Shown in pieces: positions 1 through 45,813 of a stretch of 45,813 nucleotides of DNA (position 1 is the stretch's first letter; each line of letters starts with the position of its first letter). The notes under the pieces were generated by a model. That model was not told the DNA's origin. It did not search any database and saw only the letters and a list, made by a program, of their open reading frames with translations. Source of the stretch: Thermohalobacter berrensis (GTDB lineage Bacteria; Bacillota; Clostridia; Tissierellales; Thermohalobacteraceae); NCBI RefSeq assembly GCF_003609645.1, contig NZ_MCIB01000015.1:1-45813 (forward strand), given 5' to 3'. The translations under genes and the position numbers were made by a program.

Positions 1-19
1 ATAGCTAATTTAATATAAC

Positions 20-48
20 TTGACATATTTTAAATCCTATTTTATAAT
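20..48 (+). promoter_or_regulatory. consensus sigma-A promoter of the fructokinase leader
   Basis: TTGACA at 20-25 and TATAAT at 43-48 are separated by 17 bases, a perfect housekeeping promoter. Transcription should start near base 55 and run through the antiterminator switch before the gene at 178. Such a strong promoter fits a gene controlled by termination rather than by initiation. Confidence 0.85.
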
Positions 49-71
49 TAACCTGCAAAATGAATAATAAG

Positions 72-99
72 GGATTGTTACTGGAAAGCAGGCAAGACC
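72..99 (+). promoter_or_regulatory. RAT antiterminator site, sucrose (SacT/SacY) type
   Basis: The 28-base element begins GGATTGTTACTG and ends GCAGGCAAGACC. This closely matches, from memory, the ribonucleic antiterminator of Bacillus subtilis sacB/sacPA and differs mainly in the apical loop. A BglG/SacY-type protein binding here would stabilise this hairpin. Its last two bases overlap the left arm of the next hairpin, so the two structures exclude each other. Confidence 0.85.
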
Positions 100-147
100 C
101 AAAACAGTTTAGAGGTTAATGTACCTTTAATTGTTTTGGGCTTTTTT
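98..147 (+). terminator. leader terminator controlled by the RAT
   Basis: The arms CCCAAAACA (98-106) and TGTTTTGGG (132-140) pair perfectly and AGGT/ACCT can extend the inner stem; a run of T follows from 142. It lies between promoter and gene, so it is a conditional terminator overlapped by the RAT. Confidence 0.85.
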
Positions 148-177
148 ATTAGTTTATTTTAAGAGAGGAGTGAATTT

Positions 178-1128
178 ATGAAGGGAGTTATTTGTTTAGG
201 AGAAGCATTAATAGATTTCATACCATTAGACAACACTAACATGACTTATCAAAAATGTCCTGGTGGGGCTCCAGCAAATGTTGCAGTAGGAGTATCAAAA
301 CTAGGAGGAAAAGCTACTTTTTTAGGCAAAGTAGGAAAGGATATTTTAGGTGAATTTTTAAAGGAGACATTAGACCAAAATGGTGTAAAAACAGATTATA
401 TGTTATTTACTGAGGAAGTAAGAACAGGGTTTACTTTTGTTACTTTATCTAAGTCAGGAGAAAGAAGTTTTTCTTTTTATATTGACCCAAGTGCAGATAG
501 ATTTTTAGAAGTTAATGATATAGATGATAAGTTATTTAGAGAAAATAGGATATTACATTTTGGTTCTATATCAATGATAGATGAGCCTGCCAAAAGTGCT
601 ACAAAAAAAGCAGTAGAGCTTGCTAGAAAAGAAAATATGATTGTATCATATGACCCTAATTTACGATTAAGCCTTTGGAAGAGTAAAGAACAGGCTAAAG
701 AAACTATTATTTCTATGCTTGATAAGTGTGACGTATTAAAAATTTCAGAGGAAGAGCTTGAGTTTATAACTTGTGAAAAGGATATAGAAAATGGCATTAA
801 GAAGATTGAAAAATATGATATACCTCTAATTTTTATAACAATGGGAGATAAGGGAAGTTACTTTAAATTCAAAGATGAAATAATTAAGGTACCTGCTATG
901 AAAGTAGAAACTGTTGATACAACTGGAGCAGGAGATGCCTTTGTTTCAGGAATCTTATATTGTTTAAATGAAAGTGAAAAACAATTAAATGAATTAACTT
1001 CAGATGAAATAAAACAAATAGCTAAATTTGCTAGTGTATCAGGGGGATTAGCTGCCTCCACTAAGGGTGCTATGACTTCCCTTCCAACATTAAAGCAAGT
1101 AAAAGAAATTTTAAATTCTACTAAATAG
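178..1128 (+). CDS. scrK: fructokinase, PfkB family
   Basis: Predicted to phosphorylate fructose with ATP to fructose 6-phosphate in the cytoplasm, the usual step after sucrose 6-phosphate hydrolysis. The 316 residues match the usual length of PfkB sugar kinases. The N-terminal GGAPANVAVG motif (residues 29-38) and the C-terminal DTTGAGDAF motif (247-255, catalytic Asp253) are present. A GAGAGGAG ribosome site precedes ATG 178. The promoter and sucrose-type RAT upstream, and the terminator directly after the stop, make this a single-gene, substrate-induced unit. No sucrose permease, hydrolase or SacT/SacY-type antiterminator lies in the window, so these must be elsewhere. Fructokinase is preferred over other PfkB sugars mainly because of the RAT. 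Confidence 0.87.
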   Translation: MKGVICLGEALIDFIPLDNTNMTYQKCPGGAPANVAVGVSKLGGKATFLGKVGKDILGEFLKETLDQNGVKTDYMLFTEEVRTGFTFVTLSKSGERSFSFYIDPSADRFLEVNDIDDKLFRENRILHFGSISMIDEPAKSATKKAVELARKENMIVSYDPNLRLSLWKSKEQAKETIISMLDKCDVLKISEEELEFITCEKDIENGIKKIEKYDIPLIFITMGDKGSYFKFKDEIIKVPAMKVETVDTTGAGDAFVSGILYCLNESEKQLNELTSDEIKQIAKFASVSGGLAASTKGAMTSLPTLKQVKEILNSTK

Positions 1129-1150
1129 CCGGCATTTCAGCCGGCTTTTT
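1127..1150 (+). terminator. terminator after scrK
   Basis: AGCCGGC (1127-1133) and GCCGGCT (1140-1146) form a perfect 7-bp GC-rich stem followed by five T. The stem overlaps the stop codon. Confidence 0.9.
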
Positions 1151-1331
1151 ATTGACATTAGAACCATTATAAAAAAATAAAGGAATTTTAAGGAAGTTAA
1201 TAGAAGTAATAAACAATAAAGGATAAAAATGAGATGAAAAGAAAAGAATGTGAGAGTTATTTTAAAATTTTTGAGGATTACGCCCAATTATTGAGAATAT
1301 ATGAGAATGTATAAGTATATACAACATAATG

Positions 1332-1401
1332 TGTGTTATTGTATACAAATACACAATATCCGTATTTAATGATTGTATATTGGTTTTGTAGCTTTTATAG
1401 A
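1332..1401 (+). promoter_or_regulatory. palindromic operator candidate and promoter before the betaine transporter
   Basis: The 320 bases between scrK and opuCA hold no ORF with a ribosome site. They contain a dyad centred at 1343/1344: core TTGTATACAA (1339-1348) flanked by TGTG (1332-1335) and CACA (1352-1355). A possible promoter follows, TTGTAT at 1373-1378 and TATAGA at 1396-1401 with a 17-base spacer. TGTATA-like half-sites recur around 1308 and 1375. This is where a repressor could act; the protein is unknown, and GbsR/OpcR-type control in Bacillus is only an analogy. Confidence 0.5.
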
Positions 1402-1448
1402 ACAATGGTAAAATAAACAAATGCATTATGGTGTAAAGGAGGATGCGG

Positions 1449-2549
1449 ATGATTAGGTTCGAGAATGTATCGAAGGTATATGAAGATGGTTTTAAAGCAA
1501 TAGATAATATGAATTTACATATTAAAAAAGGAGAACTTCTAGTATTAATTGGGCCCAGTGGATGTGGAAAGACTACAACAATGAAGATGATAAATCGTTT
1601 GATTGAGCCAACTGAAGGTAAGATATTTATTGATAATAAAGAAATAAGTAAGATTAACCCAGTTGAGCTTCGTAGAAATATAGGCTATGTAATCCAACAG
1701 ATTGGACTTTTACCCCATATGACTATAGGAGAGAATGTAGCTTTAGTCCCTAAGTTAAAAAAGTGGGACGAAAAAAAATATATGAAAAGGGTAAAAGAAT
1801 TATTAGATTTAGTAGGTTTAGAGCCAAATATTTATATTAATAGATATCCTGCCGAATTAAGCGGTGGCCAACAGCAAAGGGTTGGTGTAATTCGTGCACT
1901 TGCAGCAGACCCTCCTATCATATTAATGGATGAGCCTTTCAGTGCGTTAGATCCTATCAGCCGTGAGCAATTACAAGATGAACTTGTTAGATTACAGGAA
2001 GAAATTAATAAAACAATTGTGTTTGTAACTCATGATATGGATGAAGCATTAAAAATAGCAGATAGAATATGTATTATGAAGGAAGGTAAAATTGTCCAAC
2101 TTGATAAACCTGAGAAGATTTTACAAAATCCAGCAAATGACTTTGTAAAAAACTTTATTGGTGAGGAAAGACTAGAGAGAAGTAATGTTTTACCTTCCAT
2201 TAATGATGTATTAGTAGAGCCAATGACTATAGAACCTAACCAGACATTGAAAAATGCAGTTGGTAAAATGAGAAAGTATAATATGGATAATCTAATTGTA
2301 GTAGATATGAATGGTAATTACTTAGGTGTAGTAAATATATGGGATATTGAAGAAAAATTCCAGGATAATAAGTTATTAGTAAAAGATGTTATGAAACCTA
2401 TCCCATCAGTAAATGAAAACCAAAACTTAAATGAAGTAATAACTTTAATGAGGAAAGAAAATTTAAGTAATGTTCCAGTTATAAAAGATAAGGGACAATT
2501 AAAAGGAATAATTACCCATGCTAGTGTTGTAGAAAAAATAGTATGTTGA
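1449..2549 (+). CDS. opuCA: glycine betaine/choline-type ABC importer, ATPase with CBS domains
   Basis: This ATPase would drive uptake of a compatible solute such as glycine betaine, carnitine or choline. The 366 residues carry Walker A GPSGCGKTT (35-43), the signature LSGGQQQR near 138 and Walker B ILMDEP. Two CBS repeats follow from about residue 250 to the end, as in OpuCA/OpuBA, where they sense ionic strength or cyclic di-AMP. ATG 1449 is preferred to ATG 1443 because the AAAGGAGG site ends at 1442, leaving six bases to 1449 and none to 1443. It is the first gene of a three-gene operon with the permease and binding protein. The substrate cannot be fixed from sequence alone. Confidence 0.88.
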   Translation: MIRFENVSKVYEDGFKAIDNMNLHIKKGELLVLIGPSGCGKTTTMKMINRLIEPTEGKIFIDNKEISKINPVELRRNIGYVIQQIGLLPHMTIGENVALVPKLKKWDEKKYMKRVKELLDLVGLEPNIYINRYPAELSGGQQQRVGVIRALAADPPIILMDEPFSALDPISREQLQDELVRLQEEINKTIVFVTHDMDEALKIADRICIMKEGKIVQLDKPEKILQNPANDFVKNFIGEERLERSNVLPSINDVLVEPMTIEPNQTLKNAVGKMRKYNMDNLIVVDMNGNYLGVVNIWDIEEKFQDNKLLVKDVMKPIPSVNENQNLNEVITLMRKENLSNVPVIKDKGQLKGIITHASVVEKIVC

Positions 2550-2605
2550 CATTAAATACAAACAATCCTTTTATTGAACAAAACTAAATAGAAGGGAGTT
2601 TTCGC

Positions 2606-3256
2606 ATGGAAAAAATTATAGCCAGTATTAAAGATATTTTAGTAGCAAGATGGCCCCAAATTTTAGATGGAACTTTAGGACATATCCAATTAACTTTAAT
2701 AGCCCTCTTCTTTGCTGTTTTAATAGCTGTTCCATTAGGAATATTTCTTACAAGACATAGAAAGTTTGCTGACCCTATTATTGGAGTAACTTCCGTATTT
2801 CAAACTATACCGAGTCTTGCCCTTTTAGGATTTATGATACCTATTCTAGGAATAGGTAAGGTTCCTGCCGTTGTAGCTTTAACAATTTATGGATTATTAC
2901 CTATATTAAGAAACACTTATACTGGAATAATTGGCGTAGATAAAGGAGTAATAGAAGCAGGCGTAGGTATGGGAATGACCTCAAGACAGATTTTATTTAT
3001 GATTGAAATACCTATGGCATTATCAGTGATAATGGCTGGAGTAAGAACAGCTTCAGTTTTAATTGTTGGAGTCGGTACATTAGCTTCACTAATTGGCGCT
3101 GGTGGACTTGGAGATTTAATCTTTAGAGGAATTGCTACAGCAACAACAAGTCTAATACTGGCAGGAGCTGTTCCAGCTGCAATCTTAGCTTTAACATTCG
3201 ACTATGTTTTAAAATCAATTGAATTTAAAGTAACTCCTAGAGGATTAAAGAAATAA
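2606..3256 (+). CDS. opuCB: glycine betaine/choline-type ABC importer, permease
   Basis: A 216-residue integral membrane protein of the BPD transport family, with about five or six hydrophobic segments and the family-typical region around LASLIGAGGLGDLIFRG that contacts the ATPase. Its length matches OpuCB/OpuCD. GAAGGGAG precedes ATG 2606, and the gene lies 56 bases after the ATPase. Many opuC-type operons carry two permease genes, one on each side of the binding protein; here the downstream one is absent, so this protein would have to work as a homodimer. The substrate assignment comes from the neighbours. Confidence 0.87.
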   Translation: MEKIIASIKDILVARWPQILDGTLGHIQLTLIALFFAVLIAVPLGIFLTRHRKFADPIIGVTSVFQTIPSLALLGFMIPILGIGKVPAVVALTIYGLLPILRNTYTGIIGVDKGVIEAGVGMGMTSRQILFMIEIPMALSVIMAGVRTASVLIVGVGTLASLIGAGGLGDLIFRGIATATTSLILAGAVPAAILALTFDYVLKSIEFKVTPRGLKK

Positions 3257-3349
3257 ACTTTATCAAAATTAATATACATATTTTAGTGAAGTATTTTTAG
3301 GAAAAGGAAAGTAATTAAAGTTTTTATATAACAACAAAGGAGGGATTTT

Positions 3350-4249
3350 ATGAAAAAAATATCTTTGTTTTTAGTTTTCGTTCTTCTAATGGGTAGTATT
3401 GTTGGCTGTTCAACAGCCCAAGGATCAGAGGACAAAATTGTAATAGGTGGGAAAAACTTTACTGAACAAGAGATATTAACCCATTTACTTGCAGTTTTAA
3501 TCGAAAATAAAACAGATTTAGAAGTAGAGGCTAAACCATACTTAGGAGGAACTAATGTAGTAGCTAAGGCTGTAGAATCGGGAGATCTTGACCTTTATGT
3601 AGAATATACTGGAACAATGCTTTTAAGTATCTTAGGTTTAAAGGATGAGGATATTAGTAATCCTGATAAAGTGTATAATAAAGTGAAAAAAATATATGAT
3701 GAAGAAAAAGATTTAGCTGTATTAGAACCGCTTGGGTTTAATAATACATATGCTTTAGCAATGAAAAAAGAGAAAGCTGAAGAACTTGGAATCAAAACTT
3801 ACTCTGATCTTGTAAAACATGCTTCTAATTTAGTATTAGCTTGTACACAGGAGTTTGCTGAAAGACCTGATGGATATAAAGGGTTGAAAAAGACTTATGG
3901 AATGGAATTTAAAGATGTAAAAGGGATGGACCCTGGATTAACATATAAAGCTGTTCGAGATGATAAGGTTGATGTAAACACAGCTTTTGCAACTGATGGA
4001 AGAATACCAGCCTTTGGGTTAAAAGTATTAAAAGATGACAAAAACTTCTTCCCACCATATCATGCTGTTCCAGTAGTAAGAAAGGATACATTAGAAAAAT
4101 ATCCTGAACTTAAAGATATTATTAATTCTTTAGCAGGTAAGCTAGATGACAGTACAATGGCTAAACTTAATGCACAAGTAGACATTGAAAAGAAAGATGC
4201 TAGAGAAGTTGCCCGTGAATGGCTAAAATCAGAAGGATTAATTGATTAA
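3350..4249 (+). CDS. opuCC: glycine betaine/choline-type binding lipoprotein
   Basis: An extracellular solute-binding protein of the OpuAC/OsmF type, 299 residues. A lipoprotein signal peptide ends in IVGC, giving lipid-modified Cys20. The mature part begins with the family-typical KIVIGGKNFTEQEIL and contains the YLGGTN and VEYTGT segments of quaternary-amine binding proteins. AAAGGAGGG precedes ATG 3350. It is the last gene of the operon and is followed by a strong terminator. It would capture the solute outside the membrane and deliver it to the permease at 2606. Confidence 0.88.
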   Translation: MKKISLFLVFVLLMGSIVGCSTAQGSEDKIVIGGKNFTEQEILTHLLAVLIENKTDLEVEAKPYLGGTNVVAKAVESGDLDLYVEYTGTMLLSILGLKDEDISNPDKVYNKVKKIYDEEKDLAVLEPLGFNNTYALAMKKEKAEELGIKTYSDLVKHASNLVLACTQEFAERPDGYKGLKKTYGMEFKDVKGMDPGLTYKAVRDDKVDVNTAFATDGRIPAFGLKVLKDDKNFFPPYHAVPVVRKDTLEKYPELKDIINSLAGKLDDSTMAKLNAQVDIEKKDAREVAREWLKSEGLID

Positions 4250-4266
4250 TAGAGAATAATCAAGAG

Positions 4267-4292
4267 CGTCCGATTTATCGGACGTTTTTTTA
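4267..4292 (+). terminator. terminator of the opuC-type operon
   Basis: CGTCCGA (4267-4273) and TCGGACG (4278-4284) form a perfect stem with a TTTA loop, followed by eight T-rich bases. Confidence 0.92.
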
Positions 4293-4377
4293 TAACACAT
4301 AAAAAATTATAATCAAATAAAAATTTGGAATAAAATATAATTTTCGTTATCTGTTTCAAAAAAGTCAACCTTGAGAA

Positions 4378-4408
4378 TCTTCTATTTTTAATAGAAGACT
4401 TTTTTATT
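4378..4408 (+). terminator. second hairpin with T tract before fprA
   Basis: TCTTCTATT (4378-4386) and AATAGAAGA (4390-4398) form a 9-bp stem followed by CTTTTTTATT. An A-rich stretch near 4358-4364 could extend the stem against these T bases. It is a backup terminator for the previous operon or an attenuator in the flavodiiron leader; the sequence does not decide. Apart from this and the terminator at 4267, the 4250-4516 gap shows nothing. Confidence 0.6.
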
Positions 4409-4516
4409 ATGGACAGCTTATATTTGAACAAAACCCTAGAACAATTAATAATAATTTTTACAATAATAGAGATAATAATACTGGAAATGAAGTCCCATAT
4501 ATTAAGGAGGTTTATA

Positions 4517-5710
4517 TTGTTGGAAGCTGTAAAAGTAAGTGAAAATGTGTATTGGGTTGGAGTAAATGATAGAAAGCTAGAATTATTTGAGAATCTTTGG
4601 CCACTTCCCTATGGAGTAGCATATAATTCATATATTATTGATGATGAAAAAGTTACGTTAATAGATACTGTTGAAGAAGGTCAATTAAATCAGTATATGA
4701 AAGAAATAAAAGAAATAATAGGTGATAATAGAGGGATTGATTATTTAATTGTTAACCATATGGAGCCAGACCATTCAGGACTGATAGAAGCTTTAGTTAA
4801 AGAATTTCCTAATATTAAGTTAGTAGGTAACAAGAAAACGATTGAAATGATGGAAAGCTTTTTTGGTATTACAAATAATACATATGAAGTTAAAGAGGGA
4901 GATGTGATAGATTTAGGGAAACATAGATTAAAATTTTATACCACTCCTATGGTACATTGGCCAGAATCAATGGTGGCATATGAGGAAACAGAAAAGATGC
5001 TTTTTTCTTCTGATGCCTTTGGTAGTTTTGGAACTTTAGATGGGGGAATTTTTGATGATGAAGTAGAGTTAGATTTTTTTGAAGGGGAAATGAGAAGATA
5101 TTATTCAAATATTGTAGGAAAATATGGTGGTGCTGTTCAAAGAGCTTTTACGAAATTGAAAGATTTAGATATTAAAAGAATTTGTCCAAGTCATGGTCCA
5201 ATTTGGAGGTCATATCCAGAAAAGGTTTTAGAATTATATGATAAATGGAGTAAATATGAAGGTGAGGAAGGGGTAGTTATTGTATATGGAACTATGTATG
5301 GCAATACAGCTAAAATTGCTGAATCAATAGGAAGAGCTATAACACAAAAGGGAATTAAAAATGTAAAAATATACGATGCTTCAAAAACACATTCTTCTTT
5401 TATTATAAGTGATATATGGAAATACAAGGGGCTTATTATAGGTAGTAGTACATATGATGCTACACTTTTTCCTCCAGTTGAATCACTAATCTCAAAACTA
5501 CAGAACAAAGGAATTAAAAATAAAATCGTTGGAATTTTTGGAACATATGGATGGAGCGGTGGTTCACTTAAGAAATTAAAAGAATTTGTTAATAGTATAG
5601 ATTGTCAACTTGCTTATAAACCATTAGATATAAAGCACTCACCAAATGAAAGTGCTATAAATGAATGTATTAAACTAGCAGAAGATTTGGTAAATAGGTT
5701 AAGAAAATAG
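4517..5710 (+). CDS. fprA: flavodiiron protein (oxygen/NO reductase)
   Basis: A class A flavodiiron protein that reduces O2 to water, or NO to N2O, in the cytoplasm, protecting anaerobes. The N-terminal metallo-beta-lactamase domain keeps the diiron ligands: H81-x-E83-x-D85, H147, D166 and H226. The C-terminal flavodoxin domain begins near residue 252 with the FMN loop GTMYGNT. The open frame extends upstream to 4409, but AAGGAGG at 4504-4510 points to TTG 4517 (or TTG 4520), giving 397 residues, the normal family length. No rubredoxin or electron-donor gene is adjacent. Confidence 0.92.
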   Translation: MLEAVKVSENVYWVGVNDRKLELFENLWPLPYGVAYNSYIIDDEKVTLIDTVEEGQLNQYMKEIKEIIGDNRGIDYLIVNHMEPDHSGLIEALVKEFPNIKLVGNKKTIEMMESFFGITNNTYEVKEGDVIDLGKHRLKFYTTPMVHWPESMVAYEETEKMLFSSDAFGSFGTLDGGIFDDEVELDFFEGEMRRYYSNIVGKYGGAVQRAFTKLKDLDIKRICPSHGPIWRSYPEKVLELYDKWSKYEGEEGVVIVYGTMYGNTAKIAESIGRAITQKGIKNVKIYDASKTHSSFIISDIWKYKGLIIGSSTYDATLFPPVESLISKLQNKGIKNKIVGIFGTYGWSGGSLKKLKEFVNSIDCQLAYKPLDIKHSPNESAINECIKLAEDLVNRLRK

Positions 5711-5720
5711 AAATTATAAA

Positions 5721-5757
5721 AGCAGCCATTAGGCTGCTTAAACTATATATTTTTTCT
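5721..5757. terminator. bidirectional terminator between fprA and the minus-strand gene
   Basis: AGCAGCC (5721-5727) and GGCTGCT (5732-5738) pair perfectly around ATTA. T-rich bases lie a short way downstream on the plus strand, and on the minus strand TTTT follows directly, so it can serve both converging genes. Confidence 0.8.
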
Positions 5758-6192
5758 GATGTTATCAATTGCCCTTTCAAGAATATCATCTAAATCACCT
5801 TTTATTTGAGGAGTTTTTATATTTGGATTATTTAAACTTCCTCCATTGTCATCTATTATTTGTTTTGCTCTATCTTGATTACTGCTTTCGATGTCTACAA
5901 CTACCTTGCAATTTACATTAGTTACCTCGTCAATACCACCCATACCACTAACCATAGGGTCTGCAGCAGTTAATGGTGCTTTACTCCTATCAATTAAAGT
6001 TTCTTCACCAGAGTTTAGAGTTAAATCTGATAGACTTGGTCCTGTTTCTGTACCAGCAAGATTTCTTTCGATATTTCTATCACTTATATAATGGTCATTA
6101 ATGTCATAGTATGCTTTGAAGCCTTCTTTTCTAAGTTGTTCTACAGTATTTCTAGCATTTTTTATATTATTAAAAAACCCTTCGATTCTCAT
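5743..6192 (-). CDS. uncharacterised 149-aa protein, possibly stress-related
   Basis: I do not recognise a named family. The soluble 149-residue product starts with GFFNNIKNARNTVEQLRKEGF and has a similar beta-alpha pattern near residues 95-117 (CKVVVDI then DRAKQIIDDNGG). The two halves are joined by a Gly/Ser/Asp-rich linker with a GMGG turn. This resembles the small YflT/17M-like general stress proteins, but the match is weak. GGAGG in front of ATG at 6192 supports expression. The gene converges on fprA, shares its terminator, and is 136 bases downstream of the NlpC/P60-like gene on the same strand. Confidence 0.75.
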   Translation of the reverse strand: MRIEGFFNNIKNARNTVEQLRKEGFKAYYDINDHYISDRNIERNLAGTETGPSLSDLTLNSGEETLIDRSKAPLTAADPMVSGMGGIDEVTNVNCKVVVDIESSNQDRAKQIIDDNGGSLNNPNIKTPQIKGDLDDILERAIDNIRKNI

Positions 6193-6328
6193 AATAATCC
6201 TCCAATTAAAAGTTATTAATTTATTTAAAATTTAATTATAAATATATTTTTTTCATATGGGAATATCTTTATACAAATTATTTTGGAGGATTTTATTAAG
6301 CTTAAAAGTTAACTATTAAATAAAAGGT

Positions 6329-6772
6329 TTATAGTTTTTTATCAATTAATCTTACTGCTCCTCTAAATCTTCTTCTCCAGGGTCTGTTTAGTCTACTAAT
6401 TAATAAACCCTTTCTAGGTGCCATATGGGCAAATTCTCTGTCATTAATCATAACTCCAGTATGAGTAATTATGTTTCTTTTTACTGCAAAGTAGACTAAA
6501 TCTAATGGTTGTAGTTCATTTATTTTTACTTCATTACTACAAAAATTTCTTATGGCTCTTATATATCTTTCAGGATCTTTTTTATACCAGTCTCTTTCAA
6601 TAGGTTTACCATCATCACTAGGTATATTTATTCCAAATTCTTTATAAAATAATACTAGAAAGCCTAAACAATCTAAACCTTCATCTAATGAGCGACCATT
6701 GTGTACAAATTTTACATTTTTAAACTTAGGTAATATTTTTCTTATCTCTTCCTCATAATACTCCTTATTCAC
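6329..6772 (-). CDS. NlpC/P60-type cysteine peptidase-like protein
   Basis: A 147-residue protein of the NlpC/P60 fold. Cys35 lies in the DCLGF motif that opens the catalytic helix, and H104 (ITHTGVM) and H116 (FAHMAP) are the catalytic-histidine candidates. It has no signal peptide, membrane segment or cell-wall-binding repeats, so it is either cytoplasmic or exported by an unusual route; stand-alone NlpC/P60 domains also occur in phage tails, but no phage gene is nearby. The start is GTG 6772, preceded by AGGAGG on the minus strand. A terminator-like hairpin (6795-6820) directly abuts this ribosome site. Its position downstream of a sigma-K-like promoter hints at a spore-stage role; this is inference. 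Confidence 0.75.
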   Translation of the reverse strand: MNKEYYEEEIRKILPKFKNVKFVHNGRSLDEGLDCLGFLVLFYKEFGINIPSDDGKPIERDWYKKDPERYIRAIRNFCSNEVKINELQPLDLVYFAVKRNIITHTGVMINDREFAHMAPRKGLLISRLNRPWRRRFRGAVRLIDKKL

Positions 6773-6784
6773 AAAATCGCCTCC

Positions 6785-6820
6785 TAAAAAAGATATAAGG
6801 ATCCAAAAAAGGATCCTTAT
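6785..6820 (-). terminator. minus-strand hairpin with T tract, directly before the NlpC/P60-like gene
   Basis: ATAAGGATCC (6795-6804) and GGATCCTTAT (6811-6820) form a 10-bp perfect stem with a six-base loop. On the minus strand it is followed by ATCTTTTTTA and then at once by the AGGAGG site of the next gene. It would end the transcript of the 31-aa gene and make expression of the NlpC/P60-like gene depend on read-through. Confidence 0.8.
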
Positions 6821-6906
6821 GTTACTAAATCTTTCTATGTTTGGTTACCTTAAAAGGATTATTGGTGTATCTTTTGTGTAGTTTAAATCTCTTTTTTTAT
6901 GTTAAT

Positions 6907-7002
6907 TTAGTACTTGTAGAAATAAGGATAGCAGAACAGAATCACTAGAAGTAAAAAGAAAAATAGAAGTTCACTACCATCGTCATATCCACCGTAACCC
7001 AT
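6907..7002 (-). CDS. 31-aa YjcZ-like sporulation membrane protein
   Basis: A small ORF of 31 codons. The product starts MGYGGYDDG, a glycine/tyrosine-rich head typical of YjcZ/YhfH-like tiny Firmicutes proteins, followed by one hydrophobic segment (residues 12-24) and an aromatic tail ending FYKY. AGAGGTG precedes the ATG at 7002. A sigma-K-like promoter lies about 50 bases upstream on the same strand and a hairpin terminator lies downstream. I infer a late mother-cell protein in the spore envelope; the biochemical role of this family is unknown. Confidence 0.8.
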   Translation of the reverse strand: MGYGGYDDGSELLFFFLLLVILFCYPYFYKY

Positions 7003-7049
7003 ATAAACACCTCTTTATAAAATATTTTAGGATCTTTTTAATCCTATTT

Positions 7050-7078
7050 TAATATATGAATAAATTTGATATAGTGTG
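7050..7078 (-). promoter_or_regulatory. sigma-K-like promoter of the 31-aa gene
   Basis: On the minus strand the sequence reads CACA (7078-7075), 16 bases, then CATATATTA (7058-7050). This fits the Bacillus sigma-K consensus mACm-N16/17-CATAnnnTA. The predicted start near 7043 leaves a leader of about 40 bases. Short AT-rich motifs match by chance, so this rests on position and on the YjcZ-like product. Confidence 0.55.
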
Positions 7079-7140
7079 AATTTTAGTAAATTTTTTATCT
7101 ATATTATATTTTCACTAAGTTGAAAGATTACTTAAATATA

Positions 7141-7169
7141 TTGATTTTAGATTTTCTATATGTTATAAT
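7141..7169 (+). promoter_or_regulatory. sigma-A promoter of pheB-hom
   Basis: TTGATT (7141-7146) and TATAAT (7164-7169) are spaced by 17 bases. Transcription would begin near 7176. Confidence 0.75.
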
Positions 7170-7196
7170 CTTTTTTAATTCTTATTTAAAAACACA

Positions 7197-7215
7197 TGTC
7201 CGCAAATGACGGACA
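7197..7215 (+). promoter_or_regulatory. inverted repeat in the pheB-hom leader
   Basis: TGTCCG (7197-7202) and CGGACA (7210-7215) flank a seven-base loop just ahead of the GGGGGA ribosome site (7221-7226). It lies about 20 bases inside the transcript, with no T tract, so it is an operator or an RNA hairpin affecting translation. PheB/ThrR-type autoregulation is possible. Confidence 0.5.
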
Positions 7216-7230
7216 AAATAGGGGGATAAA

Positions 7231-7668
7231 ATGGATAAAAAATACTTAGTAGTAGATAAAGAGACTCTTCCAGATATTTTTGAAAAAGTTTTAATTGCAA
7301 AGGAATTATTGAAAAAAGGAAAGGTTAAAGGAGTAACAGAGGCAGTCAAGACAGTTGGTATAAGTAGAAGTACATTTTATAAATATAAAGACCATGTATT
7401 TACTCTTTCTGAAAGTAGCAAGGGTAGAAAAGTAACTATTTCTATGCTTTTATCCCATAAGCTTGGAGTTTTATCACATATATTAAATATAATTGCTGAA
7501 AAAAGGGGGAATATATTAACTATAAATCAAGATATACCAATAAATAATATTGCAAATGTAACTATAACATTTGATATATCTAATTTAACCATAGGATTTG
7601 ATGATATTTTAGAGGAAATAGAAAAATCAGATGGTGTTGTTAAATTAGAACTAATTGCTATGGAATAA
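7231..7668 (+). CDS. pheB: ACT-domain regulator of the PheB/ThrR type
   Basis: A 145-residue protein with an N-terminal helix-turn-helix-like part ([16 protein letters not shown], about residues 46-61) and a C-terminal ACT domain starting near residue 69 ([19 protein letters not shown]), the usual PheB/UPF0735 architecture. Such proteins sit beside hom in many Firmicutes and some act as repressors of threonine-branch genes. The gene has its own promoter and ends 16 bases before the GTG of hom, so the two are co-transcribed. It probably senses an amino acid through the ACT domain; the ligand is not visible from sequence. Confidence 0.88.
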
Positions 7669-7684
7669 GGGGGAGGGAGTATTT

Positions 7685-8962
7685 GTGGAAAATTTGAAAC
7701 TAGGAATTCTCGGTATGGGGAATATTGGGACAGGTTTATATAAGATATTACAAATGAATAGGGAGAAAGTTGAAAATCTACTTGGTAGGAATGTTGAAAT
7801 ACGAAAAGTATTAGTAAGGAATTTAAATAAAAATAGGAAAATTGATATAGGAAAGGAATTACTGACAACAAAAGTAGAGGATATTATAGATGATCCAGAG
7901 ATTGATATTGTTGTTGAATTGATTGGGGGAATAAATCCAGCTGTTGATTATATAAAACGTTCTATTGAAAAAGGTAAACATGTTGTCACGGCTAATAAAG
8001 CAGTAATTGCTACTTATGGGAAAGAGTTAAGAAATTTAGCAGATGAAAAGGGAGTACAATTAAAATATGAGGCTAGTGTAGCAGGAGGTATACCTATAAT
8101 AGATACTTTAATAAATAGCCTTTCATCAAATGATGTAGAAGAAATAATAGGAATTATAAACGGTACTACTAATTATATTCTTACTCAAATGAGTCATTCA
8201 AATATATCCTTTGAAAATGCATTAAAAAAGGCTCAAGAAAAGGGATATGCAGAGGCTGATCCTACTTCGGATGTTGAAGGATATGATGCAGCATTTAAGC
8301 TAACAATATTATCGGCTGTTGCATTTGGTGAAACTATTTCTCCAGATGATATATCTAGGGAAGGGATAACTAAAGTTTGTCAAGAAGATATTAAATATGC
8401 CTCTAAATTGGATTATAATGTTAAGTTATTGGCATCAGCTAAGAAGTATAATAATTCTTTAGAGCTTCATGTCCATCCTGCATTAATTCCTAAAAAGCAT
8501 CCTTTAGCTTCAGTAGATAATGAGTTTAATGCATTGTTTGTTAGAGGTAATGCTGTTGGTGAACTTATGTTTTATGGTAAGGGGGCTGGTTCACTACCTA
8601 CAGGAAGTGCAGTATTGGCAGATATTATAACTATAGGTAAGACAAATAAAATGGAACAAATATCAGATAAGGTTATCACAAATAATGATTTAAAGATAAA
8701 TGGTCAAGGGATAGGTCAATATTATGTTAGGCTTAAGGTGATCGATAAACCTGGAGTATTAGGAAAAATTGCAACAACTTTTGGTGAATATAGAATTAGC
8801 CTAGATTCAGTAGTACAAATAGGAAGAGATGAAAAAATAGTGCCATTAGTTTTTATTACACATGAGATAGAAAAGTTAAAATTAGATAAGGCTTTAGAAG
8901 TAATAAGAGAATTTTCAGTAGTAAAGGAAGTTTCAAGTATATTAAAAGTAGAAAATTTATAA
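7685..8962 (+). CDS. hom: homoserine dehydrogenase
   Basis: Reduces aspartate semialdehyde to homoserine, the branch point to threonine and methionine. The N-terminal Rossmann motif is GILGMGNIGTG, the catalytic domain contains KKAQEKGYAEADPTSDVEGYD, and a C-terminal ACT domain (about residues 345-425) gives feedback control. The frame is open to 7655, but GGGGGAGGG at 7669-7677 selects GTG 7685, giving 425 residues. It follows pheB with a 16-base gap. No thrB or thrC lies beside it. Confidence 0.93.
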   Translation: MENLKLGILGMGNIGTGLYKILQMNREKVENLLGRNVEIRKVLVRNLNKNRKIDIGKELLTTKVEDIIDDPEIDIVVELIGGINPAVDYIKRSIEKGKHVVTANKAVIATYGKELRNLADEKGVQLKYEASVAGGIPIIDTLINSLSSNDVEEIIGIINGTTNYILTQMSHSNISFENALKKAQEKGYAEADPTSDVEGYDAAFKLTILSAVAFGETISPDDISREGITKVCQEDIKYASKLDYNVKLLASAKKYNNSLELHVHPALIPKKHPLASVDNEFNALFVRGNAVGELMFYGKGAGSLPTGSAVLADIITIGKTNKMEQISDKVITNNDLKINGQGIGQYYVRLKVIDKPGVLGKIATTFGEYRISLDSVVQIGRDEKIVPLVFITHEIEKLKLDKALEVIREFSVVKEVSSILKVENL

Positions 8963-9099
8963 ATCTTATATATAGATATATTAACTATTGAAAAACTATT
9001 TACACTATTAACTATATTAGTATATATTAAAATTTATATTATACAATAAGACTATTAGTTATATAAAGAAAGGTTTCATATTTAAATTTATTATATACT

Positions 9100-9327
9100 T
9101 AGAAGCTATGAAGGGCAGTAGTAGATAATATTTTGTTTAAAGAGAGTCGGTGGTTGGTGTGAACCGATAACAAGAGTTGTTGAATCCGGCCTGGAGCTAT
9201 ATAGGGGTAAAAAACCTATGTCGGAGATTTCCGTTATCAAAAAGAGACTACTTTCTTAGTAAAACAAGGTGGTACCACGTAGATTTTTATCTCCGTCCTT
9301 GAAATTCAAGGACGGAGATTTTTTATT
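9100..9327 (+). promoter_or_regulatory. T-box leader, serine specifier
   Basis: A tRNA-sensing T-box riboswitch fills most of the 390-base gap after hom. The T-box motif AAGGTGGTACCACG is at 9266-9279, and the specifier region GAATCC is followed by GGCC and TGGAGCT. The triplet TCC at 9185-9187 has the same position, four bases before the conserved GGAGC-like box, as TGG in the Trp leader and GTA in the Val leader of this window, so it reads serine. The terminator has a long stem (about 9289-9303 with 9305-9319) and T tract to 9326. Uncharged tRNA-Ser should allow read-through into the decayed serA. Confidence 0.92.
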
Positions 9328-9352
9328 TATTAAATTAAAAGGGGGAAGAAAA

Positions 9353-10192
9353 TTGATAAAGAATTATTTTCTATGGGGAAGAAGCTTAAGGTTGTAGGTA
9401 GAGCAGGGAATGGAATAGATAATATAGATATTGATGAAGCAACAAAAAGGGGAGTTGTTGTTGCTAATACACCTGAAAGTAATAGTATATCGGCATGTGA
9501 ATTGACAGTAGGACTTCTACTTGCTCAGGCTAGAAATATATGTAATGCAAACAATTGTTTAAAAACAGGAGGATGGGATAGAAAAATATTTAAAGGTATA
9601 GAACTTTATAATAAGACACTAGGTATAATAGGCCTAGGTAGAATAGGATCATTGGTTGCTAAAAGAATGGCTTCATTTGGTATGAAAATAATAGCCTATG
9701 ATCCATATATATCAGATAAAAGGTTTGAAAGATTTGAAGCAGAGAAGAAAAATACATTACAGGATTTATTAAAAGAAGCAGATTTTATTACTATTCATAC
9801 TCCTAGAACTAAAGAAACGATGGGAATGATAGGAGAAAAAGAGATTAATTTAATGAAAAATGGAGTAAGAATAGTTAATGCTGCTAGAGGAGGAATTATA
9901 AAAGAAGAGCCACTTTTAAAAGGTCTTAAGAGTGGGAAAATAGCAAGTACAGGATTAGATGTCTATCAAAAAGAACCAAGTTTTAACAATCCATTATTTA
10001 AATTAGATAATGTTGTTGTAACTCCCCATATAGGAGCAACTACCTATGAAGCTCAACAAAATGTCGGTATAACTATAGCTAAACAAGTTTTAAGTGCACT
10101 AAAGGGTGAAATAGTTTCAAATGCTGTGAATTTACCAACTTTAAATCGAGAAGATGTAAAGAGTGTAAAACAATATATTGAACTTATGGAGA
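9353..10192 (+). pseudogene. serA: serA (phosphoglycerate dehydrogenase) remnant, both ends lost
   Basis: The open part from ATG 9373 encodes the NAD-binding core of D-3-phosphoglycerate dehydrogenase: KLKVVGRAG, GLGRIGSLVAKR, NAARGG, the KEP loop and TPHIGATT. About 60 N-terminal residues are missing. The ribosome site GGGGGA (9341-9346) leads to TTG 9353, whose frame stops at 9397 after 14 codons, while the SerA frame upstream of 9373 reads DKELFSMGKKLK, the expected joining sequence. So a deletion has joined a start codon out of frame to the middle of serA. After LMEK (10186-10194) the frame enters DUF1015, so the intervening and ACT domains of long SerA, about 200 residues, are also gone. 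ATG 9373 has no ribosome site. Activity is unlikely. Confidence 0.85.
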
Positions 10193-10723
10193 AGTTTAGA
10201 GCTTTTAAAGGTGTAAGGCCAAATGATGAATTGGCTGAAAAGGTTGCTTTATTACTCTATGATGTTATGAATAGGAATAAAGCTAAAGAAAAATTTTATG
10301 TTGAAACTTATGAAGGTAAAGGGACAGTATAAACCAACAAAAAAACATACATTTGGCATGTATCTAAATGAAAAATGGTATAAATTAGTTACTAAAGAAG
10401 GAATATATGATGAAACTGATCCTGTTGATAGGTTAGATGTTACAATTATGCACAAAAATTTACTAGAACCTATTTTAGGAATAAAAGATCCAAGAAGGGA
10501 TAAGAGAATAGATTTTATTGGTGGTATTAGGGGTCTTAAGGAATTGGAAAATAGAGTATCAAATGATATGAAGGTTGCTTTTTCTATGTATCCAACAACT
10601 ATGGAAGATTTGTTAGAGGTAGCTGATGCAGGAAAAATTATGCCCCCCAAATCCACTTGGTTTGAACCTAAATTAAGAAGTGGGTTATTTATTCATAAAT
10701 TGTCAAATTGTAATTTTTACTAA
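10186..10723 (+). pseudogene. DUF1015 gene remnant: central deletion plus frameshift
   Basis: DUF1015 proteins are about 400 residues and often follow serA in clostridia. Here the N-terminal segment (FRAFKGVRPNDELAEKVA to YDVMN, 10195-10272) jumps at about 10280-10292 to a late segment (EKFYVETYEGKG), losing roughly 230 codons. One surplus base near 10312-10322 shifts the frame, giving a stop at 10332. The C-terminal part continues in the next frame (QYKPTKKHTFGMYL, DPRRDKRIDFIGG, MPPKSTWFEPKLRSG) to the stop at 10723. Without its start, middle and frame it cannot make the normal protein. The function of intact DUF1015 proteins is not established. Confidence 0.85.
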
Positions 10724-10816
10724 AAATATTCTTAGTATAAATTAATCTTTTTTGAATACCTTCTATCCTAATAGATAAAAATATAAACGTATAAACTTAA
10801 GTTAGAAGGTGATAAA

Positions 10817-12877
10817 ATGATAACTAAGAAAAAAACTAATAGACTTATAAATGAAAAATCTCCATATTTACTTCAACATGCCCATAACCCTGTGGATTGG
10901 TATCCTTGGAGTGAAGAAGCCTTTGAGAAGGCAAAAAAAGAGGATAAACCAATATTTCTAAGTATTGGGTATTCCACCTGTCATTGGTGTCATGTGATGG
11001 AAAGAGAATCCTTTGAGGATGAAGAAGTTGCTAAACTGTTAAACGAAAATTTTGTATCTATAAAGGTAGATAGAGAAGAAAGACCTGATATTGATAGTAT
11101 TTATATGACCTTTTGCCAAGCATTGACTGGTCATGGAGGATGGCCACTTACAATATTTATGACACCAGATAAAAAACCCTTTTATGCTGGTACTTATTTT
11201 CCGAAGGAGAGTAAGTTTGGTCGTAATGGATTATTAGATATTCTTGAGAATATTAAGGAAGCCTGGCAGAATAGTAGAGAAGAGTTAATAGATGCAAGTG
11301 AAAAAATTGTTAACTCTATTGAAAGTTCTATAGTTGCAGAAAATAAGGTTAAAATTGATAAAGAAACTATCCATAAAACTTTTGAAGAATTAGATTATCT
11401 TTATGATTCTGTATATGGAGGCTTTGGAAATGCGCCTAAATTTCCTATACCCCATATTTTATCTTTTTTGCTTCGATATTGGAAAGTAACTAAAAATAAT
11501 AAGGCCCTTAAAATGGTTGAAAAAACATTAAAATCAATGTATAAGGGCGGTATTTTTGACCATATTGGGTTTGGTTTTTCTAGATATTCAACAGATAGAA
11601 AATGGCTAGTTCCACATTTTGAAAAGATGTTATATGACAATGCACTTCTTACAATAGCTTATACTGAAGCATATCAAGTAACTAAAAATAGTCTATATAA
11701 AGAAATAGCTCAAAAAATATTAACATATATTTTAAGGGATATGACTTCACCTGAAGGTGGTTTCTATTCTGCAGAAGATGCAGATTCTGAAGGAGTAGAA
11801 GGTAAGTTTTATGTGTGGTCAGTTGAGGAAGTAAATGGTGTTTTAAGTGAAGAATTTGGGGAACTTTTTAGTAAATATTACGATATAAGTAAAGAAGGAA
11901 ATTTTGAGGGAAAAAACATCCCCAACTTAATAAAACAGGATATTGATAAAATACAAAATGATGATGACATAAAGAATAATTTAGATATCCTAAGACAAAA
12001 GCTCTTTTTATTTAGAGAAAAAAGAACTCATCCCCATAAAGATGATAAAATCCTAACTTCTTGGAATGGACTTATGATTGCAGCAATGGCAATAGCAGGA
12101 AGAGTATTTAACAGATTACAGTATATCGATGCAGCTAGAAGGGCGGTTGATTTCATATTTAAAAAACTAGTTAGGGATGATGGAAGGCTTCTGGCTAGGT
12201 ATAGAGATGGACATTCTGCATATTTAGGTTATTTAGAAGATTATGCATTTTTAATATGGGGATTAATTGAGCTTTACCAAGCAACCTTTAATATTGAGTA
12301 TTTAGATAAAGCAAAAAAATTAAACGATGAAATGATTAGGCTTTTCTGGGATGAAAAAGATGGAGGCTTCTATTTATATGGAAAGGATAGTGAACAGTTA
12401 ATAGTTAGGCCTAAGGAGATATATGATGGAGCAATACCTTCAGGAAATTCAGTAGCAGCATTAAATATGTTAAGATTAGCCAAATTAACAAAAGATGAAT
12501 CACTTAGAGAAAAGGTTCAAATTATGTTTGAAACCTTTGGAGGAAGAGTAAAAGAATCTCCTAACTCATATACTCACTTTATGATGGCGTTATTATTTAA
12601 CAATGTAGAAAACAAAGAAGTTGTTTTAGCTGGCAATAAAGGAGATAATAGTACTAAAGATTTTATAAAAGAGATAAATAATAGATTTTTACCTTTCACT
12701 ACTGTTTTATTAAATGATAATAATGAAAAATTAGAGAAAATAGTTCCTTTTGTAAAAGAACAAAAGAAAATAGATGATAATGCTACAGCATATGTATGTG
12801 AGAAATATTCTTGTATTGAGCCTACCACAGATATAAAAAGCTTTTCTGGAATATTAGATAAAGAAATTAATATATAA
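10817..12877 (+). CDS. yyaL: YyaL/SPATA20 family protein with thioredoxin-like domain (DUF255)
   Basis: A 686-residue cytoplasmic protein. The N-terminal thioredoxin-like domain (about 1-165) opens with the diagnostic [21 protein letters not shown] and has a CHWC redox motif in STCHWCHVM. The rest is an alpha/alpha barrel resembling N-acylglucosamine epimerases and glycosidases, with repeats such as [12 protein letters not shown] and DGAIPSGNS. The length matches the family. AGAAGGTG precedes ATG 10817. The family is widespread but its activity is not established. It follows the decayed serA-DUF1015 with no terminator between, so T-box read-through could reach it. Confidence 0.9.
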
Positions 12878-12907
12878 TTAAGGCACACTCATCTAAGTGT
12901 GCCTTAA
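12878..12907. terminator. hairpin between converging genes
   Basis: TTAAGGCACACT (12878-12889) and AGTGTGCCTTAA (12896-12907) pair perfectly over 12 bp with a six-base loop, between two converging stops. T tracts are weak on both sides, so it may end transcripts less sharply than others here. Confidence 0.6.
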
Positions 12908-12909
12908 AA

Positions 12910-13116
12910 TTATCCTTGTATTTCAAATGTGAAAGGATAAACTTCTTCAGCTGATTTACCTAGTTTATTTGCAAACTTATCAGCATCAATTTCTTCAACA
13001 ACATTGTTATCTTTAAAAACTCTTACATTCCAAACTTGACCATCTTCTTTAATTAGCATTTCAGCAGGATAAGTTGTACCATCGTCAAATTTGATTTTTC
13101 CTTTTTTCCAAGGCAT
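12910..13116 (-). CDS. uncharacterised 68-aa protein
   Basis: Not recognised. The 68-residue soluble protein starts MPWKKGKIKFDDGTTYPAEM and contains a QVWNVRVFKD strand pair and EEIDADKFANKLGK. It has no cysteine and no membrane segment; the pattern suggests a small beta-rich domain with a C-terminal helix. AAAGGAGG seven bases before ATG 13116 makes translation convincing. It converges on yyaL and diverges from rseC, sharing with it the region of TGTAG/CTACA repeats. Confidence 0.75.
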   Translation of the reverse strand: MPWKKGKIKFDDGTTYPAEMLIKEDGQVWNVRVFKDNNVVEEIDADKFANKLGKSAEEVYPFTFEIQG

Positions 13117-13193
13117 AAAAAATCCTCCTTTAAATTAAAAGTTGTATCTATTAATATTGTTTTCATTTATTACATCAATTATTTATTACAATA

Positions 13194-13338
13194 TGTAGCA
13201 AATATGACTACAGTATATTAATAGATATTAAGTTATAACTGTAGTATATCGTACAGCTTTATTTTTATAGTGTAGCAAAACATATAGTAATTATTTGTTT
13301 ATTTTGTAATTTAAAGTTGGAATAAAATTTGCACTACA
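13194..13338. promoter_or_regulatory. cluster of TGTAG/CTACA half-sites between divergent genes
   Basis: The 272-base gap between 13117 and 13388 has no gene but repeats one motif: TGTAG at 13194, 13240 and 13271, CTACA at 13208 and 13334. ACTACAGT (13207-13214) and ACTGTAGT (13238-13245) form a perfect 8-bp inverted repeat with 23 bases between. TACA/TGTA dyads are used by CopY/BlaI-type repressors; that link is only an analogy. Possible control of rseC, the 68-aa gene or both. Confidence 0.45.
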
Positions 13339-13388
13339 TAATATAGTAACTTTTGACTGTTAATTTAATTAATGTAAGGAGGATAATA

Positions 13389-13829
13389 ATGGAACAGATA
13401 GGTTTTGTTATTGAAGCCAATGACGAATTTGCCACAATTGAAGTAAGGAGAATATCTGTTTGTGGGGATAAATGTGGTAGTTGCCAAGGTGGATGTAGAG
13501 TGCCGGTTACAAAAGTCAAAATACCTAATACACTACAAGTAAAAACTGGTGAATATGTTGAACTAAAAATGGAAAATAAGAAAGTTATATATTCAACTTT
13601 TATTGTATATGGTATTCCCTTTATTATGATGATTGTTGGAATGATAGGTAGTTACTTGTTATTTAAAAACTTAAAAATTTCTAAGCATGAGACGTTAAGT
13701 TTTATAAGTGGAATGATTTCTTTAGGTGTTTCTTATTTTATATTGAACTTAATTGATAAGAAAATGAAAGAAAAAAATAAAATAAATATTAAAATGATTA
13801 GAAAAGTTTCATTACAGGAATTAATATAA
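13389..13829 (+). CDS. rseC: RseC/SoxR-reducing-system protein
   Basis: A 146-residue membrane protein. The N-terminal domain carries the conserved cysteine set C25-x3-C29-x2-C32-x3-C36, then two transmembrane segments (about 65-87 and 96-116) and a basic tail. This is the RseC layout, found in Rnf- and Rsx-linked proteins and in redox-signal regulators. AAGGAGG at 13377-13383 selects ATG 13389 rather than the upstream in-frame ATG at 13353. No rnf genes are adjacent, so the electron partner is unknown. The repeat-rich upstream region suggests regulated expression. Confidence 0.85.
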   Translation: MEQIGFVIEANDEFATIEVRRISVCGDKCGSCQGGCRVPVTKVKIPNTLQVKTGEYVELKMENKKVIYSTFIVYGIPFIMMIVGMIGSYLLFKNLKISKHETLSFISGMISLGVSYFILNLIDKKMKEKNKINIKMIRKVSLQELI

Positions 13830-13845
13830 ATTAGATATTTGGTTA

Positions 13846-13876
13846 TAGAAAATATCGCCTATATGATATTTTAATT
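13846..13876 (+). terminator. weak hairpin after rseC
   Basis: AAAATATC and GATATTTT pair around GCCTATAT with TTTTAATT following. The stem is AT-rich, so the call is tentative. I see nothing else in the 226-base gap up to 14055 except the AGGTG ribosome site at 14041. Confidence 0.4.
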
Positions 13877-14055
13877 ACAATCTGTATCGTGGAAGCAGTC
13901 CTTGTTTTTAAATTTAATATTTTAAGTAGTTAAGAATCATTCAATTTTATCTTATTAACTTAATTAATTTACTGGTTTATGAGATATATAATCAAATGTA
14001 ACAAAACAATATAGACTTAATTTTTGAAATTAAATAATAGAGGTGAATGTAGAAT

Positions 14056-16302
14056 ATGAAAACTGAAAATAAAGGAAACTTTAATAATCTTATAGCAATT
14101 TTTTTTACTTCCAAATCATTATTTATTTATGAAATACTAATTACTAGATTATTTTCAACCATATTACATTATCATTTTGTATTTTTAACTGCTTCTCTAG
14201 CTATACTTGGTATAGGTTTTGGAGGTCTAATTGTATATAAGAATAAAAATAGGTATAAGAATAGTTTATTAGCATTCATACTTTCGTTATCATATATAGT
14301 ATGTGTCCTTTTTATATATAAATTACCTTATATAAACGTTTATATAATTTATTCATTAATATCAAGTATACCATTTGTTTTTGGCGGTATGATAATTTCA
14401 AAAGTTTTTTTAGAAAATAATGGGCAAGTAAACAAATTATATTTTGCAGATCTACTAGGTTCAACCTTGGGAAGTGTTTTAATTATTCCTATTATGGACT
14501 ACTTTGGATTTATGGTGACACTTTTTATTGTTAGTATTATAAGTTCCTTAGCTTCATTATTGTATAATGATAATACAATAAAAGGTCTTAAACATACAAT
14601 TTATCTATTTATTTTTATTATGTTAGTTCTTATAATGGAACAGAATTTAATTTTAAATTTAGAAAAAAATTTTACTGCTTATTTTACTAGTCCTACTACT
14701 ATGTACACATATATAAAAGAAAAATTTGATAAAAATGCTAAGATAGTATATACTCACTGGGATTCTATTTCTAGGACAGATGTTGTAGAAGAAAGTAATG
14801 GAGATACAACTATTATAACCGATGGTGGTTCAAGTACCTCTATGATAAAATTTAATGGGAAATTACAAAATGTAGAATATTTAAAAAAGGAAATAGGTTT
14901 TTTACCTTTTACCCTAGGAAACAATGAAAATACACTAATTATTGGTTCAGGAGGAGGAAAAGATGTATTATTAGCACTGTTAGGGGGAAGTAGGAGAATA
15001 GACGCAGTAGAAATTAACGGTTCTATAATTGACGCCGTTAATCAATTTAAAGAATTTAATGGTGATATATATAATTTTGATGGAGTTAATTTATATATTG
15101 AAGATGGGAGAAAATTTATTGAGAAAACTGATAAAAAATATAATAATATATACTTGTCTATGGTTATGACAAAGGCAATAGAAAAAGGAGGATTGAACCT
15201 TTCTGAAAATTATGTTTTTACAAAAGAGGCAATAAGAGAATATTTTAAGCATCTGGAAGATGACGGTTATTTAAGCTTTATGTTTCATAGTACCCATGAT
15301 ATGATTAAAGGAATTAATACAGTTTTGGAAGTTTTGTTAGAAATGGGGGTAAAAAAAGAAAATTTAAATGAACATTTTATTGCGATTAATAGTATAACTA
15401 ATTCAATGGATGAAAAACAAAATTCCAACATAAATATGCCAGTTGTAATATTTAAGAAAACACTATTTACTAATAAGGAATTATCTAACATATATGATGA
15501 AATAGTTAAGCAAGATAGGATAATAATTAATATGCCAGGATTAAAATATATGGATATTTATGAAGGAATTAGCAAAGGAGAATTGAAATTATCGGAGTTA
15601 TATGATAAATTAACAATTAATATTAAACCATCCACTGATGATAGACCTTTTTTCTATAATTTCACAAAAGGATTACCAAATACATTGAAAATATTGCTAA
15701 ACATAACATTTCTTTTAACAGCCACAACATATTTATATATTGTGAAATATCAAAAACTTTTTAGACATGCTGTTTATTTCGGAGCCATTGGGGTAGGATT
15801 TATGATGATAGAGATACCTCTTATACAAAAAAGCATACTTTTTTTAGGTAATCCAGCCAAGGCATTTAGCTATATATTATTCTCTTTATTGTTAAGCTGT
15901 GGTATAGGAAGTTTTTTTAGCACCAAGAAGGTTTTTATGACTAAAGTTAAAGAAAGACAAATTATTTTTATACTTATACCAATTATAACCATGGGATTAC
16001 TAGCTTTAATTCCATTTATAATTAATAATTATATTAATATTGACAATGCTTATAAACTTTTACTAATTAGTATAATTTTGTTTCCTTTAGGTTTTTTCAT
16101 GGGAATGGCCTTCCCAATGGGAATATTTAAATTAAGAGCCCAAAATAATCATAACTATATCCCACTTATGTGGGGAATTAATGGGATAACTTCTGTTTTA
16201 GGCTCCGTGTTAGCTTTAGCTGTATCTATGAGTTTTGGGTTTAATATTGCTATAATTACTGGAGCTTTGTTTTACTTAGCTATTTTTATATTTAACATAT
16301 AA
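14056..16302 (+). CDS. large membrane protein with spermidine-synthase-like domain
   Basis: A 748-residue protein with three parts: about six or seven membrane segments (1-205), a soluble Rossmann domain resembling spermidine synthase and other SAM-binding enzymes (about 230-480), and about six more membrane segments (555-748). The nucleotide-binding loop is LIIGSGGGKDV (about 293-303), followed by DAVEIN and YIEDGRKFI. Where true spermidine synthases have the acceptor motif D-x-[ST]-DP, this one reads YNNIYLSMVMTK, without the catalytic aspartate. Aminopropyl transfer is therefore doubtful; a SAM-dependent or sensory role is possible. The gene lies 29 bases before larE, suggesting co-transcription. 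Confidence 0.8.
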   Translation: MKTENKGNFNNLIAIFFTSKSLFIYEILITRLFSTILHYHFVFLTASLAILGIGFGGLIVYKNKNRYKNSLLAFILSLSYIVCVLFIYKLPYINVYIIYSLISSIPFVFGGMIISKVFLENNGQVNKLYFADLLGSTLGSVLIIPIMDYFGFMVTLFIVSIISSLASLLYNDNTIKGLKHTIYLFIFIMLVLIMEQNLILNLEKNFTAYFTSPTTMYTYIKEKFDKNAKIVYTHWDSISRTDVVEESNGDTTIITDGGSSTSMIKFNGKLQNVEYLKKEIGFLPFTLGNNENTLIIGSGGGKDVLLALLGGSRRIDAVEINGSIIDAVNQFKEFNGDIYNFDGVNLYIEDGRKFIEKTDKKYNNIYLSMVMTKAIEKGGLNLSENYVFTKEAIREYFKHLEDDGYLSFMFHSTHDMIKGINTVLEVLLEMGVKKENLNEHFIAINSITNSMDEKQNSNINMPVVIFKKTLFTNKELSNIYDEIVKQDRIIINMPGLKYMDIYEGISKGELKLSELYDKLTINIKPSTDDRPFFYNFTKGLPNTLKILLNITFLLTATTYLYIVKYQKLFRHAVYFGAIGVGFMMIEIPLIQKSILFLGNPAKAFSYILFSLLLSCGIGSFFSTKKVFMTKVKERQIIFILIPIITMGLLALIPFIINNYINIDNAYKLLLISIILFPLGFFMGMAFPMGIFKLRAQNNHNYIPLMWGINGITSVLGSVLALAVSMSFGFNIAIITGALFYLAIFIFNI

Positions 16303-16331
16303 AAACTATAGAGAATTGAGGGGGTAAAGAT

Positions 16332-17153
16332 ATGGACTTAAACGAAAAATATACTAAGTTAAAAGAAATTATAGAAAATTTAGGAAGTGGAGCAGTTGCT
16401 TTTTCAGGTGGAGTAGACAGTACATTTTTAACAAAAGTCTGCAAAGATGTTTTAGGAGATAAAGCTATTGCAGTTACTGCTACATCATCAACTTATCCTC
16501 AAAGAGAATTTAAAGAAGCATGTAAGTTAGCAAAGGATATAGGAATAAAACATATAATTATTGAATCAGAGGAAACTGATATTGAAGGATTCAGTAAAAA
16601 TCCTCCAAATAGATGTTATTATTGCAAAAAGGAGCTATTTACAAAGGTTAAAGAAGTGGCTAAAAAGTACGATATACAGTACGTATTAGATGGTTCAAAT
16701 TACGATGATTTAGGAGATTTTAGACCGGGAATGGAAGCAGCTAAAGAGTTAAAAGTTGTAAGTCCACTGAAAGAAGCCAAACTTACTAAGGAGGATATAA
16801 GAAAACTTTCAAAAGTGTTAAATCTTCCTACTTGGAGTAAACCTGCCTTTGCATGCTTATCATCCAGATTTCCTTATGGACAAGAGATTACAGAAAAGAA
16901 GTTAAACATGGTAGAAAAAGCAGAAGACTATCTAAAAAATTTAGGATTTATACAATTTAGAGTAAGACACCATGGTGAAATTGCAAGAATTGAGGTAAGT
17001 CCTGATGAAAGAAATAAGTTTTTTGATGTAGAACTATTAGATGAGATTTCAAGGAAGTTAAAAGAAATAGGTTTTACATACGTAACTATGGATTTAACAG
17101 GATATAGAACAGGAAGTATGAATGAAGTTTTAAAGGAAAAGGATACAAAATAA
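16332..17153 (+). CDS. larE: LarE-type ATP-dependent sulfur transferase
   Basis: LarE supplies sulfur to the nickel-pincer nucleotide cofactor first known from lactate racemase. The 273-residue protein has the PP-loop SGGVDS (25-30) for adenylation and ends in the conserved TGYRTGSMNE. Three cysteines are placed as in LarE forms thought to hold an iron-sulfur cluster: C95 and C98 in RCYYCK and C175 in FACLSSRFPYG. The sacrificial type has only the last. LarB and LarC, the other cofactor enzymes, and LarA are not in the window. The gene follows the large membrane protein and ends at a terminator. Confidence 0.9.
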   Translation: MDLNEKYTKLKEIIENLGSGAVAFSGGVDSTFLTKVCKDVLGDKAIAVTATSSTYPQREFKEACKLAKDIGIKHIIIESEETDIEGFSKNPPNRCYYCKKELFTKVKEVAKKYDIQYVLDGSNYDDLGDFRPGMEAAKELKVVSPLKEAKLTKEDIRKLSKVLNLPTWSKPAFACLSSRFPYGQEITEKKLNMVEKAEDYLKNLGFIQFRVRHHGEIARIEVSPDERNKFFDVELLDEISRKLKEIGFTYVTMDLTGYRTGSMNEVLKEKDTK

Positions 17154-17161
17154 ATTGGTTT

Positions 17162-17190
17162 GCTGATGGATTTTATCCATCGGCTTTTTT
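17162..17190 (+). terminator. terminator after larE
   Basis: GCTGATGGA (17162-17170) and TCCATCGGC (17176-17184) form a 9-bp stem with one G-T pair and a TTTTA loop, followed by six T. Confidence 0.9.
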
Positions 17191-17255
17191 AGTATTGAAT
17201 AATATTATAAAAAGAGAAATTGCTTTTTAGCATTTTTATATAGGAGGTTAATAAA

Positions 17256-17876
17256 ATGGATAAAAAGACGAAAGTAATTCAAAAAAGGTATAATCGAATT
17301 GCAAAAATTTACGATTTATTAGAATTACCACTAGAGAGATTAAAACTTTCTTTATGGAGAAAAGAAGCCATTTCTCACTTAGAAGGTAAAGTGTTAGAAG
17401 TTGGAATTGGTACAGGTAAAAACCTAGAGTATTATCCAGAACATTTAGAAGTTACAGGTATAGATATTAGTGATAAAATGATTAATAAAGCCAAAAATAG
17501 AGGAAAGAAACTTAATAAAAAAGTAAAACTAATCCAAATGGATGTCCAAAATTTAAGTTTTGAAGATAATAAATTTGATTCAATATATGCTTCGTGTGTT
17601 TTTTGTTCAGTTCCAGATCCAGTCAAAGGATTGAGGGAAATTAAAAGAGTGTGTAAAAAAGATGGAAAGATTGTAATGATTGAACACATGAGAAGCGAAA
17701 AAAAGATTATGGGTATTATAATGGATATATTTAATCCATTAGTAGTAAAGACTTATGGTGCTAATATAAATAGACGTACAGTTCAAAACATAAAAAAAGT
17801 AGGTTGGAAAAGTGTTGAAACTAGAAATTTATGGTCAGATGTAGTAAAAATGATTATCATAGATAATAGTAAATAA
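17256..17876 (+). CDS. class I SAM-dependent methyltransferase
   Basis: A 206-residue cytoplasmic methyltransferase of the UbiE/Methyltransf_11 type. Motif I is VLEVGIGTGKN (about 47-57), followed by an acidic loop at VTGIDIS and motif QMDVQNLSF. The RYNRIAKIYDLLE head and the EHMRSEKK segment after the fourth strand are typical of phospholipid- and quinone-type methyltransferases, but the substrate cannot be named. TAGGAGG stands nine bases before ATG 17256. It has 44 bases before the DUF441 gene and may form a pair with it. Confidence 0.85.
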   Translation: MDKKTKVIQKRYNRIAKIYDLLELPLERLKLSLWRKEAISHLEGKVLEVGIGTGKNLEYYPEHLEVTGIDISDKMINKAKNRGKKLNKKVKLIQMDVQNLSFEDNKFDSIYASCVFCSVPDPVKGLREIKRVCKKDGKIVMIEHMRSEKKIMGIIMDIFNPLVVKTYGANINRRTVQNIKKVGWKSVETRNLWSDVVKMIIIDNSK

Positions 17877-17920
17877 ATATAATATTTACTATAAAATTGA
17901 TAAAAATAAGAGGTGAAATT

Positions 17921-18385
17921 GTGGAGGAAAGTTTAATTATATTATTTATTATTTTAGGTTTGGGATTATTTGCACAAAATCAATCTTTGGCAATAGCAAG
18001 CTCATTACTTATTTTATTAAAATTATTAAATTTAAATTTTTTATTTCCAAAGTTAGAGGCTTATGGGCTAAGAATTGGAATAATAATACTTACAACTGGA
18101 ATTCTAACTCCAATTGCTATGGGAAAATATTCAATTAAGGATGTATTAGAGTCGATCAAATCACCTATAGGACTGACAGCTTTAATAAGTGGAATAATAA
18201 TTATTTATTTTTCAGGTAAAGGATTTAAATTACTTACTTTAGAACCGAAAGTAGTAATACCTATAGTGTTTGGTTCAATAATAGGTTTAATCTTATTTAA
18301 AGGTGTTCCTATAGGGCCTTTAGCTGCAGCGGGTATATCTGTTGTTATTTACAATTTATTAGGCTTTATATATAAGTTCTTTTAA
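17921..18385 (+). CDS. DUF441/UPF0756 membrane protein
   Basis: A 154-residue protein with four or five hydrophobic helices, including LIILFIILGLGLFAQ and a LEAYGLRIGIIILTTGILTPIA segment typical of the UPF0756 (DUF441, YeaL) family. The frame is open to a TTG at 17897, but AGAGGTG at 17909-17915 favours GTG 17921, the usual family length. The function is unknown in all organisms I know of. The preceding methyltransferase is its only close neighbour on the same transcript. Confidence 0.85.
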   Translation: MEESLIILFIILGLGLFAQNQSLAIASSLLILLKLLNLNFLFPKLEAYGLRIGIIILTTGILTPIAMGKYSIKDVLESIKSPIGLTALISGIIIIYFSGKGFKLLTLEPKVVIPIVFGSIIGLILFKGVPIGPLAAAGISVVIYNLLGFIYKFF

Positions 18386-18465
18386 CAGAGGTTGAATTAA
18401 ACATAATGTTAATGAACATACTAAATTTATTAACATAGGATTTGTAAAATAAATTATTTTATTTC

Positions 18466-18493
18466 TTGAATAAATTTTATTCTATGATATAAT
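18466..18493 (+). promoter_or_regulatory. sigma-A promoter of the trpS leader
   Basis: TTGAAT (18466-18471) and TATAAT (18488-18493) are 16 bases apart. Transcription would start near 18500, just before the T-box stem I. Confidence 0.7.
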
Positions 18494-18499
18494 TAATAA

Positions 18500-18755
18500 A
18501 AAAATATAAATAAAACGATGACTAAGACTAGTAAGCATATAGGCTAACTAAAGCGATCCGGGGATGGTGGAAGCTCGGAGTTAAGCTGTATGCTGAATGG
18601 ACTTAGGAGTGTGAATCTGAAATAGTAGTAGGATTTAACGGTTATATCCACCGTTATGGATAGAGTGGGCCGTTTATGGTCAATTAGAGTGGTACCGCGA
18701 AAGTTAAACCTTTCGTCTCTAAAATAGGTTAGAGATGGGAGGTTTTATTTTGTTT
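18500..18755 (+). promoter_or_regulatory. T-box leader, tryptophan specifier
   Basis: The T-box motif AGAGTGGTACCGCG is at 18686-18699. The specifier is TGG at 18598-18600 within GCTGAATGGACTT, reading tryptophan and agreeing with trpS downstream. The terminator stem pairs AAACC and CGTCTCT (from 18706) with AGAGATG and GGTTT (to about 18745), followed by T-rich sequence. It fills the 400-base gap between the DUF441 gene and trpS. Confidence 0.95.
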
Positions 18756-18784
18756 AATATCACATCAAAAGGGAGGTATATAAA

Positions 18785-19789
18785 GTGGAAGATAAGAAGG
18801 TAATATTTAGTGGGGTACAGCCATCAGGAAAATTAACCATAGGAAATTACTTAGGTGCTATTAAAAATTGGCTTAAATATCAGGATGAATATGATTGTTA
18901 CTTTTGTATAGTAGATTTACATGCTATTACTGTTCCTCAAGTAGCTAAAGATCTTAGAAGGAATTCTTTAGAAGTATTAGCTTTATATATAGCAAGTGGA
19001 CTTAATCCAGAAAAGGTAACTTTATTTATACAATCACATGTAAGTGCCCATACAGAGTTGGCTTGGGTATTAAACTGTATGACATATATGGGTGAATTAA
19101 ATAGAATGACACAGTTTAAAGAAAAGTCTAAGAAAAATGAAGCTAACTTAAATGCGGGGCTTTATACGTATCCAGTACTTATGGCTTCAGATATACTACT
19201 TTATCAAACTGATTTAGTACCTGTAGGAGATGATCAAAAACAACACTTAGAATTAGCTAGAGACTTAGCTAGAAGATTTAATAATAGATATAGCCCAACA
19301 TTTAAGGTTCCAGAACCTATTATCGCCAAAGTTGGTGCAAGAATAATGAGTCTTCAAGAACCTAATAAAAAGATGTCAAAATCTGATGAGAATGAAAACT
19401 CTTATATTCTATTAACAGATGACCCAGATACTATAAGAAGAAAAGTAAAAAGAGCAGTTACAGACTCATATAATACAGTTAAATTTACTGATGAACAGCC
19501 AGGTATTAAAAATCTTATTACTATATACTCTAAGTTATCAGATGAATCTATTGAAGATATAGAAAATAAGTATGAAGATAAAGGATATGCTGATTTTAAG
19601 AAGGATTTAGCAGAAGTTATAATAGAGGGCTTAAGACCTATAAGAGAAAAATTTGAAGATTTAATGAAAAATAAAGATTATTTAGAAGAAATATATTTAG
19701 AAGGGGCTAACAATGCAGAAAGAGTAGCAAGAAAAACATTAAGGAAAGTTTATAGAAAGGTAGGTTTTAGACCTAGAAAATTTAAATAG
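18785..19789 (+). CDS. trpS: tryptophanyl-tRNA synthetase
   Basis: Charges tRNA-Trp with tryptophan in the cytoplasm. The 334 residues begin with GVQPSGKLTIGNYLGAI, where TIGN is the HIGH motif, and contain KKMSKSDE as the KMSKS loop. The length is standard for the bacterial class Ic enzyme. The start is GTG 18785, after GGGAGG at 18771-18776. The T-box upstream reads Trp, so the gene is induced when uncharged tRNA-Trp builds up. A long hairpin closes the transcript. Confidence 0.96.
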   Translation: MEDKKVIFSGVQPSGKLTIGNYLGAIKNWLKYQDEYDCYFCIVDLHAITVPQVAKDLRRNSLEVLALYIASGLNPEKVTLFIQSHVSAHTELAWVLNCMTYMGELNRMTQFKEKSKKNEANLNAGLYTYPVLMASDILLYQTDLVPVGDDQKQHLELARDLARRFNNRYSPTFKVPEPIIAKVGARIMSLQEPNKKMSKSDENENSYILLTDDPDTIRRKVKRAVTDSYNTVKFTDEQPGIKNLITIYSKLSDESIEDIENKYEDKGYADFKKDLAEVIIEGLRPIREKFEDLMKNKDYLEEIYLEGANNAERVARKTLRKVYRKVGFRPRKFK

Positions 19790-19823
19790 AAAATACCCAC
19801 TAAAATAGTGGGTATTTTCTATT
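19783..19823 (+). terminator. terminator of trpS
   Basis: A perfect 19-bp stem (19783-19801 with 19805-19823) around a three-base loop includes the trpS stop codon and has T-rich right-arm sequence. A possible GTG start at 19808 lies inside it and is therefore unlikely to be used. Confidence 0.9.
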
Positions 19824-19849
19824 TGAGTGGTTATATAATAGAGGATGGG

Positions 19850-20680
19850 ATGATTAAAATGCAACCTAAAAAAAGGTCAAAATTAAGAATTGTGATGGGT
19901 CAAAAGTATTATAGATTAAAAAGATATTTAGAATGGTATTTTGGGAATAAGAAATATGCTAGAGAATTATTAACTATTAAATTACCATATGTAATATTTA
20001 CACATAGAACACCTTTAATAAGAAAACTAAAAGATGTTGATATGTGGATGCAATATAATAAAGTTACAAATCTAAAAATTGCTACAAAAAAGTTAAATGG
20101 AATTTTATTATATCCTGGAGAGACTTTTTCCTATTGGCGGTTAATAGGTAAACCAACAAAGAAAAAGGGTTATGTAGAGGGAATGAATTTATTCTATGGT
20201 AAAATTCGACCGTCAGTAGGAGGTGGATTATGCCAGCTTTCAAATCTTATTTATTGGATGACTCTACACACACCTTTAACGGTAACGGAAAGATATAGAC
20301 ATAGCTATGATATATTTCCTGACGTAAATAGAACTCAACCCTTTGGAAGTGGTGCAACATGTGTATATAACTACCTAGATTTACAGGTATACAATAATAC
20401 AGATGATATTTATCAATTAATTGTTTATTTAACGGATGACCATTTAGTTGGTGAATGGAGAGCTGAAACTCCTAATCCTAGTAAATATAAAGTATATGAA
20501 AAAAAGCACTGGATTACACAGGAATACTGGGGTGGATATATGAGACATAATATTATATATAGAAGAGAATATGATTTAAATGGTGAAATTATAAATGATG
20601 ATTATATTACTGAAAACCATGCTATCATGATGTATAATCCTTTAATAGAGGGTAAACCAAAAAGTGTTGAGGAAGATTAA
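19850..20680 (+). CDS. VanW family protein
   Basis: A 276-residue protein of the VanW family, found in some vancomycin-resistance clusters but common in genomes without them. The diagnostic central part is GETFSYW...GYVEGMNLFYGKIRPSVGGGLCQLSN (res. about 86-129), then ERYRHSYDIFPD and GSGATCVYNYLDL. No signal peptide or membrane segment is visible. ATG 19850 behind GAGG is chosen; ATG 19859 is possible. No van genes are nearby. The role is unknown, probably linked to the cell wall. Confidence 0.8.
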   Translation: MIKMQPKKRSKLRIVMGQKYYRLKRYLEWYFGNKKYARELLTIKLPYVIFTHRTPLIRKLKDVDMWMQYNKVTNLKIATKKLNGILLYPGETFSYWRLIGKPTKKKGYVEGMNLFYGKIRPSVGGGLCQLSNLIYWMTLHTPLTVTERYRHSYDIFPDVNRTQPFGSGATCVYNYLDLQVYNNTDDIYQLIVYLTDDHLVGEWRAETPNPSKYKVYEKKHWITQEYWGGYMRHNIIYRREYDLNGEIINDDYITENHAIMMYNPLIEGKPKSVEED

Positions 20681-20697
20681 TCTTCCTCAACACTTTT
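20660..20697 (+). terminator. terminator of the vanW-like gene
   Basis: A perfect 17-bp stem (20660-20676 with 20681-20697) has the stop codon in its TTAA loop and a T-rich end on the plus strand. Confidence 0.9.
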
Positions 20698-20730
20698 AAT
20701 TTTACTTATAAACTTTAGGAAACAAGATAA

Positions 20731-20757
20731 AATTTTCCGCATGTAATACGGAAAATT
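20731..20757 (+). promoter_or_regulatory. inverted repeat before the PTS activator gene
   Basis: AATTTTCCG (20731-20739) and CGGAAAATT (20749-20757) pair perfectly across nine bases. TATAAT at 20787-20792 is the likely -10, with only a weak -35 (TTTATT, 20765-20770), so a positive regulator would be needed. The repeat is placed just upstream, where a PRD activator would bind. Autoregulation by the next gene is inferred. Confidence 0.55.
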
Positions 20758-20819
20758 ATTGGATTTTATTTTCTAATAAAAAGAATTATAATTGAAACTG
20801 TAGAGAGGGGAAGATAATC

Positions 20820-22763
20820 TTGAGTTTTGATGCGCGCAAAAAGAAAATATTATCTGGATTCATAAATAGTAATGGGCCCATAACTGGTAAATATTTGTCA
20901 AAAGCAGTAGGGGTATCTTCTAGAACAATTAGGAATGACATAAAATTACTTAATAAAGAGCTTAATAAAAAAGGAGTAAGGATTACATCTAATCCCGGAA
21001 TTGGATATTCTATTGAACCCAATAATAAAGATTCTATTAAAATTTTGAAAGATTTAACTAAAAGTAAAAAGGATTTACCTATACTTCCAGAGGAAAGAGT
21101 TTTCTACATAATAAAAAAGCTATTGTATTCAGATGATTATATTACTCTTGAAAATCTTGCAGAAGAGTTATATGTAAGTAAATCAACAATTGTTAATGAT
21201 GTTAATAGAGTTGAAGAGTGGTTAATGAAACGCAATTTAAAATTACATAAAAAACCTAATTATGGAATTAAAATAGAGGGGGATGAAATAAATTTAAGAT
21301 TTTCAATATCAGATTATTTAACTAATTTAAAGTTAAGATATGATAATGTAGTAGAAAATCAACAGTTAAGGGAAATGTTAGCAGACATAGATGTTGATAA
21401 AATAAAAAATATTATCCTAGAATCATACAAAGATATGCCATTAAAGTTATCTGACATGGCCTTCAATAATTTAGTAATTCATATTGCAATCGCTATAAAA
21501 AGAATTAGGGAAGGCAAAAAAATATTTTTACCACATTCAGAGATAAATAGCTTAAGATATAAAAAAGAATATAGTATTTCAGAGAAGATTGTTTCAGAAT
21601 TAGAAAAAGACTTTTGCATAGATATTCCAGATGAAGAAAAAGGATATATAACTATACATTTATTAGGAACAAAGGCTTTAAAGGATAAAAATTTAGATAA
21701 TAGAGAAATTAAAAATACTATAGGTAATAGTTTAATGGAATTAATAGAAGAAATGGTTAAAGAAGTCTATAGAGTATATAATGTAGATTTTAGTGATGAT
21801 AAAGATCTATTATATGGTTTAGCCTTACATTTAAGGACTACATTAAATAGGTTAAAGTACAATATGAATCTTCGAAACCCCCTGTTAAAAGAAATTAAAG
21901 AAGAATATCCCCATGCTTTTGAAATGGCTATTACAGCCTCTAAAGTATTAGAAAAAATAGAAAATACATCTATTGATGAAAATGAAATAGGGTATATAGC
22001 AATGCACTTTGGAGCTGCAATTGAAAGAAAGAAGTACCTAGAGAAAAAAGAAAGAAAAAGAATAGCAATAATTTGTGCTACAGGAATGGGAACAGCACAG
22101 TTTTTAGCTTCAAAAATTAAAAAAACTTTTATTAATGTTGATATTATAGGTGTATTTCCTTCATACAAAATTGATGAAATTTTATCTCAAAAACCAGATT
22201 TAATACTTAGTACAGTACCCCTAGAGGTAAAAGACATACCTACTATACATATTAGTACCCTTCTTAGCAAAGGGGATTTAGAAAGAGTTAATAGGGCACT
22301 AGAAAATTCAACTGAAACTGATGATAAGGAATTATTAATTGACTTATTTGATAAAGATTTATTTATTACAAATATTGAACATACAGATAAATTTCAAGTT
22401 ATAAAAGACCTAAGTAGGTTATTATATGATAAAAATATTGTTAAAGAAAATTATGAACATTCAATAGTTGAGAGGGAAAAAATATCTTCAACTTCTATTG
22501 GAAATTTAATTGCAATTCCCCATGCTATTTTGGGAAACGCTATCAGCTCTAAAATAGCTGTAGGAATATTAAAAAAACCAATAAAGTGGGGAAAGGATAG
22601 GGTACAATTAGTATTCTTACTTGCATTTGAAAAGATGTCTGATAAGTATTTTGAAAAAATATTTGATGTTTTTTTTCAGATTATCAATGACAAAACAAAA
22701 GTGCTTAAGCTTATAAGCGCAAAAAATTTTGATGATTTTATTAATATACTACGAGGTAATTAA
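20820..22763 (+). CDS. PRD-containing PTS activator (MtlR/ManR type)
   Basis: A 647-residue transcriptional activator controlled by PTS phosphorylation. In order: an N-terminal helix-turn-helix (SSRTIRNDIKLLNKEL), a second DNA-binding part (SKSTIVNDVNRVEEWL), PRD1 with H221 and H280, PRD2 with H337 and H396, an EIIB-like domain with Cys419 (ICATGMGTAQ) and an EIIA-like domain with His568 (IPHAILG). This order is that of MtlR/ManR/LicR activators, not of RNA-binding antiterminators. The start is TTG 20820 after GGGGAAG. It heads an operon-like group with its EIIA, EIIB and EIIC. The sugar is not identifiable. Confidence 0.9.
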   Translation: MSFDARKKKILSGFINSNGPITGKYLSKAVGVSSRTIRNDIKLLNKELNKKGVRITSNPGIGYSIEPNNKDSIKILKDLTKSKKDLPILPEERVFYIIKKLLYSDDYITLENLAEELYVSKSTIVNDVNRVEEWLMKRNLKLHKKPNYGIKIEGDEINLRFSISDYLTNLKLRYDNVVENQQLREMLADIDVDKIKNIILESYKDMPLKLSDMAFNNLVIHIAIAIKRIREGKKIFLPHSEINSLRYKKEYSISEKIVSELEKDFCIDIPDEEKGYITIHLLGTKALKDKNLDNREIKNTIGNSLMELIEEMVKEVYRVYNVDFSDDKDLLYGLALHLRTTLNRLKYNMNLRNPLLKEIKEEYPHAFEMAITASKVLEKIENTSIDENEIGYIAMHFGAAIERKKYLEKKERKRIAIICATGMGTAQFLASKIKKTFINVDIIGVFPSYKIDEILSQKPDLILSTVPLEVKDIPTIHISTLLSKGDLERVNRALENSTETDDKELLIDLFDKDLFITNIEHTDKFQVIKDLSRLLYDKNIVKENYEHSIVEREKISSTSIGNLIAIPHAILGNAISSKIAVGILKKPIKWGKDRVQLVFLLAFEKMSDKYFEKIFDVFFQIINDKTKVLKLISAKNFDDFINILRGN

Positions 22764-22822
22764 TCCACTTATAAACTTCATATATTTACTACAAATGGCA
22801 AATGTAAAGGAAGTGTTAGGTT

Positions 22823-23278
22823 ATGAATATCACTAGTCTAATAAATGAAAAATTAGTTAATTTAGAATTAAAGGCTAAAGATAAAACAGAAGCTATAGAA
22901 AAATTAGCAGATTTATTAAAAAAAGAGAAAAAAATAGAATCCAAAAAAGAGTTTGTTAAAGGAATCTTTAAAAGAGAGAATGAATCAACTACAGGTTTTG
23001 GTAAGGGAATTGCTATTCCACACTGTAAGTTAGATAGTATTAAAGAGGCAAGTATTGTAATAGGAAAGTTAAAAAAGGGTATTAATTGGAATTCTATAGA
23101 TGGAAAACCTGTTTATTTAATTATTATGCTAGCTATCCCTAGTAAAGAAGCAAAAACTACCCATTTAAAAATACTATCAAATTTAGCTAGCAGTCTAATT
23201 GATGATAAGTTTACTAACAATTTATTAAAAGCAGATAGTTATGAAGAAATAATAAAATTATTAAATGAAAATAACTAG
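22823..23278 (+). CDS. PTS fructose-family EIIA
   Basis: A 151-residue phosphocarrier taking phosphate from HPr. His67 lies in the family motif GKGIAIPHCK, and the KLKKGINWNSIDGKPVYLII block fits PTS_EIIA_2. AAGGAAGTG precedes ATG 22823, 59 bases after the activator. It passes phosphate to Cys9 of the next protein. It is separate from the EIIA domain fused to the activator, so two EIIA units occur side by side. Confidence 0.93.
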   Translation: MNITSLINEKLVNLELKAKDKTEAIEKLADLLKKEKKIESKKEFVKGIFKRENESTTGFGKGIAIPHCKLDSIKEASIVIGKLKKGINWNSIDGKPVYLIIMLAIPSKEAKTTHLKILSNLASSLIDDKFTNNLLKADSYEEIIKLLNENN

Positions 23279-23298
23279 GAATTAAAGGAGGAGATTGT

Positions 23299-23607
23299 AT
23301 GAAAATAGTAGCAGTAACAGCATGTCCTGCAGGTATAGCACATACCAATATGGCTGCATCGGCTATAGAAAATGCAGCAAAGAAGAGAGGGATTGAAATC
23401 AAAGTAGAAAAGCAAGGGGCATTAGGTCTACAGAATGAAATTACCTCTAAAGATATTGAGGAAGCTGATGTTGCAATTTTATCAGTTGCTACAAAAGTAG
23501 AAAAAGAATCCCGTTTTGACTCTTTACCTGTTTATAAGGTTAAAATTGATGAGACATTAAAAAATCCAGAAAAGGTAATTGAAGATGCTTTAAAATTAAT
23601 TAAATAA
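23299..23607 (+). CDS. PTS fructose-family EIIB
   Basis: A 102-residue EIIB domain. The phosphorylated residue is Cys9 in VTACPAGIAHT, the hallmark of the fructose-specific EIIB family. The gene is separated by 20 bases from both neighbours and has AAAGGAGG before ATG 23299. It accepts phosphate from EIIA and transfers it to the sugar during transport by EIIC. Confidence 0.94.
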   Translation: MKIVAVTACPAGIAHTNMAASAIENAAKKRGIEIKVEKQGALGLQNEITSKDIEEADVAILSVATKVEKESRFDSLPVYKVKIDETLKNPEKVIEDALKLIK

Positions 23608-23626
23608 AATAAGAGGAGGATAGATT

Positions 23627-24685
23627 ATGGATAGAGTTAAAAGTTTAGGAAAAGAATTACAAGAACACTTAATGACAGGAGTATCTTATATGATTCCCTT
23701 TATAGCTGCTGCAGGTCTTATGTTAGCCCTTTCATCTATTATAGGAAAATTTACTCTAGGTACTGCAACTGTTTGGCTAGATGAATATTCAGGAACTTTT
23801 GCAAATACTATTAACAGAATCGGTGGAATGGGTTTTAGTCTACTAATACCTATAATAGCTGGATACATATCTTACTCTGTTGCAGATAAGCCAGGTATTG
23901 CCCCTGGTATGATTGGTGGAGTTTTAGCAAATGAAATGAAAGCAGGTTTTATTGGAGGAATAGTAGTAGGTTTATTTGCTGGATATTTAGTAAAATGGAT
24001 GAAGGATAACATTAAATTACCAGTGCCAGTAATGCCTTTATTAACTATTATACTTATACCTTTAGGAGCAACATTAATTGTAACTTTAGTCTTCTATTAT
24101 ATAATTGGACAACCAATAGCAGGATTAATGGCTTTCTTAGAAAATTGGTTAAAGGGAATGCAAGGTGGTAGTAAAGTTATTATGGCTATGATTTTAGGTG
24201 GAATGATGGCGTTTGATATGGGGGGACCACTTAATAAAACTGCTGTTGCTTTTGCTTTTGGAATGTATGCTTCAAATATTTATGAGCCAAATACAGCAAT
24301 TCATATAGCAGTGTCAGTTCCACCATTAGGTATGTGGTTGGCAACTAAATTAGCTCCTAAAAAATATAGTCAATCAGAGTTAACTGCAGCTAACCCTGCA
24401 GCTATTATGTCACTATTTGGAATTACTGAAGGAACAATTCCTTTTGCTATGGCAGACCCATTTAGAGTAATTCCTTCGATTATGATAGGTACAGCTGTAG
24501 CAACAGGTTTAGCAGCTTTATTTGATATTATTAATCCAGTGACTTTAGCTTTCTTTTTATCTTGGCCGTTTGTAAATAAACCAATTTTATATGGTGTTTG
24601 TATGATTTCTGGAATGGTAACTATTGCTCTATTAGTGAATCTATTAAAACCAACTAAAAAAGAAAAGAAAGCTGAAGCTATATAA
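23627..24685 (+). CDS. PTS fructose-family EIIC permease
   Basis: A 352-residue integral membrane permease, starting with ELQEHLMTGVSYMIPFIAAAGLMLAL, the fructose-family EIIC signature, and containing ILGGMMAFDMGGPLNKTA and FGITEGTIPFA. About eight to ten membrane segments. It translocates and phosphorylates a sugar together with the EIIA and EIIB just upstream. No 1-phosphofructokinase, mannosidase or other metabolic gene is in the cluster, so the substrate is open: fructose, mannose-like sugars or another compound. A strong terminator follows. Confidence 0.92.
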   Translation: MDRVKSLGKELQEHLMTGVSYMIPFIAAAGLMLALSSIIGKFTLGTATVWLDEYSGTFANTINRIGGMGFSLLIPIIAGYISYSVADKPGIAPGMIGGVLANEMKAGFIGGIVVGLFAGYLVKWMKDNIKLPVPVMPLLTIILIPLGATLIVTLVFYYIIGQPIAGLMAFLENWLKGMQGGSKVIMAMILGGMMAFDMGGPLNKTAVAFAFGMYASNIYEPNTAIHIAVSVPPLGMWLATKLAPKKYSQSELTAANPAAIMSLFGITEGTIPFAMADPFRVIPSIMIGTAVATGLAALFDIINPVTLAFFLSWPFVNKPILYGVCMISGMVTIALLVNLLKPTKKEKKAEAI

Positions 24686-24690
24686 TATTG

Positions 24691-24727
24691 AAAATGTGCC
24701 ATACCTTTTTGGTATGGCACATTTTTA
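24691..24727. terminator. bidirectional terminator between PTS operon and lipoprotein gene
   Basis: A 15-bp perfect stem (24691-24705 with 24711-24725) with a TTTTT loop and T-rich flanks on both strands serves two converging genes. Confidence 0.92.
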
Positions 24728-24729
24728 TT

Positions 24730-25740
24730 CTATTCTAAAGTTATTGTCTCCATAGCTTTTTCTGCAAACTTAGTTGTAACTATCTTGTCATATGGTGCTC
24801 TTTTGTCAAGTTGACCTGCCATTTCCATTATTTCCATTAAGTGATTTAAACCCTTTTCAGTTAATATAGGATCAGGTTTCCAAGTATCTTGGTCTCTATA
24901 TCTATTTATTACAGTAACAAGTAATTCCTTATCAGTATCAGGAAAATGAGGCTGTATTGCTTCAGCTACTTCTTCAGCTGTATGAGATTGTACCCAAAGC
25001 ATACCTTTGTAGATAGCATTGGTAAAACCTTGTATTATGTCTGGATTTTCTTCTATATAGCTCTTTTTAGCACTGTAGCATGTATAAGGTATATATCCTG
25101 CTTCTTTACCAACAGATGCAACTATATATCCTTTACCTTCCTTTTCAAGCATTGAAGCTGTAGGTTCAAACAATGTGGTGTAATCTCCTTCACCACTTGT
25201 AAATGCTCCTGCCATCATGGCAAATTGAATGTCTGTTCTAACGTTTACATCTTTTCCTGGCTGCAACCCATGTTTTTTAAGCACATATTCTAGGGTCATT
25301 TCAGGCACTCCACCTTTTCTTCCACCTAATATTGTTTTTCCCTTTAATTTTTCAATTGTAAAGTCTTCATCCTTTTCTCTACCAACTATGAAAGAACCAT
25401 CTTTTTGGGTTAATTGTGCAAAGTTTATTGCATAATCTTTTTTACCTTGATTATATACATATATTGATGCTTCAGGACCCATAAAACCTATATCAGCTTG
25501 GTCACTTAATAGGGCAGTCATAGATTTGTCAGCACCTTTACCATTAGAAAGTTCAATTTTTATACCTTCCTCTTCAAAGAAGCCTTTAGTCATAGCAACA
25601 TATTGTGGGGCGTAAAAAACAGAATGGGTTACTTCCACAAGTCTTACCGTTTTTAACTCTTTTTTTTCACAACCAACAATTATGGTAGAAGATATTAAGA
25701 TAAGTATCAAAAAAAGAGTTATTATTTTGGATTTTAGCAT
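24730..25740 (-). CDS. NMT1/THI5-like ABC substrate-binding lipoprotein, orphan
   Basis: A 336-residue binding protein of the NMT1/SsuA/ThiY group. The signal peptide ends IIVGC, with lipid attachment at Cys24. The mature part has THSVFYAPQYVAMTKGFFEEEGI near its start and the LKGKTILGGRKGGVPEM block, as in binders of thiamin precursors, riboflavin, nitrate or sulfonates. The minus-strand ATG at 25740 follows GGGAGGG. There is no permease or ATPase nearby and no riboswitch visible in the 130-base upstream gap, so the ligand is unknown and the transporter partners must lie elsewhere. Confidence 0.87.
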   Translation of the reverse strand: MLKSKIITLFLILILISSTIIVGCEKKELKTVRLVEVTHSVFYAPQYVAMTKGFFEEEGIKIELSNGKGADKSMTALLSDQADIGFMGPEASIYVYNQGKKDYAINFAQLTQKDGSFIVGREKDEDFTIEKLKGKTILGGRKGGVPEMTLEYVLKKHGLQPGKDVNVRTDIQFAMMAGAFTSGEGDYTTLFEPTASMLEKEGKGYIVASVGKEAGYIPYTCYSAKKSYIEENPDIIQGFTNAIYKGMLWVQSHTAEEVAEAIQPHFPDTDKELLVTVINRYRDQDTWKPDPILTEKGLNHLMEIMEMAGQLDKRAPYDKIVTTKFAEKAMETITLE

Positions 25741-25874
25741 TTTATCCCTCCCAGAAAAATTTATTACCTTGTTTCATATTATATTCGGATAAGGACATAT
25801 TGGTGACAACTATAAGAGAATGTGAATATATAAAAACTAAAAATACATAAACTAATAAATAAAGGAGGGATTAT

Positions 25875-26222
25875 GTGGAATTAAATATAAAAGTTGAAAA
25901 AAGCAGAAAAAATAGATATGGTTATATTAAGGGAGAAATTAATGATTATAGTTGGTTTGCACTTGTACATAGAAAAGATGTAGAATATGGCATAGATCCA
26001 AAAACTCTTAAAAAAGGTAATGGGAAGATAACAAGATTATGTGTTTATAAAGATATACCTATTTCCTTAGAAAATAATGTTAAATACGATGGAGTTATAA
26101 AAAGATATATATTTGCAAACTATAAAAGGGAATGGGATGTATTAAGTCCTGACCATAAATATATTGTTAAGAATTTAGTGGAATATCTTGAAAGAAGGTA
26201 TAGTATAAAGCTTGTAAAATAA
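25875..26222 (+). CDS. uncharacterised 115-aa protein
   Basis: Not recognised. The 115-residue soluble, basic protein contains YGYIKGEINDYSWFALV and KGNGKITRLCVYKD, which look like a compact beta-rich domain, then a C-terminal helix NLVEYLERRYSIK. AAGGAGGG stands before GTG 25875; the ATG two bases upstream is in another frame and stops after three codons. It could be a conserved clostridial domain of unknown function. It diverges from the NMT1-like lipoprotein, sharing a 134-base intergenic region. Confidence 0.75.
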   Translation: MELNIKVEKSRKNRYGYIKGEINDYSWFALVHRKDVEYGIDPKTLKKGNGKITRLCVYKDIPISLENNVKYDGVIKRYIFANYKREWDVLSPDHKYIVKNLVEYLERRYSIKLVK

Positions 26223-26254
26223 AATATAAAAATTGGAAGGAATTATATATAAAA

Positions 26255-26347
26255 ATGTGGAATAATAAAGTAAGATTAATATTGCCAATTTTGTTATTTT
26301 TTTATATCATTATACAATGTACTAAACTTTTGAAAGATGAGGTGTAA
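26255..26347 (+). CDS. possible 30-aa membrane peptide overlapping the pgsA leader
   Basis: An ORF of 30 codons encoding MWNNKVRLILPILLFFYII then QCTKLLKDEV: one hydrophobic helix with a charged tail. Its only ribosome site, GGAAGG at 26235-26240, is 14 bases from the ATG, longer than usual. The stop at 26345-26347 lies one base before the pgsA ATG, so translational coupling is possible. Without comparison to relatives it could be chance. Confidence 0.35.
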   Translation: MWNNKVRLILPILLFFYIIIQCTKLLKDEV

Positions 26348-26348
26348 C

Positions 26349-26891
26349 ATGAATATACCTAATATATTAACTATTTTTAGATTTTTTTTAATTCCAATTT
26401 TTATTACTATATTTTACTCACCAATTGACAATAATATAAAATATGCCATTTATATATTTATATTGGCTGGGATTACCGATGTTTTAGATGGATACATAGC
26501 TCGAAATTTTAATATGGTTACTAAATGGGGTACAGTTCTTGACCCCCTTGCGGATAAATTAATGCAACTTACAGTTTTAGTTTGTTTTACTGACAAAAAC
26601 TTTCTGCCTATTTGGGTTATTTTAGTTATAGGTATAAAGGAAATACTAATGATAATTGGAGCTTTATTTTTGTATTATTTTGCTGATAAAACTGTTGTAC
26701 CAGCCAATAAGTTTGGTAAACTAGCAACAGTTTTCTTTTATGCTGCTATATTAGTAATAGCATTTACATCTAACATAACAATAAAGTATGTATTTGTAGG
26801 TTTAACTTTATTGTTGACTATAATTGCTTTTGTTAATTATTTAATTGGATTTAATAAAATTAGCAAAGTTACTAATATAGTTGACAAATAG
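26349..26891 (+). CDS. pgsA: CDP-diacylglycerol-glycerol-3-phosphate phosphatidyltransferase
   Basis: Makes phosphatidylglycerol phosphate from CDP-diacylglycerol and glycerol 3-phosphate in the membrane. The 180-residue protein has the full CDP-alcohol phosphotransferase motif: D44, D47-G48, A51-R52, G61, D65 and D69, followed by membrane helices. GAGGTG at 26339-26344 selects ATG 26349 rather than ATG 26337, which lies in front of that site. Family proteins often start MNIPNILT as here. Its stop codon overlaps the promoter of the next transcription unit. Confidence 0.92.
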   Translation: MNIPNILTIFRFFLIPIFITIFYSPIDNNIKYAIYIFILAGITDVLDGYIARNFNMVTKWGTVLDPLADKLMQLTVLVCFTDKNFLPIWVILVIGIKEILMIIGALFLYYFADKTVVPANKFGKLATVFFYAAILVIAFTSNITIKYVFVGLTLLLTIIAFVNYLIGFNKISKVTNIVDK

Positions 26892-26908
26892 GTAATATAT
26901 TGTATAAT
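26881..26908 (+). promoter_or_regulatory. consensus promoter of the valS leader
   Basis: TTGACA (26881-26886) and TATAAT (26903-26908), both perfect, with a 16-base spacer. The -35 lies inside the last codons of pgsA. Transcription would begin near 26915. Confidence 0.85.
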
Positions 26909-26914
26909 TGAATT

Positions 26915-27181
26915 AACAATAGTATAGATTATAGGCTGTGAAGGAGAGGAGTAAGTAAATACCCCTTAAAGAGAGTAGAACCCAAAGGCTGAAAGGTTCT
27001 ACAGGGCAATATTTACTGAAGGTAGCTCTGGAGCCTTCAAACTGAAACTAGAGTAGGTTTGAACGGATTAACCGTTATCTTATTAAGTGTCAGATATACT
27101 AGGAATAGTATGTATATCTGGAAGTAAGGTGGTACCGCGAGTAAACCTTCGTCCTTATATGGATGAAGGTTTTTATTTTTT
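26915..27181 (+). promoter_or_regulatory. T-box leader, valine specifier
   Basis: The T-box motif AAGGTGGTACCGCG is at 27126-27139. The specifier is GTA at 27022-27024 in ACTGAAGGTAGCTCTGGAGC, placed as in the Ser and Trp leaders of this window, and reads valine, in agreement with valS. The terminator pairs AAACCTTCGTCC (from 27143) with GGATGAAGGTTT (to 27172), followed by T-rich sequence. It controls the 55-aa gene and valS together. Confidence 0.95.
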
Positions 27182-27217
27182 ATTAAGGGTTTTATATTTT
27201 TCAAAGGAAGTGAAATA

Positions 27218-27385
27218 ATGCTTACTTTAGGGGGTCTACTATTTATTTTAAGTGGTTTTATATTATTTGGATCAGATTTTTATTTTAAAAAGGGTAAGAT
27301 TAAATCTTTAAAAACTCTTTTAAAAATTAAATTATCAGCACTAGTAATTGCCATTTTAGCTACATTATTAATGCTTAACAGCTAA
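27218..27385 (+). CDS. 55-aa membrane protein in the Val T-box operon
   Basis: Not recognised. The 55-residue ORF lies between the T-box terminator and valS. It has two hydrophobic segments (about 2-18, GGLLFILSGFILFG; and 39-53, LSALVIAILATLLML) separated by a lysine-rich loop, a small hairpin membrane protein. AAGGAAGTG precedes ATG 27218 by about six bases, and the stop is 29 bases before the valS GTG. It should be co-induced with valS when tRNA-Val is uncharged. Confidence 0.65.
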   Translation: MLTLGGLLFILSGFILFGSDFYFKKGKIKSLKTLLKIKLSALVIAILATLLMLNS

Positions 27386-27414
27386 GGATAAGGAAAATCT
27401 AAAGGAGGGATAGT

Positions 27415-30066
27415 GTGAAAAAAGAACTGGCAAAAAAGTATAATCCTAAAGACTTTGAAGAAAGAATTTATAAGTATTGGAATGAAAATGAATATTTTAA
27501 GGCAGACCCAAATGATGAAAAAGAACCATTTACTATAATGATGCCACCTCCAAATGTTACAGGGAATCTTCATATGGGCCATGCTCTTAATAATACTATT
27601 CAGGATATACTAATAAGATGGAAAAGAATGGATGGATATGAAGCCTTATGGCTTCCAGGAACAGACCATGCTAGTATTTCTACAGAGGCAAAGGTAGTTG
27701 CTAAGATACGTTCAAAAGGAAAGACTAAAGAAGAGTTAGGTAGAGAGAAATTTTTAGAGGAAGCATGGGATTGGACTGAGGAATATGGAGGAAACATTAG
27801 AAATCAGCTGAAAAAATTAGGTGTATCATGTGACTGGTCAAAAGAAAGATTTACGCTAGATGAAGGCTTAAGTAAAGCTGTAGAGGAAGTATTTATAAGA
27901 TTGTATGAAAAAGGTCTTATTTATAGAGGGAATAGAATAATAAACTGGTGTCCTAGCTGTAGAACGGCAATATCTGATGCAGAGGTTGAGCATAAAGATT
28001 CAAATGGGAAGTTATGGCATATAAAATATCCTGTTAAGGATAGTGACGATTTTATCACTATAGCTACTACAAGACCTGAAACAATGTTAGGAGATGTTGC
28101 TGTAGCAGTACATCCAGAGGATGAAAGGTATAGACATTTAATAGGTAAAAAAGTAATTTTACCACTAGTAAATAGAGAAATACCAATTATTGAAGATGAA
28201 TATGTAGACATGGAGTTTGGTACTGGTGCTGTAAAAATAACACCTGCCCATGACCCTAATGATTTTGAAATTGGATTACGACATAATTTAGAACAGCTAA
28301 AGATTATGGATGATGATGCTAAAATAAATGAAAATGGTGGGAAATATAGTGGATTAGATAGATATGAAGCTAGAAAAGAAATAGTAAAAGATTTAAAAGA
28401 ACAAGGATATTTAATAGAGATTGAAGACCATGACCATAGTGTAGGGCATTGTGAAAGATGTTCAACTGTAGTAGAACCGATTATATCTAAACAGTGGTTT
28501 GTAAAAATGAAACCTTTAGCAGAACCTGCTCTAAAAGCGTACAAAGAAGGGAAGTTTAGATTTATACCAGAAAGATTCGGTAAAATATATGTACACTGGC
28601 TAGAAAATATTAGAGATTGGTGTATTTCAAGACAGCTTTGGTGGGGTCATAGATTACCTGTATATTATTGTAAAGATTGTGATGAAGTAATGGTAGCAAG
28701 GGAAATGCCGAAAGCATGTACTAAGTGTGATAGTAATAATATTTATCAAGATCCAGATACCTTAGATACATGGTTCTCATCAGCATTATGGCCATTCTCT
28801 ACATTAGGCTGGCCTGAAGATACTGAAGAATTAAAATACTTCTATCCAACAGATGTTTTAGTAACTGGATATGATATTATATTCTTCTGGGTTGTTAGAA
28901 TGGTATTTTCAGGTTTAGAGCACATGGGAGATATTCCTTTTAAAAATGTATTAATCAATGGATTAGTAAGAGACTCACAAGGTAGAAAGATGAGTAAATC
29001 ATTAGGTAATGGTATCGATCCACTAGAAATAATAGATAAGTATGGGGCAGATGCATTAAGATTTATGCTTGTTACTGGAAATACACCAGGAAATGACATG
29101 AGATTCCATATGGAAAGGGTTGAAGCTAGTAGAAATTTTGCAAATAAACTTTGGAATGCATCTAGATTTGTTCTTATGAATCTAGAAGATGATATAGTAA
29201 GTGAAGAAGAAGCCCAAAAATATATGGAAGAAGAGGATAAATGGATTATATCTAGAGTTAATAACATAACAAAAGAAGCAACTGAAAATATGAATAAATT
29301 TGAACTTGGTATAGCTGCACAAAAGCTTTACGATTTTATTTGGAGTGAATATTGTGATTGGTACATTGAAATGGTAAAACCACGTCTTTATGGGGAAGAT
29401 GAAAATAGTAAAAATACTGCAAGATATGTATTGTTAACAGTTCTAAAAGATATATTAAAGCTATTACATCCATTTATGCCATTTATCACAGAAGAGATAT
29501 GGCAGCATCTTCCAAATACTGATGGATCATTAATAAAGGCTAAATGGCCACAATATCAAGAAGAACACAATAATGATAAAGCAGAAAGAGAAATAAGCTT
29601 TATAATGGAAGCAGTTAAGAATATAAGAAATATTAGAGCAGAAGCAAATGTTGCACCATCTAAAAAGGCTAAAGTAATTTTTGTTACAACAGATGAAGAA
29701 ATAAAAAGTATTTTAGATAACGGAAGAAATCATTTTGCTAATTTAGCGGCTGCATCAGATATTGAAATAAGGGATAATAAAGAAGGTATAGGAGAAGATG
29801 CAATGTCAGCAGTAGTTGAAGCTTGCGAGATATATATGCCATTAGAAGAATTGGTTGACATTGAAAAAGAAATTGAAAGGCTAGAAAAGGAAAAAGAAAG
29901 ATTAGAAGGAGAGTTAAAAAGAGTTAATGGAAAGCTTTCAAATGAAGGGTTTGTTAATAAAGCACCTGAACATATTGTAGAGAAAGAAAGGGAAAAGAAA
30001 AAAATGTATCAGGAAATGATGGATAAAGTATTAGAAAGACTTGAGGCTCTTAAAAGTAAAAAATAA
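27415..30066 (+). CDS. valS: valyl-tRNA synthetase
   Basis: Charges tRNA-Val and edits mischarged threonine. The 883-residue class Ia enzyme has HMGHA as the HIGH motif, [10 protein letters not shown] as KMSKS, the [10 protein letters not shown] editing block and a C-terminal coiled coil (about 812-883, rich in Glu/Lys) that binds tRNA. The start is GTG 27415 after AAAGGAGGG; the GTG two bases earlier is out of frame. It is under the Val T-box. A terminator follows. Confidence 0.97.
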
Positions 30067-30096
30067 AAGTTGAGGGGATATCCCCTCAACTTTTAA
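30065..30096 (+). terminator. terminator after valS
   Basis: AAAAGTTGAGGGG (30065-30077) and CCCCTCAACTTTT (30082-30094) form a perfect 13-bp stem; the right arm ends in T. Confidence 0.88.
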
Positions 30097-30131
30097 TAAA
30101 ATGTACTAATAACATTTGGGGGAGTGAAAAT

Positions 30132-31427
30132 ATGGACTACAAAGAGGCTTTAGAATATATACATAGTATTGGTAGATTTGGGAGTAAGTTGGGACTAGAA
30201 AAAATAGAAAAACTATTAGAATTATTGGGTAATCCCCAAAAAGACTTAAAAATTATTCATGTTGCAGGAACAAATGGGAAAGGTTCAACATCTTCGTTTA
30301 TTACGTCTATTTTAGCTGAAGCTGGCTATAAAGTTGGATTATACACGTCCCCATATTTAGAAAGATTTACTGAGAGAATTAGAATTAATGATGATGAAAT
30401 TCCAAGGAATACTTTGGCTAGACTAACAGCTAAAGTAAAAAGTAAAGTAGAAGAAATGGTAGAACAAGGCTATGATCATCCTACAGAATTTGAGATAGTA
30501 ACAGCAATAGGTTTTTGTTACTATAAAGAAGAAAAGGTTGATTTTGTTGTGTTAGAGGTAGGTCTTGGGGGAAGATATGATGCCACAAATGTTATAGATA
30601 AATCTTTAGTATCAGTTATTACTCCAATTTCTATAGACCATAAAAATGTCCTAGGAGATACAATAGAGAAGATTGCTTGGGAAAAGGGAGGTATTATTAA
30701 AGAAAATGGACTTGTGGTAATTCATCCCCAAGAAGAAGATGCACAATATGTGATAAAAGAAATTGTACATAGAAAAAATGGACAACTTATAGCTACAAAT
30801 CTAGATAATGTAACTATAAAAGAATCTAACCAGTTTGGAAGCAAGTTTGATTTTACATTTAATAAAGAAAACCTTAAAGATTTAGAAATAAAACTTAGAG
30901 GGAACCATCAAGTAAACAATGCAGCTGTTGCTTTAACTACTATACTAACATTAAGAGATAAGGGACTTTTAGATATAAAAGAAAAATCAATTAGAAATGG
31001 TTTAAATAACACCAAGTGGAAGGGTAGACTAGAAATATTAAAGAAAAATCCAACATTTATGATTGATGGAGCACATAATATTAGTGCCATTAAGTTTCTA
31101 AAAAAATCTATTAAAGAATTGTTTAAATATAAAAAACTTATTTTAGGAATAGGGATTTTAGGAGATAAAGAAGTTGATAAGATACTAGAAGAGCTTATCC
31201 CAGTTGCAGACAAAGTAATAGTTACACAAGCTAATAATCCTAGAGCATTAAGTGCTAGTGAATTAGCAGAAAAAATAAAAAAATATAATAATGATTATAT
31301 TATTCAAAAGGATATAAATGAAGCTGTTGATATAGCCTTCGATATAGCAAAAGAAGATGACCTAATATTATTTTCAGGTTCATTATATCTAATTGGTGAT
31401 GTTAGGAAAAAAGTTTTATCTAATTAG
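30132..31427 (+). CDS. folC: folylpolyglutamate/dihydrofolate synthase
   Basis: Adds glutamate to dihydropteroate and to folates. The 431-residue protein has the ATP loop VAGTNGKGST (about 46-55), the conserved EVGLGGRYDATN block and SPISIDH-like ITPISIDHKN. The C-terminal Mur-ligase-like domain includes DGAHNISA. It follows valS with only 65 bases, as valS-folC pairs do in many Firmicutes. GGGGGAG precedes ATG 30132. Confidence 0.95.
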   Translation: MDYKEALEYIHSIGRFGSKLGLEKIEKLLELLGNPQKDLKIIHVAGTNGKGSTSSFITSILAEAGYKVGLYTSPYLERFTERIRINDDEIPRNTLARLTAKVKSKVEEMVEQGYDHPTEFEIVTAIGFCYYKEEKVDFVVLEVGLGGRYDATNVIDKSLVSVITPISIDHKNVLGDTIEKIAWEKGGIIKENGLVVIHPQEEDAQYVIKEIVHRKNGQLIATNLDNVTIKESNQFGSKFDFTFNKENLKDLEIKLRGNHQVNNAAVALTTILTLRDKGLLDIKEKSIRNGLNNTKWKGRLEILKKNPTFMIDGAHNISAIKFLKKSIKELFKYKKLILGIGILGDKEVDKILEELIPVADKVIVTQANNPRALSASELAEKIKKYNNDYIIQKDINEAVDIAFDIAKEDDLILFSGSLYLIGDVRKKVLSN

Positions 31428-31437
31428 TTATTTTTTT

Positions 31438-31478
31438 CCTCCCTATTGAATAAAATAACAATATACTTAATAGGGAGG
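31438..31478 (+). promoter_or_regulatory. inverted repeat masking the ribosome site of the 73-aa gene
   Basis: CCTCCCTATT (31438-31447) is an exact reverse complement of AATAGGGAGG (31469-31478), which contains the ribosome site of the gene at 31485. In an mRNA read through from folC this hairpin would hide the site. A start of transcription inside the loop would avoid it. Confidence 0.5.
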
Positions 31479-31484
31479 GCAGTT

Positions 31485-31706
31485 ATGTCTGTAGTAAAAT
31501 TTAGACCTTATAAAAAATTAAGTGATAAACAATTACTAGATGAAGCATACAAAAAGATGAAAAAGTTACAACAGTTAGAAAGAGAAAAGAAAGAAGAACT
31601 TTATAAAGAAGAGGTTATGAAACTTAATGAAATGATAATTGAGATAAAGAAAAGAAATTTAAAAATTGATAATAGGACACTATTAAGGAGAATATTACTT
31701 AATTAA
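31485..31706 (+). CDS. uncharacterised 73-aa charged helical protein
   Basis: Not recognised. The 73-residue product starts MSVVKFRPYKKLSDKQLLDEAYKK and is almost wholly helical and charged (Lys, Glu), with heptad-like spacing from about 20 to 60, so a coiled coil or small adaptor is likely. The frame is open to 31446, but GGGAGGG at 31473-31479 selects ATG 31485. It is 57 bases after folC and has its own terminator. Confidence 0.7.
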   Translation: MSVVKFRPYKKLSDKQLLDEAYKKMKKLQQLEREKKEELYKEEVMKLNEMIIEIKKRNLKIDNRTLLRRILLN

Positions 31707-31740
31707 ATTTTTAAGTTTAATATTAAATCTACTTACTAAT

Positions 31741-31775
31741 AAAACGTCTGCTTTAAGCAGGCGTTTTTTCTTTTT
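31741..31775 (+). terminator. terminator after the 73-aa gene
   Basis: AAAACGTCTGCTT and AAGCAGGCGTTTT pair (one G-T) and are followed by a long T tract. Confidence 0.9.
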
Positions 31776-31891
31776 AAAACAGTTTTTTTATTTAAGATAC
31801 ATTAAATTAATATTTATTACAGAAAATAATTAAGAACCTGTTACATTAAAAAAATTATAGTAGTAAAACAATAAAGGATAGAGGTGAAACT

Positions 31892-33214
31892 ATGAATCTA
31901 ACAGAGTTACTTCAAAGTTTAAGTGCTTTTCTATGGGGAACTCCACTACTTATTTTATTAGTTGGTACTGGAATATTACTTACGTTTAGACTTAGAGGTA
32001 TTCAAGTAAGAAAGTTTTTTAAGGCTTTTACATTATTATTTCAGAAAAATGAATCAGAAGGAGATATAACACCATTTCAAGCCTTAACAACAGCATTAGC
32101 TGCTACTATAGGTACTGGTAATATAGCAGGAGTTGCTACTGCTATTGCAGCTGGTGGTCCAGGAGCAGTATTTTGGATGTGGGTTACAGCATTTTTTGGA
32201 ATGGCAACAAAATATTCAGAAGCTGTTTTAGCGGTAAGATATAGAATTAAAGCTGATGATGGAGAAATATCAGGAGGTCCTATGTATTATCTTGAAAGAG
32301 GACTCAATCAAAAATGGTTAGGAGTACTTTTTGCAATATTTGGAGCAGTAGCTTCATTTGGAATAGGAAATATGGTTCAAGTTAACTCCATAGCTCAAGC
32401 CCTTGAAGCATCACTTAATGTACCACCTTTATTTACGGGTATAGTAGTTGCTATAGCAGTTGCTGCAGTTATAATTGGAGGAATAAAAAATATAGGAAGG
32501 GTTACAGAGTTTATAGTACCTATTATGGCTGGTGTATATGTATTAGGATGTTTAATAATTATAATTTTAAATATATCCGAGGTACCAGAAGCCTTTGGAC
32601 TAATATTTAGCAAAGCTTTTTCTACGACAGCTGCAGTAGGAGGCTTTGCTGGAGCTACTATAAGGATGGCAATTCAAAAAGGTGTATCTAGGGGTGTATT
32701 TTCAAATGAATCTGGTTTAGGTAGTGCACCAATAGCTCAAGCAGCAGCTCAGACTGATTCACCTTCAAATCAAGGTTTAGTATCAATGTTAGGAACTTTT
32801 ATTGACACAATTGTGGTATGTACTTTTACAGCCTTAACATTAATTACAACTGATGTATGGAAAAGTGGCTTATCAGGAGCCAAACTTACAACTGAAGCTT
32901 TTAACAAAGGCTTACCGGGACCAGGAGGTTTTATAATAGCCTTTGGGATAATCTTTTTTGCATATTCTACAATTTTAGGGTGGAGTTACTATGGAGAAAA
33001 ATGTCTAGAGTATTTAGCAGGTCATTGGATTGTTAAAATATACCGTGTAATATTTACCCTTGCAATAATTGTTGGTGCCACTCAAGAATTGGCATTAATT
33101 TGGAACTTAGCAGATGTAATGAATGCTCTTATGGCTGTTCCAAACTTAATAGGACTTATTGGGTTAAGTGGTGTTGTAGTAAGTGAAACGAAAAAATATT
33201 TAGAAGGTTATTAA
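31892..33214 (+). CDS. sodium:alanine/glycine symporter (AGCS family)
   Basis: A 440-residue transporter of the AGCS/AlsT family that imports alanine or glycine with sodium. The conserved TALAATIGTGNIAGVATAIA and GGPGAVFWMW segments are present, as are FKRGVFSNESGLGSAP-like residues (SRGVFSNESGLGSAP). About ten or eleven membrane helices. GAGGTG stands seven bases before ATG 31892. The leader (31776-31891) shows no riboswitch that I can recognise. It stands alone with its own terminator. Confidence 0.93.
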   Translation: MNLTELLQSLSAFLWGTPLLILLVGTGILLTFRLRGIQVRKFFKAFTLLFQKNESEGDITPFQALTTALAATIGTGNIAGVATAIAAGGPGAVFWMWVTAFFGMATKYSEAVLAVRYRIKADDGEISGGPMYYLERGLNQKWLGVLFAIFGAVASFGIGNMVQVNSIAQALEASLNVPPLFTGIVVAIAVAAVIIGGIKNIGRVTEFIVPIMAGVYVLGCLIIIILNISEVPEAFGLIFSKAFSTTAAVGGFAGATIRMAIQKGVSRGVFSNESGLGSAPIAQAAAQTDSPSNQGLVSMLGTFIDTIVVCTFTALTLITTDVWKSGLSGAKLTTEAFNKGLPGPGGFIIAFGIIFFAYSTILGWSYYGEKCLEYLAGHWIVKIYRVIFTLAIIVGATQELALIWNLADVMNALMAVPNLIGLIGLSGVVVSETKKYLEGY

Positions 33215-33222
33215 ATAAGAAT

Positions 33223-33252
33223 GGCTGGATTTATCCAGCTATTTTTTATTTT
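33223..33252 (+). terminator. terminator after the AGCS symporter
   Basis: GGCTGGAT (33223-33230) and ATCCAGCT (33233-33240) pair with one G-T pair, followed by a T tract. Confidence 0.85.
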
Positions 33253-33326
33253 TATCCTCTATTCACCAATGTATTTTAGAATGCATAAACTGTAAATAAG
33301 TTATAAGCGGTGATAGAGGTGATATT

Positions 33327-34262
33327 ATGAGTATAAATAAGGATAAGTTGATAGTCGCTAATACAGGAAGTGATACTCTGACTGTTATAGACTTAAAAGA
33401 TGATTATTCTCTAGAAACATTCAAACTATGGGAAATGTTAAATAGTAGTGGTATTCAAAATTTAAATAGTAGCTCTGCAATTGGCCCTTATACCTTAGCA
33501 GCAGGAAATGAAAAAAATATTATATATTCAGTAAATTCCTATGATAATAGTGTTTTTAAAATAAATATTAAAGATATGGTAATTGAAGAGGTAATTTATA
33601 TAGGTAGGTCACCTAGTCATGTAGAAATTATAGATGGACTTATTTTTGTTACTAATACAGATTCTAATTCTGTTTCAGTAATTGATGAAGAAAATTTTGT
33701 TATTTTGGAGAATATAACAGTAGGAGAGAAGCCCTATGACATAAAAGCAGATTTTGAAGAAAAAAGGGTTTTTGTTGCAAATAGTAACGAATACAGTATT
33801 AGTGTTATATATTTGGAAAATAATAAAATAGAGAAGATTAGATTAGATAGTAATCCTTTGCATTTTTTTTTGAATTCAAAATTATTATATATTTTATCAT
33901 CTCAAGTAAATGGAATGGTAAAAAGTAGTGTATCGATTCTTGATTTATCTAATAATGAACTTATAAAAAAGGTATATATTGAAGGGGTACTTGTTGATAT
34001 GACTCCTATAGATAAAAAAGATGAAATATTTGTAACAAATGCTGAAGATGGGTATCTATATAAAATAGACCTAATTAGAGGAAAGATTATAGACAAGTAT
34101 CATCTTGGAGGAATGCCAAGTAAATTATTATGGGATGGGAATAAATTGTTATATATAGTAAATTCTTTAAAAAACTATATATCATTATTTGATTGTAGTA
34201 AGGGTAAAATAATGAAAAACATAAAAGTTGGTATAGAGCCTAATGGACTAATTTTTCTATAA
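33327..34262 (+). CDS. cytoplasmic YVTN/YncE-like beta-propeller protein
   Basis: A 311-residue beta-propeller. Blade repeats of about 40 residues read as IVANTGSDTLTVID, IIYSVNSYDNSVFKI, IFVTNTDSNSVSVID, VFVANSNEYSISVI and IFVTNAEDGYLYKI, the pattern of YVTN/NHL-type blades. There is no signal peptide, cell-wall signal or membrane helix, unlike most surface YVTN proteins. GATAGAGGTG precedes ATG 33327. It ends 17 bases before the calcium ATPase, so the two are probably one operon. A protein- or metal-binding scaffold is plausible; nothing identifies a ligand. Confidence 0.85.
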   Translation: MSINKDKLIVANTGSDTLTVIDLKDDYSLETFKLWEMLNSSGIQNLNSSSAIGPYTLAAGNEKNIIYSVNSYDNSVFKINIKDMVIEEVIYIGRSPSHVEIIDGLIFVTNTDSNSVSVIDEENFVILENITVGEKPYDIKADFEEKRVFVANSNEYSISVIYLENNKIEKIRLDSNPLHFFLNSKLLYILSSQVNGMVKSSVSILDLSNNELIKKVYIEGVLVDMTPIDKKDEIFVTNAEDGYLYKIDLIRGKIIDKYHLGGMPSKLLWDGNKLLYIVNSLKNYISLFDCSKGKIMKNIKVGIEPNGLIFL

Positions 34263-34279
34263 CTAATAGGAGGGATTAA

Positions 34280-36916
34280 ATGGATAAAAAAGAATGGTTT
34301 AGGTTAACAGTGGATGAGACTATTGAAAAATTAAAAACTAATAAGGATATTGGATTAACAGATGATGAAATAGAAAATCGCAGAAAAAAATATGGACTAA
34401 ATGAACTGACAGAAAAAGAAGGAACTTCAATTTTTCAAATGTTTTTAAATCAGTTTAAAGATTTTATGGTAATAATACTTATTATTGCCGCTGTTATTTC
34501 TGGAATACTTGGTGAAGTTACTGATACAATTTTAATATTTATTATAGTTATATTAAATGCAATATTAGGAGTAGTCCAAGAAAATAAAGCAGAACAGTCA
34601 TTGAAGGCATTAAAGAATATGTCAAAACCAACGGCTAAAGTTTTAAGAAATGGCAATATACTAGAGGTTAAATCTGCAGAGATATTTCCAGGTGATATAG
34701 TTATACTTGAAGCTGGCGATTACGTTCCAGCTGATGGTAGATTAATTCAAAGTGCCAATTTAATGGTTGAAGAATCGGCATTAACAGGGGAATCGGTGCC
34801 AGTAACCAAATCAATAGATATACCTAAAGGGGAAGATATTCCAATAGGAGATAGAAAGAATATGGTTTTCTCTTCAAGTATAGTAACCCATGGTAGGGGT
34901 AGATGTGTAGTTACAGAAACAGGTATGAATACACAGATAGGAAAAATAGCAGAACTATTGGAAGAACAGGAAAATATTAAGACACCACTTCAAGAAAAAC
35001 TAGAAGAATTAGGTAAATGGCTAGGTGTATTAGCTTTAATAATTTGTGGACTTATTTTTTTAATAGGATATTTTCAAGGAAGACCAGCATTTGATATGTT
35101 TATGATTGCTGTTTCACTAGCAGTTGCAGCAATTCCAGAAGGTTTACCAGCAATTGTAACTATTGTGTTATCCTTAGGTGTTCAAAGAATGATAAAGCGA
35201 CATGCTATTATAAGAAAATTACCTGCTGTAGAGACCCTTGGAACAGCTTCTGTGATTTGTTCAGATAAAACAGGAACCCTTACTCAAAATAAAATGACTG
35301 TAACAAAATTATATACCTATAATGAATTAAAAGATATAGATGACATTAATCTAAGCTTAAAGGAAGATAAAACTGCAATCGAAGTAGGTCTTTTATGTAA
35401 TGATGCATCTATTGAAGATAAAAATGGAGAAAAGGATACTATAGGAGATCCAACGGAAGTTGCTTTAGTTGTTTTAGCATATGAGAAGGGGTTATATAAA
35501 AAAGAAGAAGAAAGTAAAATGAAAAGAGTGAATGAAATTCCTTTTGATTCAGAAAGGAAGATGATGACTACAGTTCACGAATATAATAATGGATATAGAA
35601 TTTTAACAAAAGGAGCTATAGATGTTCTTTTAGAAAGATGTAATAAAATATTGATAAATAATGAAATAGTTGAATTAACAGAAGATATAAAAATGGATAT
35701 AATGGATGCAAATAAAGAAATGGCATTAAGGGCTTTAAGGGTTTTAGGATTAGCCTTTAAAGATGTTGATAGCATACCAGATAAATTAACTTCAGAAAAT
35801 ACGGAGAAAAATCTTGTTTTTGTAGGTATGGCTGGTATGATAGACCCTCCTAGAGAAGAAGTAAAAGATGCAGTAAAAGAATGTAAAGAGGCAGGAATAA
35901 AACCAGTTATGATAACAGGGGACTATAAAGTGACAGCAGTAGCTATAGCAAAAGAATTAGGTATACTAAAGGATGAAGCTGAAGCAGTTGAAGGAAAAGA
36001 AATAGATAATATGACACAGGAAGACCTAGAAAAAAATGTGAAAAAATATTCTGTATATGCACGGGTTTCTCCAGAACATAAGGTAAGAATAGTTAAAGCA
36101 TGGCAAACACATGGAAAAATTGTAGCTATGACTGGAGATGGAGTAAATGATGCTCCTGCATTAAAAAGGGCTAATATAGGATGTGCCATGGGGATTACAG
36201 GAACAGATGTATCTAAAGAAGCTTCTGATATGATATTAACAGATGATAATTTTACAACTATAGTAGCAGCTGTTGAAGAAGGAAGGACTATATTTGATAA
36301 TATAAAAAAATCTATTCACTTTTTATTATCATGTAATATTGGAGAAGTTGTAGCACTCTTTATAGCAATATTACTTAATTTACCTAGTCCTTTAATACCT
36401 ATACACATATTATGGGTAAACTTGGTAACAGATAGTTTTCCAGCTTTAGCTTTAGGAGTTGACCCTGCTGAACCAGACATAATGAAAAGAAAGCCTAGAG
36501 ATCCTAAAAAAGGTATATTTGCAGAGGGACTTGGGAACTCAATTATAGTTCATGGGATTATAGTTGCATTAGTTACTTTGTTAGCGTTTAATATAGGTAG
36601 GAAAATAGATATTACTACTGGAAGAACGATGGCTTTTACTACTTTAGCCTTTTCACAACTTGTGCACAGTTTCAATGTAAGGGCAAAGGATGAATCTATA
36701 TTATATGTAGGATTTTTCTCTAATAAATATTTAATTGGAGGAGTACTTGTATCCACTGTATTAATGCTAGGAGTAGTATTTATACCATTTTTAAGAAACA
36801 TATTTAAACTGACATTACTAACAGTTAACCAGTGGTTTTATATAATTACTTTTTCAGTTCTACCATTAATTATAGTAGAACTATATAAAGGAATAATGAG
36901 AAGAATAAAGGAATAG
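34280..36916 (+). CDS. calcium-translocating P-type ATPase
   Basis: An 878-residue P2A-type ATPase, probably exporting Ca2+. The phosphorylation motif DKTGTLT starts at Asp329; TGES is in the actuator domain, TGDGVNDAPAL in the P domain, and AAIPEGLPAIV in membrane helix 4 carries the PEGL calcium-site motif of SERCA-like pumps. About ten membrane helices. AGGAGGG precedes ATG 34280. It follows the propeller gene. The end of the gene is part of a shared terminator with the converging DUF4364 gene. Confidence 0.93.
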   Translation: MDKKEWFRLTVDETIEKLKTNKDIGLTDDEIENRRKKYGLNELTEKEGTSIFQMFLNQFKDFMVIILIIAAVISGILGEVTDTILIFIIVILNAILGVVQENKAEQSLKALKNMSKPTAKVLRNGNILEVKSAEIFPGDIVILEAGDYVPADGRLIQSANLMVEESALTGESVPVTKSIDIPKGEDIPIGDRKNMVFSSSIVTHGRGRCVVTETGMNTQIGKIAELLEEQENIKTPLQEKLEELGKWLGVLALIICGLIFLIGYFQGRPAFDMFMIAVSLAVAAIPEGLPAIVTIVLSLGVQRMIKRHAIIRKLPAVETLGTASVICSDKTGTLTQNKMTVTKLYTYNELKDIDDINLSLKEDKTAIEVGLLCNDASIEDKNGEKDTIGDPTEVALVVLAYEKGLYKKEEESKMKRVNEIPFDSERKMMTTVHEYNNGYRILTKGAIDVLLERCNKILINNEIVELTEDIKMDIMDANKEMALRALRVLGLAFKDVDSIPDKLTSENTEKNLVFVGMAGMIDPPREEVKDAVKECKEAGIKPVMITGDYKVTAVAIAKELGILKDEAEAVEGKEIDNMTQEDLEKNVKKYSVYARVSPEHKVRIVKAWQTHGKIVAMTGDGVNDAPALKRANIGCAMGITGTDVSKEASDMILTDDNFTTIVAAVEEGRTIFDNIKKSIHFLLSCNIGEVVALFIAILLNLPSPLIPIHILWVNLVTDSFPALALGVDPAEPDIMKRKPRDPKKGIFAEGLGNSIIVHGIIVALVTLLAFNIGRKIDITTGRTMAFTTLAFSQLVHSFNVRAKDESILYVGFFSNKYLIGGVLVSTVLMLGVVFIPFLRNIFKLTLLTVNQWFYIITFSVLPLIIVELYKGIMRRIKE

Positions 36917-36939
36917 GCTAGTAAAATCAGCCTATTCCT
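36907..36939. terminator. shared terminator between ATPase and DUF4364 genes
   Basis: AAGGAATAGGCT (36907-36918) and AGCCTATTCCTT (36928-36939) pair perfectly, between two converging stops. T tracts are short on both sides. Confidence 0.7.
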
Positions 36940-37474
36940 TATCACTATTATTTGCAAGTAACTCAAATATTTTCTTATATATAATTTGTGGATTTTCCTT
37001 CCAGTTTTTACAAATAAGTTTAGCTTGTTTATTTGAAGGTACATTTAATGATAGATCAAATAAAGTTATATCTTTTTCTATAACCTTTAATGATACAATA
37101 TATTCAGTATCATTTTTTTTGTAATAATTTCCTATAATTTGAGTTTCTTTAATCATTTCCTCTTTCTTTTTCTGTAGACTCTTACTTAATTGTAATTTTA
37201 TATTATCTGGTATTCTATCGATAAAATAGTTAAGAGTATCTTTACCTATTTCTGTTAATTTATAATACTCATTTCCCTCTTCTGTTACTGTTTGTAAAAA
37301 ATTAGAGGTTGTTAATTCACTTAAAAATTGTTGTACCATGAAATAATTCATATAATTGTTTTCTAAAACAAATTGAGTTATTTCTGAATTAGTAAGAGGA
37401 ACCTCAGATATATCAATTATGTAAAGTAAAAGAAGTTTATTTTGTGCTACTTCTTTAGTATTTTCTCCAAACAT
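36932..37474 (-). CDS. DUF4364 family winged-helix protein
   Basis: A 180-residue protein of the DUF4364 family, common in clostridia. The N-terminal winged-helix part (about 1-80: KLLLLYIID, PLTNSEITQFVLENNYMNYFMVQQFL, YYKLTEIGKDTL) resembles PadR-type regulators; the C-terminal half has beta strands. It is probably a DNA- or protein-binding regulator without a known target. The minus-strand ATG at 37474 has a recognisable AGAGGG site just upstream. A terminator of the SASP gene separates it from that gene. Confidence 0.85.
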   Translation of the reverse strand: MFGENTKEVAQNKLLLLYIIDISEVPLTNSEITQFVLENNYMNYFMVQQFLSELTTSNFLQTVTEEGNEYYKLTEIGKDTLNYFIDRIPDNIKLQLSKSLQKKKEEMIKETQIIGNYYKKNDTEYIVSLKVIEKDITLFDLSLNVPSNKQAKLICKNWKENPQIIYKKIFELLANNSDKE

Positions 37475-37517
37475 ATTGTCACCCTCTTTAAATTGTATAT
37501 AAAAAATTATAACATAT

Positions 37518-37553
37518 AAAAAAAGAGAAGTGTATTGCTACACTTCTCTTTTT
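37518..37553 (-). terminator. terminator of the SASP gene
   Basis: A 16-bp perfect stem (37518-37533 with 37538-37553) lies just past the SASP stop on the minus strand. The minus-strand right arm ends in six T. Confidence 0.92.
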
Positions 37554-37567
37554 TGTATATTATTTAA

Positions 37568-37774
37568 TTATTTTCCAGATATTTGGTTTTCTGCATGTTC
37601 AATAAGTCTCTTTACCATATATCCTCCAACATAACCATTTTGTCTTGAAGTTAAGTTACCTTTATCTATATTATTATAGTTTTCTAAACCTAATTCATTG
37701 GCAATTTCAAGTTTCATTTGTTCAAGTGCTTGCCTAGCTTCTGGAACTACTATCTTATTATTGTTTCTAGCCAT
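37568..37774 (-). CDS. alpha/beta-type small acid-soluble spore protein
   Basis: A DNA-binding protein that saturates spore DNA and protects it, degraded at germination. The 68-residue protein has the family sequence VVPEARQALEQMKLEIANELG, with the GPR protease site around E23-I-A (LEIANELG), and NGYVGGYMVKRLIE near the C terminus. GGGAGGG before ATG at 37774 selects this start over an upstream TTG. Preceded by a sigma-G-like promoter and a leader hairpin. The gene shows the organism can form endospores. Confidence 0.95.
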   Translation of the reverse strand: MARNNNKIVVPEARQALEQMKLEIANELGLENYNNIDKGNLTSRQNGYVGGYMVKRLIEHAENQISGK

Positions 37775-37800
37775 GTCTTTCCCTCCCAAATAGATTGCTT

Positions 37801-37859
37801 ACAACATCATTAAATTGATGTTGTACTATTAATATAACCTTTTATTTAAAAATATATTC
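37801..37859 (-). promoter_or_regulatory. sigma-G-like promoter and leader hairpin of the SASP gene
   Basis: On the minus strand GAATA (37859-37855), 18 bases, then TATATTA (37836-37830) fits the forespore sigma-G consensus (GHATR-N17/18-CATWHTA) with one mismatch. Transcription would start near 37823, where a 9-bp perfect hairpin ACAACATCA/TGATGTTGT (37801-37824) begins the leader, a feature that may stabilise the mRNA. Confidence 0.65.
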
Positions 37860-37991
37860 TGGAAAAAATATAATAAATGAATATTCTATAGAAAAATAGC
37901 ATATAATTATTAAATTAGGCTAAAAATGTTTTTTTATAATCAAATTTAATCTAGTATAATTAAATTAGATAATAAAACAGGGGGGTATATT

Positions 37992-38711
37992 ATGGAAAAA
38001 GATATAAAAAAAATAATAATTAATAAAGCAACTGATATGGGAGCAGCAAAAATAGGATTTGGAAACCTAAATGGCTATCTTCCTGAAGAATTATCACATT
38101 TAAACACAGGTATTTCGATAGCCATAAGATTATCAGATCAAATAATTAACGATATTAAGGATAAACCGACTTTCACATATTTCCATCATTATAGAACAGT
38201 AAATTTTTTAATTGACCAAATAACGTTACAGATAACAACTATACTTCAAAATAGAGGTTATTTAGCTATGGCAGTACCGGCATCTCAGACAGTAAAAACT
38301 AGTAAAGATGCATATAGAGGCATTTTCCAGCATAGAACAGCAGCCACTTTGTCCGGATTAGGGTGGATTGGAAAAAATGCCTGTTTAGTAACTGAAGAAT
38401 TTGGACCTAGAGTGAGATTAGGAACTGTTCTTACTAATTTACCTGTTGACTATGATACACCAATAACAGAATCTAAATGTGGTAAATGTAATATTTGTGT
38501 AAGTAATTGTCCTGCATTAGCCTTAAAGGGCAATAAATGGTACCCAGGAATCCCAAGAGATGAACTAGTTGATGCATATGCATGTAGCACATTTATGAAT
38601 GAACATTATAAAGGCATAGGTAGAGGTTCAGTATGTGGTTTATGTATATCAAAATGTCCTAAAGGAATAAAGGTTCTTAAGATTAATAAGGCTGCTAAGC
38701 AGCCTTATTAA
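37992..38711 (+). CDS. short QueG-like iron-sulfur protein
   Basis: A 239-residue protein resembling epoxyqueuosine reductase. The N-terminal part includes FHHYRTVNFLIDQ and RTAATLSGLGWIGKNACLV, as in QueG, and the C-terminal part has two [4Fe-4S] sets: C163-x2-C166-x2-C169-x3-C173 and C198, C215, C218, C222. Full QueG is about 380 residues with a HEAT-like tail; this one lacks it, so it may be a paralogue acting on another substrate. GGGGGG precedes ATG 37992. No other queuosine gene is near. Confidence 0.85.
   Translation: MEKDIKKIIINKATDMGAAKIGFGNLNGYLPEELSHLNTGISIAIRLSDQIINDIKDKPTFTYFHHYRTVNFLIDQITLQITTILQNRGYLAMAVPASQTVKTSKDAYRGIFQHRTAATLSGLGWIGKNACLVTEEFGPRVRLGTVLTNLPVDYDTPITESKCGKCNICVSNCPALALKGNKWYPGIPRDELVDAYACSTFMNEHYKGIGRGSVCGLCISKCPKGIKVLKINKAAKQPY
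38683..38711. terminator. hairpin at the convergence of two genes
   Basis: TTAATAAGGCTGC (38683-38695) and GCAGCCTTATTAA (38699-38711) pair perfectly; the stop codon of the QueG-like gene is inside. There is no good T tract on either strand, so termination efficiency is uncertain. Confidence 0.55.
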
Positions 38712-38712
38712 C

Positions 38713-38901
38713 CTAAGAAAGTTTATTTTTTATAGGAACTTTTACATCTTTTCTAATGCCATGTTGATGCCCATTTTCTAATTGAGCCTTTTGGGATTTT
38801 TTTTCTCTATAATAATGTCTTTCATCATTTGTAATAGTTATAGCTGAATATTCCCTTTGTCTACCTTTAATATTAGTATAGGTGCTTTTTCTTCTAGACA
38901 A
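38713..38901 (-). CDS. uncharacterised 62-aa basic protein
   Basis: Not recognised. The 62-residue product MSRRKSTYTNIKGRQREYSA... is rich in Arg, Lys, Tyr and polar residues, without cysteine or membrane segment, so it could bind nucleic acid or be structural. AGAGGTG stands six bases before TTG 38901 on the minus strand; the GTG at 38910 is part of that ribosome site. It ends against the QueG-like gene. It may be a sporulation-specific small protein, but no promoter was convincing. Confidence 0.6.
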   Translation of the reverse strand: MSRRKSTYTNIKGRQREYSAITITNDERHYYREKKSQKAQLENGHQHGIRKDVKVPIKNKLS

Positions 38902-38957
38902 AATTAACACCTCTTTAATTTGTGGTGTAGTTTTATTTTTACCTTAAGAAAAAAATA

Positions 38958-38994
38958 AATACTATTTAAAAAATGTATATGGTGAAATAGTATT
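38958..38994 (+). promoter_or_regulatory. inverted repeat before the lipoprotein deacetylase
   Basis: AATACTATTT (38958-38967) and AAATAGTATT (38985-38994) are perfect reverse complements separated by 17 bases, upstream of an AT-rich promoter-like region. A dimeric regulator may bind there; no T tract follows, so it is not a terminator. Confidence 0.4.
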
Positions 38995-39037
38995 ATAAAA
39001 ATTGTAAAATTTACAAAACTAAAAGGAGGAAAAACAT

Positions 39038-40162
39038 TTGAAATCAATCATGAAAGTAATTGTAATATTTTTATTAATAATTAGCTTAGTTGGATGTACA
39101 GGTCCAAATACAGAAAAAGTTGATACAAATAATCCAGTTGAGGAACAAAAACAAGAAACTAAAAATACTGATAAAGAGCAAGGTTGTGAAACAGATAATA
39201 AAGAAAATGAAGTGAAAAAAGATCCGACAAAAGATATTGATTTATCAATTAAGCCGAATGAAGCAGGTCAAATAATGGTACTTATGTATCATCATATAGG
39301 AAAAAAAGAAGATACCTGGGTAAGAACAGTAGAAAATTTCAAAAAAGATTTAAAAGTACTTTATGAAAAGGGTTATAGACCAATAAGTTTAAAAGATTTT
39401 GTAAATAATAATATACATGTTGAAGCTGGTTATACACCAGTTGTAATTACATTTGATGATGGTAGACAAAATAATTTTAATATTATTGAAAAAAACGGAG
39501 AATTGATAGTAGACCCTAATTGTGCAGCAGGTATAATGGAAGAATTTCATAAAAAACATCCTGACTTTCCCTTAGAAGCTACTTTTTTCGTTTTCGGGAA
39601 AAGACCCTTTGGACAAAAAGAGTATGTAGAATATAAACTTAAATATTTGATAGATAAAGGTTTTGATATAGGAAATCATACGATTGATCATAATAATTTT
39701 AGTAATCTAACACCAGAAGAAATACAAAGAGCTATTGCTAAAAATGTAGAGTTTTTAAATGGAATCTTACCAGATTATGAAGTAAATACACTTGCATTAC
39801 CATATGGAAGTAGACCTAAAAATAAAGAATATGAAATCTTTTTAAGAAAAGGTGAATATGATGGGGTAAAATATGAAAATATAGCTATATTAAATGTAGG
39901 TTGGAAACCCTCAGTTTCTCCTATTGATAAAAATTTTAATCCATATTCTATCCATAGGGTAAGGGCTAGTGAAATGAATGTAGATAATGTAGGTATGTAT
40001 GACTGGTTAGAATATTTTGATAAATACCCTGAAAAGAGATTTATAAGTGATGGTAATCCAGATGTAATAACTGTACCAAAAAAATATGAAAATAGAATCG
40101 ATAAACAAAAACTAAATGGTAAATTTTTATATTTATATGATAACGAAAAGAATCTTAAATAA
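39038..40162 (+). CDS. polysaccharide deacetylase lipoprotein
   Basis: A 374-residue secreted lipoprotein that probably deacetylates cell-wall or spore-cortex peptidoglycan or a polysaccharide. The signal peptide ends LVGC (Cys20); a charged spacer rich in Glu, Lys, Asn and Thr follows (about 22-70). The NodB domain has ITFDDGR (motif 1), GNHTIDH (H-x3-H metal site) and LPYGSRP. AAAGGAGG eight bases before TTG 39038 favours that start. The gene ends at a shared terminator with the Na/Pi symporter gene. Confidence 0.9.
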   Translation: MKSIMKVIVIFLLIISLVGCTGPNTEKVDTNNPVEEQKQETKNTDKEQGCETDNKENEVKKDPTKDIDLSIKPNEAGQIMVLMYHHIGKKEDTWVRTVENFKKDLKVLYEKGYRPISLKDFVNNNIHVEAGYTPVVITFDDGRQNNFNIIEKNGELIVDPNCAAGIMEEFHKKHPDFPLEATFFVFGKRPFGQKEYVEYKLKYLIDKGFDIGNHTIDHNNFSNLTPEEIQRAIAKNVEFLNGILPDYEVNTLALPYGSRPKNKEYEIFLRKGEYDGVKYENIAILNVGWKPSVSPIDKNFNPYSIHRVRASEMNVDNVGMYDWLEYFDKYPEKRFISDGNPDVITVPKKYENRIDKQKLNGKFLYLYDNEKNLK

Positions 40163-40199
40163 TATCCCAGAGCATATTTAATCTGGGATTATTTTTTTT
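40158..40199. terminator. shared terminator between deacetylase and Na/Pi symporter genes
   Basis: AATAATATCCCAGA (40158-40171) pairs with TCTGGGATTATT (40182-40193) with small bulges, followed by eight T on the plus strand. The minus-strand gene ends inside it. Confidence 0.75.
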
Positions 40200-41101
40200 G
40201 ATATTTTAATGAGTAAAGGATAAATAGGAAATAGTATTATAGTGGTTGAAACATTAAAGATAGTGTGTGCATTAGCTAGTTGTTTAGATGGGTTTTCAGG
40301 AGATAAACCATGAACAATAGAGTATAGATAATCTATTAAAAAGTAAAAGATAACTACCCCTAAAATATTAAACATTATATGTATTAAAGCAGCTTGTTTT
40401 CCTTTTTTGTTAGTGATAAGGCTTCCTATAAAGGTATCAGTACATGTACCTATATTTTGACCTAAAAGTATAGGTATTGATGTTTTAACAGGAATTATTA
40501 AATTTGAAGCTAAAACTTGTAGAATTGCAATACCTGTACTACTACTTTGAATTATAGAGGTTATAATAAAACCTAAGAATATACCGGCAATTTTATTAGT
40601 TTCTATATTCTTAATCAATATTATTATTTTTTCATTTATGTTTGTTGAAGAAATTGAATTTTCAAGAATTCTCATACCTAAGAATATTATACCTAAACTT
40701 AAAATAACACGTATTAAAGTTCTAAATTTTCTTTTATTATAAAAAGGTAATAGGATTATTGCTAATATAAAAAAATAGGGTATAAAATCATCTAATTTAA
40801 AAGCAATTAACTGGGCAGTAAATGTTGTACCAATATTAGCTCCCATAAGTATTGGAACTGCATTATATAAATTTATTAAGTTACTGTGAACAAGGGATAT
40901 CACTATTAAAGTGCTTGCACTACTACTTTGAAGTAACGCAGTTGCCACTATTCCCAATAGAAGTCCTATTAACTTATTAGAAGTAAATTTTTCTAAATTA
41001 TTTTTTACTTTTAAAGAAACAATATCCTCAAATGTAGAAGACATTAATTTAATACCAAATAAAAAAAGAGAAAGCCCACCTATAACACCGAAAAATATCA
41101 A
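40178..41101 (-). CDS. Na/phosphate symporter family protein (NptA-like)
   Basis: A 307-residue membrane protein of the Na/Pi cotransporter family, with the two repeated QSSS motifs (58-61 in LLQSSSAST and near 186 in IIQSSSTG) and paired GANIGTT and GQNIGTC segments that line the transport path. About eight membrane helices. The PhoU-like tail of longer homologues is missing. The start is TTG 41101 after AAGGGGGA on the minus strand. It would move phosphate with sodium. It lies between two deacetylases on the opposite strand, with no clear joint function. Confidence 0.88.
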   Translation of the reverse strand: MIFFGVIGGLSLFLFGIKLMSSTFEDIVSLKVKNNLEKFTSNKLIGLLLGIVATALLQSSSASTLIVISLVHSNLINLYNAVPILMGANIGTTFTAQLIAFKLDDFIPYFFILAIILLPFYNKRKFRTLIRVILSLGIIFLGMRILENSISSTNINEKIIILIKNIETNKIAGIFLGFIITSIIQSSSTGIAILQVLASNLIIPVKTSIPILLGQNIGTCTDTFIGSLITNKKGKQAALIHIMFNILGVVIFYFLIDYLYSIVHGLSPENPSKQLANAHTIFNVSTTIILFPIYPLLIKISKKIIPD

Positions 41102-41208
41102 TATTTTTCCCCCTTATATATTAAACTTATTTCTAAAACAGAGACATGTTTAATATATATGTAGTATTAGAAAAATTATATGCATAAGAATTATAAGGGG
41201 GAATAAAC

Positions 41209-41979
41209 TTGAGAATTTATCTATTTGATAAGAAAAACATTATAAGACTTTTAGTATTAGCTCTTTTGGTAAGTACTTCTTTAATATATTCCAACCTAAC
41301 ACAAGAGGAAATTATAAGTGTATTTAGTAATAAAAAAGAGTTACCTATTTATTCAGTTGATACTGATGAAAAAAAGGTTGCTATAAGTTTTGATGCAGCT
41401 TGGGGAGCCCAGTATACTAAAAATATATTAGATATTTTAGATGAATATAATGTAAAAACTACTTTCTTTTTAGTTGGATTTTGGGTTGATAGATATCCAG
41501 AAATGGTTAAAGAAATTCATAATAGAGGTCATGAAATAGGGAACCATTCTAGCAATCATCCCCGTATGTCTAGATTGAGCAAACAACAAATAGTACAAGA
41601 ATTAAAGGAGACAGAAGAAAAAATTAAGAAATTAACCGGACAAAGAACCAATCTTTTTAGACCACCATTTGGTGATTATAATAATAGACTTATACAAACA
41701 TGTAGGGAAAATGGGTATTACGTGATACAGTGGGATGTAGATTCTTTAGATTGGAAGGAATTAGGAGTACAGCCTGTAGTAGATAGGGTTACTAGAAAAG
41801 TAAAAAAAGGCTCTATAGTTCTTTTTCATAATAACGCTAAATATGTTACCAAATATTTACCTGTTGTTATACGAAAACTTCAAGAAAAAGGATATGAAAT
41901 AGTACCTATATCTGAACTTATTTATAAAGATAATTATTACATAGATCATGCAGGAAAACAAATCAAAAAGCCTCAATAG
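41209..41979 (+). CDS. pdaB: PdaB-type polysaccharide deacetylase
   Basis: A 256-residue membrane-anchored NodB-domain protein of the PdaB type, needed in Bacillus for spore maintenance. An N-terminal hydrophobic anchor (about 10-30) precedes ISFDAAWG, the PdaB form of motif 1, then GNHSSNHPRMSRLS and FRPPFGDYN. The usual second Asp of motif 1 is absent, as in other PdaB proteins. AAGGGGGAA precedes TTG 41209. Upstream, TAGTATT, 14 bases, then CATAAGAA weakly resembles a sigma-E promoter. A hairpin follows the gene. Confidence 0.9.
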   Translation: MRIYLFDKKNIIRLLVLALLVSTSLIYSNLTQEEIISVFSNKKELPIYSVDTDEKKVAISFDAAWGAQYTKNILDILDEYNVKTTFFLVGFWVDRYPEMVKEIHNRGHEIGNHSSNHPRMSRLSKQQIVQELKETEEKIKKLTGQRTNLFRPPFGDYNNRLIQTCRENGYYVIQWDVDSLDWKELGVQPVVDRVTRKVKKGSIVLFHNNAKYVTKYLPVVIRKLQEKGYEIVPISELIYKDNYYIDHAGKQIKKPQ

Positions 41980-42009
41980 GCTGCTTTCATAGAGCAGCCC
42001 TATTTTATT
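41975..42009 (+). terminator. terminator after pdaB
   Basis: AATAGGCTGCT (41975-41985) pairs with AGCAGCCCTATT (41993-42004) with one bulged base, followed by TTTTATT. Confidence 0.8.
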
Positions 42010-42174
42010 GTATAGACAGGAAAAACTATGAAGAAAAATTATATTATATCATGTATATTAATTAGACTCATAACTAAAAAAATAAAAAAATAAGAAGGAA
42101 AATTATAATACTAGCTTGAATATTATAATTGTTAACAAAAAAGTTACAGAAATTTTTAAAAATTTATAATTTTT

Positions 42175-42204
42175 TTGAAGGCAAGAGATGAAATATGATA
42201 AAAT
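42175..42204 (+). promoter_or_regulatory. promoter candidate of ptb-iorAB
   Basis: TTGAAG (42175-42180) and TAAAAT (42199-42204) with 18 bases between. The 270-base gap holds nothing else I can support; an ORF of 21 codons from 42027 has only a weak ribosome site. Confidence 0.5.
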
Positions 42205-42249
42205 ATGTTATGGAAATTTATATAAAAATAAATTAAAGGAGTGAAACGG

Positions 42250-43152
42250 GTGATAAAGACCTTAAATGATTTAATCGAAAAGGCTAAAAACCAAAAAACA
42301 AGAAAACTTGCAGTTGCAGCATGTCAAGATTATGAAGTGTTAAAGTCTGTAATAGAAGCAGCTAAAGAGGGAATAGTTGAGCCAGTATTAATCGGGGATA
42401 AAGAAAAGACTTTAGAAATTGCAAAGGAAAATGGAATAGATATAGAAAAATATGAATTAGTTGATGAACCTGAACTTAAAGAGGCTGCAGAAAGGGCTGT
42501 AAAATATGTAAGTAGTGGAAAAGCAGATTTTCTTATGAAGGGTATTATTGATACTTCAATATTGTTAAAAGAAGTACTAAATAAGGAGTACGGATTAAGA
42601 ACAGATAGTCTTTTAAGTCATGTTATGGTATATGAGGTGCCAACATATCATAAACTTATTTTCTTAACTGATGGTGGTATGAATATAGAGCCTAGCCTTG
42701 AGGATAAAGTAAAAATTACTAAAAATGCTGTTAAGGTAGCTAAAGCATTAGGAAATAAAAATGTAAAAGTTGCAGTATTGGCTGCTAAGGAAAAAGTTAA
42801 TCCTAAAATGATTGCTACAGTACATGCAGTTGAATTGGAAAAAATGAACAAAGATGGAGAGTTTGGAGAAGAAGTAATAGTAGATGGACCTTTAGCCCTA
42901 GACTTAGCTATATCAAAAGAAGCGGCTAAAATTAAAGGATATGAAAGTGAAGTAGCAGGAGATGCAGATATATTATTAGTACCAAATATAGAAATGGGCA
43001 ATGGAGTAGGAAAGAGTCTAACATATTTTGCAAAAGCTAGTTCTGCAGGTATAATCATGGGAGCTAAGGCACCTGTTATATTAGTATCTAGAGCTGATAC
43101 ACATCAAGCTAAATTAAATTCTATAGCTCTAGGAAGTGTTGTAGCAGGTTAA
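42250..43152 (+). CDS. ptb: phosphate butyryltransferase (phosphotransacylase)
   Basis: Exchanges the CoA of an acyl-CoA, such as butyryl- or branched-chain acyl-CoA, for phosphate, allowing later ATP formation by a kinase. The 300-residue protein has the PTA_PTB blocks LMKGIIDTSILLKEVL, DGGMNIEPSLEDK and LLVPNIEMGNGVGKSLTYF. AAAGGAG at 42235-42241 sits in front of GTG 42250; GTG 42241 overlaps that site. It leads an operon with iorA and iorB. A butyrate kinase gene, its usual partner, is not in the window. Confidence 0.93.
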   Translation: MIKTLNDLIEKAKNQKTRKLAVAACQDYEVLKSVIEAAKEGIVEPVLIGDKEKTLEIAKENGIDIEKYELVDEPELKEAAERAVKYVSSGKADFLMKGIIDTSILLKEVLNKEYGLRTDSLLSHVMVYEVPTYHKLIFLTDGGMNIEPSLEDKVKITKNAVKVAKALGNKNVKVAVLAAKEKVNPKMIATVHAVELEKMNKDGEFGEEVIVDGPLALDLAISKEAAKIKGYESEVAGDADILLVPNIEMGNGVGKSLTYFAKASSAGIIMGAKAPVILVSRADTHQAKLNSIALGSVVAG

Positions 43153-43221
43153 TTACAGTAAATGTGTAAAGGTTTTCCTAAAAGCAAAATTTGAACAAGA
43201 ATGTAAAGGGGTGTAAATTAC

Positions 43222-44997
43222 ATGAAAAAACTTCTAACTGGAAATGAGGCAGTTGCCAGAGGGGCCTATGAAGCAGGGGTTACAATAGCTTCAGCTTATC
43301 CTGGAACTCCAAGTACTGAAATACTAGAGAATGTAGCTAAATATAAAGAAATATATTCAGAATGGGCTCCAAATGAAAAGGTTGCTTTAGAGGTAGCAGT
43401 AGGAGCTTCGATAGCAGGAGCTAGGTCTTTAGCTGCTATGAAACACGTAGGAGTAAATGTTGCAGCAGACCCATTATTTACTTTTGGATATACTGGTGTT
43501 AATGGAGGGTGTATCCTTGTAACAGCAGATGATCCAGGAATGCACAGTTCGCAGAATGAACAAGATAATAGATATTATGCTAAATTTGCTAAAGTAGCAA
43601 TGCTAGAGCCAAGTGATAGCCAAGAAGCTAAAGATTTTGTAAAAATAGGTTATGAAATAAGTGAAAAATTTGATATACCAGTTCTATTAAGATTGACTAC
43701 GAGAATTTGTCATAGTAAAGGTTTAGTAGAGTTTGAGGAAAGAAGTGAAGTAGGAGTTAAAGATTATGAAAAAAATATACCTAAATTTGTTGCTACACCT
43801 GCCAATGGTAGAAAATTACATGTTGTAGTAGAAGAAAGACTTAAAAAATTAGAAGAATATAGTAACAATTGTGATATTAATAAAATTGAGATGAATGATA
43901 CAAAAATAGGTATTATTACTTCAGGTGTATCTTATCAGTATGCAAAAGAAGTGTTTGGTGATAAAGCATCTTACTTTAAATTAGGTCTTACATTCCCGCT
44001 TCCAAAAGCTAAAATAAAAGAATTTGCAGATAAAGTAGATAAACTATATGTTATTGAAGAATTAGAGCCTTATATAGAAACAGAAATAAAAGCAATGGGT
44101 ATTGATGTTATAGGTAAGGAATTAATACCTAATATAGGAGAATTAAATCCTGATATAATTGCTGAAAAATTATTAGGAGAAAAAAGAGATACAGTAAATA
44201 TTAATGAAGATAAAATTGTATCAAGACCTCCAACAATGTGTGCAGGATGTCCTCATAGAGGATTATTCTATACTTTAAGTAAGAAGAAAGATGTTGTTGT
44301 AACTGGAGATATAGGTTGCTATACTTTAGGCTCAGCACCTCCATTAGAAGCTATGGATACATGTATTTGTATGGGAGCAAGCGTAAGTGCTGGTCATGGT
44401 TTTAGTAAGGCAGTAGAGGCAGCTGGACGAAATACTAAGGTTTTTGGTGTAATAGGAGACTCAACATTTTTCCATTCAGGTATAACTGGGCTAATAGATA
44501 TAGTATACAATAAAGGAAATGCTGCTACTATAATATTAGATAATAGAATAACTGGTATGACAGGACATCAAGAAAATCCAGGTTCAGGCTACACACTGAT
44601 GGGTGAAAAAGTTGAAGAAGTAGATTTAGTTAAAATATGTGAGGCGATTGGTGTTAAGCATATAGAAGTAATTAATCCATTAAACCTAAAAGAAACTGAA
44701 GAAGCTATAGATAAGGCTATTAATACTGATGAGCCTGTAGTTATAATAACAAAGTGGCCTTGTGTATTGAAAAAATCACCAAAAGAGGAAATTGAGGAAT
44801 ATAAGTTAGCAGATAGAATAATATGTGAAGTTGATGCAGAAAAATGTAAGAAGTGTAAGCTATGTTTAAAAGTAGGATGTCCAGCTATATCATTTGAAGA
44901 AGATAAAGGAGCAATTATTGATGACACGATGTGTGTAGGTTGTGATATATGTATGCAAGTATGTCCATTTAATGCAATAGTAAAGGTGGGTGAGTAA
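43222..44997 (+). CDS. iorA: indolepyruvate ferredoxin oxidoreductase, alpha subunit
   Basis: With IorB, oxidatively decarboxylates aryl or related 2-oxo acids to acyl-CoA, reducing ferredoxin. The 591-residue protein has the pyrimidine-binding domain at the start (TGNEAVARGAYEAGVTIASAYPG), the TPP domain (PTMCAGCPHRG, GDIGCYTLG, GDSTFFHSG) and a C-terminal two-cluster ferredoxin (CKKCKLCLKVGCP, CVGCDICMQVCP). GGGGTG stands before ATG 43222. It follows ptb with 69 bases and is two bases from iorB. Confidence 0.95.
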   Translation: MKKLLTGNEAVARGAYEAGVTIASAYPGTPSTEILENVAKYKEIYSEWAPNEKVALEVAVGASIAGARSLAAMKHVGVNVAADPLFTFGYTGVNGGCILVTADDPGMHSSQNEQDNRYYAKFAKVAMLEPSDSQEAKDFVKIGYEISEKFDIPVLLRLTTRICHSKGLVEFEERSEVGVKDYEKNIPKFVATPANGRKLHVVVEERLKKLEEYSNNCDINKIEMNDTKIGIITSGVSYQYAKEVFGDKASYFKLGLTFPLPKAKIKEFADKVDKLYVIEELEPYIETEIKAMGIDVIGKELIPNIGELNPDIIAEKLLGEKRDTVNINEDKIVSRPPTMCAGCPHRGLFYTLSKKKDVVVTGDIGCYTLGSAPPLEAMDTCICMGASVSAGHGFSKAVEAAGRNTKVFGVIGDSTFFHSGITGLIDIVYNKGNAATIILDNRITGMTGHQENPGSGYTLMGEKVEEVDLVKICEAIGVKHIEVINPLNLKETEEAIDKAINTDEPVVIITKWPCVLKKSPKEEIEEYKLADRIICEVDAEKCKKCKLCLKVGCPAISFEEDKGAIIDDTMCVGCDICMQVCPFNAIVKVGE

Positions 44998-44999
44998 CT

Positions 45000-45572
45000 A
45001 TGGATAAAGTAAAGAATATATTATTAGTAGGTGTAGGAGGCCAAGGAATAATACTTGCAAGTAAATTATTATCAAAGGGACTAATGGATGCTGGATATGA
45101 TGTAAAAATGTCAGAAGTACACGGGATGGCACAAAGAGGAGGTAGTGTAACAACTCAAGTTAGATATGGTAAAAAAGTATATTCACCAATTATAGGAAAA
45201 GGGCAAGCTGATATTATAGTTGCATTTGAAAAAATGGAAGCAATGAGATGGATAGAGTATCTAAATCCAAATGGAAAATTAGTTGTGAACAATTATTCAA
45301 TACCTTCAGTGCCAATATTAACTGGTGAAGCTCAGTATCCAAAAGATATTTTAGATGAATTAAAAGATAAAGTAGATACAAAGGTAATTGATGCGGCTAA
45401 TGAAGCTAGAGAATTAGGAAATATTAGAACACAGAATGTAATTATGTTAGGTAGTTTATCAAAAGCCCTTGGATTAGATGAAGTTGATTGGGAAGGTGTA
45501 ATTAAAGAGCTTGTAAAAGAAAAATATATAGATATAAATATTAAGGCATTCCATAGAGGTAGAGAATTATAA
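45000..45572 (+). CDS. iorB: indolepyruvate ferredoxin oxidoreductase, beta subunit
   Basis: The 190-residue gamma-like/beta subunit binds the CoA and completes the IorAB enzyme. LLVGVGGQGIILASKLLS and EVHGMAQRGGSVTTQVRYG are the signature segments. The ATG begins two bases after the iorA stop, with AAAGGTGGG inside the end of iorA, so they are translationally coupled. It ends the operon. With Ptb it suggests fermentation of aromatic or branched amino acids to acyl phosphates. Confidence 0.95.
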   Translation: MDKVKNILLVGVGGQGIILASKLLSKGLMDAGYDVKMSEVHGMAQRGGSVTTQVRYGKKVYSPIIGKGQADIIVAFEKMEAMRWIEYLNPNGKLVVNNYSIPSVPILTGEAQYPKDILDELKDKVDTKVIDAANEARELGNIRTQNVIMLGSLSKALGLDEVDWEGVIKELVKEKYIDINIKAFHRGREL

Positions 45573-45583
45573 AAAACTACTAA

Positions 45584-45622
45584 AATAAAAGCTGATGGAC
45601 TCTGAGTCCATCAGCTTTTATT
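45584..45622 (+). terminator. terminator of ptb-iorAB
   Basis: An 18-bp perfect stem (45584-45601 with 45605-45622) around a three-base loop ends in T-rich sequence. Confidence 0.93.
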
Positions 45623-45813
45623 AAATTTTGACCATTTTTTATTTTTAAATACAAGACTTCTTTATAAGGATGATGTTTAAATTTTGTTCTATAGGGTAAT
45701 AATAATGTACAGCGAAAAAAGAAAGAATATGTAGAATATAATAAAAAAACAAAGATAATTTAAAATAATGTACAATTATACGAATAAAGTTAATTTGAAT
45801 GGGGAAAATAATT
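45623..45813 (+). other. AT-rich end of window without a supported gene
   Basis: No ORF with a ribosome site is visible; the longest ATG frames are about ten codons. TGTACA occurs at about 45706 and 45769. It is probably the upstream region of a gene beyond the window. Confidence 0.5.

Follow-up and report, generated by a model that had tools for sequence, protein, structure and literature searches.

T-box control of serA is already in print. According to the passages on serA in PMC8002221, a serine T-box riboswitch with an AGC specifier belongs to serA of Paenibacillus polymyxa, and UCC was the specifier predicted for the serA T-boxes of C. acetobutylicum and C. tetani. The leader described here comes from Thermohalobacter berrensis and lies in a stretch of 45,813 nucleotides (NZ_MCIB01000015.1, positions 1 to 45,813), called the window below. 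As far as the same passages allow comparison, it shares with the P. polymyxa T-box a serine specifier in stem I, the UGGU core, an intrinsic terminator and the position before serA, and its UCC specifier is the one predicted for the two clostridia; it differs from the P. polymyxa system (PMC8002221) in having UCC instead of AGC and in that serA and the DUF1015 gene of the window are broken by deletions. What is new is a pseudogene locus that is well resolved and has kept its sensor intact, and the matches listed for the literature on T-box or riboswitch pseudogenes and on clostridial serA T-boxes give, in the portions of text that they display, no account of this locus.

Among pseudogenes of amino acid pathways, deletion-driven loss with a regulatory leader outlasting its genes is an ordinary event. 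In contrast to such leftover regulators in general, both the constraint on the T-box and an upper age bound of the damage are measurable here. The locus offers a snapshot of pathway loss, in which the structure of the RNA sensor is kept, the enzymes are gone and the recency of the loss is bounded; it is also a reminder that a good T-box match is no proof of a working target gene. The features of the locus and its neighbours are as follows.

7655..8962, forward strand: homoserine dehydrogenase gene, the intact upstream neighbour
9099..9303, forward strand: serine T-box leader (Rfam RF00230), orthologous to the leaders of full-length serA in relatives
9266-9279, forward strand: T-box core AAGGTGGTACCACG
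9289..9319, forward strand: intrinsic terminator of the T-box, a stem of 14 pairs followed by a T run
9340..9345, forward strand: AGGGGG, resembling a ribosome-binding site, with no ordinary in-frame start codon close by (from the sequence)
9341..9351, forward strand: deletion junction 1, where the leader meets serA at about codon 55 (alignment with nine relatives, codon list)
9349..10194, forward strand: serA remnant, residues ~55-336 of 530 (alignment, Pfam and Maledivibacter SerA matches)
10186..10194, forward strand: deletion junction 2, where the serA frame passes into the start of DUF1015 (alignments)
10186..10293, forward strand: N-terminal remnant of DUF1015, ~35 residues (alignment with 15 relatives)
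10285..10293, forward strand: deletion junction 3, ~240 residues of DUF1015 absent, frame kept (alignment)
10298..10723, forward strand: C-terminal remnant of DUF1015 in the +1 frame, an ORF of 141 aa with an end like that of relatives, PPKSTWFEPKLRSGLFIHKL
10315..10326, forward strand: region of a one-base frameshift (offset of the ORFs; the first ORF stops at 10332)
10817..12877, forward strand: next downstream gene, a thioredoxin-domain DUF255 protein (PF03190)

A preliminary description of this DNA had called the serine T-box complete, and the RF00230 model bears this out: it matches the leader over model positions 1-219 with 129.5 bits against a gathering score of 93. Judging by the sequence and the leader alignment, the serine specifier UCC occupies 9185-9187, within GAA-UCC (9182-9187) in stem I. 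The antiterminator helix agrees with the model except for one non-standard pair, and the terminator competes with it; Rfam marks three more non-standard pairs, all in the middle stems, which makes four. The fold of 9286-9332 has a free energy of -23.2 kcal/mol (z -7.9). With a full match above the gathering score, a serine specifier and a terminator opposed by an antiterminator, the leader still possesses the elements for reading uncharged tRNA-Ser and for selecting the antiterminator or the terminator.

The leader was aligned with eight others (n=9), in all nine of which GAA-UCC is invariant. The window forms 56 of the 59 pairs of the consensus structure, the other leaders forming 54-57, a comparison slightly favourable to the window since the consensus was computed with the window included. 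At 104 columns invariant among the other eight leaders the window has five private changes, the same test giving 0-11 private changes in 99-110 columns for the others. Four of the five make up two compensatory pairs, U-A to C-G at leader positions 19/92 and A-U to G-C at positions 53/67; two or more compensatory pairs arose in only 12 of 100,000 random draws of five columns. As 56 of 59 pairs are kept and four of five private changes are compensatory, the leader evolved as a working RNA, and its substitution pattern indicates structural constraint on the T-box in this lineage, a constraint that can predate the deletions.

The picture downstream is different in kind. The stretch 9334-10197 matches residues 50-337 of the 530-aa SerA of Maledivibacter at 72%. 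In an alignment with nine full-length SerA proteins (from Maledivibacter halophilus, locus L022, from six loci of the same order, and from loci L023 and L024) the homology extends from about K55 to K336, so that ~54 N-terminal and ~194 C-terminal residues are absent, and all nine proteins possess the segments that the window lacks. The NAD-binding stretch is kept, as are an R, an E and an H of the catalytic segments, to which we ascribe catalytic roles. Gone are the start of the substrate domain, including a conserved VRS stretch that presumably binds the substrate, and the C-terminal 194 residues, which hold the regulatory ACT region. The Pfam 2-Hacid_dh match starts at profile position 60 of 134, and many solved phosphoglycerate dehydrogenases match the remnant (read from the ATG at 9373), best from their residue 64-65. 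A phosphoglycerate dehydrogenase of the TIGR01327 type has complete substrate, NAD-binding and regulatory regions, and the remnant falls short of this.

At the first join the only ATG, GTG or TTG near the AGGGGG sequence is a TTG at 9353, which is out of frame and runs into TAG after 14 codons; the first in-frame ATG of the remnant stands at 9373, 27 bases beyond AGGGGG. At the second, the serA frame runs on from 10186 as the DUF1015 N-terminus MEKFRAFKGVRP..., residues 1-35, with the spacing found in relatives, and it has two replacements, P>L and E>K, where 15 relatives show no variation. The third passes, again in frame, from residue ~35 to ~277 of the 415 residues of DUF1015, and all 15 aligned relatives have the residues lost here. 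Joins 2 and 3 thus preserve the reading frame. PF06245 matches only the ORF 10298-10723, at profile positions 285-325 of 325, and the domain is incomplete. Altogether ~490 residues of coding sequence are absent from serA and DUF1015. Relative to intact orthologues the locus has suffered three deletions and one frameshift, as expected of a pseudogene; judged by the alignments, each piece is an unambiguous homologue and the observation goes beyond chance.

Most of this had been anticipated in the preliminary description, which stated that the C-terminal part of serA is gone and its remainder joined to the start of DUF1015, that DUF1015 has lost its middle, and that a one-base shift splits what is left; the in-frame join at 10186, the gap of ~240 residues and the passage to the +1 frame at about 10315-10326 agree with all three statements. 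One further point needed correction. The leader had been supposed to join serA at about codon 60, at AAAG near 9358; the join is real and its place is another, because the codons AAA-ATT-GAT-AAA-GAA (9349-9363) already align with K-V-N-K-E of the relatives, which puts the junction within 9341-9351, at about codon 55. The short shared sequences that had been proposed fit join 2 (M-E-K) and join 3 (K-E in both parents of relatives); microhomology may have produced the deletions, and the loss may have gone stepwise, as the preliminary description suggested.

The remnants appear to have decayed little by point mutation. The serA piece has two private changes in 98 invariant columns (0-9 in 96-105 columns for the relatives), and the C-terminal part of DUF1015 has two in 50 (0-5 in 50-55); the N-terminal part of DUF1015 has two in 13 columns, where 13 of the 15 relatives have none. 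No stop codon occurs among the 272 serA codons read, which limits the time since inactivation to ~0.06-0.09 neutral substitutions per site (95%). Because odd substitutions are few in the protein pieces and the 272 serA codons are free of stops, the damage to the locus is, on this sequence evidence, to be considered young. The low point decay suggests that deletions outran it, and deletion seems to have been the faster process at this locus.

The explanation that we regard as highly probable is that deletions have recently cost the organism its serine synthesis and have left the sensor in place. The ancestor would have had the serine T-box followed by a full-length serA and a DUF1015 gene; between or before these two genes there may have been one resembling phosphoserine transaminase. 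Three deletions, together of at least ~1.5 kb, and one frameshift would then have taken out the start, the middle and the joins. Under serine starvation the T-box would now transcribe scrap, and serine would not be restored; as the gene content suggests, serine would be obtained from outside or from glycine via GlyA. Transcription, auxotrophy and the order of events are matters that we infer.

The relatives give the measure of what has been lost. Of 248 other genomes that belong to the order, six encode SerA of the window's type (E<=1e-90), the open frames being 531-581 aa long. Six of nine serA loci scanned have a serine T-box upstream of full-length serA (L048, L049, L051, L052, L053 and L022, the T-box of L022, Maledivibacter halophilus, scoring below the gathering score); in L023 the serine T-box stands upstream of an aminotransferase-serA pair, and L050 and L024 have no T-box by serA in the DNA scanned. 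A serine T-box is also present in L021, where serA runs off the contig. In L051 (3188-3639) and L052 (3188-3638), both of one genus, two serine T-boxes stand in tandem before full-length serA. The six loci have in common with the window an orthologous leader and the same type of SerA; they differ in that serA is of full length and does not adjoin DUF1015 (for L022 this was judged within 10.8 kb). In L048, L049, L051, L052 and L053 DUF1015 stands beside an aminotransferase gene on another contig, in four of the five with a short serA between them. L022 resembles the window further in having a homoserine dehydrogenase-like gene (by reading of its translation) upstream of the T-box and serA.

Of the 18 DUF1015 loci of relatives (L002-L019), 17 have serA, a class V aminotransferase gene or both of these at a distance of up to 1.5 kb, the aminotransferase in 14 and serA in 15; in L012 the aminotransferase gene stands between serA and DUF1015. 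Among the relatives examined none has a full-length serA directly adjoining DUF1015, the nearest cases being short or differently built serA genes, and for this reason the ancestral gene order is one that we infer. By analogy with these loci, the deletions may also have removed an aminotransferase gene. Closer to the window, the three genomes of the same family (G001-G003) gave no match to homoserine dehydrogenase at 1e-20 (in a search run without a positive control), none to DUF1015 and none to this SerA at 1e-90; the absence of homoserine dehydrogenase and DUF1015 matches suggests that amino acid synthesis has been widely lost in the family.

Searches of the organism's own genome (2.76 Mb in 40 contigs, completeness 100%) yield little that could replace the lost enzymes. 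The preliminary description had proposed looking there for another serA, serC and serB, and the outcome accords with loss: no other SerA of this type in a protein search, no serC (TIGR01364) at E<=0.001, and no serB (TIGR00338) above the cut-off, with five weak HAD-like matches. Outside the window, SerA matched two short dehydrogenases (at 38% and 27%) as well as the beta subunit of serine ammonia-lyase. The 2-hydroxyacid dehydrogenases C38:87372 and C1:472860 could in principle perform the first step of serine synthesis. As a substitute SerA, C38:87372 was set aside, its best model being glyoxylate reductase (436.8 bits against a cut-off of 455); similar proteins are also encoded in G001 and G002. 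The serC model itself matched 11 of 14 controls, four of them above its cut-off, and the class V aminotransferase of the order has no close match in the genome. Three proteins that match over part of their length (29-35%) were rejected as substitutes for serC; they score 301-332 bits with Aminotran_5 and by reading of their translations resemble cysteine desulfurases. The genome has one GlyA match above the cut-off and both the alpha and beta subunits of L-serine ammonia-lyase, on contig C38. On this gene content the cell appears able to degrade serine and unable to make it from phosphoglycerate.

DUF1015 deserves attention: it is co-located with serine-synthesis genes, is here broken together with them, and may act in serine metabolism at a step that has so far gone unrecognised. 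We advance only tentatively, as an improbable proposition, that it catalyses the final step of serine synthesis in these Firmicutes, from phosphoserine to serine; if so, the locus would record how the pathway lost its beginning and its end together, both under a single serine sensor. In favour of such a role are the neighbourhood in 17 of 18 relatives' loci, the fact that the only DUF1015 match in the own genome is the window locus, broken along with serA, and the lack of serB above the cut-off in all 60 genomes searched, the own genome included. The last result suggests that serB of this order is not of the classical kind; however, the 60 comprise DUF1015 carriers and non-carriers alike, and because 41 relatives without DUF1015 also lack serB at the cut-off, its absence is not specific to carriers, which lowers the probability of the role. 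Further against it, serB-like matches below the cut-off occur in nine of the 60 genomes, two of them carriers (G019 and G052), and two of three DUF1015 control genomes (Bacteroides ihuae and Methanosarcina acetivorans) have serB above the cut-off. A profile search of solved structures with DUF1015 gave nothing informative, and a literature search joining DUF1015 with serine found nothing. The idea that DUF1015 is related to SerK, the serine kinase of archaea, finds no support in the structure search or in the relevant part of PMC5120207.

Returning to the locus itself, three readings other than recent loss have to be weighed, and we hold two of them, a useful fusion protein and a captured T-box, to be unlikely. 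According to the former, the ORF 9373-10332 encodes a short protein that still has a function, made up of the NAD-binding core of SerA and a DUF1015 stub, under the control of the serine T-box. Two of the three joins being in frame, the well conserved serA piece with its intact NAD-binding stretch, the run of 272 codons without a stop and the mere two private changes in 98 invariant columns are consistent with such a protein. However, its first in-frame ATG is 27 bases away from the sequence resembling a ribosome-binding site, the start of the substrate domain has gone with the VRS stretch, and the stub lacks the middle of DUF1015 and has the P>L and E>K replacements where the relatives do not vary, so that we assign this reading a very small probability.

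Hardly to be expected is the capture of the T-box by the thioredoxin-domain gene 10817-12877, which read-through on serine starvation would then drive. The leader is structurally intact, and the only terminator-like site in 8900-10900 is that of the T-box itself. Positive support is lacking, though: the constraint on the T-box may be older than the deletions, only a single genome is known to pair it with this gene, and a promoter-like site stands at 10700-10727, although shuffled sequence contains about as many sites of this kind (10.3 expected, against 14 found). That the contig is collapsed at this point through an assembly or sequencing error, with intact genes in the organism, would be a natural suspicion in an assembly of 40 contigs, yet it is most improbable, as it requires four independent defects within 1 kb, while the other ORFs of the window show no evident breaks in their list and the absence of serC, with no serB above the cut-off, fits genuine loss.

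Between the remnants and the thioredoxin-domain gene the window has an inverted repeat, ACCTTCTA ... TAGAAGGT, at 10758-10810, the 3' arm of which overlaps that gene's ribosome-binding site (the gene begins at 10817); many shuffles of this region fold no worse (z -1.4). The genome as a whole harbors 17 T-boxes. A second one with a UCC specifier precedes the ORF of locus L039, which by reading of its translation resembles a seryl-tRNA synthetase. Two others precede transport-like genes rather than genes of tRNA synthetases, again by reading of the translations: the T-box at G000:C36:128772-129034 (L041) stands before a small membrane protein that looks like a tryptophan transporter, and that at G000:C36:105652-105870 (L044) before an ABC-type binding lipoprotein.
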